Origin: Paenibacillus sp. D2_2
GTDB lineage: Bacteria > Bacillota > Bacilli > Paenibacillales > Paenibacillaceae
Direction: 5' to 3'
DNA length: 64,000 bases
Assembly: GCF_031199965.1 (NCBI RefSeq)
Contig: NZ_CP133605.1
Span: 4,876,501-4,940,500, forward strand
The notes under the pieces were generated by a model. It ran no database searches. It was not told the origin of the DNA and worked only from the letters and a program-made list of their open reading frames with translations. The translations under genes and the position numbers were made by a program. Positions 1 to 64,000 of the stretch are shown here, one piece after another (position 1 is the first letter of the stretch; the number at the start of each line of letters is the position of its first letter).

Positions 1-1429
1 TCAAAATATAATCCGTGATCGATTCTCCCAGCTCCCGCTTGAATAGCCGCGACAAGTATGCCGGATTCAAATATACATAGCTAGCGAGCTCCTCTCTAGT
101 AATCGGCTCACTTAAATGCTCGGTAATATAATATTGAATCCGCTGAATGACCGAATGATTCTGATGCAGCTCATTATAAATAATTCTTACGACTTGGAGA
201 GCCTCAGCTTCCAATTGTGGAAGACTACGTGGCTGTTCATTCAACAGTAGCCCATCCTCACCCTGCAGCAACTCGACCGCATGTAGCCCGTTCTTGTGCA
301 GAACATAGTGCGTCATCTGCATAAATTCATTGCGGAATCCCTCCAGCTCGGCCAAAGATAAACGATGGAGCTCCATCATCTCTGATATTCGGCAGCGGAT
401 TTCCTGCTGTAGCTCCTCCAGCTTCCCCTGCTCCAATAGAATCGTCCACGTAGAAATCCGCGGTATCATCGACTTGGTGGAGGGAGTGCTGAGCGAAGCC
501 AGCGTGTATACCTGATTAGACTTGTTCACATTGTTGTATTCAATCTCTAGAAGCTGTTTACAGATATCCGCAATCTCATACAAGCTGACATTTCTACCGA
601 TATAACAGGAAATATTGCAATCGAAATATTCAAGGCAGCTCTGAATATATTTCTCGCATCGTGTAAGCAGTCCTGAAGGATCTCCCACCTCATCTCGATC
701 CCCCATTATAATGACGATATTAACGCCCTGCTTAGTTTGAATCACCTCGCCCTTGCCACCGGGGAGCAGCACCTCGGCAGCGCCTTTGCGAATCGCATAC
801 TCGATAATCTCCTCATCCCGCGTAGTGAACTCGCGAAGCCAAGATTCCACGCTGACGAGTACGGGCAGGAAGGTGAATTGTTCAAGCCCTGACAACTGGT
901 GCCTCTCTAAAATGCCTGCGATATTATCCGGAGAGCATACAATCCTGCCCGAGAACAGATCATTCCAGAACTTATCGGTGATCAGGGGCTTCTGTCTACT
1001 CCACATATCATAGTAAGGCTTATAATGCTCACGCAGTCGTACCAATTCCCGTTCTTGCCGAATGGACTCAAGCGCCCGGTTGATCGTATCCTCAAGCACA
1101 TCGAACTGGACCGGCTTCAGCAAATAATCGAACCCATCCAACTGAATCGCCCTCTTCATGAAGCTGAAGGCGGAGTGGGCAGTCAGGAAGATCGTCTCCG
1201 TCTCGGGAGAGATCTCGTTCACCTTCTCAAGTAGCTCGATCCCCGTCCCCTTAGGCATTTCGATATCACAGATCATGACATTGATCGCCGTGCTCTCGAA
1301 CACCTTCAACGCATCCCGCATATTATAGGCCTCATATACTTCAGATACCTGCAGTCTTTCCCAATTCACACCGCTGCGAATACCCATTACCGCATAGATC
1401 TCATCGTCTACAATCAGTGCCTTAAACAT
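1..1429 (-). CDS. YesN-type response regulator, AraC-family output (C-terminus cut by window edge)
   Basis: Two-component response regulator that should activate transcription when phosphorylated. The receiver domain (about residues 3-120) has the acidic pair in IVDDE, the phospho-acceptor Asp near residue 55 (MICDIEMP) and the conserved Lys near 105 (LLKP). A long linker follows, then an AraC-type double helix-turn-helix begins near residue 375 (ITREELASYVYLNPAYLSRL) and runs off the window after about 476 residues; the family is usually about 500-530 residues. It starts 19 bases after the YesM-like kinase stop, so the two form a cognate pair at the end of a sugar-importer operon and probably control that importer. 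The reading frame is intact. Confident in family; the ligand is unknown. Confidence 0.93.
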   Translation of the reverse strand, partial: MFKALIVDDEIYAVMGIRSGVNWERLQVSEVYEAYNMRDALKVFESTAINVMICDIEMPKGTGIELLEKVNEISPETETIFLTAHSAFSFMKRAIQLDGFDYLLKPVQFDVLEDTINRALESIRQERELVRLREHYKPYYDMWSRQKPLITDKFWNDLFSGRIVCSPDNIAGILERHQLSGLEQFTFLPVLVSVESWLREFTTRDEEIIEYAIRKGAAEVLLPGGKGEVIQTKQGVNIVIIMGDRDEVGDPSGLLTRCEKYIQSCLEYFDCNISCYIGRNVSLYEIADICKQLLEIEYNNVNKSNQVYTLASLSTPSTKSMIPRISTWTILLEQGKLEELQQEIRCRISEMMELHRLSLAELEGFRNEFMQMTHYVLHKNGLHAVELLQGEDGLLLNEQPRSLPQLEAEALQVVRIIYNELHQNHSVIQRIQYYITEHLSEPITREELASYVYLNPAYLSRLFKRELGESITDYIL

Positions 1430-1448
1430 GCTTCTCCCCCATTCCTCA

Positions 1449-3199
1449 TCAATAAGATGTAAATTGTTCAACTGTTCGAAAAGGAAGTACAATTTGAATT
1501 CGTGCCCCAGCGCCCGAAGCATTATCGAACTCCAATCGGGCATCATCTCCGAATAGATGCTTTATCCGGTACTGAACATTGGAAATACCGAGATGCTCCC
1601 CATTCTGATGTTCCAGATAACTACCGGAACTCAGCTTATGCAGTATCTCCGGTGGGAATCCATTACCATTGTCCATGATAACGATTTGCAGCCTGCCCTG
1701 TTCGATTAAGCCTATAGCGATATCAATATGGAACGGGTGATCCATGAAGTCAAAGCCATGCTTAATGGCATTTTCAATGAAAGGTTGAATCAACAACGGT
1801 GGAATCGCGGCTTCTTCTGCACCGCTATCCATATGAATCTCATAGGTAATGCGTTCGGGAAAGCGGACCTGCTGAATTTTAATATAGCTCTCCATATGCT
1901 CCATTTCTTCTTGAACAGTGACAGCGACCTGGTTCGTTCTCGTCGTGAAGCGGAAGTATTTGACCAGATTCATACACATCAGCTGTATGACGCTGTAATT
2001 TTTAATCTCGGCCAAATTATAAATAATGTTAATCGTATTCAGCAGAAAATGAGGGTTAATCTGCAGTTGCAAATGCTTGAGCTCAGCCTTATGTGCTTTG
2101 GTCTGCTCCTCATATACACTGGTCGTCAATTCATGGATTTCGGCGGCCATGCTATTAAAGGTCTCATTAATAATTGCAAATTCCTTGGCTTTGGAAGATT
2201 GAAGCCGGATATTCCAATCCCCATGCTTAATTCGACGCATACCATGAACGAGATTATTCATTGGCTTAAGAATGATATCGTTCAAATAGATCAAATAAAT
2301 GATCAGAATGAACAGCGCGCCAACGGAAATGAGAATAATGCCGCGGCGGAAATTGTTCAGGTCCTTCAGCATTTGCTCTTCGGGACAAAGACACTTAGAA
2401 TGACATCCGTACCCTGAACCTGGTTAGTGACCGCGATATATTTACGACCATTCTGCTTTACAACCTGATACCCTGCGTTTGGCCCAGAACCCAAGGAAAT
2501 GGGCTGGCTCGAATCGATAGCGTCTGCGCTTGTTATCAGTTGTCCCTGTTGATTGAGGAAGCCCACGAGCCCCTCTTCAGATTGAATAATATCGAGCGGA
2601 ATTACCAGATTCTCCAATTCGATGAGGGCACCTAGATAGAGGTCATCCCCTGCATTCACCAGACGGATTAGAGCATATTTTCCATTGTTGTATTCAACCG
2701 CTCTCCATTCCCGAAAAAAATCGTTATTCGGCTTAGCCTCCTTAACTATTCTCTCGATGGTCGACTTGATCGCATTCAACCGTTCATAGGACTTTTCTTT
2801 AATCGGTGTCGTGAAGAGGTCACGGTTTCGCAGCGAATAAACAAACTGTAGATCAACGCTGTTGTCGAATCGATGATACCTGGTAAACGTATTCAGAATG
2901 TTGGCCTTGGCCAGATAATAGTCAACCGGATCATCGAGCAGCCCTGGTAGCGCGGCGAGATTCGGATCTTCCACGGCGACGTTATAGAGAAAATTCGTCT
3001 CTTTGTTCAAGGCCGCCTCGATTTGTTGAGAATACAGAATCATTGAATTTTTGTTGGATTCAGCGACCTGTTCACGTATCGTATTCGAAGCATAATAATT
3101 GTTGTAGAGCATGAGTCCAACCAAGGGAACTGTAATCACGACGAAACCGATAATCAGTTTGAAACGAAGCGACTGCTTAATATTCGACCTCATGAACAT
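1449..3199 (-). CDS. YesM-type sensor histidine kinase (frameshifted)
   Basis: Membrane sensor kinase of the LytS/YesM class. The N-terminal part has a transmembrane helix (about residues 12-30), an extracytoplasmic sensor region and a run to FVPKS. The C-terminal part has a second helix, a HAMP segment, the phospho-accepting His in NPHFLLN, and an HATPase domain (FIENAIKHGF, DNGNGFPPE, GISNVQYR). The two halves lie in different frames that meet near position 2375. One extra base in the CCCGAAGAG stretch joins them as VPEEQMLKDL with no loss, so this is a single missing base. It lies between the substrate-binding lipoprotein and the YesN regulator, the usual arrangement for carbohydrate-responsive YesMN systems. 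Real pseudogene or sequencing error cannot be told here. Confidence 0.9.
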
Positions 3200-3375
3200 T
3201 CTATCTACCCCGGATCATGCAAGATTAGTATGAACCTCTATCATTCACAGTGATGCCCTCTTATATGTTCAAAGGCTCATCTATCCCGAGTATAATTTCC
3301 GGTAGGACAAAAAGGAATCCCTAGTTAGGACTATACCTATCGTCCCGCTTCAGAATTCCTCCTTGTTACACCTAT

Positions 3376-4904
3376 TTATTTCTGTGTCGAGGCCCACTCA
3401 GCCAGCTGCTTATCGACCTCAGCCTTGACTTTGTCAAAACCAGCGGACTTGCGTTTCTCTTTCCACTTCTCGATCAATTGTTCTGGATCTACTGCTCCAG
3501 ATCTCAAGGTATCTTCGAATTCCTTCTTCACATTCTCGATTGATGCCAATTCCGATTTAACTGGCTCCTGATCAAAGGAGAAGCCTAGCGCAATAGAACG
3601 CTCCGATCTGTCATTGAACTGCTGGAATTCCTCCCATTTGTTCGGATCTTCATTCGCCCACAGGTAAGTGTTGAACTGGTTGCCGAACATCCAACCGCCT
3701 GGGTTAGGATAACCTTCTGTATCGGCATTAACGCCCTCTGGATAATCGATAACATTGTCACTGACTTTCACATAATGCTTGCCTTCAATGCCCCAATCGA
3801 GCATATTCAACAGTACCGGATCCGTATAGAGCAAATCTAGGAACATCATCGCCCTTGCTGGGTCTTTTGAAGTCCGGGAAATACCGAGCATTGCACCTTG
3901 AGCATCCCCTGTTGTCGTGAATGGCTCTGCCGTCTCAACCTGAACCAACTCAACGCCAGCGTTGATGCTCATCTCCTTGTCCTTACCTGGCTTCAACGAT
4001 TGGGCAACCGCGAAGGCCTTGCCTGCTTTGATCATATTGAGGCCCTGATCAGAATCTGAAGTCAGAATATCCTTGTCAAACCAGCCATTTTGATTCCATT
4101 GATGCATCCGTTTGTAGAAGTCAATGAATTTGGGATCCTCCAGTGTATCAATCGCCTTAATCTCGGTGCTTCCCCGGGGATACTCAAATTTGCCACGACC
4201 CCATCATAGTTAGCTGCTTCCCAAATATTTGTGAATTTCTTCGATACGATAGGAGTTACGCCTGGCTCTTTCTCTTTAATCGTCTGGAACATTGCTTCCA
4301 TATCTTCCATGGACTTCACGCCATTAATATCAAATCCATATTTATCAACCAATTTCTTGTCCAGCAGGAAGCCGAAGCCTTGACCGAATTCCTTCTTGGT
4401 AGGAAGGGCGTACAGCTTACCGGAGATTCTTGCTCCTTTGATAAAGTCATCGCCAAGAACGCCAGGGATGTCTTTTCCATACTCAGCCATCAGGTCATCC
4501 AGTTCCAGATATTGCCCTTTGGCGACATCCTTCGCATACGAGAACCAGCTAGCTGTAAACATCAGGTCAAACGGTTCATTCGAGACCTTCATCAAGTTCG
4601 TCTTGTCGTCCCAGGACGCCCACTCGATAGGCTTCAGCTCAATCGTCGCATTAATCTTCTCTGTCAAATATTTGCTCATTTCATCTTGGACAAGCTGGAG
4701 ATCCTTAGCCGCTCCAGCCGGATAGACCATCGTAATTTTATACGGGCTGAGCGCGCTAGTTCCTTCTTTATTTCCCGTTTCTGCTTTATTGCCGGAAGTG
4801 TCCCCAGGATTGGCCGACTTATTGGAATCCCCTTTGCCACATCCCGTCAATACCAGTATTCCGCACAGCATAATCACGAACAGTAAATGGAGCTTCTTTT
4901 TCAT
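3376..4904 (-). CDS. Extracellular solute-binding lipoprotein of a sugar ABC importer, DUF3502 C-terminus (frameshifted)
   Basis: Substrate-binding lipoprotein that would capture an oligosaccharide outside the cell and deliver it to the two permeases encoded just upstream. The start has a lipoprotein signal (MKKKLHLLFV, hydrophobic core, lipobox LTGC). The C-terminal third, with the sequence FSFDQEPVKSELASI and a Lys-rich helical end, resembles DUF3502 proteins. The total of about 509 residues matches that family. The frame breaks near 4195: inserting one G in GTGGCAAATTT gives KFEYPRGSTEIKAIDTLED, which runs straight into MHQWNQNGWFDKD. It is third in the importer operon. No ATPase is encoded here, as is usual for systems sharing an MsmX-type ATPase. 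Confidence 0.9.
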
Positions 4905-5027
4905 ATTTTCTGTTCTCCTCTCAAATCATACTTGTACTAACCTAATCCCCGGAATTGCAGTAAATCTTTATTCGCGTCAGTCAGCCCCACCTCCTTCTCG
5001 GAATGAACGACCTGTTTCTTCCCATCC

Positions 5028-5926
5028 CTAGCCTTTTACTGCGCCAGACGTAATTCCGCTAATGTAATACTTCTGGAAGAATGGATAGGCAAATAATAAT
5101 GGGGCCACCCCGACGATCGCGAGTGCCATTCGTACGGACTCTCGCGGCATTTTGGCCAGCAACTCGCCAACTTGAGCTGAACTGTTGGACTTCATCAACA
5201 GATACTGAATGTTAGTGAGTGTCTTCGTCATCAAATACTGAATGTTGTACAGATCCGGCTTGTCGATAAACAGCATACAGTTATACCAATCATTCCAATA
5301 AGCCAAAGTGTTGAAGAGTCCAATCGTCGCCATAATCGGCAAGGATAGGGGTACAACGATCTTGAAGAAGATTGTGATCTCACTCGCTCCATCAATCGTT
5401 GCCGACTCAATCACCGTCTCCGGTATGGTTGAGCCGAAGAAACTCCTCATCAATAGGACATTAAAGGCGCTTAATAGTAGATTCGGAATAATCATAGAGA
5501 AGATCGTGTTCTTAATGCCGAGCATATTAACATAAGTAATGTACCAAGGCGCGAGTCCCCACCAAACAGCATCGTGAAGAAGATATAGAAGGATAGTGTC
5601 CGCCTAAATGGCAAGCTCGGCCTTGATAATGGATAAGCGAAGAGCGCTGTAATCAGCAGGCTTACGATGGTACCTATAATCGTGGCAATGATGGTAACTC
5701 CGTACGCCCGGGCGATTTCTGAGAAATCATTGAATAAGAACTTATAAGCTTCGAAGCTGATCTCGCTAGGAAATAAGGAGAATCCCTTCTGCAGAATGGA
5801 ATCTTCACTTGAAATTGAGACCATGAATATGAGGATAAACGGAACTAAAGATATGATCGTGAAGCACCAAAAGAACAGGTGAATCATCGCAGGGCCGATC
5901 CTTTTGGATATATTTAATTCTCTCAC
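5028..5926 (-). CDS. Carbohydrate ABC transporter permease, YtcP/MalG-like (frameshifted)
   Basis: Inner-membrane permease with about six predicted helices, forming the second half of the channel with the LplB-like subunit. The EAA loop (ESATIDGASEITIFFKIVVP) that docks the ATPase is clear in the C-terminal part, and the protein ends ISGITSGAVKG as is typical. The frame breaks near 5561: the run reads GGTGGGGAC, and one more G restores FGGGLAPWYITYVNMLG. Total length about 299 residues is normal. It lies 20 bases after the first permease and 123 bases before the lipoprotein. Confidence 0.92.
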
Positions 5927-5946
5927 GTTGTTCTCTCCCTCCCTGT

Positions 5947-6872
5947 TTAAAACAATGCGCTCTGTTTATTGATGCGTCTGACAGCGGCATTGGCTATTAG
6001 TATCAAGAAGAAACAGATTACCGATTGATAGAAGCCTGCTGCCGTAGACATTCCAATGTCACCCGATTGGAGCATTGCGCGGTATACGAATGTATCGATT
6101 GTTTGTGTCGTCGGTATAAGTGCACCGGTATTCATTGGCACTTGATAGAACAGACCGAAGTCCGAGCGAAGTATCGTGCTTACCGCCAGCAAGGTCATGG
6201 TGATGATGACCGGCATAATCAGCGGTATCGTAATCCGGGTCATTTGCTTCCATTTGCTAGCCCCGTCGATCGTAGCCGCTTCGTAATATTCTTTGTCTAT
6301 ACCAATGATGGAAGCAAAATAAATAATCGATAAATATCCGACGTTCTTCCAGGCGTTAACAATAACGAGAACGTAAGGCCAATATTTCGGCTCTCCATAC
6401 CACGAGATTCCATCCATACTGAACCATTTGAACAATAGCCTGTTCACCAGGCCGTTCTCAGCATTTAGGAAGCTAAATACGAGATAAGCGACAACGACCA
6501 TCGAAATGATATGCGGGAGCAGAAAAGTGCTCTGGTAGAAGCGGCTTATCACTTTGTCCTTGATCTCATTGATCAAGAGTGCGACGAGAACCGATAAAAT
6601 CAGATTTAATAGAATGAAGACGAGATTATACAGGAATGTATTCCTTGTGATGACATAAGCGGCCTCCGTACTGAACAGGAATTTGAAATTGTCCAATCCG
6701 GACCAGGCACTACCCCAGATCCCATCCACATAGTTATAATCTTTAAAGGCAAGGATGACGCCGTACATCGGAATATAGTTGTTGATGAACAGATAGATAA
6801 TCCCGGCACTGTCATTAGCAGCAGCCATTTATACTTTCTCACTTCTCTGTTTAACCGTGATAACTTACTCAC
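5947..6872 (-). CDS. Sugar ABC transporter permease, LplB-like (frameshifted)
   Basis: First membrane subunit of the importer. The N-terminus MSKLSRLNREVRKYKWLLL is followed by the motif YIPMYGVILAFKDYN and an EAA loop (YEAATIDGASKWKQMTRITI), both typical of the LplB group. I place the start at GTG 6872 because GGAGGGGTGGG lies directly upstream; longer readings from 6917 lack a ribosome site. The frame breaks near 6807, where one extra G in CCGGGATT joins LLLMTVPG to IIYLFINNY. It is the first gene of the operon and has a cre-like palindrome 24 bases upstream. Confidence 0.91.
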
Positions 6873-6895
6873 GCTCCCACCCCTCCACCATGTTG

Positions 6896-6909
6896 TGTAA
6901 GCCCTTACA
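6896..6909. promoter_or_regulatory. cre-like palindrome upstream of the sugar importer
   Basis: TGTAAGCCCTTACA is a near-perfect palindrome that fits the CcpA cre consensus except that the central CG is CC. It sits 24 bases ahead of the permease start, where a repressor would block transcription or early elongation. This would give carbon-catabolite control of the importer. It could also be the site of another LacI-family protein. Confidence 0.5.
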
Positions 6910-7029
6910 ATATTCATTCTAGAGTTTTGCCCCTAGACGTAACCACCATCTTGATGACTTTCTCATAACACGTTCGTGACTTCTTCTCATCAAGTCAAAA
7001 ATACGCTAATAACTAGTCAATAAAAGACA

Positions 7030-7058
7030 TTGACAGGGTCCTCTGGGATCATTATGCT
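7030..7058 (+). promoter_or_regulatory. Sigma-A promoter for the phosphodiesterase gene
   Basis: TTGACA at 7030-7035, a 17-base spacer, and TATGCT at 7053-7058 match the housekeeping promoter consensus closely. It reads toward the gene starting at 7105, whose ribosome site GGAGG is at 7091-7095. Confidence 0.8.
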
Positions 7059-7104
7059 AAGGGCGTGATATCGCTTCATACATCATTTGAGGAGGATTTC
7101 TATC

Positions 7105-7929
7105 ATGAATACCAAGCAGATTAAACGTGTCTTTATACTAGGAATGGACGGAGCCGGGAACTTCATTCAGCATACAGATACGCCAAATATTGATGCATTC
7201 TTGAGCAAAGGAGCCGTTACATATATGGCTCAGGCCCAATCACCAACGATCAGTGCGGAATGCTGGGGCTCTATTCTTCACGGCGTAGTCCCGGAGAAAC
7301 ACGGATTAAATAATGAAATAGCTTCCACTCAAGTCTATCCTGCGGATTCCCCATATCCATCGATATTCAAACTCGTACGGGAGGCTCAGCCTGAAGCCAA
7401 GCTTGCAGCCTTCTCCAGCTGGTCGCCAATCGTCAGTGGAATTATTGAGGAAGGGCTCGATATTCATAAGGAAGCAATGCCGGACGACGAGCTCGCAATC
7501 ACTATCGAGACTTATATTCAGAACAACAGCGACGTTAAGCTGCTCTATATGCAGCTCGATGATACAGATGCTGCTGGACATAAATATGGTTATGGTCCAG
7601 ATTCACCGAATTATCTAAAGGCTATTACCAAGATGGATGAACTGTTTGGCCGCGTGCTACGCGCAATTGAACAGCAAGGCTTGCTGGAGGACAGCCTCGT
7701 AATCCTCGTGACCGACCATGGCGGTGGCGGAGCTGATAAGCATGACCACGGTAGTGATCATCCGATGGACAAAAATGTATTCTGGGGCTGCGTAGGCCCA
7801 GGAGTCTCAGCCGGCACTGTCTTGCCAGAGCTATTCATCGTCGATACTGCAGCAGTAGCTTTACATGCTCTTGGTCTTGAGCTGCCTACTAATTGGGATG
7901 GCAAGGTGCCCGCTTCTTTGTTCAACTAA
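7105..7929 (+). CDS. Alkaline-phosphatase-superfamily phosphodiesterase (type I phosphodiesterase/nucleotide pyrophosphatase-like)
   Basis: Metal-dependent phosphodiesterase of the alkaline phosphatase superfamily, probably cytoplasmic since no signal peptide is seen. The N-terminal metal Asp lies in FILGMDGAG, the nucleophile region in QSPTISAECWGSILHG, and the later metal ligands in QLDDTDAAGHKYGYG and VTDHGGGGADKHDHGSDHP. It is 274 residues, compact for the family. The start ATG at 7105 has GGAGG nine bases upstream; a TTG at 7087 in the same frame precedes that site and is unlikely. It is divergent from the sugar importer, and another phosphoesterase follows on the same strand. The substrate is unknown. 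Confidence 0.85.
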   Translation: MNTKQIKRVFILGMDGAGNFIQHTDTPNIDAFLSKGAVTYMAQAQSPTISAECWGSILHGVVPEKHGLNNEIASTQVYPADSPYPSIFKLVREAQPEAKLAAFSSWSPIVSGIIEEGLDIHKEAMPDDELAITIETYIQNNSDVKLLYMQLDDTDAAGHKYGYGPDSPNYLKAITKMDELFGRVLRAIEQQGLLEDSLVILVTDHGGGGADKHDHGSDHPMDKNVFWGCVGPGVSAGTVLPELFIVDTAAVALHALGLELPTNWDGKVPASLFN

Positions 7930-7974
7930 TCGTACGTACTTAGTAAGTTGGGAAGTTGCTGCTCGTTTTTCGTC

Positions 7975-8157
7975 TAACGAAACTACAGATCGCTATTTTC
8001 GCAAAAACAGGGGTAAAAATTTTTTAACGAAACACCATATCGTTATTCCGGGTAAATTCCGGCTTTGGACCTCAAATTGGCTCCAATAGCGATACCCAGT
8101 TTCGTTAAAATTGGGGACAGTCCTTTGGGGCGCAAATAGCGATACCACGTTTCGTTA
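7975..8157. repeat. Four copies of a 23-base palindromic-array repeat
   Basis: The unit is TAACGAAAC, five variable bases, then ATCGCTATT. Copies are at 7975-7997 and 8025-8047 (direct) and 8085-8107 and 8135-8157 (inverted). Start-to-start spacings are 50, 60 and 50 bases, and the two outer pairs are mirror images. One copy carries ATCGTTATT. The array lies between two same-strand phosphoesterase genes, and the transcript could fold by pairing copies 1-4 and 2-3. It resembles a REP/MITE-like intergenic element. Confidence 0.8.
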
Positions 8158-8201
8158 GCTGTTGCACGTTAGCAAAAGCGAAAAGGGAGGAATCGTGTGG
8201 G

Positions 8202-9155
8202 ATGAGAAAGCAGCTGCATTTCAGAGAGGATGGAACGTTCAAGATTGTTCAGTTCACGGACACGGAATTCTGTGAACCGCATGAGGAAGAAGCACGTATG
8301 AGTTCCATGATGCGGGCTATTCTTGAGGCAGAGCGCCCGGATCTTGTAGTGTATACCGGAGATGTCATTGCCAGTAACAAGAGTCCGGACCCGGTACAGG
8401 CATTCCGCGATGCTGTAGCGGTACCGGAGGAGCTGCAAATTCCTTGGGCAGCCGTATTTGGTAATCATGATTCCGAAGCACCGGATTTCACGCGAGAACA
8501 ATTGCACAAACTTCAGTTAACGCATAAATTCTGTTACGCAAAGCCTGACCCGCCAAATGTCCACGGCTCTGGCAACTATGTGCTTGATATTCTGGATGAA
8601 CATCATTTACCTGCTGCAGCGCTTTATTTTCTCGACACAGGAAGCTACTCCCCCTTGGTACATCATGGGGTAGGATATTATGATTGGATAAGAAGAAGTC
8701 AGATCGACTGGTATACCAGGACTTCCCATCAGCTGACAGCAAATAATGGCGGCTCATCTCTTCCTTCGCTCGGTTTCTTCCATATCCCGTTACCCGAATA
8801 TCGTGATATTTGGGATTTCAACGAATGCTATGGGCAGAAGCTGGATCGATTGATCTGTGCGCCACCGCTGAATACTGGATTCTTCGCAGCCATGGTAGAG
8901 ATGGGTGACATCATGGGTACCTTCGTCGGTCATGACCACGGCAACGACTTCTGGGGGACTCTACATGGCATCCGCCTTTGCTATGGGCGCACTACCCGGA
9001 ATGCCTACTTGAATCAGCCGTTCGCCACCGGCGCGCGGGTGATTCACTTAACAGAAGGACAGCGAAGCTTCGATACCTGGTTGCATCTTGAAGACGGATC
9101 GATCATTCATGACCAGCCTAAGCATTTGCCTGAGGGCCGAGCTCTACAGGTATAG
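8202..9155 (+). CDS. Metallophosphoesterase family protein
   Basis: Calcineurin-like phosphoesterase, 317 residues. Motifs in order: QFTDTEF (first metal site), VVYTGDVI, AVFGNHDSEAP, GFFHIPLPEY and TFVGHDHGND. The first motif is normally D-x-H; here the third position is Glu, so one metal ligand of the usual set is changed. All other motifs are intact, so the enzyme may still be active. The ribosome site GGGAGG lies about 12 bases before ATG 8202; a GTG at 8193 is out of frame or poorly spaced. It follows the 23-base repeat array and is probably expressed with the upstream phosphodiesterase. Substrate unknown. Confidence 0.87.
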   Translation: MRKQLHFREDGTFKIVQFTDTEFCEPHEEEARMSSMMRAILEAERPDLVVYTGDVIASNKSPDPVQAFRDAVAVPEELQIPWAAVFGNHDSEAPDFTREQLHKLQLTHKFCYAKPDPPNVHGSGNYVLDILDEHHLPAAALYFLDTGSYSPLVHHGVGYYDWIRRSQIDWYTRTSHQLTANNGGSSLPSLGFFHIPLPEYRDIWDFNECYGQKLDRLICAPPLNTGFFAAMVEMGDIMGTFVGHDHGNDFWGTLHGIRLCYGRTTRNAYLNQPFATGARVIHLTEGQRSFDTWLHLEDGSIIHDQPKHLPEGRALQV

Positions 9156-9195
9156 TGCAGAATCAATACCATCGTAAGAATTATCTCTGTATAAC

Positions 9196-9243
9196 GAAGG
9201 GGTTATCTCGTAGTAGACGTTCTACTTACGGGATAACCCCTTC
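9196..9243. terminator. Bidirectional hairpin between convergent genes
   Basis: GAAGGGGTTATC at 9196-9207 pairs perfectly with GATAACCCCTTC at 9232-9243, with a further inner stem. It lies between the metallophosphoesterase and the convergent membrane-protein gene. The T-tract is weak on both sides. Confidence 0.55.
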
Positions 9244-9297
9244 AAAGATTATAAACCTCTAGAATTGCATCCATATCTTCGAACTCATAGTCATCTA

Positions 9298-10304
9298 TTA
9301 CTGGATCTTTGCCTTACGGAAGCCGTCAAAAATACTGATAGCTGTAGTGATCAGAAAGAGGAAAGTTCCACCACTAGTGACTACGGTTTTGAACTGTTCT
9401 GGAGTAACTGCAAATAAGTCGGACATATACTTAATGAAACCCAGATCGAACAGATTCGAAGTCAATAATATAGTGATCAAAAAAATAGCACCCGCAAGCT
9501 GAACACCTGTATTACATAACGCCATTCTTCTCGTCCAATGCCCCACAATATATTTATACAAAGCCAGTGCTACCTCGAGACCGGCCAGAACGAGTACGAA
9601 CGGCCAATATCGAAGCAGAATTTCCTGATTAAAGACTGGACACAGAAACTCAAGCTTCTCCTTGGTACCTATATACACACCTACAAAACGATCTGCATAG
9701 AAATAGAGAGTTACCCAGATGGCAGTCCAAAGGAGACTTCCAAATACTTCTGCCTTAGAGACTGCTCTCTTCTTAGGAACAGGGGCCAGCTTCTTCAAAT
9801 CATCCGGTGTCCATTTCTTGAATCTTGAAGTAATTGGTTCGTCACCTTTGTTTACTTCTACCCGCTCTATTATCGCAAACACAACGGTCAACCAGAAGAA
9901 AGATTGCGCGATTACATCAAAAGAGCCGACTATTCCTTGAACGATAATATTCACAAAATGATTAATCGTCGCATTTAACTCTCCACTGCCATTATAACCG
10001 ATAATATTCTCAGCGATGGTCGCAATCACCGATATTAAAATGGCGATCGGTAATATCATTTTTAACAAATTAACATACAAATCGAAATAGCGTGGTCCAA
10101 TGAGATGCATCGGTCGGTCCACATATCCACTGGCCAGCACTGCCGGATTACCCAATTTCTCAAGTACAGCCTTTACATCATCCTCATTGTATTCATCCGG
10201 CAGCATATCCTCAATGGTGGAACGAAGCTCCAGTGATACATCCCCCGGTCCTTCTCCGGTAGCCGCCTCATAACCTCCTGAATGTAAATATCAATCAGAT
10301 TCAT
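9298..10304 (-). CDS. HAAS-type membrane protein downstream of PadR (frameshifted)
   Basis: Multi-pass membrane protein of the type often encoded directly after a PadR regulator. The N-terminal cytoplasmic part (MNLIDIYIQEVMRRLPEKDR, then a helical segment with NEDDVKAVLEKLGNP) matches the HAAS signalling fold. About six membrane helices follow. The start at 10304 is chosen for AAGAGGAGG eight bases upstream. The frame breaks near 10250: the run CGGGGGAT needs one more G to give DRGDVSLELRSTIEDMLPDEY. It probably changes the envelope or acts with PadR in a stress response; no direct function is known. Confidence 0.8.
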
Positions 10305-10637
10305 GGCAATCCTCCTCTTTAACAAGCGGTAAAGCTCTTTGGAATTGTTCATCCATTCTTGCTTCAATTGCCCGAATATCTCGAATCCATATTCACTTAA
10401 TACGTAATACTTGCGTGGTCTGCTCTCGGATGTATCCCAACTGCTTGATACCAGCTCCTGTTTCTCTAACCTACGGAGCAACGGATATAGCGTGCTTTGA
10501 TCAATCCCGATACCCGATTCTTCCAGCAGCTGAACAAGTGAATATCCATATTGAGGTGTTCGTAATTGGCTTAATACCGCTAAAGTCAGCGTTCCTCTTC
10601 TAAGCTCCGTAATCAATGAATTCAATAGAGTACTCAA
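10305..10637 (-). CDS. PadR family transcriptional regulator
   Basis: Winged-helix repressor of about 110 residues. The sequence LRRGTLTLAVLSQLRTPQYG and STLYPLLRRLEKQEL is diagnostic of PadR, followed by the RKYYVLSEYG wing and a C-terminal dimer helix. The start is TTG 10637 with GAGGTG upstream. No stop is seen where expected: the frame continues without interruption into the next gene. Either an indel near 10310 has removed the stop or the two are fused. Two direct-repeat operators lie just upstream, consistent with autoregulation. Confidence 0.88.
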
Positions 10638-10658
10638 TGTTACACCTCATTTCCAACT

Positions 10659-10706
10659 TACTATGTATCATACAGTATATGTTTTATACTATGCATCATA
10701 CAGTAT
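10659..10706 (-). promoter_or_regulatory. Twin PadR operator candidates
   Basis: Two 20-base copies, 10659-10678 and 10687-10706, differ only at one base (TACTATGTATCATACAGTAT and TACTATGCATCATACAGTAT). They are 28 bases apart start to start and each is a rough palindrome. They lie 22-70 bases upstream of padR, where an autorepressor would bind. Confidence 0.65.
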
Positions 10707-10741
10707 TGTTGTTCCAATAGCAATCAGAATTTTCCATTAAT

Positions 10742-10792
10742 AAAAAACTCGGCGGCCTGACTTCGGTGTACTACCCGAAATCAAGCCGCCGA
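10742..10792 (-). terminator. Rho-independent terminator of the SDR gene
   Basis: On the minus strand TCGGCGGC (from 10792) pairs with GCCGCCGA (ending 10749) and is followed by GTTTTTTATT. It follows the dehydrogenase gene. Confidence 0.85.
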
Positions 10793-10848
10793 TGATGGCT
10801 GCTGATCTATATATTTTTACGAATTAGGACCGTAGAGAACGATCAAGT

Positions 10849-11601
10849 CTATTTGGCAGTTACACCGCCATCTACAGGTAATTCAACGCCTGTAATATAA
10901 GAAGATGCATCCGACGCAAGGAACAACACAGCCTCAGCAACTTCTGGTGCTTGGCCTACACGCGGCAGTGCTGTCTGCGACAAGAACCATTGCAGCATTT
11001 GTTCGTTCTTGATCAGATCTGAGCTCATTGGAGTCTCGATAAAACCTGGATGAACAGAGTTTACACGGATGTTATCCTTGCCGAAATCAACGGCGGCCGC
11101 TTTAGTTAACATCCGAACGGCCCCCTTCGATGCAGTATAAGCACCGGCACCACTACCTCCTGTTAACCCTGCTATCGAGGATATATTTACAATTGAGCCA
11201 CTTTGCTTCGCTTGCATATGCGGAATAACATACTTCATCCCAAGGAAGATGCTCTTCACGTTAATGTCCATCACTTTATCCCATTGAGACAGCGTTGTAT
11301 CCAACAATCCAGTAGGCAGAGATATTCCCGCATTGTTGACGAGGACGTCAATTTTACCGTACTTTTGAATCGTACCATCTATAACCTTTACCCATTCTTC
11401 CTCGGATGCGACATTATGCGCATATGCTACCGCCTGTCCGCCTGCTGCTTCAATTTCCTTCACGACGGCTTGTACTGCAGCTTCGTTAATATCTGTGGCG
11501 ACTACGCTTGCTCCGTCTTTGGCGAACAAAATAGCCTCTTCACGACCCATTCCGCTTCCTGCACCTGTAATAATTGCCACTTTACCTGTCATACGTGCCA
11601 T
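10849..11601 (-). CDS. SDR family oxidoreductase (glucose 1-dehydrogenase/FabG-like)
   Basis: Classical short-chain dehydrogenase/reductase, 250 residues. It has the cofactor motif TGAGSGMG near residue 12, NNAG near 90, the catalytic Ser in VNISSIAG, and Tyr/Lys in YTASKG. The D in VVATDIN suggests NAD preference at the end of the second strand. The start ATG 11601 has AAAGGGGA upstream; an upstream ATG in frame lacks a ribosome site. It is monocistronic, with its own terminator. The substrate cannot be read from sequence. Confidence 0.9.
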   Translation of the reverse strand: MARMTGKVAIITGAGSGMGREEAILFAKDGASVVATDINEAAVQAVVKEIEAAGGQAVAYAHNVASEEEWVKVIDGTIQKYGKIDVLVNNAGISLPTGLLDTTLSQWDKVMDINVKSIFLGMKYVIPHMQAKQSGSIVNISSIAGLTGGSGAGAYTASKGAVRMLTKAAAVDFGKDNIRVNSVHPGFIETPMSSDLIKNEQMLQWFLSQTALPRVGQAPEVAEAVLFLASDASSYITGVELPVDGGVTAK

Positions 11602-11752
11602 ATCAACATCCCCTTTGCGATTGGTAAGCAAATTTGTGAATTAATAATTTTTACAATGATAGAATGACTATCACTATGGAATTAATTCTATCACCATTTA
11701 TTCGCAAACTCAATTTTGAATAATTTGGGTACAAGCTTCTTGACTTTAGATG

Positions 11753-11788
11753 CAAAAAAGCCTGCATTCCTCTAATGAATGCAGGCTT
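11753..11788 (-). terminator. Rho-independent terminator of the MBL hydrolase gene
   Basis: AAGCCTGCATTC (11758-11769) pairs with GAATGCAGGCTT (11777-11788). On the minus strand the stem is followed by six T. Confidence 0.85.
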
Positions 11789-11806
11789 TACTTAAAACCT
11801 TGCTAC

Positions 11807-12544
11807 CTAAGACTTATATTTTTGAACAAGCTCCAGCAATGCTTCTTTTACATCGCCATCATAGAGGCCTCCGTGATAGCAGATAATACGCTCTATGTCA
11901 TAATCCAGCAATCGCTGGACAGAGCGCACAGCTTCATCTAAATCGAGGGTGAATTGCGGATTGGCGATATTCAATCTGCCCTGCTCAATAACTACGGCAT
12001 CTGCCGCAATTAATGTTTTGTTAAAGGGAAGGTATAGTGAGATATGACCCGGCATATGACCGGGTGTATGAACAATCTCGATACCCCCGCACCAAGGCAG
12101 AAGTTCGTTGCTTCGAACTGTTTGATCAACAAGTGCCGGTTCGAGCGATTGCAGCGAACGAATAAATTGCTCTGCCTGCGGTTTGGCTTCATCCGGTACA
12201 GCACTGAGGGTGGATTGTGCTTGCTCGAGCCGTAGCGAACGTCTCGTTCCGTCAACATACGGTGCATCCAATTCATGTGCAATGATCTTGATATGCGGAT
12301 AAGTCCGTTTGATCTCCGCAAGGGGACCGATATGATCAATGTCGTGATGTGTCACGATCAGCTTGGTAATCGACTCGAAGGCGATGCCCTGCTTGTCAGT
12401 CGCAGCTTCCAACAGATGCATAAAATCAGGGTAACCACAGTCAATGAGAATGGTATCCCGCTCATCCTGCAGAAGAACCGGAGTAATCACCTGCTTGTGC
12501 CCACCATACTCAAATTCGATATCGAGCAAATGATAATTATTCAT
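11807..12544 (-). CDS. MBL-fold metallo-hydrolase
   Basis: Metallo-beta-lactamase-fold hydrolase, 245 residues. The metal motif reads THHDIDHIG: the second His of the usual H-x-H-x-D-H is Asp, a variant seen in other family members. The later ligands are in HTPGHMPGHISLY, LIAADAV and ICYHGG. The start at 12544 has AAGGAGG six bases upstream; the frame is open further upstream without a ribosome site. It ends at its own terminator. The substrate is not identifiable. Confidence 0.88.
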   Translation of the reverse strand: MNNYHLLDIEFEYGGHKQVITPVLLQDERDTILIDCGYPDFMHLLEAATDKQGIAFESITKLIVTHHDIDHIGPLAEIKRTYPHIKIIAHELDAPYVDGTRRSLRLEQAQSTLSAVPDEAKPQAEQFIRSLQSLEPALVDQTVRSNELLPWCGGIEIVHTPGHMPGHISLYLPFNKTLIAADAVVIEQGRLNIANPQFTLDLDEAVRSVQRLLDYDIERIICYHGGLYDGDVKEALLELVQKYKS

Positions 12545-12632
12545 AGCTGCCTCCTTGTATCTATGTTGTTCAAGACTAAGCTTAGCTGATAACATAGCTA
12601 GGGAAAAGGACAAGCATGATCCAGCATCAAAG

Positions 12633-12905
12633 TCATCCGCCTCGCTGTTCGTGAATAATTCTCCTTACGCTACGCTCGCTTAAATAATAATGTTGTGCAA
12701 GTTCCTTCACCGATATTCCTGAACAGAAGCTTTGCAGGATCTCAGCATTTCGTTCTTGAAGCATCCGCCTATAACCGGAACACTCCCCCCACTGCCGCTT
12801 CTTCTCCTCTCGGACCGGGATATATAAATAGTCGCCCTGTACATATTGTTGAATACTGCTTATCAGTTCCTCTGGTAATATCGATTGTGCATTCTGGTAT
12901 TTCAT
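12633..12905 (-). CDS. CD3324 family protein (small HTH protein)
   Basis: A 90-residue protein with MKYQNAQSILPEEL, then QQYVQGDYLYIPVREEKK, and a C-terminal helix-turn-helix (GISVKELAQHYYLSERSVRR). This layout matches the CD3324 family of small DNA-binding proteins. GGGAGTAGAAAG precedes the ATG. A long hairpin lies 42-106 bases upstream. Role unknown. Confidence 0.85.
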   Translation of the reverse strand: MKYQNAQSILPEELISSIQQYVQGDYLYIPVREEKKRQWGECSGYRRMLQERNAEILQSFCSGISVKELAQHYYLSERSVRRIIHEQRGG

Positions 12906-12946
12906 CTTTCTACTCCCATCTATATAGCTTATTAAGATATATAGAG

Positions 12947-13011
12947 GAGCAGAGAGTTCCAGCTCAGTATGAGACAGGCTCTAAGCAAAGATCTGTTGGA
13001 ACCCTCTGCTC
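12947..13011. repeat. Inverted repeat upstream of the CD3324 gene
   Basis: GAGCAGAGAGTTCCA (12947-12961) pairs with TGGAACCCTCTGCTC (12997-13011) with one mismatch, leaving a 35-base loop. It is in the 5' region of the CD3324 gene. No T-tract follows, so a terminator is unlikely; a structured leader or operator is possible. Confidence 0.5.
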
Positions 13012-13106
13012 AGAGCCATATACATAGATACGTACTAGCAAGTTTATCATGCAATCAACTCCTGTCTTTTAGCAATGTGTTATGACGTATATATCCGTAC
13101 TACCTT

Positions 13107-13478
13107 CTATTTGACTCTTAGGTTCTTCGTGATGGATTCACGCTCGTTCTTTGTCAGACTTCGGAATACAAGATCATAGGAATGGTCGATCATTGCCTGC
13201 AGGTCCGCAAGTGGAAGACTGCCATCTACAATGACTGTATTCCAATGCTTCTTGTTCAAATGGTACCCGGCCACTACGCATTCATGTTGTTCCCGTAAGT
13301 TCTCGGCAATTGTCGGATCACATTTCAATGAGATGTTCACCGTGTCCTGCTGTCCGTGCTCGCTCAGAAGGGCGAACATCTTCCCTCCCACTTTCATAAC
13401 AAGTGGCTCCGGGCCGAACGGATAATCTTGGACCGCCCCTTTTTTGGAGGTACAATAGGCACTCAGCTTACTATACAC
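13107..13478 (-). CDS. MmcQ/YjbR family DNA-binding protein
   Basis: A 123-residue protein of the YjbR double-wing fold. It shows CTSKKGAVQDYPFG, VMKVGGKMFALL, SLKCDP and AGYHLNKKHWNTVIVDGS in family order. The start is taken as GTG 13478 with AAAGGAGA upstream; the frame stays open to 13553 but that would add 25 residues the family lacks. Monocistronic. Function is unknown beyond presumed nucleic-acid binding. Confidence 0.87.
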   Translation of the reverse strand: MYSKLSAYCTSKKGAVQDYPFGPEPLVMKVGGKMFALLSEHGQQDTVNISLKCDPTIAENLREQHECVVAGYHLNKKHWNTVIVDGSLPLADLQAMIDHSYDLVFRSLTKNERESITKNLRVK

Positions 13479-13832
13479 AGGAATCTCTCCTTTATTTTTA
13501 AAAAATAAGATGCTGGTGCTAATATACCATGTTTGCTGGAAGGATCGCATCATATGTGAGTTATTCCTTCCCTAATATAGCGATTTGAACTTCATAGACT
13601 TATTCCGAGAGGTTATTATTGGGTTATGTAATCTAGAAAAGTTCCTATTACAGTTCATTTCATGCATAACTTTATCTTTGAAATATGTCATGCTATACTT
13701 ACTTTTATAAAGTTACTTATTTATTTCCAATAAGCTCTTATGAATTAAGTTTTCGATAATCCCTAGATCAGATTCCATATTGAATCCAATCCAAGGGTAA
13801 ACTAATAATACTATTAATAACAGAGGTGACCT
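13479..13832. other. Intergenic region with a candidate promoter
   Basis: No gene is seen. Near its right end TTGAAT (13780-13785), a 17-base spacer and TAATAA (13803-13808) form a weak promoter for the flavin reductase. The rest is AT-rich without repeats I can recognise. Confidence 0.45.
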
Positions 13833-14443
13833 ATGTTAACCATTTACCCGGAAAATCAGACTGAAAGAGATAATTATAAGCTTCTGATCGGTAGCATCAT
13901 CCCGCGTCCGACGGCATTCATTACCACACAATCCAATGATGGTGTTGTAAATGCCGCTCCGTTCAGCTATTTCAATGTCGTGACCGCAGATCCGCCAATG
14001 ATCTCCGTATCGATTCAAAGGAAACAAGGCAGCTACAAGGATACCTCGAGAAACATTATAGAGACGGGTGAGTTTGTCGTTCATATCTCAGATGAGGATT
14101 ATATCGAGGCGATTAATCAGACGGCAGCTAATCTTCCTCCGGAAGAGAGCGAAGTAGAACTCGCCAAACTTACCACCGTCCCCAGTGAGAAGATCAATGT
14201 TCCAGGCATAACTGAGGCCAAAATCCGCATGGAATGTGTGCTGGAGAGAGCAATAGAGCTAGGCGGCACCCCTTCTTCCCGACCTGTGACCTTATTATCG
14301 GTAAGGTCGTATGCTTCCATATCGAAGATGATCTGTACGAAAACGGGCGGATTGATGCCGAAAAGCTCAAGCCGGTTAGTCGCCTTGCTGGCAACAACTA
14401 TTCGAAGCTGGGTGAAATTTTCGCGATTGCACGGCCTGAGTAA
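13833..14443 (+). CDS. Flavin reductase family protein (FMN-binding split barrel, frameshifted)
   Basis: DIM6/NTAB-type flavin-binding protein of about 203 residues. The N-terminus has YKLLIGSIIPRPTAFITT and AAPFSYFNVVTADPPMISVS, both typical. The frame breaks near 14280; the second part continues as CDLIIGKVVCFHIEDDLYE and ends YSKLGEIFAIARPE, the normal family end. One base is missing or extra around CCTTCTTCCCGACC. AGAGGTGACCT precedes the ATG. Confidence 0.88.
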
Positions 14444-14521
14444 ATAAACAGCTGAGATCATTCAAGGTTTTTACTTGCGATGTTATAATAACATCAAGCC
14501 ATATGGGAGGAGACAACTAAC

Positions 14522-14956
14522 ATGCATAATCAAAAAGCATCGGAGAAGGATTATGGTCTTATTCTGGATCTATGGGAGAAGTCTGTTATAGCTACGCATC
14601 ATTTCTTGGCTGTTGATGATAGGCACAAGCTAAAGGAAGAGATTCCTTCATACTTTCCACATCTTGATGTGAGGCTATGGTATATTGAGGATCAACTTAT
14701 CGGATTCTCGGGGGTTCATGAATCCCATCTCGAAATGCTATTTCTAGATCCCGGTCTTACCGGAAAAGGGTATGGGAAACAGATTATCCGCTCTTTGATC
14801 GACGATTATGGAGTAACGAGCGTGGATGTGAATAAAGATAATGAAAACGCCACATGCTTCTACTTAAAAAGCGGGTTCACCGTTGTCGGCGAGAAACCTA
14901 CCGATGGCGAGGGCCGCCCCTATCCAATATTAAATCTAAAATTAAAATCCCAATGA
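14522..14956 (+). CDS. GNAT family N-acetyltransferase
   Basis: A 144-residue acetyltransferase of the YjaB-like group. The acetyl-CoA loop is seen as LDPGLTGKGYGKQII, and the C-terminal Tyr in CFYLKSGF follows NATCFYL. GGGAGGAG lies before ATG 14522. Substrate unknown. A terminator overlaps its last codons. Confidence 0.9.
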   Translation: MHNQKASEKDYGLILDLWEKSVIATHHFLAVDDRHKLKEEIPSYFPHLDVRLWYIEDQLIGFSGVHESHLEMLFLDPGLTGKGYGKQIIRSLIDDYGVTSVDVNKDNENATCFYLKSGFTVVGEKPTDGEGRPYPILNLKLKSQ

Positions 14957-14978
14957 TTATCGCAATCATTGGGATTTT
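14944..14978. terminator. Bidirectional terminator
   Basis: AAAATCCCAATGATT (14944-14958) pairs perfectly with AATCATTGGGATTTT (14964-14978). It lies between the acetyltransferase and the convergent AraC gene, and overlaps the acetyltransferase stop. Confidence 0.85.
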
Positions 14979-15024
14979 AACATCTCCAGCATCTGGCATG
15001 AATAATCATGCTGGTCTTCCTCTG

Positions 15025-15849
15025 TCATATTTGATTCTGCTTACGATACTGCAGTGGAGAGCGCTTCGCAATCTGCTTGAACACCCTGCCGAAATGAGCG
15101 ATACTATCAAAGCCTGTCTCCTCGGCGATTCTTGTAATTTTATATTCCGTCTCCCTCAGCAAAGTCTGCGCTTCACTAATTCGTATATAGTTCAAATATT
15201 CAATCAAAGTAAAGCCAGTCGTTTGCTTAAAAATACGGCAAAGATACGTCTCACTAATAAAGAAATGCTCGGCAATTCCCGGCAGGGTCAGCTTCTTCGC
15301 ATACTCCTCGTTCAAATATTCAATGACGCTGTACACTCTGCGCTGCTTCTCGCTCGATTCAGGCGGTACCGGCTCCGGCTTGGCTTCGTGAATTCGTTGA
15401 ATGAGAATCAGCATCTGCAGCAGCAAGGCCAGCAAATACTCCGTTGATCCGCTCCTTGCCTCCTTCTGTTCACGCAGCATGGCATGGAACAAGTCTTCAA
15501 AGCGTCCCTGCTCATGCACATCAGGACGAAGCAGGAAGCTCTCCCCTTGATACAAAGGCAGTTCCCCTATTCCGAACCCCATCAGAGGCTGAATGAACAA
15601 ATCGTCGAAATTAACCAATACCCGTTCATGCGAGGAGCGCCCCTTGCTCGTCGTCCTATGCAAATGGTTCTTATTAATAAACAGCAGATCGCCGACTCGC
15701 AGAGAGTAAACCCGGTCATTGATATAGTAGTACCTCTCTCCAGCCAGCAAGTAATAGATCTCATAGCCCTCATGAAAATGATCGGAATCCATATTAAAAT
15801 GCCCGGTACGCTTGATCTGTTCTACGGCAAAGAATGGTGTTGTACTCAC
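15025..15849 (-). CDS. AraC family transcriptional regulator with cupin domain
   Basis: A 274-residue regulator. Residues 15-90 form a cupin-type ligand-binding barrel (HFHEGYEIYYLLAGERYYY, LRVGDLLFINKNHLH). The C-terminal 100 residues are the AraC double HTH (KLTLPGIAEHFFISETYLCR and ITRIAEETGFDSIAHFGRVF, then SPLQYRK). It is divergent from the Gfo/Idh/MocA oxidoreductase 160 bases away and is the likely local regulator of that gene. Confidence 0.92.
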   Translation of the reverse strand: MSTTPFFAVEQIKRTGHFNMDSDHFHEGYEIYYLLAGERYYYINDRVYSLRVGDLLFINKNHLHRTTSKGRSSHERVLVNFDDLFIQPLMGFGIGELPLYQGESFLLRPDVHEQGRFEDLFHAMLREQKEARSGSTEYLLALLLQMLILIQRIHEAKPEPVPPESSEKQRRVYSVIEYLNEEYAKKLTLPGIAEHFFISETYLCRIFKQTTGFTLIEYLNYIRISEAQTLLRETEYKITRIAEETGFDSIAHFGRVFKQIAKRSPLQYRKQNQI

Positions 15850-15861
15850 AGAACATCCCTA

Positions 15862-15896
15862 CCTTCTCTGTGCTGAAAACTGAACTTTACGAACAT
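15862..15896. repeat. Partial copy of the MITE end found at 24.5 kb
   Basis: This 35-base stretch (CCTTCTCTGTGCTGAAAACT onward) matches 24477-24511 at roughly four of five bases. Only the right end is present; the left end would fall inside the AraC gene. It is a solo or eroded end next to the regulator start. Confidence 0.5.
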
Positions 15897-16010
15897 ATCT
15901 TATTAGATAAAATATGCATAGTTTTTCGCGTATTGACTAATAAACGCTTAGATTCTTGCATTTCATATACTATAAAATAGATTTATACCAATGTAAATGG
16001 AGTGATCATC

Positions 16011-17315
16011 TTGTCCAAGAAGAAGTACGTCATCGTAGGTACCGGAGGTCGGGCAGAGTTTTTCTATAGTGAGCTGGTTACTACTTTCAAAGAAACTTCA
16101 GAGCTGGTAGCGATTTGCGATCTCAATCAGACCAGAATGAATTATGCGAATAAACTATTACAAGAGAAATACCATTATCATGAGGTCCCGACTTATAAAG
16201 CAGATAAATTTGATCAGATGATCGAGGTGACGAAGCCGGATTTCGTGATCGTATGCTCGATTGATCGTACTCATCATAAATATATCGTTCGTGCGATGGA
16301 GCTTGGCTGTGACGTTATCTCCGAGAAGCCAATGACTGTGGACGAGGAAAAATGCCAGGAGATCTTCGAAGCAATCGAACGCACCGGCCGGAACTTGCGC
16401 GTTACGTTTAACTACCGCTATGCGCCACATAACACGAAGATCCGTGAAGTGATCATGGATGGAACGATCGGCGAAATTCTATCGGTCAATTTCGAATGGT
16501 TGCTCAATACCCAGCATGGTGCTGACTATTTCCGCAGATGGCATCGTGACAAACGAAACAGCGGCGGACTACTCGTACATAAGTCTACACACCATTTCGA
16601 TCTGATGAATTTCTGGTTGGATTCCAGACCGGACACGGTATTCGCCATGGGCGATCTGCGTTTCTATGGTAAGGAAAATGCGGAAAAGCGTGGTGTTACT
16701 GAATTTTATCAACGCGCTTATGGAAGCGAAGTAGCGAAGAATGATCCGTTCGCACTCCATCTTGACCAGAATGAACACTTGAAGAGCATGTATCTCGATG
16801 CTGAGCATGAGGACGGCTACCAACGAGACCAGAGCGTGTTTGGGGACAATATCAGCATTGAAGATACGATGAGCGTGATGGTTAAATATAAGAACAAAAC
16901 GGTGATGAACTATTCACTGAACGCTTATATGCCTTGGGAAGGCTTCATCATCGTATTTAACGGTACAAAGGGGCGGATGGAAGTACGGATTACCGAGCAG
17001 TCCTACGTCAATTCTGGCGGCGATAAGGCGGATGAAGGTGCACTACAGGGCATGAACATTATGATATACCCTCACTTTGCAGCACCCTACCGTGTCGAGA
17101 TCGAGCAAGGCGTAGGTGGCCATGGCGGCGGCGACCCCGTGATGCTACGCGACATCTTCGATAAGAAGCAAGAGGATCGCTTCAATCGTGCTGCTTCTCA
17201 TATCGACGGAGCAATGTCAATCATGACTGGTATCGCAGCCAACCGCTCGATCCGCACCGGTCAACCTGTCAAGGTCGACGACCTGATCCGGTTCCCTGCC
17301 GATAGCTTGAAGTAA
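16011..17315 (+). CDS. Gfo/Idh/MocA family oxidoreductase
   Basis: NAD(P)-dependent sugar or polyol dehydrogenase, about 434 residues. The Rossmann fold starts KKKYVIVGTGGRAEFFYSEL, followed by the EKPMTVDEEKC segment that carries the family catalytic Lys, and an elongated C-terminal alpha/beta domain. The start is taken as TTG 16011 because GGAGTG lies seven bases upstream; the GTG at 16002 overlaps that site. It is divergent from an AraC regulator. Likely part of carbohydrate catabolism; substrate unknown. Confidence 0.9.
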   Translation: MSKKKYVIVGTGGRAEFFYSELVTTFKETSELVAICDLNQTRMNYANKLLQEKYHYHEVPTYKADKFDQMIEVTKPDFVIVCSIDRTHHKYIVRAMELGCDVISEKPMTVDEEKCQEIFEAIERTGRNLRVTFNYRYAPHNTKIREVIMDGTIGEILSVNFEWLLNTQHGADYFRRWHRDKRNSGGLLVHKSTHHFDLMNFWLDSRPDTVFAMGDLRFYGKENAEKRGVTEFYQRAYGSEVAKNDPFALHLDQNEHLKSMYLDAEHEDGYQRDQSVFGDNISIEDTMSVMVKYKNKTVMNYSLNAYMPWEGFIIVFNGTKGRMEVRITEQSYVNSGGDKADEGALQGMNIMIYPHFAAPYRVEIEQGVGGHGGGDPVMLRDIFDKKQEDRFNRAASHIDGAMSIMTGIAANRSIRTGQPVKVDDLIRFPADSLK

Positions 17316-17348
17316 AGCCTTTAACTTAGCTACCAACATAGAACGGAA

Positions 17349-17385
17349 GCAGCCTCCTGGAATCACCAAGAGGCTGCTGCTGTTT
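17349..17385 (+). terminator. Hairpin after the oxidoreductase gene
   Basis: GCAGCCTC (17349-17356) pairs with GAGGCTGC (17370-17377), followed by TGCTGTTT. The T-tract is weak. Confidence 0.55.
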
Positions 17386-17430
17386 GGGACTCTATGCAGG
17401 AGAAGAGTTGACCTTGTCCAGGCGCCATTT

Positions 17431-19337
17431 TTACACTAGCCTCTTAAACAACGCTCTTCTATATCTGTTGTTCACTGCCAGGTAACCCACGCATTGAATA
17501 ACTAGGAAGATGATAAAGCTGGCTGCTGTAACACTACTTAGCGAACCGCCGATAACTTCACTCAGGAATGCCACACCAATAAAAAAGAGTAAGCTTGCCA
17601 CAATAAAAGGCACAAATATTAACACGGCGAGTTGCCCTGATACAATCGACGACAGCTCCTTCTTAGATAGCCCAATCTTCATAATACCCTTGTATTTCTC
17701 GCGCTCCTTGTCCAAATCCGTAATTAACCGGAAATAGATCATGCTGAGAGCTGCGATCATAAATATAAGGCTAAGCATGAACCCTACATAGAACATTAAA
17801 TTCTTTGAGTTCTTCTCCACAGAGAACAGATCCCCTGCGCTAAAGAGTCCAAATTCCCCATGTTCACTGAACCCTATTCTATCTGTTAAAGCCCTTGTCG
17901 TTGCCACGTCCTCTTTCCAGTTATCGACGTTATAAGCAAACACATGAATCGGGTTCAAGCCTTGTATTCGCTCGATCCCTACATAGTCCCGATTAGATAC
18001 AACCATGAGACGATTAAAGTAACCGGCAGGCATAATGTTCTGGTTGCTTCCCCCTACGACCCGAGGTGTCATTTTTGCTTGTTGAAAGATCGTTTGAATA
18101 AAGTCAGGAATACTCTGGTCCATCTTCTCCTTAGGCTGGCCACTAATCACGTAAACCTCATCCTTATCCAAGGAAATGGCTTCTCCACCAAGCCCTTGAA
18201 TCGCTGTATTGTAATTGCTTAGTGAGATGATGGCCTGTCTTCCGTGCTCATCATTGTAGAGAACATCATATTTATAGGAGGCGTAGCCAACCTGATCTTG
18301 CAAGCTTTGCTGCAGCAGCCCCACATGCTCTGATTCGTGCTGGTTATCTGAATGAGATACATACATGTAGTCATACGGGTAATTGGCCTTCGTATTCTGC
18401 TCTACATTCGCATTCGCACTATACAATCCCACAATGGAGAAGAACGTCCCCATAAGTAACAGCGAGACTAGATACATCATCTTCACGTTACTACGCAATT
18501 GCGACTTCATCCCGGATATGGTAAGCATGTTCGTCTTCTGAAAATAGCGCTTCTGCTTTTGAACAAGCTTCAACACGAATAAGGATAGCTGTAAATATAA
18601 GAAATACAATCCGATCACAAAGACGATGAACAAAGAAAGTACACCAAAACCGTTGTCCGAGATTTGACGAACAAACGATGTATTATACCAAAGCGTCATC
18701 ATAGCCAGGGTTCCCCCCACAGCGATCAACGCGAGAGCTAGAATGACCGGAGAAAAGCGAGCCTCTGTCTCCATTTTCTTATCCGACTTAAGCAATTGGA
18801 TGATTCTTTGCTTTCGAATGAACAACGGGAGAAGAAGGAGACGAGTAAGAACAGAATAAAAAACATCACTAAGGTCAAGATCATGGCCTTGATTGGAAAA
18901 TACATCGCGAATCCTTCGACTTGCATGACCTTCCGTGTCACCATCAGAAATAATGGCGCAAATATCAGCCCGAGCGCAAGAGCCGCAATGATTGCCGCAA
19001 TGCCGATGATCATATTTTCTCGGAAGATCATCTTTTTAATCTGCCGCTTCGACGCCCCCATGATGACGAATAGTCCGAGCGTCTTTTGCCTTATCTTCAT
19101 GAATGACATTACTGAATAGGATATAAATACGAATGAAAACAGATACACCAACACCGATCCCGCCATCATGGCCATAGAAAGGGCCGAACCATTCGCAATG
19201 ATCGACAGATCCGGATGGAACATCGATACCGAGAACGAGAAAAAGATGAATATCGAAAATACACTGCTTAGGAAATAAGCAATATACGTCCATTTATCCC
19301 GTAAAATATTGTTCAGAACAATGTTATTGAATGTCAC
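17431..19337 (-). CDS. BceB-like FtsX-family ABC permease for antimicrobial peptide detoxification (frameshifted)
   Basis: Membrane subunit of a Bce-type transporter, about 635 residues, as in BceB (about 646). It has an N-terminal helix pair, several central helices, a large extracytoplasmic domain of about 200 residues (about residues 260-470) that binds the peptide-lipid complex, and a C-terminal helix triplet. The start is GTG 19337 with GGAGGTG upstream, overlapping the ATPase stop by 14 bases. The frame breaks near 18828; one extra base in TTCTTCTCCCG restores FFFPLFIRKQRIIQLLK. With the ATPase and the two-component pair it forms a sensing and resistance module. Confidence 0.9.
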
Positions 19338-20080
19338 TTCGCCCACCTCCAAGGAAAGTCAAGGTGTCCATAATATTCTGATAGAAATCCCCCTGATGGT
19401 TACCACGATGGATCTCGTTATATAGCTTGCCGTCCTTAATGAAAATAACGCGGTTACAGAAGCTCGCCACATAAGGATCGTGGGTGACCATAAGAATGGT
19501 TGTCTGAAGCGTCTGGTTAATAGACTTGAACAACCCCATCACATCTTTCACCGATTTTGTATCCAAATTCCCCGTAGGCTCGTCCGCAAGCAGTAGTGAA
19601 GGCTGATGGATAATCGCTCTGGCAACGGCTACCCGTTGCGCCTGGCCCCCGGAAATCTCGAACGTGCGCTTCGGCAGCAAAGACTCGATCCCCAGCAACG
19701 TGGTTGCTTGCTCCAAGCGCCGTTCCATCTCAGGTATAGGAACGCTGTCCAAGGTAAGCGGTAGTAGAATATTCTCGGACCGTCAGGGTATGCACCAGGT
19801 TAAAATCCTGGAACACAAAGCCAAGCTCATTTCGTCTAAATTTGGCCAGATCTCCATCATTCATGGAGTGTGGTTGCTGTCCATTCACGGTAATCTCTCC
19901 ACCGCTGGGGATATCAATCGTAGAGATGCAATTCAGAAGTGTAGTCTTTCCGCTTCCGGAAGGACCCATAATCGCCGTGAAATCCCCTTGCTCCAGATCA
20001 AAGGAAACGTCGTTCAGAGCTGTATAGTTAACTTTACCGACATATGTTTTCTCAAGCTGATGCACTTGTAATATTTTCAT
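19324..20080 (-). CDS. BceA-like ABC transporter ATP-binding protein (frameshifted)
   Basis: ATPase of the Bce-type exporter, 252 residues as expected. Walker A is GPSGSGKTT (about residue 38), the signature is ISGGQAQRVAVARA, Walker B is LLLADEPTGNLD, and the H-loop is MVTHDP. The frame breaks near 19765, between LTVRE and ILLPLTLDSVPIPEM. The shift here is an extra base or two missing ones, unlike most others in the window. It precedes the permease with overlapping translation. Confidence 0.91.
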
Positions 20081-20496
20081 ATTTATAAATTCTCCTTACT
20101 TCATTGTCGTATACTTGATGTTGAACTAAAAAAGGATAGGGAATAGGCAAGAGGGTTCGATATTCAAAAAAAGAAAAACTTTTAATATCGAACCTTGGTG
20201 AAATGATTCTGGAGAAGCTAAAAGCTTTCTGTAAGAAAGCTGCTTCGGAAGCATATGCTTCGTTCGCCTTTGTGAACGGATTTCTACATTGTTAGATTCT
20301 ATTAAATCAAGAAATCTGTGAACAACAGCGATCGGAAGAACATTTCACCCGGCTGCCTGCATTCGTACAATCATTAGTTCCACAGCTATAGCTTCTGCTC
20401 TTTGAAGCCTCTTCATCATAAGTGATATACGACCAGCCAACAATTCACCTTCATTGCAGTTCCCTTACATGTTTGTAATATAAAAAAATCATGACC
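20081..20496. repeat. Hairpin-rich spacer between kinase and transporter genes
   Basis: No gene is seen in 416 bases. GGTTCGATATT (20154-20164) and AATATCGAACC (20184-20194) form a perfect 11-base inverted repeat 75-115 bases upstream of the ATPase. Next to it are three hairpins in a row: AGCTTTC/AGAAAGCT (20222-20241), GAAGC around ATAT near 20258-20271, and CGTTC/GAACG. The inverted repeat could be the regulator's binding site at the transporter promoter; the hairpin row looks like an intergenic repeat element. Confidence 0.5.
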
Positions 20497-21479
20497 TTAA
20501 TCATGATTTTCAAAAAATATATAAAATGTCGTAGCCCCGTCGACAACCGACTCCAGCTTATATTCATGATGCAGCATATCAGCCATTTTCCTCACAAGGT
20601 ACAGCCCCATTCCTGTGGACTCGCCGAACCTTCGTCCATTTTCACCGGTAAAGAACAAATCGAATACCCGGTTCAAATCGCCCGGCTCGATGCCAGCCCC
20701 TTCATTCGTTATGCTAAGTACGACTACATCCCCACTATTTTCGCTATAACTTGGACTCTCTTACCTTGATCACTGTACTTAATGGCATTATTCATAACCT
20801 GGTACAGCATGATTTTCAACCATTTTCGATCTGTATAGACTGACAAATCACCTTCGATCGAGACGCTCGGATAGACGGAGCTGGAGATGAAGAAATCCTT
20901 CAAATCGTTGATCACTTCGGATACAGCTTCTCTTAACGGCACCTTCTCAATTCTAAGGTCTGCGGCAAAATCCTCTGTGCGAAGATAGGTCAGGATCTGC
21001 GATAAATTGTAATTGATCTTATTGACGGATGCTTGAACCTTAGCGAAATCCTCATTACCTTCATTCATCTGCGTAAGCATACTAATGACTGATACCGGGG
21101 TCTTAATCTGATGTACCCAGTGATTCAGCATCGTCTGATACTCTTGCTGTCGATTCTTCAACTGGTTCATCTGAGAATGATATAGCTGCAAATTGGCACG
21201 CATACTCTGAGCATAGGCTTCCTCCAAGCTCGAATGTGGATTCTGAATAAGCATATCCTCCGGCTTGGCCAGTCTGGAGGATAACTGCCCATACACCTTC
21301 CGATGCGTAAAATACCGGTAAAGAAGAAACAATGACAGAAGAACCAAGCTTACAAAGACAAAATACCCCTTTCCACCGACCTCAAATCCGTCCAACCAAT
21401 CATACACAAGGAATAAACCGAAGAATGTAACTAAATAAAGAACTACGATGGACAAATGGTCCTTGATAAACAACTTCAT
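20497..21479 (-). CDS. BceS-like intramembrane-sensing histidine kinase (frameshifted)
   Basis: Sensor kinase of 327 residues with two N-terminal helices joined by only a few residues and no extracellular domain. Such kinases sense peptide through their partner transporter. The phospho-accepting His is in LNHWVHQIKTPVSVI, the N box is YQVMNNAIKYS, and the G boxes GAGIEPG and GMGLYLVRKMA follow after the frame break. The break is near 20743: GCGAAAATAGTGG needs one more A to read AKNSGDVVVLSITNEG. The true end is TAA at 20497-20499. Its ATG overlaps the regulator's stop. Confidence 0.9.
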
Positions 21480-22177
21480 ACCATTTCCTCTACAAAGCGG
21501 TATCCCACGCCGCGCACGGCCTCAATTCCGGCATCCGCTCCGACATCCTGCAGCTTTTTGCGAAGTCTGGCGATGTTCACATTAAGTGTATTCTCCTCTA
21601 CGAAGCTCTCATCATCCCACAGCTTGGAGAGCAACGTCTCCCGACTCAGCACCTTCGGAGCATTCTCCAGTAGCATACTGGCCAGCATCGCTTCCTTCTT
21701 GGTCAATGTTACTTGCTGTTCTTGGTATTCCAGGGTCATACTCTCAAGATACAACTTCAACTCTCCGCGAACGACAGTCCGCTCTGCTTGATTGGCAGCA
21801 TAATCCCCGTAGGTTCTACGAATCTGCCCGTTCACCTTAGCGACCACCACATCAAGCGAGAAAGGCTTGGTTATATAATCATCCGCCCCATTCTCTATTC
21901 CATAGATTTGCTCCATCTCACTGCCACGTGCAGAGATAATGATGATTGGACAGGTCGAGAGTTGCCTAATTTTCCGGCACCAATAGAAACCGTCATATTT
22001 CGGTAAATTAATATCCAGCAGAATCAGCTGCGGATCGAGTTGCTCAACTTCCCCGGATATATCATTGAAGTCGGAGCAAACCTTACAATCATAATCATAT
22101 TTCTGCAAATGATCAGCCAGTAATTCCGCTAGCGATTGATCATCTTCCACAAGCAATATTCGATACAAATTCATCAC
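21476..22177 (-). CDS. BceR-like OmpR-family response regulator
   Basis: Response regulator of 233 residues. The receiver has RILLVEDD, phospho-acceptor Asp in LILLDINLPKYDG, and Lys in DYITKPF. The C-terminal winged helix ends with ENTLNVNIARLRKKL and VRGVGYRF. It overlaps the kinase gene by ATGA and should activate the ABC genes 1.4 kb downstream. Frame intact. Confidence 0.93.
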   Translation of the reverse strand: MMNLYRILLVEDDQSLAELLADHLQKYDYDCKVCSDFNDISGEVEQLDPQLILLDINLPKYDGFYWCRKIRQLSTCPIIIISARGSEMEQIYGIENGADDYITKPFSLDVVVAKVNGQIRRTYGDYAANQAERTVVRGELKLYLESMTLEYQEQQVTLTKKEAMLASMLLENAPKVLSRETLLSKLWDDESFVEENTLNVNIARLRKKLQDVGADAGIEAVRGVGYRFVEEMV

Positions 22178-22241
22178 CTAGTTTATTATTCACATCATAA
22201 ATAATCTGTCTTTCTTACTATTATCTACATATTTTCGAACA

Positions 22242-22286
22242 AATAAAAAGCCTGTATAGAGTAAAACACACAAACTCCATACAGGC
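22242..22286 (-). terminator. Terminator of the YxeA gene
   Basis: GCCTGTAT (22250-22257) pairs with ATACAGGC (22279-22286), with the stem extended by GAGT/ACTC, and on the minus strand it is followed by TTTTTATTT. It separates yxeA from the regulator gene. Confidence 0.8.
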
Positions 22287-22315
22287 CAAGCAACAAAATC
22301 ATAAACCTAGTTTTA

Positions 22316-22657
22316 TTACAGGCCGAGCTTCTCCTTTACTTTCACAGGGAGTTCATCCGCACCAATCACCGTAGGTTCACCGGTATATCCCTCAAGGCTA
22401 CGGGGAATACGAATCAGCGTTCCTTTGTCATACATTTTCTCTGAAAAGAAGGACACGACTTTCTCTTTCCCATCCTTATCGTAACCTGTCACATTGTAGA
22501 TATATTGTTCATCATTTTGAGTGGATTGTTCTACCTTATCGCCAATCTGTACATAATAATCCTCTTCGAACATCACCTTATTTTCATTACTACAACCAAA
22601 TAACATCAACACAGATACACAGCTAAATATAGCTACCAGAAGTTTTATCCCTTTCAT
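22316..22657 (-). CDS. YxeA family lipoprotein (DUF1093)
   Basis: A 113-residue secreted lipoprotein with a signal peptide and lipobox LMLFGC. The body YYVQIGDKVEQ and YIYNVTGYDKDGKEKVVSF is diagnostic of YxeA. In Bacillus subtilis yxeA lies beside the yxdJKLM peptide-response genes, and here it lies beside the homologous module, on the same strand and upstream of it. AGGAGG precedes the ATG. Likely induced with the module; molecular role unknown. Confidence 0.87.
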   Translation of the reverse strand: MKGIKLLVAIFSCVSVLMLFGCSNENKVMFEEDYYVQIGDKVEQSTQNDEQYIYNVTGYDKDGKEKVVSFFSEKMYDKGTLIRIPRSLEGYTGEPTVIGADELPVKVKEKLGL

Positions 22658-22748
22658 ATCTCTCTCCTCCTTCTGCCTTTAACTTTATAACAGAGCAATA
22701 GCAGTAAGGAATCGAGTTTCATTTCAGTTCAATTACATTCGTGTAATG

Positions 22749-24322
22749 TTAGGTGGGGGTGTTCATTTCTCTCTTTTCTTTAAGCAACTGCTGGAACTCC
22801 ATCTCTAATTCTTGGGATGGCTCGATACTTAGACGGCTCAGCACCTCTGAAATTTTCGTCTCAAGTAAGAGGTATCGGTCTTTCTCCTCGTCATGGTTGC
22901 TCTTAGGTGGAGCCTGCTTCATCTGCTGATACGTTCCTTCGAACAGTTCAATCTTCTGATCACGAATCGTCAGAACCCGCGTAGCCACATGATCAATAAA
23001 GCGGCGATCATGTGAGACGAAGATGACGCTGCCTTCATACTCCCTCAGAAGAGACTCCAGCGCTTCTACGGCTTCCATATCCAGAAAATTCGTCGGTTCA
23101 TCCAGAATCAACGTGTTGATATCGCTCAGAAACAACTTGGTTAGCGCCACCTTCACCCGTTCCCCACCACTTAGCACAGAGACAGGCTTATAGACGTCTT
23201 CTCTAAAAAAGTGCATTCTGGCGAGCACCGTTCGTATCACCGTCTCCGTCTGCTTTGATGACGATTTTACATTCTCCAGAATCGATTTCTCCAAATCAAG
23301 AATGTTCAAATTTTGGCTGAAATAACCTGCCTTTAACGACGGAGAAATGGTCACTCCTACCTCTTGAGCAATGATCTTCTTCACCAGCGTCGTCTTCCCA
23401 CTGCCATTTGGGCCTGTGATCGCTAGTTTGTCGCCGCCCCGGATTTGAAAGCTTGCCCGGCACCACAATTTTCGATCGCCGATTCGACCAGCTACATCCT
23501 CTACACGAATAATGATCCGATTCATAAATGTATCTACATTCGGTAAATTCATCTTGAGGGGCGGAATCTCCCGTACTTTCTCAACCTTTTCAAGCTTCTC
23601 CAATCTTGTTTCTATCGCGGAGGCTGTCTGTTGTAGTTTCTTTTGTTTTTTGGCAAAGTAAGGCTTGGCTCCTGTAATCCGAGCTTCTGAATTACTTACC
23701 TTCTTAGGCGTCTTGGTTGCTCTTTCAGCCTTTCTCTCTTTCAGCCTCAAGGCTTCTTCCATCTGTGCCTTCTTCTTCTCATACTTATCATAGGCCGCTT
23801 GCTGCTGATCGTGCTCTAATTCCTTCTGCTTGAGGTAATCACTATAGTTCCCTACATATTCCTTCATTTTGCCTTCATGGATTTCCCAGATCGTAGTACA
23901 GAGCGCATCCAGGAATGCACGGTCATGGGAGACCACAATAAATGCCCCTTGCCACTCCCGCAGCTTCTTCTCGATCCACTCAATGTGCTGTGTATCCAGG
24001 TTCGTCGTCGGCTCATCCGCAAACAACAGCATCGGATCTCTGACCAGTGCCTGCTGAATGTATTCCTGTGTAATCTCACCGCCGCTTTTGGTTGTATCGG
24101 TCCGTTTGAGTTGAGGCAACAGCTCACTTTGAACATGCCTAACAACGTGCCCTTCTTCGGGAACAATCTTATTCGCTAAAATTTGCAGTAGCGTTGTCTT
24201 CCGCAGCCATTACGGCCCACCAAACCGATCCGGGCATCTTTATAAACTTGCAACTGGTCTATATCCAGCAATAAACGGTCCTGTACGTAATATTTGATAT
24301 GTTGTGCTTCCAATAAGAACAT
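22749..24322 (-). CDS. Vga/VmlR-like ABC-F ribosomal protection protein (frameshifted)
   Basis: Antibiotic-resistance ABC-F ATPase, 524 residues, the size of Vga(A). Two ATPase domains lie in tandem: Walker A GCGKTTLLQ and Walker B LLFADEPTTNLD in the first, GPNGSGKTT, VLSGGERVKVALTKLF and LILDEPTNFLD in the second. The linker between them (about residues 200-260, with KPYFAKKQKKLQQTASAIET) is the Vga-type antibiotic-resistance domain reaching the peptidyl-transferase centre. The expected substrates are lincosamides, streptogramin A and pleuromutilins, from family knowledge. Start ATG 24322 has AAAGGAG upstream. The frame breaks near 24204: GGAAGACAACG needs one more A to complete the first Walker A. 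A leader attenuator lies upstream. Confidence 0.9.
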
Positions 24323-24344
24323 ATGAACATCTCCTTTAGAGGTA

Positions 24345-24511
24345 GTTCAAGAAGTCCGCTTTTGATCACGAAGTGAATCAGGAAGCAAATTCGAGATCGA
24401 ATCTTGAATTCAGCAGGTCCTTCCGGTGCTCACGTACAAAAAACGTACGCTCCGCTCCTCATTCTCTGCTTCATCCAACCTTCTCGATGCTGAAAACCGG
24501 ACTTTTTGAAC
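24345..24511. mobile_element. MITE-like element with 19-base terminal inverted repeats
   Basis: The left end GTTCAAGAAGTCCGCTTTT (24345-24363) and the reverse complement of the right end, GTTCAAAAAGTCCGGTTTT (24493-24511), agree at 17 of 19 bases. The 167-base element has no ORF. Inside are AACGTACG-rich hairpins. It sits between the attenuator terminator and the ABC-F ribosome site, so the gene's leader is longer than normal. A partial copy is at 15862-15896. Confidence 0.75.
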
Positions 24512-24538
24512 ACCTACTTTCAATTTCGTGCAGGAGAC

Positions 24539-24578
24539 AAAAAATGCCTCCTATGTCCATACAGAATAGGAGGCATTT
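24539..24578 (-). terminator. Leader terminator upstream of the ABC-F gene
   Basis: On the minus strand AAATGCCTCCTAT (24578-24566) pairs with ATAGGAGGCATTT (24554-24542), a perfect 13-base stem with six T after it. It lies 220 bases upstream of the start codon, within the leader, and part of its left arm can pair with an earlier sequence (see the regulatory entry at 24645-24744). Confidence 0.85.
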
Positions 24579-24644
24579 ATATATAGGCGTACACCAAAAG
24601 AGACTCTTATAAGAATGCTCCTTCAGGTCCAACTATAGAAATCC

Positions 24645-24744
24645 AATCCTATTCTGAGAATTAACAATTGATGGCATCACGAATTAAGCAGTGTGAAACT
24701 GCTTAAAAAATTACCGTCAATTGTTCTCTTCAACAAATAGGATT
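24645..24744 (-). promoter_or_regulatory. Antiterminator switch of the ABC-F leader
   Basis: The arm AATCCTATT (24744-24736) overlaps the last two bases of the upstream ORF and pairs with AATAGGATT (24653-24645). Inside are a second stem (AACAATTGACGG with CCATCAATTGTT, one mismatch) and a hairpin (AAGCAGT with ACTGCTT). The downstream arm, CAGAATAGGA (24656-24647), is also perfectly complementary over ten bases to TCCTATTCTG (24571-24562) in the terminator left arm. A ribosome halted on the upstream ORF would cover the first arm and free the second to break the terminator. Confidence 0.78.
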
Positions 24745-24754
24745 AGTACTTCAT
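24743..24754 (-). CDS. Three-codon upstream ORF (Met-Lys-Tyr) in the ABC-F leader
   Basis: ATG AAG TAC TAA lies 34 bases after the promoter -10 box. AAAGGGTG ends 11 bases before the ATG, a slightly long but usable spacing. Its stop codon overlaps the first arm of the switch. Such tiny ORFs act as antibiotic sensors in leaders of resistance genes; here that role is inferred from position. Confidence 0.6.
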   Translation of the reverse strand: MKY

Positions 24755-24787
24755 TTCAGTTGGGTCACCCTTTCGTTCTTTTTATTA

Positions 24788-24816
24788 AGATTATTGTAAA
24801 AAGTGGCGGATGTCAA
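24788..24816 (-). promoter_or_regulatory. Sigma-A promoter of the ABC-F leader
   Basis: On the minus strand TTGACA (24816-24811), a 17-base spacer, then TAATCT (24793-24788). Transcription would start near 24780 and give a leader of about 460 bases before the ABC-F start codon. Confidence 0.75.
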
Positions 24817-24930
24817 TATTTCTCAAATACTTAGCTTATACTTCATGACATTAAATAATTGGACGTACTAAAAAAGCCTGCTATCTTATCCATATAGGAC
24901 ATAAATTACAGGCCGTGTGATCATAACCCT

Positions 24931-25293
24931 TTACCAGAAGAAAGGAAATGCTATAAGAGCGGTCAGAACGAAGAGCGGAAGTATCCACCACCCACCAGCA
25001 CCCCATCCATAGTTTCCGTGACCATATCCAGCATTATAAGGTGTTCCAGCGTATCCATTAAATGCTTTAGTACGAATCTTTTCCAACTCTTTTGATTTTT
25101 TCATTGTTTTTTTCAGGCTTGTAATGGTTGCATCAGGTACGTTGTTGACAGGCCTCATGTAAAGATGACCATCATGAATCCGATCAATGACTCCACATAC
25201 CATTTCTCCGTTAAGTAACATGGCCATGATCGGACGGCCTTTATAATTCTCACAAATATCGGCGGAAACTGGATACTGCGCGAGCAATTGCAT
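24931..25293 (-). CDS. Hypothetical protein with Gly/Tyr-rich middle and hydrophobic C-terminus
   Basis: A 120-residue protein. Residues 1-65 look like a small globular domain (GRPIMAMLLNGEMVCGVIDR), residues 80-100 are rich in Gly, Tyr and Asn, and the C-terminus is a Trp/Phe-rich membrane segment. The start at 25293 has AAAGGAGGTG upstream. The composition recalls small spore-coat or membrane-associated proteins, but the family was not recognised. It is transcribed ahead of the ABC-F leader on the same strand. Confidence 0.7.
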   Translation of the reverse strand: MQLLAQYPVSADICENYKGRPIMAMLLNGEMVCGVIDRIHDGHLYMRPVNNVPDATITSLKKTMKKSKELEKIRTKAFNGYAGTPYNAGYGHGNYGWGAGGWWILPLFVLTALIAFPFFW

Positions 25294-25488
25294 TACTACA
25301 CCTCCTTTTCGTACAACGTATGAACGAATCAATAAAATGGTCTGGATATTCGCCGTTATTTTCGGGAGTAGTAAAAAAATATCATCTAGGCATTTGAACA
25401 GGCTAATTTTTCAAATACCCATACAATAGAAAAAGAATAGGCGAAATGCTATGTCTCGCTCAATTATATGGATTTGAGGTGAAGGTCT

Positions 25489-26105
25489 TTGGATTGGAAT
25501 CAGAACAGAGGAACTTACTATGCCTTTATCAGCCTTGGAGCAATGTGCCAGACTGCACATCAATTAAATAGATTGGGACTGCGCAGATTTAGTGGTCCAC
25601 TTGATTGGTTCATTACCTCTTCTTCACCGAAACTTTGCCATCTTCTCAACACTGGGTTCAATGGATTTATGGAATTAAACAATTTGCGTCTTATAAACAT
25701 AGTCGATAATCATTATGTTTTACGTGATACATCATACCAAGTAGATTCGTATCATGATTTTCCCGTTCCTCATAATCCCAACCAACTCTACCCCCAGTTT
25801 AAAGAGCAAGTTGATCGCAGAAAATCCCGATTTTTACAAAAGATAAGAGCCTGCCCGTTTGTTTCGTGCGCACACATACTTCAAGCTCGGAGGCGCGGCT
25901 CCTAGAACAAGCTTTATATAACATTTCACACAGAGATTTCAGGATGCTCATAGTTAATCTCCATAATCAGCGGGGAAAGGGTGTCATTTATGAAGATTGG
26001 GGATTGCAACGCGTTTCTTCTGTCACAATTCCATCCGGTAGGGATTGGAGAGGTTCAAACCATCATTGGGATCTCATTATGAATGGGTTTAAAATTATGA
26101 CATGA
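25489..26105 (+). CDS. DUF1796 family putative cysteine peptidase (frameshifted)
   Basis: About 205 residues. The N-terminal motif ISLGAMCQTAHQLNRLGLRR with SGPLDW is diagnostic of DUF1796, a papain-like fold predicted from its Cys and a later His. The frame breaks near 25862 within TTTGTTTCGTGCGC; the second part reads FVRTHTSSSEARLLEQAL and ends with NHHWDLIMNGFKI. The likely start is TTG 25489. Biological role unknown. Confidence 0.82.
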
Positions 26106-26157
26106 TTTAACTTGACCCAATTGCTGTCAATGATACGTATCGTATTGGGAATCCCGA

Positions 26158-26871
26158 TTACTCCTTCTTCTCTGCAATAAATAAACTGCTTCCTAAGCAG
26201 TCAAAGTTATCTACCATCAATTTCATATAGGTCTCTATTCCTTTAGATATTTCGTAGTCAAAGTACAACGAAGAATCTTCTACTTGTTGTTCCTCCACAT
26301 CTCCGATAAGATCTCTCATTTTCCTTGTTTCAATGGGATGCTTAACTTAAAAGCCGGCCTTTTGCAATAAAATTGAAAAATCATTTACTTTGTAAAGCCT
26401 GTCTAAATTCATGAAGTCCGTTATTTTACCTGCTTCTTCAAATGAAAGATCGTTGGTGGCTGTCATTTCATTATCGATAAGCATACCATTTGGTTTCAAC
26501 ACCCTGAAATATTCATGTAGAGTTTTCGGAGCATCAGTGAAAATCGTGACAGATTCCCCAAAAACAATATCAAAAAAATTTGAAGGGAAAGGGATTGATT
26601 CCGCGCTCCCCGATACCCAATCAACGGTCACTCCCTTCTCTTGAGCCTTTCTTTCTGCTATTTGCAACATTCGGGAGCTATTGTCAAGGGCGCTGACGCT
26701 ATAACCTTTTGTGGCAAGATAACAAGCACTCTCACCAGTTCCACATCCGACTTCCAAAATTTTAGCACCAAGGGATATTCCAAGTGACTCGACCCATTTT
26801 TTAGTTGCTTTAACCCCTCCAGGATGGGCCCCTGATACCCCTAACTTCTCTAATATCTCGAGATAATTCAC
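26158..26871 (-). pseudogene. Class I SAM-dependent methyltransferase with an in-frame ochre stop
   Basis: The methyltransferase has the SAM motif ILEVGCGTGESACYL and the acidic loop ALDNSS, then GSAESIPFPSNFFDIV. Translation meets TAA at 26349-26347 after KAGF. The same frame then continues, without any shift, as VKHPIETRKMRDLIGD through YFDYEISKGIETYMKLM to a second stop at 26158. So one codon (probably AAA or GAA) has become TAA, a point nonsense change. Full length would be about 237 residues. The start GTG 26871 has AAGGAG upstream. The truncated product keeps the SAM-binding half only. Confidence 0.85.
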
Positions 26872-27017
26872 TTTAACTCTCCTTTTCAAATGTTATGCCC
26901 CCCTCTTCCTAGGGGTATTTCACAGTATGTAATAAAGTTTATAAAATGCGTGTCCTGAACCGAAGAAGTTCTCCATTTTGCCCAATCTGATTGGTGGTAT
27001 GTTATATAGTAGGAACA

Positions 27018-27068
27018 CAAAAAAAAGTCAAGTAAATGCCAGGAAATAATCCAAGGATTTACTTGACT
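27018..27068 (-). terminator. Terminator of the second sugar importer operon
   Basis: AGTCAAGTAAAT (27026-27037) pairs perfectly with ATTTACTTGACT (27057-27068), and the minus strand continues into eight T. Confidence 0.9.
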
Positions 27069-27107
27069 CTATAAGACTTGTATTTGCATATTACCTCTAT
27101 GACGTGG

Positions 27108-27962
27108 TTATTCTTTGACGCCTCCCAGTGCTACACCTGCGATGATATAGCGGGATAACAGGAAGTAGACAATGAACAGTGGTAATGCCGTCAAAGCCAG
27201 ACCTAGGTAGATCGAGCCAAACTCTGTCTTGTAAATGTCGCCTTTCAGCAAGCTCACCATGATCGGCATTGTATATTTTTCCTTCTGTGTCAACAGAATC
27301 AGCGGCATAAACAGGTTGTTCCAGTTACCTACAAAGGCAAATATAGCCTGTGTCGCCACTGCCGGAATCATCAACGGGAAAATGATTCGGTTGAACGTTT
27401 TGAATTCGCCAGATCCGTCTACACGCGCTGCTTCCACGATTTCTAGCGACAACGTTGCCAGCAGATATTGGCGCATGAAGAACACCACTGCCGGCGCCGC
27501 AATCGCGGGTAAAATCAATGGAAGGAAGTTGTTCGTCCAGTGCAGCTTATACATGAACTGATAGAATCCAATTGCGCTTGCTTGAGAAGGAATCATCATT
27601 ACGCACAGGATAAAGGTAAAGAACGCATTACGGAGTTTCCAGTTATAGGTCACGAGTCCATAGGCCGCCAAGGACGAGAAGTAAACCGTCAGGATTGTCG
27701 CTGAACCAGAAATAATGAATGAGTTCAAGAATCCTTGAATTGGATCGAAGCTCTTGTTGATCAACACATGCCAGTTATCCATAAGGTGGGTAGAAGGAAG
27801 CAGCGAAAGCCCCCTTTGGATTTCAACAGATGAGCGTGTGGCGTTTACAAACATGATCCAAAACGGAAAGATGCTGAGAATCGCCAATAGGATACAGACA
27901 ATATAGATAATCAGTTTGCTTACCTTCAGGCCAACGGTTCCGCTTCTTTGAGTCTCTTCCAT
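27108..27962 (-). CDS. Carbohydrate ABC transporter permease, MalG-like
   Basis: A 284-residue permease with six predicted helices. The EAA loop is IVEAARVDGSGEFKTFNRI, and the C-terminus ends AGVALGGVKE as is typical. The start at 27962 has GGGAGGTG seven bases upstream, overlapping the end of the previous gene; the earlier in-frame codon lacks that. It is the last gene of a binding protein-permease-permease operon. Frame intact. Confidence 0.93.
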   Translation of the reverse strand: MEETQRSGTVGLKVSKLIIYIVCILLAILSIFPFWIMFVNATRSSVEIQRGLSLLPSTHLMDNWHVLINKSFDPIQGFLNSFIISGSATILTVYFSSLAAYGLVTYNWKLRNAFFTFILCVMMIPSQASAIGFYQFMYKLHWTNNFLPLILPAIAAPAVVFFMRQYLLATLSLEIVEAARVDGSGEFKTFNRIIFPLMIPAVATQAIFAFVGNWNNLFMPLILLTQKEKYTMPIMVSLLKGDIYKTEFGSIYLGLALTALPLFIVYFLLSRYIIAGVALGGVKE

Positions 27963-27966
27963 GTGT

Positions 27967-28935
27967 TTACACCTCCCTCTCAACTGCTTGAGCAGACTTT
28001 CTGTATATCTTTTCCGCTTTTTTCAATTTAGCCGCATCACGATCGCGCATTAAATAGAACACAAGTCCAGACAATATCGCTGCGATCACGAACAGCATCA
28101 TACTCGCCGCAGCAGCACGGTTATACATGTAGCTGCCCTTGAATGCTTGCCCATAGATAAACATGGTTGCGGTAGTCGTGGAGCTGTCTGGTCCGCCATT
28201 AAGGAACAATTGCGGAATATCAAACATTGTCAGACCGCCGACCATCGATGTAATCAGGGTGAATAGCAATATCGTACGCAGACTCGGCAGCGTAATGCGG
28301 AAGAAGGTTTGAACTCCGCTTGCGCCGTCGATCGCTGCTGACTCAAATAGAGTAGGACTTATACCCATTACGCCTGCAATAAGGATGATCATGGTGTTGC
28401 CGTACCACATCCAGAACTGAATGAACGACACAATGCCACGCGCTGTCGCCTTACTCTGGAGGAAGTAGATTGGAGCGTCGGACCATCCTAGTGCATGAAA
28501 CAAACTATTTATGGGACCCATCGGATATGCGAACAGAGAACTAAAGAGTACGGCGATCGTACTCGCAGTGATAATATTAGGCATATAGAGCAGAACCTTG
28601 AACGCTCCTTGTCCCTTTATGTTAAGGCGCCGGTTCGTGAACCATGCAGTAAGCAATAGCGCAAGACCGATCTGAGGAACGAAGTTAACAATCCAGAGCA
28701 GTGCCGTGTTTTTCAGAGACGTAATGAACAAGGGATTATCAAAGAGGAGATCTTTGAAATTTTGAAAAGGGTTATCCATAATGTGGATTGGTTTTGGTAT
28801 TAATCCCTTCATATCGGTGAATCCAATGATTGCGGTGTATAAAATTGGATATAGCGAGAAAATCAGAAATGCAACTACAAACGGAAACGTAAAAAAATAG
28901 CCAAATCTCGAATAGTTGACATTTTTGCGACGCAT
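27967..28935 (-). CDS. Sugar ABC transporter permease, MalF-like
   Basis: A 322-residue permease with an N-terminal helix (FPFVVAFLIFSLYPILYT) and the EAA loop LFESAAIDGASGVQTFFRI. It lies between the binding protein and the MalG-like subunit and forms the heterodimeric channel with the latter. Frame intact. Confidence 0.93.
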   Translation of the reverse strand: MRRKNVNYSRFGYFFTFPFVVAFLIFSLYPILYTAIIGFTDMKGLIPKPIHIMDNPFQNFKDLLFDNPLFITSLKNTALLWIVNFVPQIGLALLLTAWFTNRRLNIKGQGAFKVLLYMPNIITASTIAVLFSSLFAYPMGPINSLFHALGWSDAPIYFLQSKATARGIVSFIQFWMWYGNTMIILIAGVMGISPTLFESAAIDGASGVQTFFRITLPSLRTILLFTLITSMVGGLTMFDIPQLFLNGGPDSSTTTATMFIYGQAFKGSYMYNRAAAASMMLFVIAAILSGLVFYLMRDRDAAKLKKAEKIYRKSAQAVEREV

Positions 28936-28997
28936 GCCCTCACCTCACTAGTTGATATGGAAAGGGGCGGGAACTCCCCCGCCCCTCCAATTCCTTC

Positions 28998-30406
28998 TTA
29001 TTCGCTTTCAATGCCAAGTTGGTCTTTGACTTGTTGCTTGAAGTCTTTGATCGCACTGTCGCGATCCTTGCTACCTGCAGTATATTGACGTACTTGATCG
29101 CGCCAGATAGAGTTAATAGATTCGTCATACTGTGTCAAGTTCTTACCTGAAGCGTTAGCGTTAGCTGGAACGAATATGTCGAACATGTTTTGTCCGCCGA
29201 GCAAATCAATTTGGCCGTTCGATTTAGACATAACAACGGAGGATGCAACGCTATCTTTCGTGCCTTGCTCGCCGTCCTTCATCGTACCGTTAGCCCAGTA
29301 ATTTTGAAGGCCTGTGTCAGAAGTATCGAGCGTTACCCATTTAACAAAGTCAGCTACTGCCTGTTTCTTAGCGTCATCCTTAGTAACGTCCTTGTTAGCG
29401 AGCAACCATGTACCACCCAGAAGAAGCCTGTTGGCGGCTCAGTAACAGCCCAGTCGCCAGTTGTATCTTTAACATTATCTTTCATTACGTAGTTGATGAG
29501 CCATGCAGGACCGAAGAAACCGAATACTGGTTTAGGTCCAGTACCTGACATATCTGCAAACCAACCTTCCTGCCAGTCTTGAGTATCATTAAAGTAGTCA
29601 TTATCCTTCAACTTCTTAGCGAGATCAAGGAACTCTTCACGCTTCGGATCGATATGAAGCTTGCCATCGACAATCCAACCCTTGTCAGAACTGTTCTCGA
29701 TTGGGTGCCAAATGTCGCCGTCGCCAGATACGATACCATATCCTTTAGCTTTCAGCTTCGCAGCAGCTTCGAAGAACTTATCCCAGCCAGGTCCAACTTC
29801 ATTCTTGATTGCAGTTGGATCGTCCGTTCCAAATGTATCCTTCGCAAGTGAGCGGCGATAGATAAAGGCGCCACCAGTCGCTTGATAACCGAGGGCTTTC
29901 AGTTGGCCTTCTTTGCTACCGATATCAACTGAATATTGAGCGATGCCTGCATCCTTAACCATTTGGTCATCAAGACCCAGGTCAGCATAGTTTGCGGCAT
30001 AGTCGGATGCATCGCCTTGCGAATACTTAAGCACGAATGCAGATTCAGCTGCATAAATATCAGGAGCATCTTTACCGCCTCCAGCCAGAGCCTGGTCAAG
30101 AGCTGGCTGATAAGCGCCATCGGTAGTTGCGATTACTGTTGTTTTAAATTCAACATTTGCGTCTGGATGAGTTGCAATGTACTTTTCCGTCATGTTAGGA
30201 ATCTCGTCGGTGAAGCTCCAGAGATTGATAGTTACTTTCTCTTTAGGAGTAGTAGTAGTTGGAGCCGCGGCGTCATTGGTTTTTGGGGTTGTATTTGTGC
30301 CTGATGAACTTGAATCCTTTGTGTTTCCGCCGCCACACGCTGTGAGAGCAGATGACATCATGAGGACTAGAGACAGACCTACTAAAACACGTTTCATTTT
30401 TTTCAT
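28998..30406 (-). CDS. Extracellular sugar-binding lipoprotein (frameshifted)
   Basis: Family 1 solute-binding lipoprotein of about 470 residues. It begins MKKMKRVLVGLSLVL with lipobox LTACGG, followed by a Ser/Thr/Gly-rich tether. The start at 30406 has GGGGAGG upstream; an ORF opening further upstream is spurious. The frame breaks near 29417: TGGGTGGTAC needs one more G to give FWGGTWLLANKDVTKDD. It is the first gene of the operon, and a cre site overlaps its promoter. Confidence 0.92.
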
Positions 30407-30444
30407 ACTTTGCCTCCCCTTTTTTTCTTCATTCTTCGGTTTTA

Positions 30445-30467
30445 TGTAACCGCATACACAGATTATA
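30445..30467 (-). promoter_or_regulatory. cre site and -10 box of the second sugar importer
   Basis: TGTAACCGCATACA (30445-30458) matches the CcpA cre consensus with one mismatch and keeps the central CG. Immediately upstream of it, on the minus strand, TATAAT (30467-30462) is a consensus -10 box with a poor -35 (TTATGC). A repressor here would block initiation. Confidence 0.6.
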
Positions 30468-30578
30468 TATCCTATAGCCTCTAGGCATAAGGAACCTGTG
30501 TTTAGGGATAATTCCACTATTTTTGGATCTTGATCCTATAGGCGTAAAAGCGCGTTCATAAAACCTACTATTAAGCCA

Positions 30579-31379
30579 TTATTGAACAAGAACTTCCATC
30601 CCGTTTCTCATAGCTCGATACCGCCCCGGACTCATTCCTTCATACTCTTTGAATAGCTTGTTAAAATATTTGACTCTCTGATATCCGCTGCGAATGGCGA
30701 TCTCCGCTATAGGCAGACTTGTCTTCATCAGCAATTCCTTCGCTTTCTGCAATTTTCGACGGGTCACGTATTCGCTAAAATTCATTTGGCATTGCTCTTT
30801 GAAAAGTGAGCTGAAATAACTCCCATTCAGATGTACATGCCCAGCGACTTCCTGCAGGCTGATCGCTTCCTCTATATGCGTCTCCACATAGTGCATCGCC
30901 TGACGGACTGACTCGCACAATACGGCCTCTTCATCTCTGATCGCCATCAATTGTGGATCGGCCGTCTTCCGCATGAAAACCAGATGATCCTTCTCTTCCC
31001 CAGCCTTCAGAGCGCCCTCCACGGATGCGATCAGCTTCTCCCGCCCTACCGGCTTCAACAGGTAATCCATTACGGACAAACGAAGTGCTTCCTGTGCATA
31101 TTCGAACTGAGCATGACCTGATACGAAGATAACGGATGGCTGACGCTGAATCCTTTTCTCTCTGATTTGGCTTACTAAAGCAAGACCGCTGATTTCTGGC
31201 ATACGGATATCCGTTATCATTAGTTCCACGGGAATCTCCTCAATGATTTGAAGAGCCGCCCCCCATTGCTTGCCGTGAGGATTTCAGTATCGACCGGCTG
31301 CCCATACGCCAAGTATCTTCTTCATTCCTTCTCTCGATCTCGGTTCGTCATCGACGATAAGAATCGTTCGGCTCCTCAT
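30579..31379 (-). CDS. Short YesN-type response regulator, AraC output (two frameshifts)
   Basis: Receiver plus AraC-type HTH, about 266 residues. The N-terminus [18 protein letters not shown] and [17 protein letters not shown] show the acidic pair and phospho-acceptor; [10 protein letters not shown] holds the Lys. The HTH reads [20 protein letters not shown] and [20 protein letters not shown]. The frame is broken twice in 25 bases: near 31285 (TACTGAAATC, one extra base) and 31262 (a run of six G where seven restore [14 protein letters not shown]). The start ATG 31379 has AAGGGGG upstream. No sensor kinase is adjacent; it sits directly upstream of the sugar importer and probably controls it. 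Confidence 0.85.
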
Positions 31380-31718
31380 GGTCCTGCCCCCTTGAATAGA
31401 AATTAATGCAACATCAGTTTTACTAATTACATTTAATTTACGATAGGCAACCGCTATTCTCCTTCCAGAAATTCCCCCTCCCCAAAATAAAAATAGAGGT
31501 AGCCCTCTGATATTTACCATTAGGACTACCTTCTAGTTGTAAAAAATTATTGTATTATTTTGCGATTCAAGTACTTCCTTTTTATCACTGAACAATCACA
31601 AGATCAAGTTTAAATTATTCCTATTTCCTATCACGTAATCTTCTGAAAATATGCATGAATCCTATTCCTCTAGCCATGGGATTATGAATTAGCGTCTGCT
31701 TGCTAGCTTTATCTCGTC
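31380..31718. other. Intergenic region, no recognised feature
   Basis: AT-rich sequence of 339 bases between two regulator genes on the same strand. I see no ORF with a ribosome site, no strong hairpin and no repeat. A short apparent ORF at 31621-31812 is the out-of-frame tail of the next gene. Confidence 0.5.
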
Positions 31719-32800
31719 CTATCCAAACGGCTTTACTCCAAATTCCTTCAGGTAGGCAGCTTGGAATTGGCGAAATGCTGATCAGCTTTCTCTGTTTTGC
31801 CACATGCTCCATAAAGATCGATCAACATATGATTTATTTCCTCATCCAGAGGATATACGGATAAATAGGTGTCGAGACGCTGCTCCGCCTTATCCCACTG
31901 TTTCTCAGCCATATCGCGGTGAGCCAAGGCGCGTACCAGCAACATATACTGCTTGCAGTATCTCTCCTCAAGAGACATCTTCCACATATAATCTTTGTTC
32001 TGGAGTAGAGGACCCTTGTATAACGAGCAAAGCAACTCCGCTTGTGCCGTGTTTCGCATTCCTGCCAGAGTAGATAAAGAGAAGTCGAACCGCTCGAAAG
32101 CCAGTACATCATATGTATAGTTGGCGGATTCCAGCAAATAACCTTCATTCGTTTTTTGAATATCCATGCCGAGATTGTGTTCCTTCAACAATTTCTTCAG
32201 CCGATAGATCGTATTGTACAAATTGTGCAGCGAACGTTCTTCGTTCATCTCCTGCCAGAGCATCTCAACAAGCTGCCATTTATTGATCTCATGTCCCGGA
32301 TGACACAGAAAATAGGCAAAGAGCTCCTCTGTCTTGCGGGTCGGGAAACGAACCAGCTCGCCTGCAGCATTCCGGACCTCTAGCCCGCCGAAGCAGCGTA
32401 CGGACACTTGTGCCACCGATTTTACCTTGGCAGCGGGATGTCCCTGCTTGACCAACCGTTCGGCAACCCGTTCGATAGCCGTCGATGTGACGGGTTTCAA
32501 GATATAATCGAATGCATACACTTTGAATGCTTCAAGCGCATACTCCTTATGAGCCGTCGTAAACACGATTTTGGTATCCTCCGACAGCTCGCCAAGCTTC
32601 TGTGCGAGCTCCAGCCCATTCATCTTTGGCATCTCCACGTCGATGAACGCGACATCCGGCTTTAGCTCTACGATTCTTGCCAGAGCCTCTAACGGATTCG
32701 TAAAAGCGCCAACGATGCAATAACGCGAATTTTGGCCGATTTCGTATTTCATTAACTCGAGAATCGGCCGTTCGTCTTCTACGATAATCGTTTGAAACAT
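31719..32800 (-). CDS. Response regulator with SARP-like transcription domain (frameshifted at the 3' end)
   Basis: Receiver (IIVEDERPILELM, FIDVEMPKMNG, DYILKPVTS) followed by a winged-helix and tetratricopeptide-rich bacterial activator domain (ELFAYFLCHPGHEINKWQLV, ERSLHNLYNTIYRLKKLL), about 360 residues. The start ATG 32800 has GGGAGGGG upstream. Near 31775 the sequence GCCAATTCCAAG needs one more T; it then reads HFANFQAAYLKEFGVKPFG and stops at 31719. It follows the hybrid sensor kinase by 30 bases, so it is its likely partner. Confidence 0.9.
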
Positions 32801-32830
32801 ACCCAGCCCCTCCCTATGGTGTGAATTCAT

Positions 32831-35800
32831 TTATTCAAACGGCAAATACATCGTTACTTTGGTTCCATGCCCCAGCTCGGAAGTAATCGTCAGCTCCGCT
32901 CCAGGAATCGTGTCGAGCCGCCTGCGGATGTTAGAAATGCCAATTCCGCCGGCCTGTGACTCACCTTTCATCAAGAGGTACAGTAGATCGTCCGGAATAC
33001 CAACCCCGTCATCTTCGATAATAACCTTGATGTAATGATCGCCTTCGTCGATCGTAAGGGTAACTTTCCCGAATGAATCTTTCTCAAACAAGCCGTGCCG
33101 GATTGCATTTTCCACGAACGGCTGGATACATAAGGAAGGAATCTCCTTCTGAAGAATGCTTTCGCCTACATAACACTCGAAGTCGAACCGCTCTCCAAAA
33201 CGGGCCTTCTCGATTTCGACATACGCATGAATTAGCTCCATCTCCCGATACAAGGGGACAAACAACGTTGTCCGGTCCATCTCGAGGATATAACGCAAAT
33301 ACTGACTAAGCATGGTTAGCAAGTAAGCTGCTTTTTTCCGTCCATATAGCAGAAGGAAATAACGCTACTCAAAGCGTTGTATAAGAAATGCGGTTTGATC
33401 TGGGCTTGATGGAACGCCTGCTCGTTCTGAATCGCCTCTTGAATCGCCGTTTTCATAGCTATCAACGTCTGGATGCGGGCAACCAGCGTATCAGCATCAA
33501 ATGGTTTGGTTACGTAATCGTTTGCCCCTGATCGAAAGCCAAGCGCCACATCCTGCGAGTTGTCCTTGACCGTCGCAATCAGGATCGGCAGATCGAGTAT
33601 GGAGTAGTGTTCTCGCAGCATCTCGCACAGCTTAAATCCTGATGTTTCCGGCATCATGACATCAAGGATGACAAGATCGACTTGTGGATGCTCGCTTATT
33701 TTGGCGATCGCTTCTTTGGCCGAAAAAGCCGTGATAACATTATAGCGGTGCCGCTTCAAGATGTTCAGCAAAATATGAATGTTCGATGCCTCATCGTCCA
33801 CAATCAGAACGGTACGTGGATTTTGCTCGATGATGTCGAGCGATTCCCCCATAGAAATGCGCTCCGGCAGAGCTGTTGTGACCGCGATCTCCCCTAGCGA
33901 AGATGATTGCACGGCGCTTGGCAGTGTAAACAGGATACAGGTCCCTTTGCCGATCTCCGACCAGTCGATCCGAATATCCCCACCCATCCGCTCAACTAAT
34001 TTGCGGCTAATATAGAGTCCAATACCCATACCCGTGTAGCCGTCTTTCGGCAAAGGCTGGTCCGCCTGCTCGAAATATTCGAACACAATCTGTTGCTTGT
34101 CGAGCGGAATGCCTGTCCCTGTATCCTCCACGAAAATAGAGATCATTTCGCCCGTGGAACCGGCCGTCACCTGGATCGTTCCGTGTTCCGTATGCTTGAT
34201 CGCATTATGAACGAGGTTATAAACAACTTGCCGCAGACGGTTTTCGTCGGCGTACACCCATACGTCCGAATCAACCCGATTTTCCAGCTTCACTTTTTTG
34301 CCCAACAGCTCGAATTGCAGCACGTCAAATACGATCTGCACGACGACTTTGACATCGACAATAGATAGATTAAGACGTAGTTCCCCGTACCTTAAGCGGG
34401 TCACATCGATCAGATCGTTGATCAGCATGGAGAGCTTGAGCGACGTATCTTTGACCAACCATAAATTTTGCTTTTGCTTGGAGGACAAATTGTTCTCCTC
34501 ATCGTCCAGAAGGTAGGACGTAATGTTCAAAATGCCATGCAGCGGGGTCTTGATTTCATGCGATGTCTGCTCCAAGAATTCATCTTTGAGGTTGTTGGAG
34601 ACCATCAATTGATGCGTTAAAATTTCCGTTTTCTTATAAGCGTTCGTAAAGCGGACCGCCAGCAAAATATTCATAAAGATAATAAAACCAAGGACCCCGG
34701 TTTTTCCAATTAAATCGCTCGAGACAATATTGTCAGAATAGAGAACGGAGTCCACTAAAAAAAACGCTAACGACAGACTTCCGCCCATGAACAAGATAAG
34801 TTCTTTCCGGTCAGACGATTCGCTACGTTTGCTGCTGAATAAATATATCATCCTGCCGAAAATAAACACATTCACCAGGGCTAAGTATAACCAGATTAAA
34901 TATTTGATTTCGCTAATTACGTAATAGGGCAGAACGACAACCGCAATCATAGAAAGAACGAGCGGAGACAGGATACCAATTAATTTGCGGGACGACATGA
35001 GGCGGGCGTCGATCGAATGGAAGAACAGGATAATAACAACAGCACCAAAAAATATGCTGATATCCAGCATTTTATAGGCTAGATTAAAAGGAAGATTCTG
35101 AACTAGACGCTGCACTATTTTCTCCCGAACAACAACTGACCTACCATTAGAGAAAATAAATAGATTCCACTGTACAAATATGTCCTTTCCCGGCCTCGCA
35201 GGAAATAAAAACTGAGATGATACGCACCGAACATGGCGAGGACGAGCACGGCTGCAATGTCAGTACCAATTTGGATACCTTCCACTCTCGCAATATCACT
35301 ATGCAACCCGAATTGAATGGAGTTGACGATTCCCCCTGTAACAAACTCGTAGTTGGCAACCTGAATGATGATCTCAACCTCGCCATTACTCACATGAAAT
35401 AAAGCAATGTACGGCGTATTGCCAGGAAGATGAGCTTCTTCGACCGTGGTCGGAGAACCGCTACTCCCTTCTACCTGCCCGTTGACATAAAGCGTATGAG
35501 ACATACGGACGCTTCTTATCTTCATGCCGAAGATCTCATTCCCTTCACCGACCTTGACTTTAAGGCGGTACGTCCCAAATCCCGTTCTATTCATTCCTCC
35601 ATTTTCATGCTTCCCTTTCCATGTGCCTGGCACGTTGAAATAGGAAACCTCCGAGCGAGTTCCTTGCTGAAAATCAGAGGGAGCCAGCAACTCGCCTTCA
35701 TAAAACTCCCACTGACCATCCAGATTAACAACACCGTTGTTTCGAAAATCCCATGCGGATAAATCCAATATGCCATGCTTCGCCCACGGTGTATCCCTAC

Positions 35801-35897
35801 TTGGCGTCGTCTGACTATAAAAAAAGGCATAGATCCCGACAGATAGTACAAAAATGAGGACAATGCCGATTAGCTTGCGAAAAATCCCCTGACCCAA
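32831..35897 (-). CDS. 7TMR-DISM hybrid sensor kinase with receiver and second kinase module (two frameshifts)
   Basis: A very large sensor, about 1020 residues. Order: signal helix; extracytoplasmic 7TMR-DISM-type domain (NLDGQWEFYEG, NVPGTWKG, FGTYRLKVKV); seven membrane helices; HisKA (SHEIKTPLHGILN) with HATPase (YNLVHNAIKH, DTGTGIPLDK, GMGIGLYISRKLV); receiver (LIVDDEASNIHILL, LVILDVMMPETSG, YVTKPF); then a LytS-like His (IKPHFLYNALSSV) and second HATPase (FVENAIRHGL, DDGVGIPDDLL). Start is taken as TTG 35897 with GGAAGGGG upstream. Frames break near 35128 (one G missing, FGEKIVQRLVQN) and near 33335 (A6 for A7, GKKAAYLLTMLSQ). Signals probably pass to the SARP-like regulator. Confidence 0.9.
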
Positions 35898-35979
35898 AGC
35901 ACTGTCCCCTTCCAAAAATTCGAACTAACTATTACCTTTGTATCACAAAATACTTTCAAGAAATAGTTTTTTGTCGATT

Positions 35980-38182
35980 CTACTTTTTCATCTCTCTGCC
36001 TTCGGCATCCTTCACCCATTGATGCTCCTTAGCCGCTTCTTCGATTTCGTGGAATGCCCAGTGGTTAGTTGGTACGTCAAGGAAGCTAGGTGTCTCAACT
36101 CCGTACAATGGTCCTCGCTCGAACAAGCGATTTAAGATTTTCACCGCTTCTGCGCGGGTAAGCTTCTGGTTAGGCTTAAACATACTGTCCGGGTATCCCT
36201 CCATGATGCCGTAAGCCTGTGAGCGCATAATCGCTTCGTACGCCCAATGCTTGTCGGAAAGATCCGCATAGATGACTTGATGCTCTGCACTTATACCTGT
36301 TTTGCCTTGCTTCGCCATCAAGTGATCGACGATGACCGCCATCTCCGCTCTCGTAATGGCTTTCTCCGCGTCAAAGCTTCCATCCGCGTAACCCTGCATT
36401 AAGCCTGCTTGATTCACCATCTCTATTTCTTTGAATGCCCAATGCTTCGTGTTGGTATCCTTGAAGGGCGAAGTTTCATTGCCTTCGTACTTGATGCCAA
36501 GATTGCGTGTGAGCATGACCGCCATTTGGGAGCGGGTCACGATTTTCTCCGGCCCAAAAGTGCCGTCAATAAAGCCATTAATAAATGGCTTATGCGTTTC
36601 CGCTTCTTCAACTACTCCAGTGTCTCCAGCTTCCCCAGCTTTCTCTCCTTCGGCTTGCTGCTGCCGTGCTGGAGATTCCCCTGTTGTTGGCACTGTCCCC
36701 GGATTTGGTCCCATATCTGGCCCTGGATTCGAAGCCACTTTAACCACTTGCGTTACATAAAATGCAACATCGGCCATGTTCTTTGCCTTTATCGTAACCG
36801 TCACGTTATAGGTGTCCGCAGCTAAGCCGTCTTTTGCTTTGATTGTAAAAGTTGTCGATTTTGTCTCTTCATCCAGATTCGTTGCAGTTGGTCCTACTAT
36901 TTCAAAGCTTCCTGCATGTGTCCCATCGATCGATACGGAGAGATCATCCAAGTCAGCCGTACCGGTACGGGTAATCGTGATCGTTCTCGTTTCTTGCTTA
37001 CCTCTCGAATAGCCAGCAGTCAATTCCGTTAACGTCTGATTACTTACCGGTGCTATGGAATAGATTAAACCATCATCACCTAATTTCTGAATTCTATTAT
37101 TGCCATAGTCGGCTACGTACACATTGTCCATGCGGTCGATCGTAACACCCGTCGGATAATCAAATTCACCAAGCTCACTTCCGTATCCATATTTAGGAAC
37201 ATTCGGACCGTCGTAGTCTTTGCCCCACTTAATCCATTGATCTGTTGCTAAATTTAGCTTCTGAATACGGTGATTGTTGCTATCCGCCACGTATACATTC
37301 CCCAGGCCATCTATCGCAACGCCATTCGGTTCATCAAACTCGCCAAGTTCACTTCCTGGTCCGCCGCTAGCTTTCTTCCACTCGCTCCATGTCGTCGGAT
37401 ATTCATAGGTTATCTCGCCTGTCTCCTGATTTATACGTTCTTGTTTGTCGATCATTGCCTTCTGAATACGATGGTTGTTTCGGTCTGCAATGTACACTGA
37501 TCCTTGATTGTCAACGGCAATGCCAACCGGTTGATTAAATTCACCAAGCTCGCTCCCCTTCACTTGGCCGCTTTTTCCCATACAATCCACTCCCCGGTTG
37601 CTGCATCGAACATCTGGATACGCATATTCGTCGTATCCGCTACATACACATTGCCGTCAAGACCCACTGCCACGCTGTTCGGAAGACGAAACTCACCTGG
37701 TGAGATCCCCATCCTTTATCAATCACATTCGTACCATTGTAATCTTTTCCCCACATGCTCCATTGTTCTGTGATTGGGTCCCACTTCTGAATCCGATGAT
37801 TCAATTTGTCGGCTACATAAATATTACCGCCACTGTCGACGGCAACATCGGTCGGACTATTAAATTGTCCCAATTGGCTTCCAGGTTTAAGATCGCTTCG
37901 TCCCCACGAGGTCCATACACCTGTTATCACATTGAGCTTTTGAACTCGATTGTTGTCATAATCGGCGACATATACATTGCCCTGGTCATCCGTTGCCACG
38001 CCGACAGGATATCCAAACTCACCCAGTTCGGTGCCGGGATCGTTCTTGCCGTACTGACTCCATCCCAAAGCCGCCATCGCAGGATTCGCCAATAAGGCGG
38101 ATGAGATCATCAAGAAGATAATGCACCATATTAACAATTTTCCCGTAAACTGTTTTCCGCTTCCTCGATTCATTTTATTCAT
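35980..38182 (-). CDS. NHL-repeat surface protein with three SLH domains (two frameshifts)
   Basis: Secreted S-layer-anchored protein, about 734 residues. A signal peptide (LLIWCIIFLMISSALLANPA) precedes five or six NHL beta-propeller blades, each of the form GELGEF..P.GVA.D..GNVYVAD. A beta-sandwich segment (TITITRTGTADLDDLSVSI) and a Gly/Pro linker follow. Three SLH domains end the protein (FINGFIDGTFGP, LMQGYADGSFD, IMEGYPDSMFKP), which bind pyruvylated wall polymer. The frame breaks near 37705 and near 37575 (TGGGAAAAAGC needs one more G). The start 38182 has AAGGAGGAG. It precedes the hybrid sensor kinase by 83 bases. Confidence 0.9.
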
Positions 38183-38292
38183 ATTCTCCTCCTTAATAAA
38201 AATTGGTTCATTAGCTCTCATCCTAGCAAAACGATCTCCCAAGATTCTCACAAGATTTGGAGAAACACAGCGAATAATATCGAAAAATGTTA

Positions 38293-38331
38293 GAAAACAA
38301 AACAAGCTGCCAGGTGAAACCAGCAGCTGTT
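38293..38331 (-). terminator. Terminator after the alpha/beta hydrolase gene
   Basis: AGCTGC near 38308 pairs with GCAGCT near 38326, with CAGGTGAAACCA between, and the minus strand continues with TTGTTTTGTTTTC. Confidence 0.6.
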
Positions 38332-38342
38332 CTTAATTATTT

Positions 38343-39361
38343 TTATTTTAAAAATGTTTCGCACATCCAATTATAAAATTTATCCTTCTCTTCGAAATGT
38401 GGATAATGGGCTGACTTATCAAAAGATATGAACTCCTTTTGATCCGCTTCAATCCTATCAAAATATTTTTTGGCTGCATTAGATGAGGTCATAGCGTCGT
38501 ATTTACCCATTACAAAATAAAATGGTAAATCAAGCTTAGTGGCTATCTTAGGTAGTGGCTTATCAAAAACCTCTTTTACAAGTTGTGCTTGTGTCTTAGC
38601 AACTCCATTGTTATAGCGAATAAAATCCAACAAATTATATTCACGACTTAATAGTATTTCGCCATCCGACATATTAATAAGTCTTGTAGCGCCGCCGTAC
38701 TTTCCTACATAACCTCTTGGAGCCGCTGCCTCTCCTTTATATATTTTTTCAGCGATCCCCTCTAAGTACTTCACATCTTCTGTATTTCCGGCTTTTTTCG
38801 CTTCACTTATTGTATAATTCAAATTATCTATTTCACTTTCTTGCATATTACTTACCTGACCAATCCCAATATAGGCTTCATATTTATCTGGAGCTTTATA
38901 AGCAGCCTTTGCTCCTAAGTATGTGCCGTAAGAATGACCTATTAAGATCACTTTCTCTTTACCAAATCGTTTTGAAATATAATCCGTAAGTTCTATTAAA
39001 TCATCTACAAGCACATCTGCCGTTAAGTTAGAATAATCCTCATTAAAATGATACGATTTACCGCTTCCTCTTTGATCGTAATTAACGATAGTGAAATCTT
39101 TTTCTAATAGGTCTTCGTACTTGGCATAAGGTATTTCGGAGACACTCGGTCCCCGTGTACATATATAATGACCGGGTTATTTATATCACGACCTCTAATC
39201 ATGATTTGCTGATTGGTACCATTGATCTCAACTTGTTCTAAAACATTAATACTGTTATCACCTTTGATATTCGAAGTCCATGTGGGCCTGAAAAGTGCTA
39301 TTACCAGTATTACAATAATAGATACTCCGATATATTTTATGAATCTCTTTATGTTTTTCAT
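38343..39361 (-). CDS. Alpha/beta hydrolase with N-terminal membrane anchor (frameshifted)
   Basis: About 339 residues. An N-terminal helix (YIGVSIIVILVIALF) would anchor it to the membrane or act as an uncleaved signal. The fold shows oxyanion HGGP, the dimer strand NYDQRGSGKS, nucleophile Ser in GHSYGTYLG, an Asp in MGKYDAM and a His in DKSAHYPHFE. The frame breaks near 39153: CACGGGGACC needs one more G to give VHGGPSVSEIPY. The closest role by motif is a proline-iminopeptidase-like or esterase activity; substrate unknown. It follows the LuxR two-component pair. Confidence 0.87.
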
Positions 39362-39475
39362 CATACTCCCCCTTACTAAATACTCTACACATGAAAGGTA
39401 ATATACTGTAGTGCCGGTAAGTCATTAATGAAGAACGTCAAATATGACCTTTGGCTAAAAGTAAGTGACTGCATC

Positions 39476-39519
39476 AAAAAAGAGTGTAAACAAAGTCGAT
39501 TTCACTTTGCCTACACTCT
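39476..39519 (-). terminator. Terminator after the LuxR-type regulator gene
   Basis: GAGTGTA (39482-39488) pairs with TACACTC (39512-39518), with an inner AAAGT/ACTTT stem, and the minus strand continues into six T. Confidence 0.85.
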
Positions 39520-39524
39520 CTTAC

Positions 39525-40202
39525 TTAATGTTTCTTATCTCCTATAAGACTCTCTTCCATAGCTTTAATAATCGCAGAAGATCTGTTTTTTACATTCAAT
39601 TTTGAGTAAATGGTAGAAACATAATTTTTCACAGTTCCCATGGAAAGAAACATCTTTTCTGAGATGTCTTTATTGGACAATCCTTGGGTTAAACATTTTA
39701 GAACTTTTATCTCTTGATGATTTAAATCATATGGATGATTCATAGATTTAGGGTCATGATCCATGTGGGTGTTATTATTTGATTGTATCTGGCCAAACAC
39801 CTCTTTTGCTAATTGTTGAGGAATGAGGGAACCTCCGTGATACACCATTTTTATTCCCTGAACTAAAAACTCTGGATCAACCGCCTTTAATATGTAACCC
39901 TCTGCACCCGCATTTAGGGCATTCAATACGTGAGTAACATCCTGAAAAGTAGTAAGTATGATAACTTTAATATTGGGCCAACGTTTTTTTATTTCCTCTG
40001 TCGCCTTTACCCCATCCATCACCGGCATTTGAATATCCATTAAAAGAACATCAAGATTTTCCCTTTCGCATAAATCAATGGCCTCTTCTCCATTTTCCGC
40101 AGTTCCAACAATCTCAATGTCAGAAATATTTTCAATCACAATTTTTAAGCTTTTTCTTAAAATCTCTTGATCTTCAACGATTGCTGCTTTAATCATGATC
40201 AT
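39525..40202 (-). CDS. NarL/LuxR family response regulator
   Basis: A 225-residue regulator. The receiver has IVEDQEIL, phospho-acceptor Asp in LLMDIQMPVMDG and Lys in YILKAVD. The LuxR HTH is seen in HQEIKVLKCLTQGLSNKDIS and LSMGTVKNYVSTIYSKL. The start overlaps the kinase stop as TAATG. Frame intact. Confidence 0.94.
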   Translation of the reverse strand: MIMIKAAIVEDQEILRKSLKIVIENISDIEIVGTAENGEEAIDLCERENLDVLLMDIQMPVMDGVKATEEIKKRWPNIKVIILTTFQDVTHVLNALNAGAEGYILKAVDPEFLVQGIKMVYHGGSLIPQQLAKEVFGQIQSNNNTHMDHDPKSMNHPYDLNHQEIKVLKCLTQGLSNKDISEKMFLSMGTVKNYVSTIYSKLNVKNRSSAIIKAMEESLIGDKKH

Positions 40203-41362
40203 TAAACTTCCTTTGCCATAGGTATGTTACACGTTATCTTCATACCATTATTCAATTTAGAATCAAAGTTAACTGAACCTGCTAATGCCGATATTCGATC
40301 TTTCATGGAACGTAAGCCAAACCCTAAATTCAGCTCGTTACAACCATTTCCATTATCCTCAATAAGAACAATCAGTTCTTCTTGTTTAAACGATATATTT
40401 ACTTTGATAGAAGTAGCCTGGCCATGTCTTTTTGCATTTGTAAGTCCTTCTTGGATACAACGAATAATGGCAAGCTTTACTCTTTCACTGATTTTGGAGG
40501 CTTCCCCTTCGACAATCAGTCGTATATCCGTTGATGTATGTTTCATAAAATCAGCAATCAGTTCTTCCACTGATTCAACAAGCGTCTGATGATTCTCTGG
40601 AGACATATGGTGAATCGTCTTTCTCACATCGTTCAATCCATTTCGGGCTAAATCTGAAATCTCCTTTATACTTTTTTCTGCCTCTATTTTGTCAGCCTGA
40701 TATAAAAAAGGAAGGGCATCTAAACTTGTTATGACAGATGTGAAAATATGGCCTACTGTATCATGCAAATCTTGTGAAACTCTATTTCTTTCTTCTTTAA
40801 TCGTCAATTCCTCAATCTGTTTTGAGTAGTATTCCAAATCCTTGTTTTTCTCCTCGATAGAAGCGATTAACTCTTTATTAGCTTTATTGACAATGGTCAT
40901 CCTTCCTAAGCAGAATCCAATACCATAGAAAATAATTGTATCAATAAAAATGGCAAAGAAATTCTTATTAATGAAGAGACTGCTAGCCCAAGTAACAACT
41001 ACTAAGAAAGGTCCTAACCAAATTAATGGCTTAGTTTGACAAGCGTAAGCAACAGTAAGAATAGGCACGAGTAGAAAACTATAAGTCACTGATATTTCAT
41101 ACTGACTTGATAAGTAAATAAACAAAGAACCCGTTAACAACACCTCAGCCATTAAATAATATTGGAACCTTATAAGCCCAGGCCGGTAAAATAGATGGGG
41201 TACTAAATAAGAACAAGTAGCCCATAAAAGTATGATCCACTTTTCTGAACGAGTCGAACTAACGAATATCGAGTAGCCATTAAATATAAACCATACCGTA
41301 CGCATGAGAAATAAAAAATAGTCGGGCCAATGCCATTTCCTTTGATCGATAACTGCGTTCAT
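40202..41362 (-). CDS. Sensor histidine kinase, HPK7/NarX-DesK class
   Basis: A 386-residue membrane kinase. The N-terminal half has five or six helices with short loops. The phospho-accepting His is in QDLHDTVGHIFTSVI, preceded by the coiled-coil start EERNRVS, and the HATPase has LAIIRCIQEGLTNAKRHG, EDNGNG and GFGLRSMKDRI. It is translationally coupled to the LuxR-type regulator. Signal unknown; the position of the hydrolase gene suggests that it may be a target. Confidence 0.92.
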   Translation of the reverse strand: MNAVIDQRKWHWPDYFLFLMRTVWFIFNGYSIFVSSTRSEKWIILLWATCSYLVPHLFYRPGLIRFQYYLMAEVLLTGSLFIYLSSQYEISVTYSFLLVPILTVAYACQTKPLIWLGPFLVVVTWASSLFINKNFFAIFIDTIIFYGIGFCLGRMTIVNKANKELIASIEEKNKDLEYYSKQIEELTIKEERNRVSQDLHDTVGHIFTSVITSLDALPFLYQADKIEAEKSIKEISDLARNGLNDVRKTIHHMSPENHQTLVESVEELIADFMKHTSTDIRLIVEGEASKISERVKLAIIRCIQEGLTNAKRHGQATSIKVNISFKQEELIVLIEDNGNGCNELNLGFGLRSMKDRISALAGSVNFDSKLNNGMKITCNIPMAKEV

Positions 41363-41399
41363 TCTTCTCCCCCATCTTCGGTGTCTATAAAACCTTTAA

Positions 41400-42687
41400 T
41401 CATTCCCTAACAGTCCTCAATTTACGGAGAATCTCTAGAAGCATTACATTAAGACTGACCCATACACCACCAAATACATATCCTGCAAAGACATCGCTGG
41501 GATACTGCATCTTGAAATAAATCCGGCTGATGCCTACCGCAAGGCAGATCAGGATTACGCACATAACAAGGGGCACACGGATATAACGAAAGTTGTAATA
41601 TCTCAGCAGAAGGAAAGTCGAAAAACCACATACCGTCAGTGAAATTAATGTTTCTCCGCTCGGGAAGGTATTAATAAACTGGAAGCCAGCTGTAACGGGT
41701 CCTGGACGATGGAACAACATACGCAAAATTCCGTCAATTAACTCCCCTCCGGCAACTACCCATGCAAGAAAGATCAGGTCTAACTTACGTTCTTTGCTGT
41801 GCAGCATGATCCAAAGCGCTGCCAAACCAAGCACGGGACCATAGAAATAAAAGGTGCCGAACTTCGCAAAGGCATGCATCCATTCACTCCATTCGGTACC
41901 AAATGTGGCAGTAACCAGATAGGATACGATCTCATCGAACTGTCCCAATTCTTGGGCAAGAAAGTCCTGGATCAGACCGAGCATCAGCGAGAAAAATAAA
42001 ACGAAAAAGGCAAACGAAGTAAGCAACAGAAACCGAACTTTACCGAACGAATTAAAGTGACGCTCACCCTGTATAAGTAGTTGCATAAGTGCATTAACTA
42101 CTTGACGTTTATACTTACGATACACATAGATCACGATGGCCAGGATTACTGATACGATACCGAAGATGATCATGTAGCGGTTGACCGTTGAATGATACTG
42201 CTCCCATTTGGGGCCAAGCACTTTACCCAAGGAAATAAACAAGCCTACCCAAAAGATTGCGCCGGTATAGGCATAGAGTGCGTAACGCTTAAACGGCAAA
42301 CGTGTAACGCCGCAGAAATACCCTGTAATATGTCGAACTCCAGGTATGAAATAAGCTACAAATAGTAGTTTGTCTCCATATTTCTCTAACCAGAGGGTCA
42401 TCTTGTCTACGCGTTCTTCTGTAAGATGGACACGTTCCCCATACCGCGCAACAAACGGCCTTCCCAAACGGTATCCAATCCAATAAGAGAGCGTTACCCC
42501 GGCCAAGACACCTGAACCTGGCAGATATGATACTGATTAACCAGTTCAGCTTATGTTCATATACAGAGAGACCAATATAACTCATTATCATCTCCCCAGG
42601 AAGCGGCAATGCCAACATTTCGAGGAACAGGAACAAGGCGATAAGTCCATACCCATAGTGCTCCAGCAAATTTGTTAAAATGTCCAA
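41400..42687 (-). CDS. DedA-PAP2 fusion membrane protein (frameshifted)
   Basis: A DedA/SNARE-associated membrane domain (residues 1-200; LPGEMIMSYIG, VAYFIPGVRHITGYFCG) is fused to a PAP2-like phosphatase domain (residues 220-429). The frame breaks near 42515; removing one base (or adding two) in TCTGCCAGG gives SAGSGVLAGVTLSYWIG. The PAP2 domain has RMLFHRPGP, FPSGETLI and SRIYFKMQYPSD. Where active PAP2 enzymes have His (PSGH and SRxxxxxH), this protein has Glu and Gln. DedA proteins act in phospholipid flipping, so the fusion may couple lipid translocation with a non-canonical or inactive phosphatase fold. Confidence 0.88.
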
Positions 42688-42798
42688 GATTCATCACCTA
42701 CTAAATATAGGCGGATTGCAGAACAACTAATCCGCAACCTCGATATAGCGCAATTGTAAACTTAGGAATACTATTGGTCAAATTGATATCCTTATGCC

Positions 42799-44345
42799 TC
42801 AAGAATTCCCTACAGCAGCTGACAACCTTCCACCTAACAGGATATGAGCTTCAGCTTCGGTGTCAGGTATTTCCGTATTCTCTGAAGCAGAGATATACTC
42901 ATCAAAAGCACGGGTAAGATCTCCCTTCATAATCCAACAAACGGGATGTGGAAAGATACCTACTAAGTCGGAACTGACATTATGGAGCAACGGATACTTT
43001 GTGAGGAGATTAGTAAGAAGCGTGTCAATCTTCAATTTTTCTGATGATAGAGGTCGCTTCTTTTGATGTCCAAAAAAAGCAAGAGCAGCTGGTCATCCGG
43101 CTTATTTATGGAGCGATACGCGATGATCTCCATTTCTGTTAACGATGGCTCGTCTATATCACGGTTTTTATACCAATATTGAAATCGCTCAATAATGCGA
43201 TTGTAGTCTTTCCGTAGAACATATGGGATCATATCAGGCATTTTCAACAGTAAATACTTCAGTGCTTCTTTTTTAGTGAAGTGAGATAAGTGCGGATAGA
43301 TGGATGCAAGGATTTCGATAGCCATTTCGGCGCTGCCCGGGGTTCGGTATTTTTTTTGCGCGAGAAGCCATTTTGCAACTGGAGTGCGCAGTTTTAAATC
43401 AAGCTCTTCATCAGAAATGTCGATCTGCTCAAACAATTCCTTAGTTTTATCATGGGTTAATAAGTCACACAGGTTTTGCAGTTTTGAATGGTGCGACAAG
43501 TTTGTGTGAAATAGAACGGCTATCGTGTCGATTATTCCGTTATAGTAGACAAGCTGAAGATATCGGTTATTCTGCGGGGAGATTGCTCCGCACTTGTCTA
43601 TCAGAAATGCACGTGCTGTATCATCGAGTATACGGTCGCATGTAGTACGAGTAGCGTCTAAATGATACGAGGAAGATTGTGGATAGACGTAGTATTTGTG
43701 TAATGAGTCTGCAAGGATACCGGCACAGCGGGCATTACGAAAATTCTCAATGGCAAACAGTGTATCATAACCGTAGTGTATATTTGCCATACGAGAAGAA
43801 TCAAATCTGCGTAGCACCGACACTTTGTAAAGTTTACACCATACTGTCCTCATAAACTGATGATACTGAGAAAAATAAGTGTTAAACATATCAGGTCTAT
43901 CTAATATGAGGTTTTGATCCAATATGCGAATCCCCATCAGATTCTTGTTAGTCTCATCGATAAAATCATGTCCACAAGCCGCGACATCGAGATCGTAATT
44001 CGATATAAATCGCATCATACTCGTCAAGAAGTTCGGTTTATATTCATCGTCTGCATCGAGAAAACAGAGATAATCGGAATCATCATAATTCTGGATAATT
44101 TCTGTCCAGCTATTCCCCTTTTCATGAACATGATTCTGCTTGTTTCTACGCGCAACAATACGTGAATCTTGGGACGCAAATTGTTCTATGATTTTACCTG
44201 TTCCATCGGTCGAGGCGTTATCCAATAGATACCAAACCCAGTTCTGCTCAGTCTGAGCAAGAACGCTCTGAATCGCACGCGCCATTGTTTTTTTTGCATT
44301 ATAAGCGTAGGTGTATAAAATACACTTTTTCAAGGAGCCATTCAT
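42799..44345 (-). CDS. Glycosyltransferase family 2 protein (frameshifted)
   Basis: About 514 residues. The GT-A fold is at the N-terminus: YTYAYNAKKTMARAIQSVL, LLDNASTDGTGKII and the metal motif FLDADDE. The C-terminal half is helical. The frame breaks near 43045: CAGAAAAATTGAAG needs one more A to give QKKLKIDTLLTNLL. It lies in the glycan gene cluster though separated from the others by a plus-strand gene. Acceptor and donor unknown. Confidence 0.87.
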
Positions 44346-44528
44346 CCCCTAAGCATTTAAAAATATGTTCATGAGTTCGCGGAAATTCTCCCAGCTTCTA
44401 TAGATTATGTGCGTTTGAATAAAAAGTGTATATGCGTTGTAACCTATCCCATTAGATGACTTTTGAATTAGCATGGCTGCATCCGAATGCGCTATATACA
44501 GATATCAGCTTATTGGAGGCTTTAACAT

Positions 44529-45667
44529 ATGATCTCATTAGTGACCCGCTCCCTTATTTCACTCCTCCTTCTATCCATTTTTTCTTCTGGACCTGTGATG
44601 GTCTATGCTAACGACAAGACGCCTTCAGGTACTATTGCCATCAGTGTACGGATAAGTCCTTCCGCAACATATGAGCACAAAACGGTTTTAACAGAGGTGG
44701 CAACTATTCAATTATTGAAGGGTAGTATAGAACAAAAAGCAGAACACCCTATTGGGCTCACCGACATTTACATAACGATCATACAACATGACAAGACAAG
44801 CCATTTTCGAATGGAGAAATCCGGCGCCTTGTGGAATGAAGCTGAATTAACACGTCTAGTCCTGACTCGTAAAGCAACGAAAAAATTGCAGGCCAATGCT
44901 AACTCTCTGAGAGCAAGTCATTATGGATCGATTCCCCCTTGGAGTGAAGTCAACAAACTGCTTCCGAAGAAAAGTAAGTTCTCTATTATAGATATGGAAA
45001 AGGGCTTAGTCTTTCGTGCGCAACGTCGTGCTGGAAGCAGGCATGCTGATGTGCAGCCGCTAACCAAAGAGGACACGAAGACGATGAAACAGATATTTGA
45101 TAATCGCTGGAGTTGGGATCGAAGAGCAATCGTTGTCGTTATGGATAACAATAAAAGGATCGCAGCTTCTATGAATGGGATGCCTCATGGCGGGACGGAA
45201 TTCCGGACAACGGATTCTCCGGGCACTTCTGTATTCACTTCTTAGACAGTAGTACACATCGCTCAATTCATCCGGATTTACTTCATCAGTTGAAGGTTCA
45301 CACGGCTGCAGGAAAAAGGGATGAATTCCTTAACAGTTTAACTCCTAATAAGCTTATGCAGACATTTATTGCAGCATTGTCGCAACGGGATTCTGACCTT
45401 CTGACAACCATGTTGGAGGGTGCAAATCAAGAAACGGTAAACACTTTTCTGAAAGAACTGGAAAGCGGAACTGCATTTCGCATGATAATTAGAAAAAAAC
45501 TCGCCCTAACAGACAAAGAGTATGGACTAACGGAACATATAGTTATACCCGTCTTAATGAAACGTAAGAACCAGTCAGAACAAAGCGTATCTCTCCAATT
45601 CGAGCTTGTACGAGAATCTGTCTATTTACCGTGGAAAATAATGAACGTGCAATTCACGCGAAAATGA
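44529..45667 (+). CDS. Hypothetical secreted protein with HFCIHF motif (frameshifted)
   Basis: About 379 residues. The N-terminus is a signal peptide (LISLLLLSIFSSGPVMVYA). The central part has VQPLTKEDTKTMKQIF and, after the frame break, GIPDNGFSGHFCIHFLDSST. The Cys with two His nearby recalls the active site of cysteine-based transpeptidases, but I cannot assign a family. The frame breaks near 45197: GGCGGGACGG needs one more G. GGAGG precedes the ATG. It lies between two minus-strand glycosyltransferase genes. Confidence 0.7.
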
Positions 45668-45668
45668 T

Positions 45669-46549
45669 CTATTTCTCCCCTTTATCAGCTAAGTAATCCG
45701 TCATATATTTTAGTTGCTTCTCACAGCCTGCTAATCGGTTTGTTATGATGTTCTCACACATGCTTTGCATAAAAGCGAGCAGAGACTCTTCAATATCTCG
45801 GCAATTTCCGGTGCATGTTTGGAGAGATATTCTGCCCGTGTTTGATACATCGCCAAATACTCATTAAGTAGCTCCGGCGTCATCTGCTTGCCCTGTATAA
45901 ACGCCGTCATGTTAGACGAGTGTTTCCTAAAATAATACTTCGCGATATTCCACACGGCTATTCGCTGCGCCCGTTCAAATACCTTGTAGATAACGTGAAT
46001 GTCGTCCACTAGCACATGGTCCGGAAATGACAGACCCTTCCACAGACTACGCCTAAAGAGCTTCGTAGGCGGTGCGGCGTTGTAAAGCTGACGCTTTAAT
46101 AGCTCTCTTAATCCTTGCAATCGGTCAAAAACGAACCGTTTATTGTCGATGAAGTATGGCTCCAGCCTGTCCTCGAAATCGTTATAACTACCGCAAATGG
46201 CAATATCGGCATACTCTTCGCATGCAAGATCGGCGAGGAACGAGAGCATCGATGGCTCGCAACGGTCGTCGTCATCCACAAATGTAACATATTCACCCGT
46301 AGCGGCAGCAAGGCCCCTGTTGCGTCCAAACGATGCACCGATGTTTTGCGGAATAGTTAATAGTTTCACCCGCGCATCCGTTTCCGCGTAAGCGTCACAG
46401 AGCTCCGCTGTACCGTCGGTTGATCCATTATTGACTAGAATCAGCTCGTAATCACTGAATGTTTGATTCCGCAAGGAATCCAGCATGATTGGCAGATATT
46501 GCTCGCGATTGTAGGTAAGCAATATAACGCTAATAAACGGCATAGACAC
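45669..46549 (-). CDS. Glycosyltransferase family 2 protein (frameshifted at the 3' end)
   Basis: About 293 residues. Motifs: VILLTYNREQYLPIMLDSL, LVNNGSTDGTAEL and FVDDDDRCEPSML. The apparent end CKACVRTS is out of frame: near 45797 one missing base (ATATTGAAG) hides the true end EESLLAFMQSMCENI through ADKGEK, stopping at 45669. It is the last gene of the sugar-nucleotide operon and starts ten bases after the upstream glycosyltransferase stop. Confidence 0.87.
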
Positions 46550-46558
46550 CTCCAGATG

Positions 46559-47901
46559 TTATAATTCGACAATAAGTAAATCACTTTCGTCAATACCAAG
46601 CTCGATAAACTGTCTCCTGAGTTCTTCCGCACATTTTGGTATCCGGATCCGATAAGGATCGTTATTGGCCTGTCACTAGCTATCTTCGTTATAGCGGCAG
46701 GGAGACGAACAGGAATTCCAGCAGCTAACATTCCGTTTTTTTGTTCATCGTTATCGAAGAAACCAGAAAAAGAAAGGCCGCATGCCTCAAAAGCAGTTTT
46801 CAAATATAAACCGATATGGCCGGTCGGAACAAGATATATGTCTCCTCCCTTGGCTAAAGCCCTCCTGGCTATTTGCTTAACGATGTCAAAGCACTGTACC
46901 CTCAGACGAGCAAGGCCCGCCGCAGCGCCCTCTGATAACAGCGTTTCAATTACAGAATGGTCGTGGTCTTTCGAAAGCGCGGCTGTACCTTTCAAATCAT
47001 TTTGCTGCAAATATTGATCTATCCCAGCGGAGCTTTCGGTTATATGCTCATTGCTCATGGTACATAGCGCGGTAACGAGTTGGTAACGAAATTGCTCTAT
47101 ATAGATGCGGACAAAGCGGCGCTCTTGTTCCGTCTTTGCCGCACTCCGCATCAACCACTCCAAAGAGAGCATCAGCTTGCAGCACTCCAAAATATGCTCC
47201 GCTACAGTCATTCTTGAAATAGATGATGAACGCACTCGATACAAATAAACCAGCGTGTCAACGTAGTATACCGAGTGCGCCGAGAGCAATGTACGGACAG
47301 ATACATCGACATCATGATAAATACTCAGCCAGCGTCTTTAAAGGCTTAACTGATGCATTACCATACTCCCGTAATTTTCGCGAAAAAATCAGCCGCCATG
47401 TTGCTACATTAAACGGCTGTGCTTCGCTCAGATATTCAAGGGCTTGATCCTTATTGCGCCCGTTAATGCGCTCGGTTTGATAAGTTTTGTCCGTAAAATT
47501 GATGACGTTTTCCTCCAAAACCGTACTGAACCGCCCAAAAAGCACATCGGGAGCGCCGCTTTGTAAAATATCCACGATTTCGCTATACGCATTCGGAGCT
47601 AACATATCATCGCCATCTACATAATGGATGTACTGCCCCCTTGCTTTTTTGGTGCCGTAAATGACTGCTCTGCCGGAACCAGCTCACCGGTCAGCTCGTA
47701 ATATCGGATCTGTTGATGATTCGCTGCATATTCTCTGCAAATGGCATCGCTCCCGTCAATAGAGTTGTTATTGACCAGAACGATCTCATAATCATCAAAA
47801 GGCTGATTAATGATGCTGTCCAAGCACGCACCAATATAACGCTCTAAATTGAATACACTCACGATAAAGCTTACAAGCGGCCTTTGCCTTAATCTCCGCA
47901 T
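46559..47901 (-). CDS. Glycosyltransferase family 2 protein with C-terminal Rossmann-like domain (three frameshifts)
   Basis: About 447 residues. The N-terminal GT-A domain has VSFIVSVFNLERYIGACLDS, LVNNNSIDGSD and YVDGDDMLAPN. The C-terminal 150 residues (DIYLVPTGHIGLYLKTAFE, SGFFDNDE, ITILIGSGY) form a nucleotide-binding-like fold. Frames break near 47687 (one G missing, ELGSGRAVIYGTKKA), near 47320 and near 46645 (TACCAAAATG needs one more C, then GYPKCAEELRRQ). The true stop is at 46559. It starts three bases after the epimerase stop (TGAATATG). Confidence 0.82.
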
Positions 47902-47903
47902 AT

Positions 47904-49010
47904 TCACACCTCTTGTATGAACCATTTTTCATGATATCCATTCATCTCTAAGTACCTCAGATAACGTTCTACCCCGACCGCGTATCCACGGATGGCTTGT
48001 AACCCAGTACTGTTCTTATTTTGCTCAAATCTGGACGGCGGCGCTGTGGGTTATCCGTATTGTAATGTTGATCCGTATGCTCACGAAAAAGGATGCTCCC
48101 GTTATATCCGAAGAGGAAGTTCCCGACAGAACGGTAGATCTCCACTAATTCTCGTATCGTCATTTCTTCCGCATCGTTACCGATATTAAAGATGTCGTAC
48201 CTGGCGTACAACGCACATTTTAGCGATGCGAGCGTCGTATCCGAAGCATAACAGAAGGTACGGGTCGCTTTGCCGTCGCTGTACAAGACAATCGGTTCGT
48301 TCCTCATAATATTCAGCGCAAAATCTGCCGGGCGCGTTTATCGTTAGTTCGTAGCCCGGGTCCGAAGCTGTTAAATGGGCGCAACACGGTCACCGGGAAG
48401 CCTCTCTGATAATGAAAGTTATAACAGAGCGTTTCGGCATAACGCTTCGATTCATCATAACAGGAGCGCGGCCCGGAGCTGTTAACGTTGCCCCAATAAG
48501 TTTCTGGCGTTGGCACCAATCTAGGATCAGGATCACCATAAACCTCGCTGGTGGAGTAGAACAACAAGTTAAAGATACCTCTGTCACCGTAAAAGTCTAA
48601 TAAGCGTCGCAACCCGACTACGTCGGCGTCCATCGTCTCGATGGGATGCAATCTGTAGTATACGGGAGACGCGAGCGACGCCATATGAAAAATAAGGTCC
48701 GCGTCGCCGGCGAACGAAAAATCCTCCCGAGTAACATCACCCTCGCGCACCGTGAACAGGGGGTGACTCTCTATTGCGTGAACCCATTTGGGTTTTCCAA
48801 AATATAGTTATCTAGCACATAGATACGTTTCACACCAAATGTCTGCCCATACTCTGCAAAAAACTGCACCAGCATAAATCCAAGAGAGCCAGCAAAGCCC
48901 GTTATTAATATGCTCCTACCAGACAGCGCGCTGCGCTCGCGCTCTGTGAGTCCATCCGCGATACTCCTCAAGTCCTCTATTAGAATTCTGTTATTCGTCA
49001 TGTTGTTCAT
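47904..49010 (-). CDS. NAD-dependent epimerase/dehydratase, UDP-glucuronate decarboxylase-like (three frameshifts)
   Basis: Extended SDR of about 368 residues with a 30-residue N-terminal extension. It has ILITGFAGSLGFML for the dinucleotide, FHMASLASPVYY, STSEVYGDP, and the active site GPRSCYDESKRYAETLCYNF, which closely matches UDP-glucuronate decarboxylase (UXS). The neighbour UDP-glucose dehydrogenase would supply UDP-glucuronate, giving UDP-xylose. Frames break near 48768 (NPKWVHAIESHPLF after one base), 48322 (KRAPADFALNIMR after one C), and 47977 (TRVGVERYLRYLEMNG after one G). Confidence 0.83.
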
Positions 49011-49029
49011 CAAATGGCTACTCCCCCCG

Positions 49030-50280
49030 TCAAATTACTACTTCATTTCCTAAGAAATATCTGCAATCGACGAAGCATGTGTCTGGAAAAACCCTATCAA
49101 TACCTTTAAATTCTTCCCAAGCAGTCACAAGCGCGACCGTGTCGCAGGTTTCACACACCTCTTGCGCCGACGTACAATAGGTGATGGGAAGTCTGTACGT
49201 GTTTTGAAATTCCCGCATGGCAAGTGGATCATAGGTATAGATGTTAATATAACCCTCCTGTATCAGTGCAGCGATGATCTTCGCCGCCGGGCTGTCGCGA
49301 ACGTCATCAGAACCCGGCTTGAACGACAGGCCGAGTATCCCGATTTTCTCGGTTTTCTCGCCTGCCACACGAGCGATTTTTCGAGCAGTCCGTTCCGGCA
49401 TTTCGTTATTAAGAGAGATTACACCTTCCAGTATTCGTGGTATGAATCCCCGGTTTCGTGCGACAGCATCAAGGGCAGCTGTATCTTTGGGCAGGCAATA
49501 CCCGCCGTAACCGCAGCCGGGGTATATGTAGGTATTGATTCCCGCGCCGGCAAGCCGTCTGTCCTCATGCAGAATGCGAAACGCTCTTGCCGTATCGATA
49601 TCGCCGACCGCATCTGCAAGTAAAGCCATCTCATTCGAGTAGCTGATCAGCGAGGCAAGCAAGGAGTTTGATAGATATTTAATAAACTCAGCCGTGTTAG
49701 GCTCTACAATATGAAGCGGTGCGCTAAACGGCTTATAAAGCTCCGCGAGTACGTCTTTTGCTGTATCGTCAGACACACCACAGACAATTCTGTCAGGGTT
49801 CATGAAATCCTCCCAGCACTTGCCCTCACGTAGAAACTCCGGGTTTACCGCAACCGGATTATATACTCCCTTCGCGCGGACATGCGGCGTAACTCGTTCG
49901 TTAAGCGTTCCTGGTGGAATCGTGGATTTTACGACAAGTACACAATCTTTGGAGACTATTTCAAGAACGCTATCAATCGCAAATAGCATATATGACAAAT
50001 CCGCGCTTCCGTCAGGTAGACCCGGGGTTCCAACGCAAAAAAAGCAGATGTCGCTCTTATACGCCGCATCTATTGCACTGTCCGCTATGGTGAATGCTTT
50101 ACCGAAATTCCGTGCAAGCGCGTCATCCATTCCTGGCTCGAAGAACGGGACTTTTCCGCAGGATATCTCTGCACAGCGCTCTTTATTAATGTCATATCCG
50201 CACACAGTAAAACCTTTGTCCGCAAAACCGAGCGCAGTAGTCAGCCCGACAAACCCAAGTCCGAATACAGCTATACGCAT
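49030..50280 (-). CDS. UDP-glucose/GDP-mannose dehydrogenase family protein
   Basis: A 416-residue sugar-nucleotide 6-dehydrogenase. The N-terminus is MRIAVFGLGFVGLTTALGF. The catalytic Cys lies in GCGYGGYCLPKDTAAL, and a C-terminal UDP-binding fold begins near KIGILGLSFKPGSDDVRDSP. From the gene context it should oxidise UDP-glucose to UDP-glucuronate for the downstream decarboxylase. Frame intact. It lies 12 bases after the cytidylyltransferase. Confidence 0.92.
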   Translation of the reverse strand: MRIAVFGLGFVGLTTALGFADKGFTVCGYDINKERCAEISCGKVPFFEPGMDDALARNFGKAFTIADSAIDAAYKSDICFFCVGTPGLPDGSADLSYMLFAIDSVLEIVSKDCVLVVKSTIPPGTLNERVTPHVRAKGVYNPVAVNPEFLREGKCWEDFMNPDRIVCGVSDDTAKDVLAELYKPFSAPLHIVEPNTAEFIKYLSNSLLASLISYSNEMALLADAVGDIDTARAFRILHEDRRLAGAGINTYIYPGCGYGGYCLPKDTAALDAVARNRGFIPRILEGVISLNNEMPERTARKIARVAGEKTEKIGILGLSFKPGSDDVRDSPAAKIIAALIQEGYINIYTYDPLAMREFQNTYRLPITYCTSAQEVCETCDTVALVTAWEEFKGIDRVFPDTCFVDCRYFLGNEVVI

Positions 50281-50292
50281 TTCCTCTCCCCC

Positions 50293-51074
50293 TCAGTCCA
50301 CCCATACTTTCCACTGCGCATTGCCGCTCTCCCAATCAGCTTCGAGCGCGCTTTTATCCCGAGCTGTATCCATGCAGGCCCAGAACTTATTATGCTTATA
50401 TACACCAAGCTTGCCCTCTACGCTCAAGCGCTCAAGCGGATTACGCTCAAAAATCGTTGAATCTCCATCTATATAATCAAAGACTTCGGGTTCCAGCACC
50501 ATGAAGCCTCCGTTTATCCAAACACCATCTTCCTGCACTTTTTCGTGAAAACCAGTTATTGTCCCATCACGGTCGTTGATGTTAAGAACGCCAAACCGCC
50601 CGCCAGGTTGAATCGCTGATAATGTGACGGTCTTTTCTGACTTTTCATGCGTTTGTATAAGTTGTGTTAGATCAATATCACTGACTCCGTCGCCGTAGGT
50701 CATCATAAACCGCTCATTGCCAATATAGGGCGCGATCCGCTTAATACGTCCGCCGGTCTGTGTGTGTAGCCCCGTATCCACGACGGTGACTTTCCATGGC
50801 TCCACGGTATTCGCGTGTACAATCATCTTGTTCTCGGCTGTAAAGTCAAATGTCATATCGCTGCGGTGAATATAATAGTTGGCAAAGTATTCTTTAATCA
50901 TATATCCCTTATATCCACAGCAAATGATGAATTCGTTAAAGCCGTAATGAGCGTAAATCTTCATAATATGCCACAACATCGGTGCGTCACCGATCTCTAT
51001 CATTGGCTTAGGTCGTAAATGCGATTCTTCACTTATACGGTCCCGAACCCCCCCGCGAGAATTACTACTTTCAT
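50293..51074 (-). CDS. rfbF: Glucose-1-phosphate cytidylyltransferase (frameshifted)
   Basis: A 260-residue nucleotidyltransferase forming CDP-glucose. The N-terminus MKVVILAGGFGTRISEESHL with RPKPMIEIGDAPMLWHIMK is diagnostic of RfbF. MMTYGDGVSDIDL holds the metal Asp, and FHEKVQEDGVWINGGFMV the sugar site. The frame breaks near 51043: GGGACCGTATAAG needs one more C to read GTRIS. Start ATG 51074 has GGAGG upstream. It is the first gene of the sugar-nucleotide operon. No CDP-glucose 4,6-dehydratase is evident beside it, which is unusual. Confidence 0.9.
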
Positions 51075-51161
51075 ATAAGCCTCCATTCCGGCGACTATAT
51101 ATTCACCCATAAAGTATGGTATGCCGATGAATAGGCTTGGGTGCATTCTTTTTCAAATAAC

Positions 51162-51192
51162 AAAAAAGCCCCGATGTAAAATTAACATCGGG
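51162..51192 (-). terminator. Hairpin with T-tract in the leader of the glycan operon
   Basis: CCCGATGT (51170-51177) pairs with ACATCGGG (51185-51192), and the minus strand continues GGCTTTTTTG. It lies 90 bases upstream of rfbF, as a second stop for the upstream gene or as a leader attenuator. Confidence 0.75.
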
Positions 51193-51342
51193 ACATGGTT
51201 CCACACATTTTTATCACTGAATCATTCTAAGATTCATCCTTCGAAAATTTCAAATATCGATGGTTCCTTATATCTCCAAAAAATCGATTATCTCTTTTGC
51301 AGACATTAATAAATTCTATCATTTGATAATGTAGACAACATT

Positions 51343-51384
51343 AAAAAGATGCTATGAAAATTAAATTTCATAGCATCTTTTTGT
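51343..51384. terminator. Bidirectional terminator after the two-helix membrane protein gene
   Basis: AAAAGATGCTATGAAA pairs with TTTCATAGCATCTTTT across a short AT loop, with T-runs on both sides. Confidence 0.88.
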
Positions 51385-51417
51385 AGCTTTAAATAAACCA
51401 ATCACTGTCACAATATT

Positions 51418-51870
51418 TTAGTTTAATTGGTCCAATAGTTTTAACTTTAAATTAGGATATATTTTATAATACATTTTCTTTTCTATTAATTTATGTGCAA
51501 TTACGATAGAAGCAAATACAAAAGTGTACAGAATAAATGCCCATGGATAAGCTAAAAACCAATCAAGTACATTTTTAAAGATATCCCCTCGATCTATTAC
51601 TTTTAACTTTCCTAATATCATATAAACAATAAAGACAACGATTGGTAATGAAATAACACCCGAGATCATGTTTAAAGATCGTTTTTTATTCCGAGCTTCA
51701 ATAAAAGTAGATTCATTTAAATATTCGCTAACCCCCACCGCTTGTTTTTCAAAGGTATCTTCACTCTTAATAGGTAAGTTGTAATCACTAATTATTTTGT
51801 GAAGCTGTTTAAGTTCTTCCGCGCTAGAAAAAACTTCAACCATCGTTTTTCCGTAATTCAATTTCCTCAC
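51418..51870 (-). CDS. Hypothetical membrane protein with two transmembrane helices
   Basis: A 150-residue protein. Residues 1-65 are soluble and charged (VFSSAEELKQLHKIISDYNL). Two helices follow (MISGVISLPIVVFIVYMIL and AFILYTFVFASIVIAHKLI), separated by a short loop, and the C-terminus is Lys-rich. No family recognised. It ends at a strong terminator and seems independent of its neighbours. The AT content is higher than in the genes around it. Confidence 0.75.
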   Translation of the reverse strand: MRKLNYGKTMVEVFSSAEELKQLHKIISDYNLPIKSEDTFEKQAVGVSEYLNESTFIEARNKKRSLNMISGVISLPIVVFIVYMILGKLKVIDRGDIFKNVLDWFLAYPWAFILYTFVFASIVIAHKLIEKKMYYKIYPNLKLKLLDQLN

Positions 51871-51955
51871 TTCTTTCTCATTTTAAAATATTTGGTATAG
51901 AGGACCATAAATGAAGCGGTCCGGCTACAACCCGGAGGCTAACGCTTTTCCATGT

Positions 51956-52305
51956 TTATGTACCGAACGTCTGCCGGATTTCCTGCTCCGTGACCGGCAG
52001 CGCGATCGTCAGCTTCGCAGGGTCCTGCGGGAATAGATGACATTGATGATTTGACCTTGCTGCACCCAGGCAAGATTCGCGGCAGACAGTTCTTTTTATA
52101 CCGTCACCTTGAATGTTTCCCCGTTTGGTTTGGTAACGGCGAGCGTAAGTTGCAGTTGAACTTTCCCGTATTCGGCCATACCCAGTGGTTCCACATCCAG
52201 TACTTTAGCTAGACCTTTCTCCCCGGTTTGCGCAATATCCGCCAGTTCCGGACTCGAGCCTTGTTTAACAAGCATGCCAAGTGATGTTATGATTTTTTGT
52301 ATCAT
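51956..52305 (-). pseudogene. Hypothetical protein with in-frame ochre stop and a frameshift
   Basis: The reading starts MIQKIITSLGMLVKQG and runs to FKVTV, where TAA appears at 52098-52096. Translation continues in the same frame as KELSAANLAWVQQGQIINVI, so this is a substitution (probably AAA to TAA) and not a shift. Near 52032 a single missing G then hides the end DPAKLTIALPVTEQEIRQ, stopping at 51956. Full length would be about 115 residues. It follows a related-looking protein gene by 18 bases. Function unknown. Confidence 0.72.
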
Positions 52306-52323
52306 TATCCCTCCGGGTCAGAT

Positions 52324-52736
52324 TCAAGTCATGGGGCCAACATAGATGAGTTCCGCCGGATTGGCCGGATGCTGTCCGAGTCCGATGTGGTCCCGGCCCG
52401 TGGCACCTGTAATTTGGATACAAGTGTTTCGAGCGTTTTCGTATAACGGCTGCCACTAGTTTCCGTCACCTCCAGCTCCAAAATAACAACCGGGTCAAAA
52501 TTAATCAGTTTTCCGGTATCGCGTACCGAAAGGACGATAGCGGTAGCGGTGATAGGAACGGAACCTCCCGCGGCCATCTGCGCTTGCCTAGCCTCCTCAA
52601 TGCTTTGATTCATGGCTTCGCGATGCTGTTTGGGGATGAGTCCCTTCATCATCATGCCGCTCAAACCTTTATTTAATAATTGATCGGCTTTTTGCAAATT
52701 GTCCTGTGCTTGTTTCTTTTTACCGAACCAGCCCAT
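52324..52736 (-). CDS. Hypothetical protein (frameshifted)
   Basis: About 137 residues. The N-terminus MGWFGKKKQAQDNLQKADQL is charged and likely helical, followed by a beta-rich part (ITATAIVLSVRDTGKLI, VVILELEVTE). The frame breaks near 52400: GCCGGGACCACATC needs one more G to give AGDHIGLGQHPANPAELIYV and the stop at 52324. It is preceded by the XRE-TPR regulator gene on the same strand. No family name recognised. Confidence 0.75.
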
Positions 52737-52985
52737 ATGTTAAACACCTCGCTACAATCGTATTTTTGAGTTCATCAATGTCTCTATCACAATTGTAAGT
52801 AGCGGATGGAAAGGAGACAACGGGTTTGAAAGGATACAATACGGTAGCGATGATCAGCGGTTTTATTCCGGTTTAAGGAGTGAATTTGCGAAGTTCCCCC
52901 AGTTACGGCAATAAAAATCGGAAAATCCGCCTTTTAACGTTTGGAACGGCCCATTCGTATTGCGGTTTTCCACCTGAAATCCGGT

Positions 52986-54269
52986 TTAATATTTGCTCCG
53001 CAGCAGGTAAACTAGCTTCTTGTAATAGGCAGCGGATTCCTTGTATTTCCTGGCATCCTCAGAGATGACGGCAAGCGACTCATATAGAGTCTCCAAGCGG
53101 TTGGTTTGCTGAACGGACTCAAAATAAGGAAAACAGGCCAAGGCCTGCTCCATGGAACGTTCGAACTGCCCTTGCGCAAACGAGAGCTGACTTTGGTAGA
53201 ACAGCAGCGACATTTGTTGATCAGTTGTTTCGGCGCTGCTTTCAAGCTCCTTGACCATCTGCGGGAGTAATGCCCATTGCTTTTGATTTAGTGCCAACTC
53301 GCAGCGGTAAATATCGAGCAGTGGTTGGAACTTCTGTCTAATTTCTTCGGGTTCGCGCCGAATCATTTCTTTAAAGCGGTCAATCTCCAACGCGGCTTTG
53401 TCATATTCGCCCAGCAGCGTTTGCATGATAATTCGGTTATTCATTATGGATGTCATCATTTCGCCCTGATTGGAGGTGTAAACCAGATATGCTTCCGCCA
53501 TGGATAAGGCCAGCAGCGCTTCCTGAACAAGTCCGACCGTAAACTGATAACCGCTGTAGGTGAGATAGAACCCGCTCAAACGGTGAAAGAGCCTTTGTTC
53601 ATAGACATGCTTCATCATTTGCTCAAACGTCTGTTTCGCCTCATCATACTGTTTCAAATAGATAAAAGCCTCAAGCATGAAATTATGCGCCGTCAGCCAT
53701 GACTCGCTGCCTGGAGGAAGCAGTTCCGCAAGTTTTCGTGCTTGATGCAGTGCCTCGTAGTAATGGTGTTTGGATCTGAAAAGATGGATTTTATAATAAA
53801 ACATCGCTTTTTTGGCTGGCAGGGGTAGATCATTATCGTCAGGACGACCGTATTTATCCAAGTAATAATTCAAATAATTCCGGTGTAAATAATTATGAGT
53901 TGCCGCGTCATTAAGTTGCTGGTAATATACGGCTTTCATTAAAGCTGTGGTCAGCTCGACAGTTAACGCATCGTCTCGGTCCGGCAGGTCGTTAACCTGC
54001 TGTTCATCGAAGGATGCAGCGGATCGGGATAACTTTTCGAAAATGGTCTCTGCCTGTTTCAACGTTTCCGGCGTTTGAGATGAAGCCTGCAGCAAATAAG
54101 AAGCGGAGACACCGAGACGGGAGGCTATATGTTCAGCCAAATCAGCGGCAAGCGGGTAACGCTCTGCGAGGATATTGGCAAAATGGGTTTGCGTCACTAA
54201 ACCTTCAACCAGCTCTTTGCGGGTGATATTTTTCTTTTTGCACAAAAAATCGATTCGTTCTTTTAACAT
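52986..54269 (-). CDS. XRE-family regulator with TPR domain
   Basis: A 427-residue protein. An N-terminal helix-turn-helix (residues 1-60, KKKNITRKELVEGLVTQTHF, LGVSASYLL) is followed by about ten helical tetratricopeptide-like repeats to the C-terminus. This architecture is shared with peptide-binding regulators of the RRNPP group, but no pheromone gene is evident next to it. Frame intact. The two hypothetical genes downstream may be its targets. Confidence 0.85.
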   Translation of the reverse strand: MLKERIDFLCKKKNITRKELVEGLVTQTHFANILAERYPLAADLAEHIASRLGVSASYLLQASSQTPETLKQAETIFEKLSRSAASFDEQQVNDLPDRDDALTVELTTALMKAVYYQQLNDAATHNYLHRNYLNYYLDKYGRPDDNDLPLPAKKAMFYYKIHLFRSKHHYYEALHQARKLAELLPPGSESWLTAHNFMLEAFIYLKQYDEAKQTFEQMMKHVYEQRLFHRLSGFYLTYSGYQFTVGLVQEALLALSMAEAYLVYTSNQGEMMTSIMNNRIIMQTLLGEYDKAALEIDRFKEMIRREPEEIRQKFQPLLDIYRCELALNQKQWALLPQMVKELESSAETTDQQMSLLFYQSQLSFAQGQFERSMEQALACFPYFESVQQTNRLETLYESLAVISEDARKYKESAAYYKKLVYLLRSKY

Positions 54270-54505
54270 AGGTCGTGGAAAACCTCCTTTCCGCTAAAGA
54301 TCCGTAAAAGTATACCATGATATATAGCAAAAAGGCCTGAAATTAGGAGAAACGGGTGAAAAGGCCTGCTATCGGATGCATCGATGGTCCCTCGTATGAA
54401 AATCATCCATTATTCAATATAAATACCTTGCGTAGCAGAGGGGCAAATTGGAGGAAGGCTTGATTTATCAAGGGTTGGTGAGTCATACGGTCCGCCCCAA
54501 AAATG

Positions 54506-54550
54506 AAAAAAGCCGAGCAAAACAGGAATGGATACCTGAGTTTCGCTCGG
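54506..54550 (-). terminator. Terminator at the left edge of the accessory island
   Basis: CCGAGC (54513-54518) pairs with GCTCGG (54545-54550), with additional pairing inside, and the minus strand continues into six T. The gene it ends is not recognised; an ORF spanning 54410-54670 runs through it and looks spurious. Confidence 0.7.
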
Positions 54551-54682
54551 TGTTAAAAGAAAATAAAGTATTAGACCGGAGTTGTTGATTTGACGCGGGT
54601 TTTGGGTTACAAATTCGTCAGCTTTTAATAAATAAGTTTTAGACTGAAAAGCGTTGTTGTTCGAAATCACACCATGAGACGA

Positions 54683-54703
54683 AAAATAAAGTATTTTCTT
54701 AGT
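54683..54703. repeat. 21-base inverted repeat, left copy
   Basis: AAAATAAAGTATTTTCTTAG plus one T is perfectly repeated in inverse orientation at 57364-57384. A 14-base part also occurs at 54560-54573, and a nearby ACTTTATTTT copy forms a local hairpin. The pair encloses the IS110 gene and the acetyltransferase, 2.7 kb. Confidence 0.7.
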
Positions 54704-54852
54704 CTACAACTTTATTTTCCTAGTCTAATGTAGTGTAGCGCTTAGAAAAATGTAAATGAGCCCATCACCGTAATTTGGAAGCTTCTTATTTCCAATTTTA
54801 CATGTAATGGGCTATTTATGTTCAGTGTAAGGCAGTGTAAGATACTGGTCGT

Positions 54853-56236
54853 TTATAAGACATTGTCATCTGCTAATTCATCCGCTTGGCGTTCGTAATC
54901 TTCTATGTTAGATGGAATCTTTAATCTTACTCTTTCGCCATCAAGGGTTACCCCCTTTTGCTCGCGTGTTTGAACGGATCATAAGGTTCGTTGTTTTTAA
55001 GGCAGGAGTATAAAACTTGGGCAATCTTACCGCCTACATGACCTATTGCTTTTCTCTTCGCCATTCCTCGTTCAACTAATCGCTTGTAGTAAACACGAAA
55101 ACTATTTTCGCTTATTTTTGGCGATATCAATAGCAAAGTCATCAAGAATAAAACTCTGCGAGTGTCTCTAACACCCTCGTATGTCTGCCTACTCTTAAAA
55201 ACGGATGTGCCCGAGATCTTATTCTCCGCGGCTACACCAAGGTACTTTTTAAACTCCAAATATGTTGAGAAACGTTCAACATCACCAATAGCGCCGATAA
55301 ATGTACACGCCATATTCACTCATGATAGGGAAGGACATAAGTATTTTTGTATAAGGATGAGGTTTATAGCCTTTTTCTTGATCACCATAAAACAGGGATG
55401 CTATCTGTTTATCCATGCTTTTTATAGCTTCATCTATACGCAATGCTTCTTCAATTAGCCACGTTTGCCGTTCAGCTAGGTGTGGAATGTTCAAGGCTAA
55501 TGTGTTGGGTAACAGTTCTGCTAAGGTCATAGAGGCTTTTGTAGCAGTAGATTTTGCACCAATAGTTATTAGAGTTTGCCTAAGCTCGTTTAAGTTCAGG
55601 ATTGGTTACAGAAAATAATTGCTGGACTTGATTTTTACGTCTCGTTAACTGAGTAGTAAGTAACCAGCGATCTCTAGTTAATGTGCGGTATAAAACCTGC
55701 TCTGCACTAGCAGGACGAACTATTCGCACTGAACGCATATCAGGATGAAGGGTTTTGTGCCATCCCATATAAGCCATGATTCTAGCATCAATTTCATCAG
55801 ATTTTTCATTAAGTCCTAGCTGGCGTTCACGAAAATCCTTTACAGCTTTATTTTCAACCTGATATATGGAATAGCCTCGATCTAATAGAACTCTAACAAC
55901 TAAATATGAATAATGCCCTCCAGTTGGTTCCAGTAAAATAAAGAAATCCTGTGGTTTATACCCGAATTGTGCTTGAATACCTTCCAAAGCATGGATAAAC
56001 TTTGTAATCCCTTGACTATCCGAGTTAAACTTCATTGTTTTACTGCGTTTCCATTCCTTTTCACTGCGGAACTTTTCAAATGGAATGCAAGCAGCAACAT
56101 GGAAATCCGAACCAATATCTATTCCAACATAGAAGGGATAAAAAGCTCTTGAGTTGTCCGGGTCTTCAATATTGCTCGTATCCGTAAGCATAAAATCATT
56201 CAATTTATGATCACCTATTCGAATCATTTGCATCAT
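54853..56236 (-). mobile_element. IS110 family transposase (three frameshifts)
   Basis: DEDD recombinase of about 460 residues. The RuvC-like half has FYVGIDIGSDFHVAACI, LLEPTGGHYSYLV and KSDEIDARIMAYMG. The C-terminal half has the Transposase_20 segment with FIGAIGDVERFSTYLEFKKY and ending helices. Frames break near 55590 (one extra A, LNELRQTLITIGAKS), near 55300 (GGCG needs one more G, EYGACTFIGAIGD), and near 54968 (one more G, ASKRGVTLDGERVRLK). The true stop is at 54853. The exact start is uncertain; 56236 is the first ATG. No terminal inverted repeats are expected for this family. Confidence 0.88.
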
Positions 56237-56600
56237 AGTAACCAAGTTTTCTTTAGAGCTCCGCAATGGGCCCAATGTAGCATGTCAGGTTTTAGATTTG
56301 GTGCATTACCCATAATAAACTGAGAGGTCGAGAATCCGCCTCAATAACTTTAAAGGGCTTCTGTTAAGTTCTTTCGACAGGAGGAAACAATTTCCTACTT
56401 CCTCTGTTAAGTTCTTTGTTTTTCTACGCAAAAAAACCTGTCATTTCGACAGGTTGAATTATCATCAAATGTGCAGCGCCAAAAACATGGAGCGCCTCAT
56501 TTCTGTTAAAGAAGTCCAGGAGGATGTCCTGCCGGCTCCAAACCTATTCTGGGCGGTTGTTCCCTGAGAGGTCACTGCACAATTATATATACGCCTATTA
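56237..56600 (-). other. Structured noncoding end of the IS110 element
   Basis: No ORF. It holds CAGGA/TCCTG around 56518-56532, a perfect AACCTGTC/GACAGGTT hairpin (56432-56452), GAGGAA/TTCCTC, and two copies of TTCTGTTAAGTTCTTT about 41 bases apart. CTGAGAGGTC occurs at both 56319 and 56566. IS110 elements encode a bridge RNA in the noncoding end beside the recombinase; this is where it would lie. Identity as a bridge RNA is inferred. Confidence 0.4.
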
Positions 56601-56616
56601 GTGGGCTAATTCCTTC

Positions 56617-56704
56617 TAAATACCGTACCAGTTACCACAAATACTTTATAGAAGTCTTTCTAAGCTCCACATTAGACTCAGAGGTTAACTGGTACTATGG
56701 TATT
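56617..56704. repeat. Imperfect inverted repeat downstream of the acetyltransferase
   Basis: AAATACCGTACCAGTTACC near 56617 pairs with GGTTAACTGGTACTATGG ending near 56704, with small bulges and a loop of about 45 bases. It may mark an element boundary or end the acetyltransferase transcript. Confidence 0.45.
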
Positions 56705-56763
56705 TTAGCATGTTGCTCAAAAGTGGTAAAAGCCTATTTGTTGAACTAACGTTTCCCGTTAGC

Positions 56764-57162
56764 TTAGTCTTTTTTCCTCCATAATCCTCCGGAACAAGGT
56801 GTGAATCCACTCTCTGAATAGAATGACGTGTGTTTTGAATCGTATGTCAACGTCACAATTTCTAACCCGAACTGCTCCGCCTCTTGAAGTAATTTCTTCA
56901 CTAAGGCTTGCCCTATTCCTCTCTTCTGAAATTTAGGATGCACAATTATGTCCTCCATATAGCCATGTTGCAATCCCATTCCTGCAACATAGCCAAATGC
57001 TATAAGCTCAATGTTTTTTTCATCTCGAAGACCAGCCCAAAAGTTGCAACGTTCAAATATAGCAGGGTAATCAGAATGTCTGCCGTCCCATCCCACTAAC
57101 TCTCTTAAAGTTGGTACTTCATGCTGTTCTATAGGCAGATTTATTACTATCTCTCGACTCAA
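56764..57162 (-). CDS. GNAT family N-acetyltransferase
   Basis: A 132-residue acetyltransferase. The acetyl-CoA loop is EDIIVHPKFQKRGIGQALV, and the C-terminus has HTSFYSESGFTPC. The start is TTG 57162 with GGAAGGGG upstream. It lies in the accessory island between the IS110 and Gabija-like genes. Substrate unknown. Confidence 0.88.
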   Translation of the reverse strand: MSREIVINLPIEQHEVPTLRELVGWDGRHSDYPAIFERCNFWAGLRDEKNIELIAFGYVAGMGLQHGYMEDIIVHPKFQKRGIGQALVKKLLQEAEQFGLEIVTLTYDSKHTSFYSESGFTPCSGGLWRKKD

Positions 57163-57363
57163 CGATCTATCCCCTTCCGCAATACTTCTTTATCTGGAAT
57201 TCTCCATCATATTGAAACTATCCTGCCCGTTAGTTCAATAAAAAGAACGCTCCCGCGCCTTCGCTTGGGCTACGTTCTCCTCATTATATTCCATTTCCAA
57301 TCACCCATTAAAGAACGTACGCGGGTAGCATGTAGTGCTTAAACAGGGGGCTTTAACCTAAGC

Positions 57364-57384
57364 ACTAAGAAAATACTTTATTTT
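57364..57384. repeat. 21-base inverted repeat, right copy
   Basis: Perfect reverse complement of 54683-54703. It overlaps an AGTGCTTA/TAAGCACT palindrome and lies about 20 bases before the GGTGAAATAAAT repeat. Confidence 0.7.
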
Positions 57385-57403
57385 CTTCAAACAATCTTTT
57401 GTC

Positions 57404-57526
57404 AGGTGAAATAAATGTCGTGAACTAAATTTGTTGATTTTATTGGGTTAATGAAGGCATGTGATAAAGATGAAAAAAAGAAAGTCGTGAACAGCTAGAA
57501 ATTACCATGTAAAGAATGTTGTGAAC
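57404..57526 (+). repeat. Direct repeats left of the Gabija-like genes
   Basis: AGGTGAAATAAATGTCG at 57404-57420 recurs as AGGTGAAATAAATACCG at 62243-62259. Overlapping it is a set of three 12-base repeats: AATGTCGTGAAC (57414), AAAGTCGTGAAC (57481) and AATGTTGTGAAC (57515). Arrays of this kind occur at the ends of transposons with TnsB/TniA-type transposases. No such transposase gene is seen here. Confidence 0.5.
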
Positions 57527-57530
57527 CAGT

Positions 57531-57668
57531 TTGAGCAACTTTAAATACGAGCTTCACATTTATCATCAAGCTTACCGACTCTACAGTTACTGTGCAAATC
57601 AACTTACATCATTATCTATCAATGAAAAAACGTTTGAAATCATCCATAAAGAAATATTGAAGAAATAA
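57531..57668 (+). pseudogene. Short ORF, possible gene remnant
   Basis: TTG 57531 to TAA 57668 encodes 45 residues (YELHIYHQAYRLYSYCANQL and KTFEIIHKEILKK) of protein-like composition. It has no ribosome site and no identified family. The preceding sequence is closed by stops. It may be the tail of a lost gene. Confidence 0.3.
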
Positions 57669-57773
57669 ATTTCAAATTCTACCACAACTCTATATTTGCC
57701 CTTTCAACTATTTCGTCTCAATGACACGCCTGTTTCTACTCCCTAAACTCTTATAGGCGTAATTCAATACCCT

Positions 57774-59744
57774 TTACAACAGTATTAGAACGGTAGTGGC
57801 TTTAATCCTCAATAAAAAACCGGTTTTATTCATTTGCTCTATAAACGGACCTCTAAATCCGCTTATTTTATCCGACAGTACATATACATCTAAATTTTCT
57901 TTAGCACGTGAGCAACCAACATAAAACAATTTATAGGCAGGAATTATACCTTCCACTTTGTTTAATGCAGATATACACCTTCTATAGTTTGTAATATTTG
58001 GCTTTTTCGAGAATATCTCATATTCTTTTGCAATTAGACAATCATATAATCCTTGACTATATCTAAGCACATTTAAACTTTTATTTAGAAACGCTATTAA
58101 TTTTGTGGAATGACTGTCGAATAAATCTTTATTAAGATTCGATGAAGATAAGTAAAATCCCAATATATTACTATATTCACCCTTTAAGACTTTTAATTCA
58201 TTTTGAATTATTTTTATATTTTTATAGTCAAATGAATTTCTTGACCAGAGCTCTAAAAAGAGATACATCTGTATGTTAGGATTAGACCCGTCTGTAATCT
58301 TAAGTTGAACAGCATCATGGCCTTCACCTTTTACTGCATGTTGAGTTGAAATAGAAGGCTTTTTACATTCAATATAACAATTCTTAAATTGAACGTAGTC
58401 TATGGAGATCATAAGCTCTTTAAATTTTTCATTTTCATAAATATTTCTTATTAATTCCTCTATATGAATTTCTTTGATAATTCTTGTTTCGCGCAAATAT
58501 TCTAACAAATCAAACATGCTTATATCATTTTTCAGTGTAATACTAAGCTCTTGTAGTTGTTTATGTAACTTAACCTTATCTGTATGCTTCTTCACTCTCA
58601 ATATTTCATCATTTGCATGTTTAAATTCAATCATTTTCTTTATTAACTCACCAAACTTATTTTGGTCAAAAAGTTCAACTAAATCAGTTATAAAGATTAA
58701 AATAATCATGAGTTCATCTGGATTATCCATTGTCATGTCAGTCAATATTTGTTTAGCACTATATTTATCGAAGATTTTATATTTTTCACTAAATGCCCTA
58801 AATAGACCGCCAGAGCCAATAAAGTCAAACATTTCACTATTGTATAATACTAACTGTAAAGCACCATCAAAAACCTCTACATTGTTCATACTATTAACAA
58901 TATGTATTTTGGGAATTTGTCCACCTTCATGTACGTGGAATTGTTTATACTTCGAATCAAAATATAAATTATTAAGGACAGTTACAATATACTCAGTTGA
59001 CCTCCAGTTTTTTTTCAAACTAGTATCTTTATAAAATTCATTTTCTATTGTAGTTTGAAACTCTTCCCCTCTTTCATTATATATTTGCTGCATCTCATCT
59101 CCCAGTAATATTAATTTGGTTGAAGTCTTCGATATCGCATTATAAAACAATATAAGTATTTCAGATTTGGTATCTTGATATTCATCAATAAAAATATGAG
59201 AGTATTTATGTGTAAATATCATGTTTAATTTAGAGTGTTTAGAGAACACTTCTTTAGCAAAGTATAACAAATCATCATGTGATAGCCCTCCATATATGTA
59301 GGAAGAGAACTGGGCTTCATTATAGAATATTTCACTTGTATTATTTGCAATAATACCGCAGTCTATCTTAGTCTCACTGGAAATTTCTTTCCGACTTCTA
59401 TACTTGGCTATACGTTCCAAGTCTATTGCTTCTGTACTGCAGCAAATTTGATTTATTTTCTCTTGGAATAAATCAAAATATAATTTCAATATTTCTTTTT
59501 TTCTAAAGAATGGGCGCATAACATCAGCAATAAATGAATGAATAGTACTAATATCTACGCGATCATCATCAATTTTCAAAGCCAGTTGTTCAGTCGCTCT
59601 ATTTGTATAGGTTATACATAATATTCTTTTGCCTGTTGTTTCAAGCAAATTTCTAATGCTTTTAGAAATAGCAGTTGTTTTACCGCTACCTGCCGGCGCA
59701 TTGACAATTGTTAATGAATTCTCAAAGCTTATTCCTGAAGCCAA
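57774..59744 (-). CDS. UvrD/PcrA-type helicase, GajB-like
   Basis: Superfamily 1 helicase of 656 residues. Walker A is NAPAGSGKTTAI (residue about 16), motif Ia CITYTNRATEQL, Walker B HIFIDEYQDT, motif III LILLGDEMQQIY, motif IV KKNWRST, motif V TQHAVKGEGHDAVQL, motif VI LFYVGCSRAKENLDV. It overlaps the OLD nuclease gene by 16 bases, the coupled arrangement of Gabija (OLD nuclease GajA with helicase GajB). At 656 residues it is longer than GajB of Bacillus cereus. A T-run near the end may hide a shift; the alternative end is TGFFIED. Low GC compared with the rest of the window. Confidence 0.8.
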   Translation of the reverse strand: MASGISFENSLTIVNAPAGSGKTTAISKSIRNLLETTGKRILCITYTNRATEQLALKIDDDRVDISTIHSFIADVMRPFFRKKEILKLYFDLFQEKINQICCSTEAIDLERIAKYRSRKEISSETKIDCGIIANNTSEIFYNEAQFSSYIYGGLSHDDLLYFAKEVFSKHSKLNMIFTHKYSHIFIDEYQDTKSEILILFYNAISKTSTKLILLGDEMQQIYNERGEEFQTTIENEFYKDTSLKKNWRSTEYIVTVLNNLYFDSKYKQFHVHEGGQIPKIHIVNSMNNVEVFDGALQLVLYNSEMFDFIGSGGLFRAFSEKYKIFDKYSAKQILTDMTMDNPDELMIILIFITDLVELFDQNKFGELIKKMIEFKHANDEILRVKKHTDKVKLHKQLQELSITLKNDISMFDLLEYLRETRIIKEIHIEELIRNIYENEKFKELMISIDYVQFKNCYIECKKPSISTQHAVKGEGHDAVQLKITDGSNPNIQMYLFLELWSRNSFDYKNIKIIQNELKVLKGEYSNILGFYLSSSNLNKDLFDSHSTKLIAFLNKSLNVLRYSQGLYDCLIAKEYEIFSKKPNITNYRRCISALNKVEGIIPAYKLFYVGCSRAKENLDVYVLSDKISGFRGPFIEQMNKTGFLLRIKATTVLILL

Positions 59745-61844
59745 TTTAATCCCTCCAGTATATAAGTTGGTACTGAATTTTCGATTTGACTATGCTCAAT
59801 CATTGAGTACATAAAATCCGTTTTTCGGCTTAATTTATCAACGCGATCTCTAATTGAAGTTTCTGATTTTTTAGAAGGTGCTATTTGTAAATTGTGTTGA
59901 TCTATGTACTTTTGAAATTCTTGTTTTGAAACCTTATTAAAGACCGTTTTAACATTTAATAAATTCTTTAAAATCGCATCTTCTAACGTACGTGCATAAC
60001 CATCTTTATACGTTTGAAACTTTAAACATACAAATTTACTGATACTGTACTTACCTTTATTTTTAATTTGTGATTTATAAATATCTTTAATGTTACTCTT
60101 TTCGGTAATCTCCTCTATTGTCTTATTTGAAGTGTTTCTTTTCACAACATCTTTTATTAATTCATAAGCCTCTTTTTCTATATCTTCGGAATCATATCTA
60201 TAATCAATGTCACTTAATATTAAAGTTTTAATTTCCAAAAAATCAATAAGCTTCAAATAGTTATATGCATAAGCTCCACCTACCTGTATATAGGAGATGT
60301 ATTGAGCTGAAAGAATCCTAAATCTCGAATCATTAATAATTAAATATTTCAATAATAATCTTTCAGCATCACCTTCAAACAAAATCAGTTTATCCGCAAA
60401 GACCATCTCGATCATATTAAATTGAAAAAATTTATTGTAGAAAGCAAACTCACTTGGATTCAATCCCGCAATAAATAATCTTAAGTCAAAGATTTTTGAT
60501 TCCATATGATTTTTGGGTCTAAGAACCCGGATACTCGATAAATCGATAGATTTAGCCATTTCACTAGAATGAGTGGTAATAAACATTTGAAATGAAATTA
60601 AATCTTTATCAGATACGATTTGATCACTAACAGTAAATGCAACCGCAACTGCGACTTCTTCCATAACTTCTTCTGAAGTGTTCATATCTTGGTTAACAGC
60701 TAATATATTTGCTTCTTTTATTTCTGTAGCAACATATTCATTTGCTGAGGTTATTCTATTTAAAAACTTTATGAATATATTCTCCATTTGCGGGTGTAAG
60801 TGGGCTTCTGGTTCTTCAAAAACCAAAAGATTTATTTTTTCTCTATTTAACTTTTCTTTAAATATCTTTACCTCAAGCAATAAATATATAAGATTGCTGT
60901 ATCCAAGCCCTTGCTTTTGCTCCTTTATCCTGCCTCCCCCGTCTTGTTCAAAATAAATCTTTGTGAATTCTAACAGAACCTTTTCAATTTCATGCTTCTC
61001 TAGTTTAAAATCAATTCCTAGCCTACCGTATTACCACCGTTTGTTTGAGAAAAATCATCTAAAGTCTGCCTTATAGTGTCTATGGTGATCCTGTCGATTT
61101 TGTTAGACAGGGATTTATCTAATAACAATCGATTAATATCTATAATTAAATCTGCAAGTCCTTCTTTCCACTTCTCGTCATTTCTAACAGTTTTAAGTAG
61201 TTGTTTACTAAGAAAATTCTGTTTTTCCTCAGAGGTATCTGATAATTTTCTTAAAGCATAAACACAGTGATAGTTAAATAATTTATAGAAGTTATCTTTA
61301 TTGCTGATTAAAACCTTATCGTCACCATGCTCATCGCAGTAATATACTGTAGATTCTAACGAGGAAAATAACTCTAAAATGTTTTGATCCCTTTTGACAT
61401 ACTCTAATATTTCTATTCTCTTAGGTTTTTTATAATTAAACTCAATAAGGAAATAGTAGCTTTTTTTATTTATGTCTATATCCGACAGATAGCCTGAAAA
61501 TAAAGTTAAGCTATCATCATCATCATAATTTATAGTTAATAATACTTTAACTTCACTTAAGTCTTTACTAATCTCAGCTAATTTATCGGCTTTTTCTTCT
61601 TCATTTATGGCTGTATCATTAGCAATACTATTCAGTAGATCCTCGTCTTTTTTTGAGCATTATAACTCATATCATCTATATTCATACTCTTGCCAGGTAC
61701 AAGAATAGTAGACAGAAGTTCTACAATAGATGTTTTGCCTGCATTATTCGAACCAGCTATTGCTGTTAGACTTTTATCAAAATATATGTCTTCGTCACTA
61801 AACTTTCTATAATTCTCAATTTTAATCTTATCAATTCTAATCAT
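59729..61844 (-). CDS. OLD-family ATP-dependent endonuclease, GajA-like (two frameshifts)
   Basis: ATPase-TOPRIM nuclease of about 705 residues. N-terminal IKIENYRKFSDEDI and Walker A GSNNAGKTSIVEL; a coiled insert; signature QGLGYSNLIYLLLE; Walker B LLVFEEPEAHLHPQM; H-loop ITTHSSEMAKSI. The C-terminal TOPRIM has the catalytic Glu in LILFEGDAERLLL, the Asp motif LSDIDYR and the closing YARTLEDAILKNL. Frames break near 61665 (seven A, where eight give QKKDEDLLNSIAND) and near 61022 (one base, GLGIDFKLEKHE). Start ATG 61844 has GGGGAG upstream. Together with the overlapping helicase gene it forms a Gabija-like, class 2 OLD system. Confidence 0.82.
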
Positions 61845-62020
61845 TTATTCATCTCCCCAGCTTAAGATGTTCATACTTATACCAATATTCCATAAACAGC
61901 TAACTCCGGCCTAATACTGTTATCTACAATGCACTAAATGATATATGTAAAAATTCGACATTTATAAAGTAAATCCTACTTTTTTCACTGTAATTATCCA
62001 AAAAATCATACAATAGCAAC

Positions 62021-62065
62021 AAAAAAATGAGCAACGCGACTTTTTGCACGTGCTCATTCTTTTTC
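62021..62065. terminator. Bidirectional terminator upstream of the Gabija-like operon
   Basis: AATGAGCA (62026-62033) pairs with TGCTCATT (62051-62058). Seven T follow on the minus strand and TCTTTTTC on the plus strand. Confidence 0.82.
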
Positions 62066-62212
62066 ATATATCATTCAAATAACTATCTTCGCCTAATTGA
62101 AAAAAATAATAAATATATTGAACAGCTCCAAGACTGACCTCTTTATAACCATAATGTTTTCATTGCTGCTCGATCTGAAGGACATCAGCTTCCCTTATAA
62201 AAAGAAACAATA

Positions 62213-62259
62213 CGGCATTTATTTCGCCGGACATTAACTATTAGGTGAAATAAATACCG
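62213..62259. repeat. Long inverted repeat right of the Gabija-like genes
   Basis: CGGCATTTATTTCGCC (62213-62228) pairs with GGTGAAATAAATACCG (62244-62259) with one mismatch and one wobble around a 15-base loop. The right arm is the second copy of the direct repeat at 57404-57420. No T-tract follows. Confidence 0.6.
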
Positions 62260-62338
62260 AAACCATCGATACTACCCAATGTATTAATTTTATAACATAT
62301 ATGAAGTAACGTGCGCATTTAAAATCTATTCAACGTAT

Positions 62339-63186
62339 CTATGGCAATGTGCAGATTTGCTCCAGATTAATATGGTAACCTATCGGCTGATTTCTATCCC
62401 AGCTATTTTGGAATCCTCTATGGCTTATTCCTTCAATCTTCTTAATAATAGAAACCATTTCTTTTGAAGAGTTTACACCGAAAAGTTCCTTTACCTTTAT
62501 AAACTGACGCATAGATATGAGCCTTTCAAGCAGTTCGACTTTCTGATTTGAAGAATAGAGATATAACCGGGAGAACCAGTAACTTTGCTGTATTCGCGAT
62601 TTTTTGCTTTGGGTATTTTTTAATCGTAGCCATCTGCACCATCATTTCAGCGAAGATGCTAACCCAATCAAGATTTAGTCTTTCTCGACGGACTTCCTCG
62701 ATTGCTGGTATATAGAAGTGGTGCTTGATCCAGTAAAATAGCACATGCTCAGGAGACTTCACGATGTTCGTCGAATCCTGTTTCGTCAGCGGCTTTGACT
62801 CGACGTCATTGTACCGAAGCCGGTCTGTTGTAATCCTGTTGGTGACGGTACAATCTGAAATCTTTATCGCTCCGCCCTTGGAATGCTTGGAGTCGTTTTT
62901 GTACTTCATCAGCAATAGATACCTCATCGCCTTTTCGCAGCAGCGTAAGGTCAGCAGTGTTTTCGCTCTCTCTCCTCCCTTAAGTCCAGGTCTTCTCTAT
63001 GGCCTTTCTGCGGGGGTCGACTAGGAAAGTGCGCATGTGCTGCAACTCCGCCAAGTAGCCCCTTGTTGATGCATGCGTACGCTTCGCCCGGATGACGGCC
63101 AGTTCATGCACCTCATTCGAAAACGTGCGTAGCTGATCCCCTGGTCCGCCTTTTCTACGTGATAAAAACAAGTGTTCTGATGACAT
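62339..63186 (-). pseudogene. Degraded gene of unknown family
   Basis: Several frames carry protein-like sequence in one direction: HLFLSRRKGGPGDQLRTFSN and LAVIRAKRTHASTRGYLAEL (from 63186), then KPLTKQDSTNIVKSPEHVLF and IPAIEEVRRERLNLDWVSIF, and last SSNQKVELLERLISMRQF to GYHINLEQICTLP with a stop at 62339. At least two shifts near 62600 and one or more near 62930-62980 are needed to join them. GC is higher than in the flanking defence genes. I do not recognise the family. Confidence 0.5.
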
Positions 63187-63304
63187 TGTGAATCTTTAAA
63201 TTTATACTTGGAAAATAAAACCATGTAATTATACTTCGTTGTATCCCATTTCTGCGAAGTATTATGAGATATGATATGAGTAAGATTTAAGGAGGAATTG
63301 TTGA

Positions 63305-64000
63305 GTGATGGCTAGTAAAAATAATTATGAAATTTATAAACCTTTTAAAGTAAAAGAATCCAATTATGCCTCTGGTGGGAATGCAAAAGTACTATTAGTT
63401 GAAGATGAAGGAGGTAAAGAATATGCTTTAAAAAGCCTTCGAATCAATGAACCTAGAGATGTTAAAAAATTGAAAAGGTTTATACATGAAGTGGAAATTG
63501 TCGAGCGCTATCAAAATGACATAAGAGGGATAGTTCCTATAATCCACAAAAGTATTCCTGAAGAGCTTAACGGTGATTTTAAATATACTGACGTTAAAGA
63601 TCTTATAGTATGGTATGTAATGGATTTAGCTATGCCTATTGAAAAAAAATTAGGCAACTGTGACGAAATAGAAAAAATTATTGATTGCATTATTTCTTTA
63701 TCTGAGACGCTAGCAGAATTACATATGAATGAGATAGTACATAGAGATATAAAACCAAGCAATTTATATTTTTACCAAGAAAGTTGGGCATTTGGCGATT
63801 TTGGTTTAGTTGCTTATCCTGAATTTAGTGGACTTACAGAAGAAGGCGATCGGATTGGAAATTATGCTACGATAGCGCCAGAAATGAGATATAAAGATAT
63901 AAATGAAAAAGACGCAAGACCAGCTGACGTTTGGTCTTTAGCTAAAACGTTGTGGATGTTATTAACAAATAATTGGAATGACTGCTTTGAAGGAGTATAT
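63305..64000 (+). CDS. Ser/Thr protein kinase (C-terminus cut by window edge)
   Basis: Hanks-type kinase domain. The Gly-rich loop is YASGGNAKVLLVE, the VAIK-type Lys lies in EYALKSL, the helix C Glu in FIHEVEIVER, the catalytic loop is IVHRDIKPSNLYF, the metal Asp is in FGDFGLVAY, and the APE motif is IAPEMRY. All key residues are present. AAGGAGG lies nine bases before GTG 63305; the ATG at 63308 is an alternative. It is divergent from the decayed gene. Domains after the kinase lie outside the window, so a defence role cannot be decided. Confidence 0.88.
   Translation, partial: MMASKNNYEIYKPFKVKESNYASGGNAKVLLVEDEGGKEYALKSLRINEPRDVKKLKRFIHEVEIVERYQNDIRGIVPIIHKSIPEELNGDFKYTDVKDLIVWYVMDLAMPIEKKLGNCDEIEKIIDCIISLSETLAELHMNEIVHRDIKPSNLYFYQESWAFGDFGLVAYPEFSGLTEEGDRIGNYATIAPEMRYKDINEKDARPADVWSLAKTLWMLLTNNWNDCFEGVY

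Follow-up and report, generated by a model that had tools for sequence, protein, structure and literature searches.

What does the DNA in front of a Vga-family ABC-F gene of Paenibacillus sp. D2_2 do, and is it a switch that an antibiotic can throw? We address this question in a stretch of 64,000 nucleotides, here called the window, in which the leader of the ABC-F gene occupies 24816-24531 of the minus strand and comprises a promoter, an upstream open reading frame (uORF), two mutually exclusive pairings, an intrinsic terminator and then an anti-Shine-Dalgarno (anti-SD) sequence. The leader is very probably an attenuator of the vga(A)/vmlR type, in which a ribosome governs transcription, with the drug, the stalling and the read-through carried over by analogy from vmlR; the basis provided by this analysis is its parts, homology, conservation, covariation and predicted switch. 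The window would extend a proven type of antibiotic-inducible switch to a Paenibacillus-like genome, and a silent, drug-switched ABC-F gene would escape tests carried out without drug.

Layout of the leader and its predicted switch

The leader, all of whose features lie on the minus strand, begins with a sigma-A-type promoter (24788-24816) that has the -35 element TTGACA at 24816-24811, a spacer of 17 nt and TAATCT at 24793-24788. Paenibacillus sp. GM2 (locus L075) likewise has TTGACA-N17-TAATCT 5' of the uORF, in otherwise differing DNA. The Shine-Dalgarno (SD) sequence of the uORF, AAAGGGTGA (24765-24773), is conserved in alignment A1 of related leaders and precedes the uORF itself, ATG AAG TAC TAA (Met-Lys-Tyr-stop; 24743-24754). 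Arm1, AATCCTATT (24736-24744), overlaps the uORF stop codon and forms the 5' side of the anti-antiterminator core. Starting 88 nt downstream of the arm1 start, arm2, CAGAATAGGATT (24645-24656), is the common partner of arm1 and arm3. Arm3, TCCTATTCTG (24562-24571), is the 3' side of the antiterminator, a 10-bp helix with arm2, and overlaps the left stem of the intrinsic terminator (24539-24578), which has a 13-bp stem (24578-24566 with 24554-24542) and a U-tract at 24544-24539. The arm1:arm2 pairing is only the core of the anti-antiterminator SL-1 (24629-24763), which also includes a uORF helix, an inner hairpin and a lower stem (24763-24757 with 24635-24629) that brackets the uORF start. Located 3' of the terminator, UGUCUCCUG (24539-24531) holds the anti-SD UCUCCU (24532-24537), which can pair either with the freed right arm of the terminator, AGGAGG, or with the SD of the ABC-F gene, AAAGGAG (24331-24337), in the hairpin SL-4.

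The promoter, three-codon ORF, arms and 13-base terminator described in a sequence-only reading of this DNA were all found in place when checked against the sequence, and four features are absent from that reading: the lower SL-1 stem, the anti-SD at 24537-24532, an inserted repeat at about 24517-24338 and a split in the ABC-F frame. A consensus promoter and terminator scan missed both the leader promoter, since TAATCT matches three of six positions and the rule asks for four, and the leader terminator, since the loop limit is 8 and the perfect stem here leaves a loop of 11; both misses are taken as a limit of the scan.

By analogy with vmlR, without drug a ribosome would read the three codons and depart, and arm1 would pair with arm2 in SL-1, leaving arm3 free for the terminator, so that transcription would end 5' of the ABC-F gene. 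If a lincosamide, pleuromutilin or streptogramin A is present, peptidyl-transferase drugs that prevent the first peptide bonds from forming, the initiating ribosome would stall on the uORF and cover arm1. With arm1 covered, the arm2:arm3 helix would form before the right arm of the terminator exists, and the polymerase would read through. The freed right arm AGGAGG would then bind the anti-SD CUCCU and release the SD of the gene, adding a second, translational layer of control. The vmlR uORF gives a toeprint 16 nt downstream of the A in its start codon (PMC9226507); applied here, this distance leads to 24738, and seven of the nine arm1 bases would be covered.

Predicted folds are in line with this scheme. 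The folding energy of the leader RNA has a z-score of -9.1 relative to shuffled sequences, none of 200 shuffles reaching it. When the nascent RNA is cut just before the right arm of the terminator and left unmasked, arm1:arm2 forms nine pairs and arm2:arm3 none; with 24754-24736 masked, the same RNA forms ten arm2:arm3 pairs and no arm1:arm2 pair. Arm2 thus moves from arm1 to arm3, which is the change that the sequence-only reading expected once the first arm is occluded, and a wider mask (24769-24738) gives the same outcome. With the complete terminator included, all three RNAs, masked or not, fold best into the terminator stem, and we therefore dropped the full-leader fold as proof of a switch. 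It follows that the switch has to be kinetic and that the decision must fall while the polymerase is between arm3 and the right arm. The order of the predicted folds is as expected of attenuation and is not proof of it. Of 20,000 first-order shuffles, 223 contain a perfect 7-mer repeat that encloses its own complement, so this pattern alone is evidence at about the 1% level, and it is conservation that secures the arms.

Conserved arms and a probable wider leader family

A search found 223 relatives of the ABC-F protein, and 80 loci were kept; six of 84 ABC-F loci were left out since no in-frame ATG start was found (L001, which is the window, L008, L019, L032, L056 and L069). We examined 79 ABC-F leaders including that of the window, 77 after two exceptions, of which 75 are distinct, and aligned 68 of them in A1, omitting seven long leaders and two duplicates. 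The uORF has exactly three codons in 77 of the 79 and two codons in L062 and L068. Codons 2 and 3 vary (MIY, MKY, MIN, MIH, MIC, MKN, MDC and others) at this constant length, which fits drugs that halt ribosomes at the start codon whatever the sequence.

The sequence-only reading gave one arm two exclusive partners, the second overlapping the intrinsic terminator, and this logic is borne out by the folds together with covariation in related leaders, where the arms are kept. Arm2:arm3 is paired in 98.5% of 680 cells of A1, compared with 35-50% for slid partners, and for six of its ten pairs one row or more shows a both-sided change, which none of 500 shuffles equalled. In L040 arm1, arm2 and arm3 are altered together, and in L054, L055, L058 and L080 arm2 and arm3 are. 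For the terminator, 88.9% of cells are paired, and both-sided changes occur in 12 cells (0/500 shuffles) and in three pairs (32/500 shuffles). Arm1:arm2 is paired in 97.2% of 612 cells yet nearly invariant; both-sided change affects two pairs (9/500 shuffles), and the other measures are equalled by 38-441 of 500 shuffles. Since this pairing is too conserved, we dropped its covariation as proof. An alignment-free test of the 75 distinct leaders agrees: cognate partners beat permuted ones for the lower SL-1 stem and for arm2:arm3 (0/2000 each), arm1:arm2 is borderline (166/2000), and two mismatched control pairs fail (1775/2000 and 729/2000).

Unprompted, RNAalifold on the 68 leaders returned three pairings: the antiterminator, the terminator right arm with the anti-SD, and the uORF SD with arm1, the last of them almost without variation; SL-1 was not among the pairings returned. 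One position of the right arm:anti-SD pairing is G-C in 38 and A-U in 19 of the 68 leaders. Counted by alignment column, as a regular-expression count omitted 22 rows, the joint states of right arm, anti-SD and gene SD at one position are GCG in 31 and AUA in 11 of the 68, the remainder being A-U-G in seven, G-C-A in six, G-U-A in six, A-C-G in five and two gapped. These states belong to the second, translational layer known from vmlR.

To look beyond ABC-F genes, the exact pattern of SD, three-codon uORF and arm1 was searched, and found in 4 of 148 genomes of the family and 15 of 344 of the order; the reversed pattern was not found among the matches listed. The genes 3' of these matches encode ABC-F proteins, Cfr, Vat(I), a Vgb-like lyase and Tet-like MFS pumps. 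Representatives of Cfr (551 bits, cut-off 530) and Vat(I) (424, cut-off 415) exceed their NCBIfam cut-offs, and those of the Vgb-like (374, cut-off 600) and Tet-like MFS genes (194, cut-off 475) fall below.

We built a covariance model, R1, from 12 exact-pattern leaders of mixed gene classes, with the window left out. Its sole match in the 64 kb of the window is 24776-24631 (39.8 bits, E 8.6e-8), and in a search of the entire genome (E up to 0.01) the window leader is again all that it finds. R1 gave 58 matches in 47 of 334 genomes in the order search, ten of them training leaders, and hit 70 of 398 genomes and 34 of 145 genera in the class search. From the latter, 80 match rows were examined, none of them used for R1, with G000, G046 and G067 (already counted) and one antisense overlap omitted. 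Two R1 matches, L169 (28.3 bits) and L144, look false or decayed. A scan of viral contigs gave one match, L115, which has no matching arms by eye and is taken as chance.

Each gene behind these leaders took its label from the reference protein that matched best in tblastn (E up to 1e-10, start within 1.2 kb). On this basis, R1 leaders stand before drug-resistance genes in 51 of 58 cases in the order search and 73 of 80 in the class search, compared with 0 of 58 control regions taken upstream of leaders from loci with at least 1.3 kb upstream; kinship of the genomes raises these and all other counts and permutation results. The 58 order matches precede MFS (17), Vga-type ABC-F (11), Vgb (10), Vat with Vgb (5), Vat (5), Cfr (2, as tandem leaders of one gene) and Lsa-type ABC-F genes (1), with none for seven. 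Among the 80 class matches are a second MFS type (30), Vga-type (19) and VmlR-type ABC-F (10), Vat (4), Vgb (3), LmrB-like (2), Vat with Vgb (1) and Cfr (1), as well as three Lsa-labelled genes assigned by tblastn alone and seven matches with none. NCBIfam and PDB checks were made on single representatives: Cfr of L244 scores 603 bits (TIGR04432, cut-off 550) and Lsa of L158 762.5 bits (cut-off 750), VmlR-type L213 has 6ha8 as its best PDB match (805 bits), and the Vgb, MFS and LmrB representatives are below curated NCBIfam cut-offs. Some labelled genes are remnants or broken, for example in L134, L140, L141 and L168.

L145 (genome G220) carries two tandem family leaders, 1501-1605 and 1713-1823, before one Cfr-like gene, with the uORF MYN in both. 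Vat and Vgb-like genes lie together behind one leader in L127, L146, L147, L148, L159 and L200 (in L200 in the order Vgb, Vat), and resistance to both streptogramin components may be switched jointly in these pairs. Family leaders in L165, L166, L170, L196, L209, L212 and L189 precede genes without evident link to peptidyl-transferase drugs, by eye GNAT acetyltransferases, a short-chain dehydrogenase, an alpha/beta hydrolase, a RibD/DHFR-like and an AraC-like gene, which are candidate resistance genes.

For a second model, R2, training was restricted to 11 MFS leaders, and RNAalifold supplied the structure; in this case it gave SL-1 including its lower stem. Tested at E up to 0.01 on 48 leaders outside its training and on 11 repeat-element loci as controls, R2 found the leader in 38 of the 48 and in none of the controls. 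It finds leaders of Cfr (one locus twice), Vat, Vgb, Vga-, Lsa- and VmlR-type ABC-F, LmrB-like and second-type MFS genes, as well as that of the vga(A)-like gene of Staphylococcus pettenkoferi (L073) and that of the window (30 bits, E 0.00046). The ten missed are the Cfr locus L244 and the ABC-F loci L002, L011, L018, L021, L029, L053, L107, L163 and L167. A match inside L003 (25.5 bits) is taken as false.

An energy-based search (-9 kcal/mol) finds a terminator after 126 of 138 leaders of the wider family, versus 13 when the same stretch is read backwards, and a perfect-stem search finds one after 62 of 131, with 15 in the control. Among 60 leaders with both a resistance gene and a perfect-stem terminator, arm2 prefers its own terminator over those of others (0/2000). 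The uORF has three codons in 124 of the 138 leaders, most commonly MIY, MKY or MIN, and 14 were not parsed.

Judged from these sequence comparisons, the window leader probably belongs to one widespread homologous family that would serve as a general sensor of peptidyl-transferase drugs before seven gene families representing five unrelated resistance mechanisms. That leaders of different gene classes are homologous is in itself no proof that every one of them works. These are target protection by ABC-F proteins of the Vga, Lsa and VmlR type, target methylation by Cfr, acetylation of streptogramin A by Vat and cleavage of streptogramin B by Vgb-like lyases (both also as vat-vgb pairs), and efflux by Tet-like MFS, TIGR00900-like MFS and LmrB-like pumps. 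Such a family would amount to a shared regulatory module for resistance to drugs acting at one ribosomal site, and it would occur on the vga(A) plasmids of staphylococci as well as in many other Bacilli. In that case every gene that follows such a leader becomes a candidate for a resistance gene, and it can be asked whether one set of drugs induces unrelated resistance genes by way of one RNA, and whether the unknown genes that follow the leader confer resistance. Our search of the open literature found no account of a single leader family shared by Cfr, Vat, Vgb, ABC-F and efflux genes, and an earlier description is possible; the leaders described in PMC10201436 (VmlR, VmlR2 and CplR) are treated there gene by gene.

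The gene behind the leader and rival readings

The sequence-only reading called the attenuator complete, which holds for the leader but not for the ABC-F gene behind it (22749-24322, minus strand), whose frame is split between two frames at about 24200-24150 in this assembly. The gene is whole in L075, L082 and L083. Its 3' part downstream of the split alone scores 729.8 bits with NCBIfam ABCF_Vga_all (cut-off 725), and the whole protein of L075 has as its best PDB match 7nhl, a lincosamide-streptogramin A resistance protein (750 bits). Between the anti-SD and the ABC-F SD, in the loop of SL-4, lies a MITE-like repeat of about 180 bp with inverted ends (24338-24517, minus strand), whose boundaries are approximate and derive from nine other copies. 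The repeat is missing at that place in L075, whose leader sequence is identical in L083, and in L082. Output in this strain may be impaired by the split frame and by the repeat between anti-SD and SD. The wider surroundings differ as well: in L075 the leader lies close behind an ABC permease gene (sugar type, by eye), and in the window some 2.3 kb, occupied by a methyltransferase gene among others, separate the ABC permease gene from the leader.

The leader could on these grounds be a relic that still terminates transcription, with the repeat and the broken frame leaving nothing useful under its control in this strain. In favour of this reading, a member of the same repeat family also sits in the leader of the sister genome L082, there at another place, between promoter and uORF; the repeat is high-copy, with at least 43 matches each in this genome and in G011 (40 scored of 327 and 330 first-look candidates), and two insertions near one gene are therefore not remarkable. 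G031 has at least 70 matches (40 scored of 222 first-look candidates), with several copies in tandem. We consider a relic unlikely, since the leader has its parts intact and the predicted fold has the repeat pairing with itself, as the loop of an SL-4 that stays closed. Moreover, the broken frame is not peculiar to the ABC-F gene. Eight genes allow a comparison with L075 or L082, and four of them are split in the window but intact in the relative, namely the ABC-F gene, a sensor kinase, a substrate-binding-protein-like gene and the gene at 25489-26090; this comparison omits a 427-aa ORF of L075 (best matches 34-36%) and two ORFs antisense to others. Besides the ABC-F gene, the stretches split in the window and whole in L075 or L082 are 29004-30532, 20500-21479 and 25489-26090. 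Genome completeness is 93%, compared with 99-100% in 36 of the 39 other genomes of the genus. Together these results suggest assembly indels rather than a loss specific to the ABC-F gene.

Two further readings concern what the leader senses and what its product is. With Lys and Tyr codons in the uORF of the window and of many relatives, the leader might be an amino-acid attenuator that senses a shortage of lysine or tyrosine, but just two codons follow the start, both vary while the length stays at three, and the downstream genes are mostly drug-resistance genes, so that this reading has hardly any probability left. Scarcely more credible is a stand-alone small RNA, in which the terminated leader itself would be the product. 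It is suggested by the name of an Rfam entry, ncr1575 (RF02452, "Bacillus sRNA"), which spans the window leader over the full model length at 32 bits (E 0.0079), below the gathering cut-off of 60. A scan of the window at the Rfam gathering score gave no match, and we dropped the statement that the leader is not in Rfam since RF02452 covers it below the cut-off and matches a VmlR-type leader. That match, L213 2302-2500 (minus strand), reaches 159.5 bits and precedes a VmlR-type gene, and the vmlR leader is a proven attenuator (PMC9226507); hence ncr1575 seems to be just another name for the vmlR attenuator, which suggests that its entry should be re-described as a cis-regulatory leader. The conserved arms and the distance to the downstream start also fit cis control. 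Further RF02452 matches below the cut-off are the Cfr leader L099 (46.9 bits) and the MFS leader L116 (42.1 bits); at E up to 0.5 there was no match in eight of ten family loci scanned, among them L075, L105, L113, L145 and L201. A ribosome-mediated attenuator of the vga(A)/vmlR type is the reading we retain.

Relation to known leaders

The L075 protein matches the structure of Lmo0919 (7nhn, 399 bits). The Rfam entry rli53, which we take to be the lmo0919/VgaL leader, did not match the window in an Rfam E-value scan that reached E 1; against the Cfr leader L099 it scores 27 bits (E 0.14). Like the window, the lmo0919/VgaL leader of Listeria monocytogenes has a short uORF and anti-SD elements before a Vga-like ABC-F gene (PMC10201436). 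Likened to the window by description, the cplR leader of Clostridioides difficile has a three-codon uORF (MRI there), an SD-sequestering terminator and an antiterminator, and differs in its clostridial host (PMC10201436). The uORF peptides given in the same source are MIN for VmlR, MK[L/Q] for VmlR2 and MR[I/M] for CplR (PMC10201436).

As described in PMC9226507, the vmlR leader of Bacillus subtilis has a tripeptide uORF in SL-1, an antiterminator, a terminator SL-3 and an SD-sequestering SL-4; losing the uORF start codon or its SD virtually abolishes expression, and losing SL-3 makes it constitutive. The window shares the tripeptide uORF inside SL-1, the antiterminator, the terminator and SL-4 with an alternative partner: its uORF is very short, has its own SD and starts within the anti-antiterminator, and a hairpin that can sequester the SD, with an alternative partner for the anti-SD, is present, the SD of the window lying beyond the inserted repeat. 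There are differences as well. By eye, the terminator of the VmlR-type leader L213, CTAATCCTTCC, differs from that of the window, and the shared arm would serve in another register. The vmlR leader has a mapped NusG pause site (PMC9226507), whereas in the window the NusG pause motif TTNTTT occurs only upstream of the inner hairpin; the motif lies inside 43 of the 68 leaders of A1, where shuffles expect 26%, and there is none in the interior of L075 and L082.

The window leader aligns at 60-80% identity to 26 plasmid records, 24 of them from Staphylococcus. On pVGA (NC_011605) the DNA identity is 68.7% over 97% of the query, with an annotated Vga(A) next to it, and the plasmid vga(A) leaders among the matches listed have 68.7-69.6% identity (E 3e-12 to 2e-13). 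Identity to the leader is 75.5% on a plasmid of Jeotgalibaca porci, where a Vga-family ABC-F gene stands next to the aligned stretch. Experiments on the vga(A) leader were reported by Vimberg 2020, as cited in PMC12421871. One contig with such a leader, L067 (NZ_BMTT01000052.1, 4.2 kb), is titled Streptomyces mutabilis, and its vga(A)-like gene and leader are nearly identical to those of S. pettenkoferi L073; it is possibly contamination. Taken together, the DNA of the window leader is homologous to that of the staphylococcal vga(A)/vga(A)LC leader, and L067 and L073 share its arms and terminator in A1. The staphylococcal type differs in its uORF, which is MIN in L067 and L073 and MKY in the window, and in having no repeat insertion. 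As far as such DNA likeness can place it, the leader joins the known vga(A)/vmlR kind as a homologue of the staphylococcal vga(A) leader.
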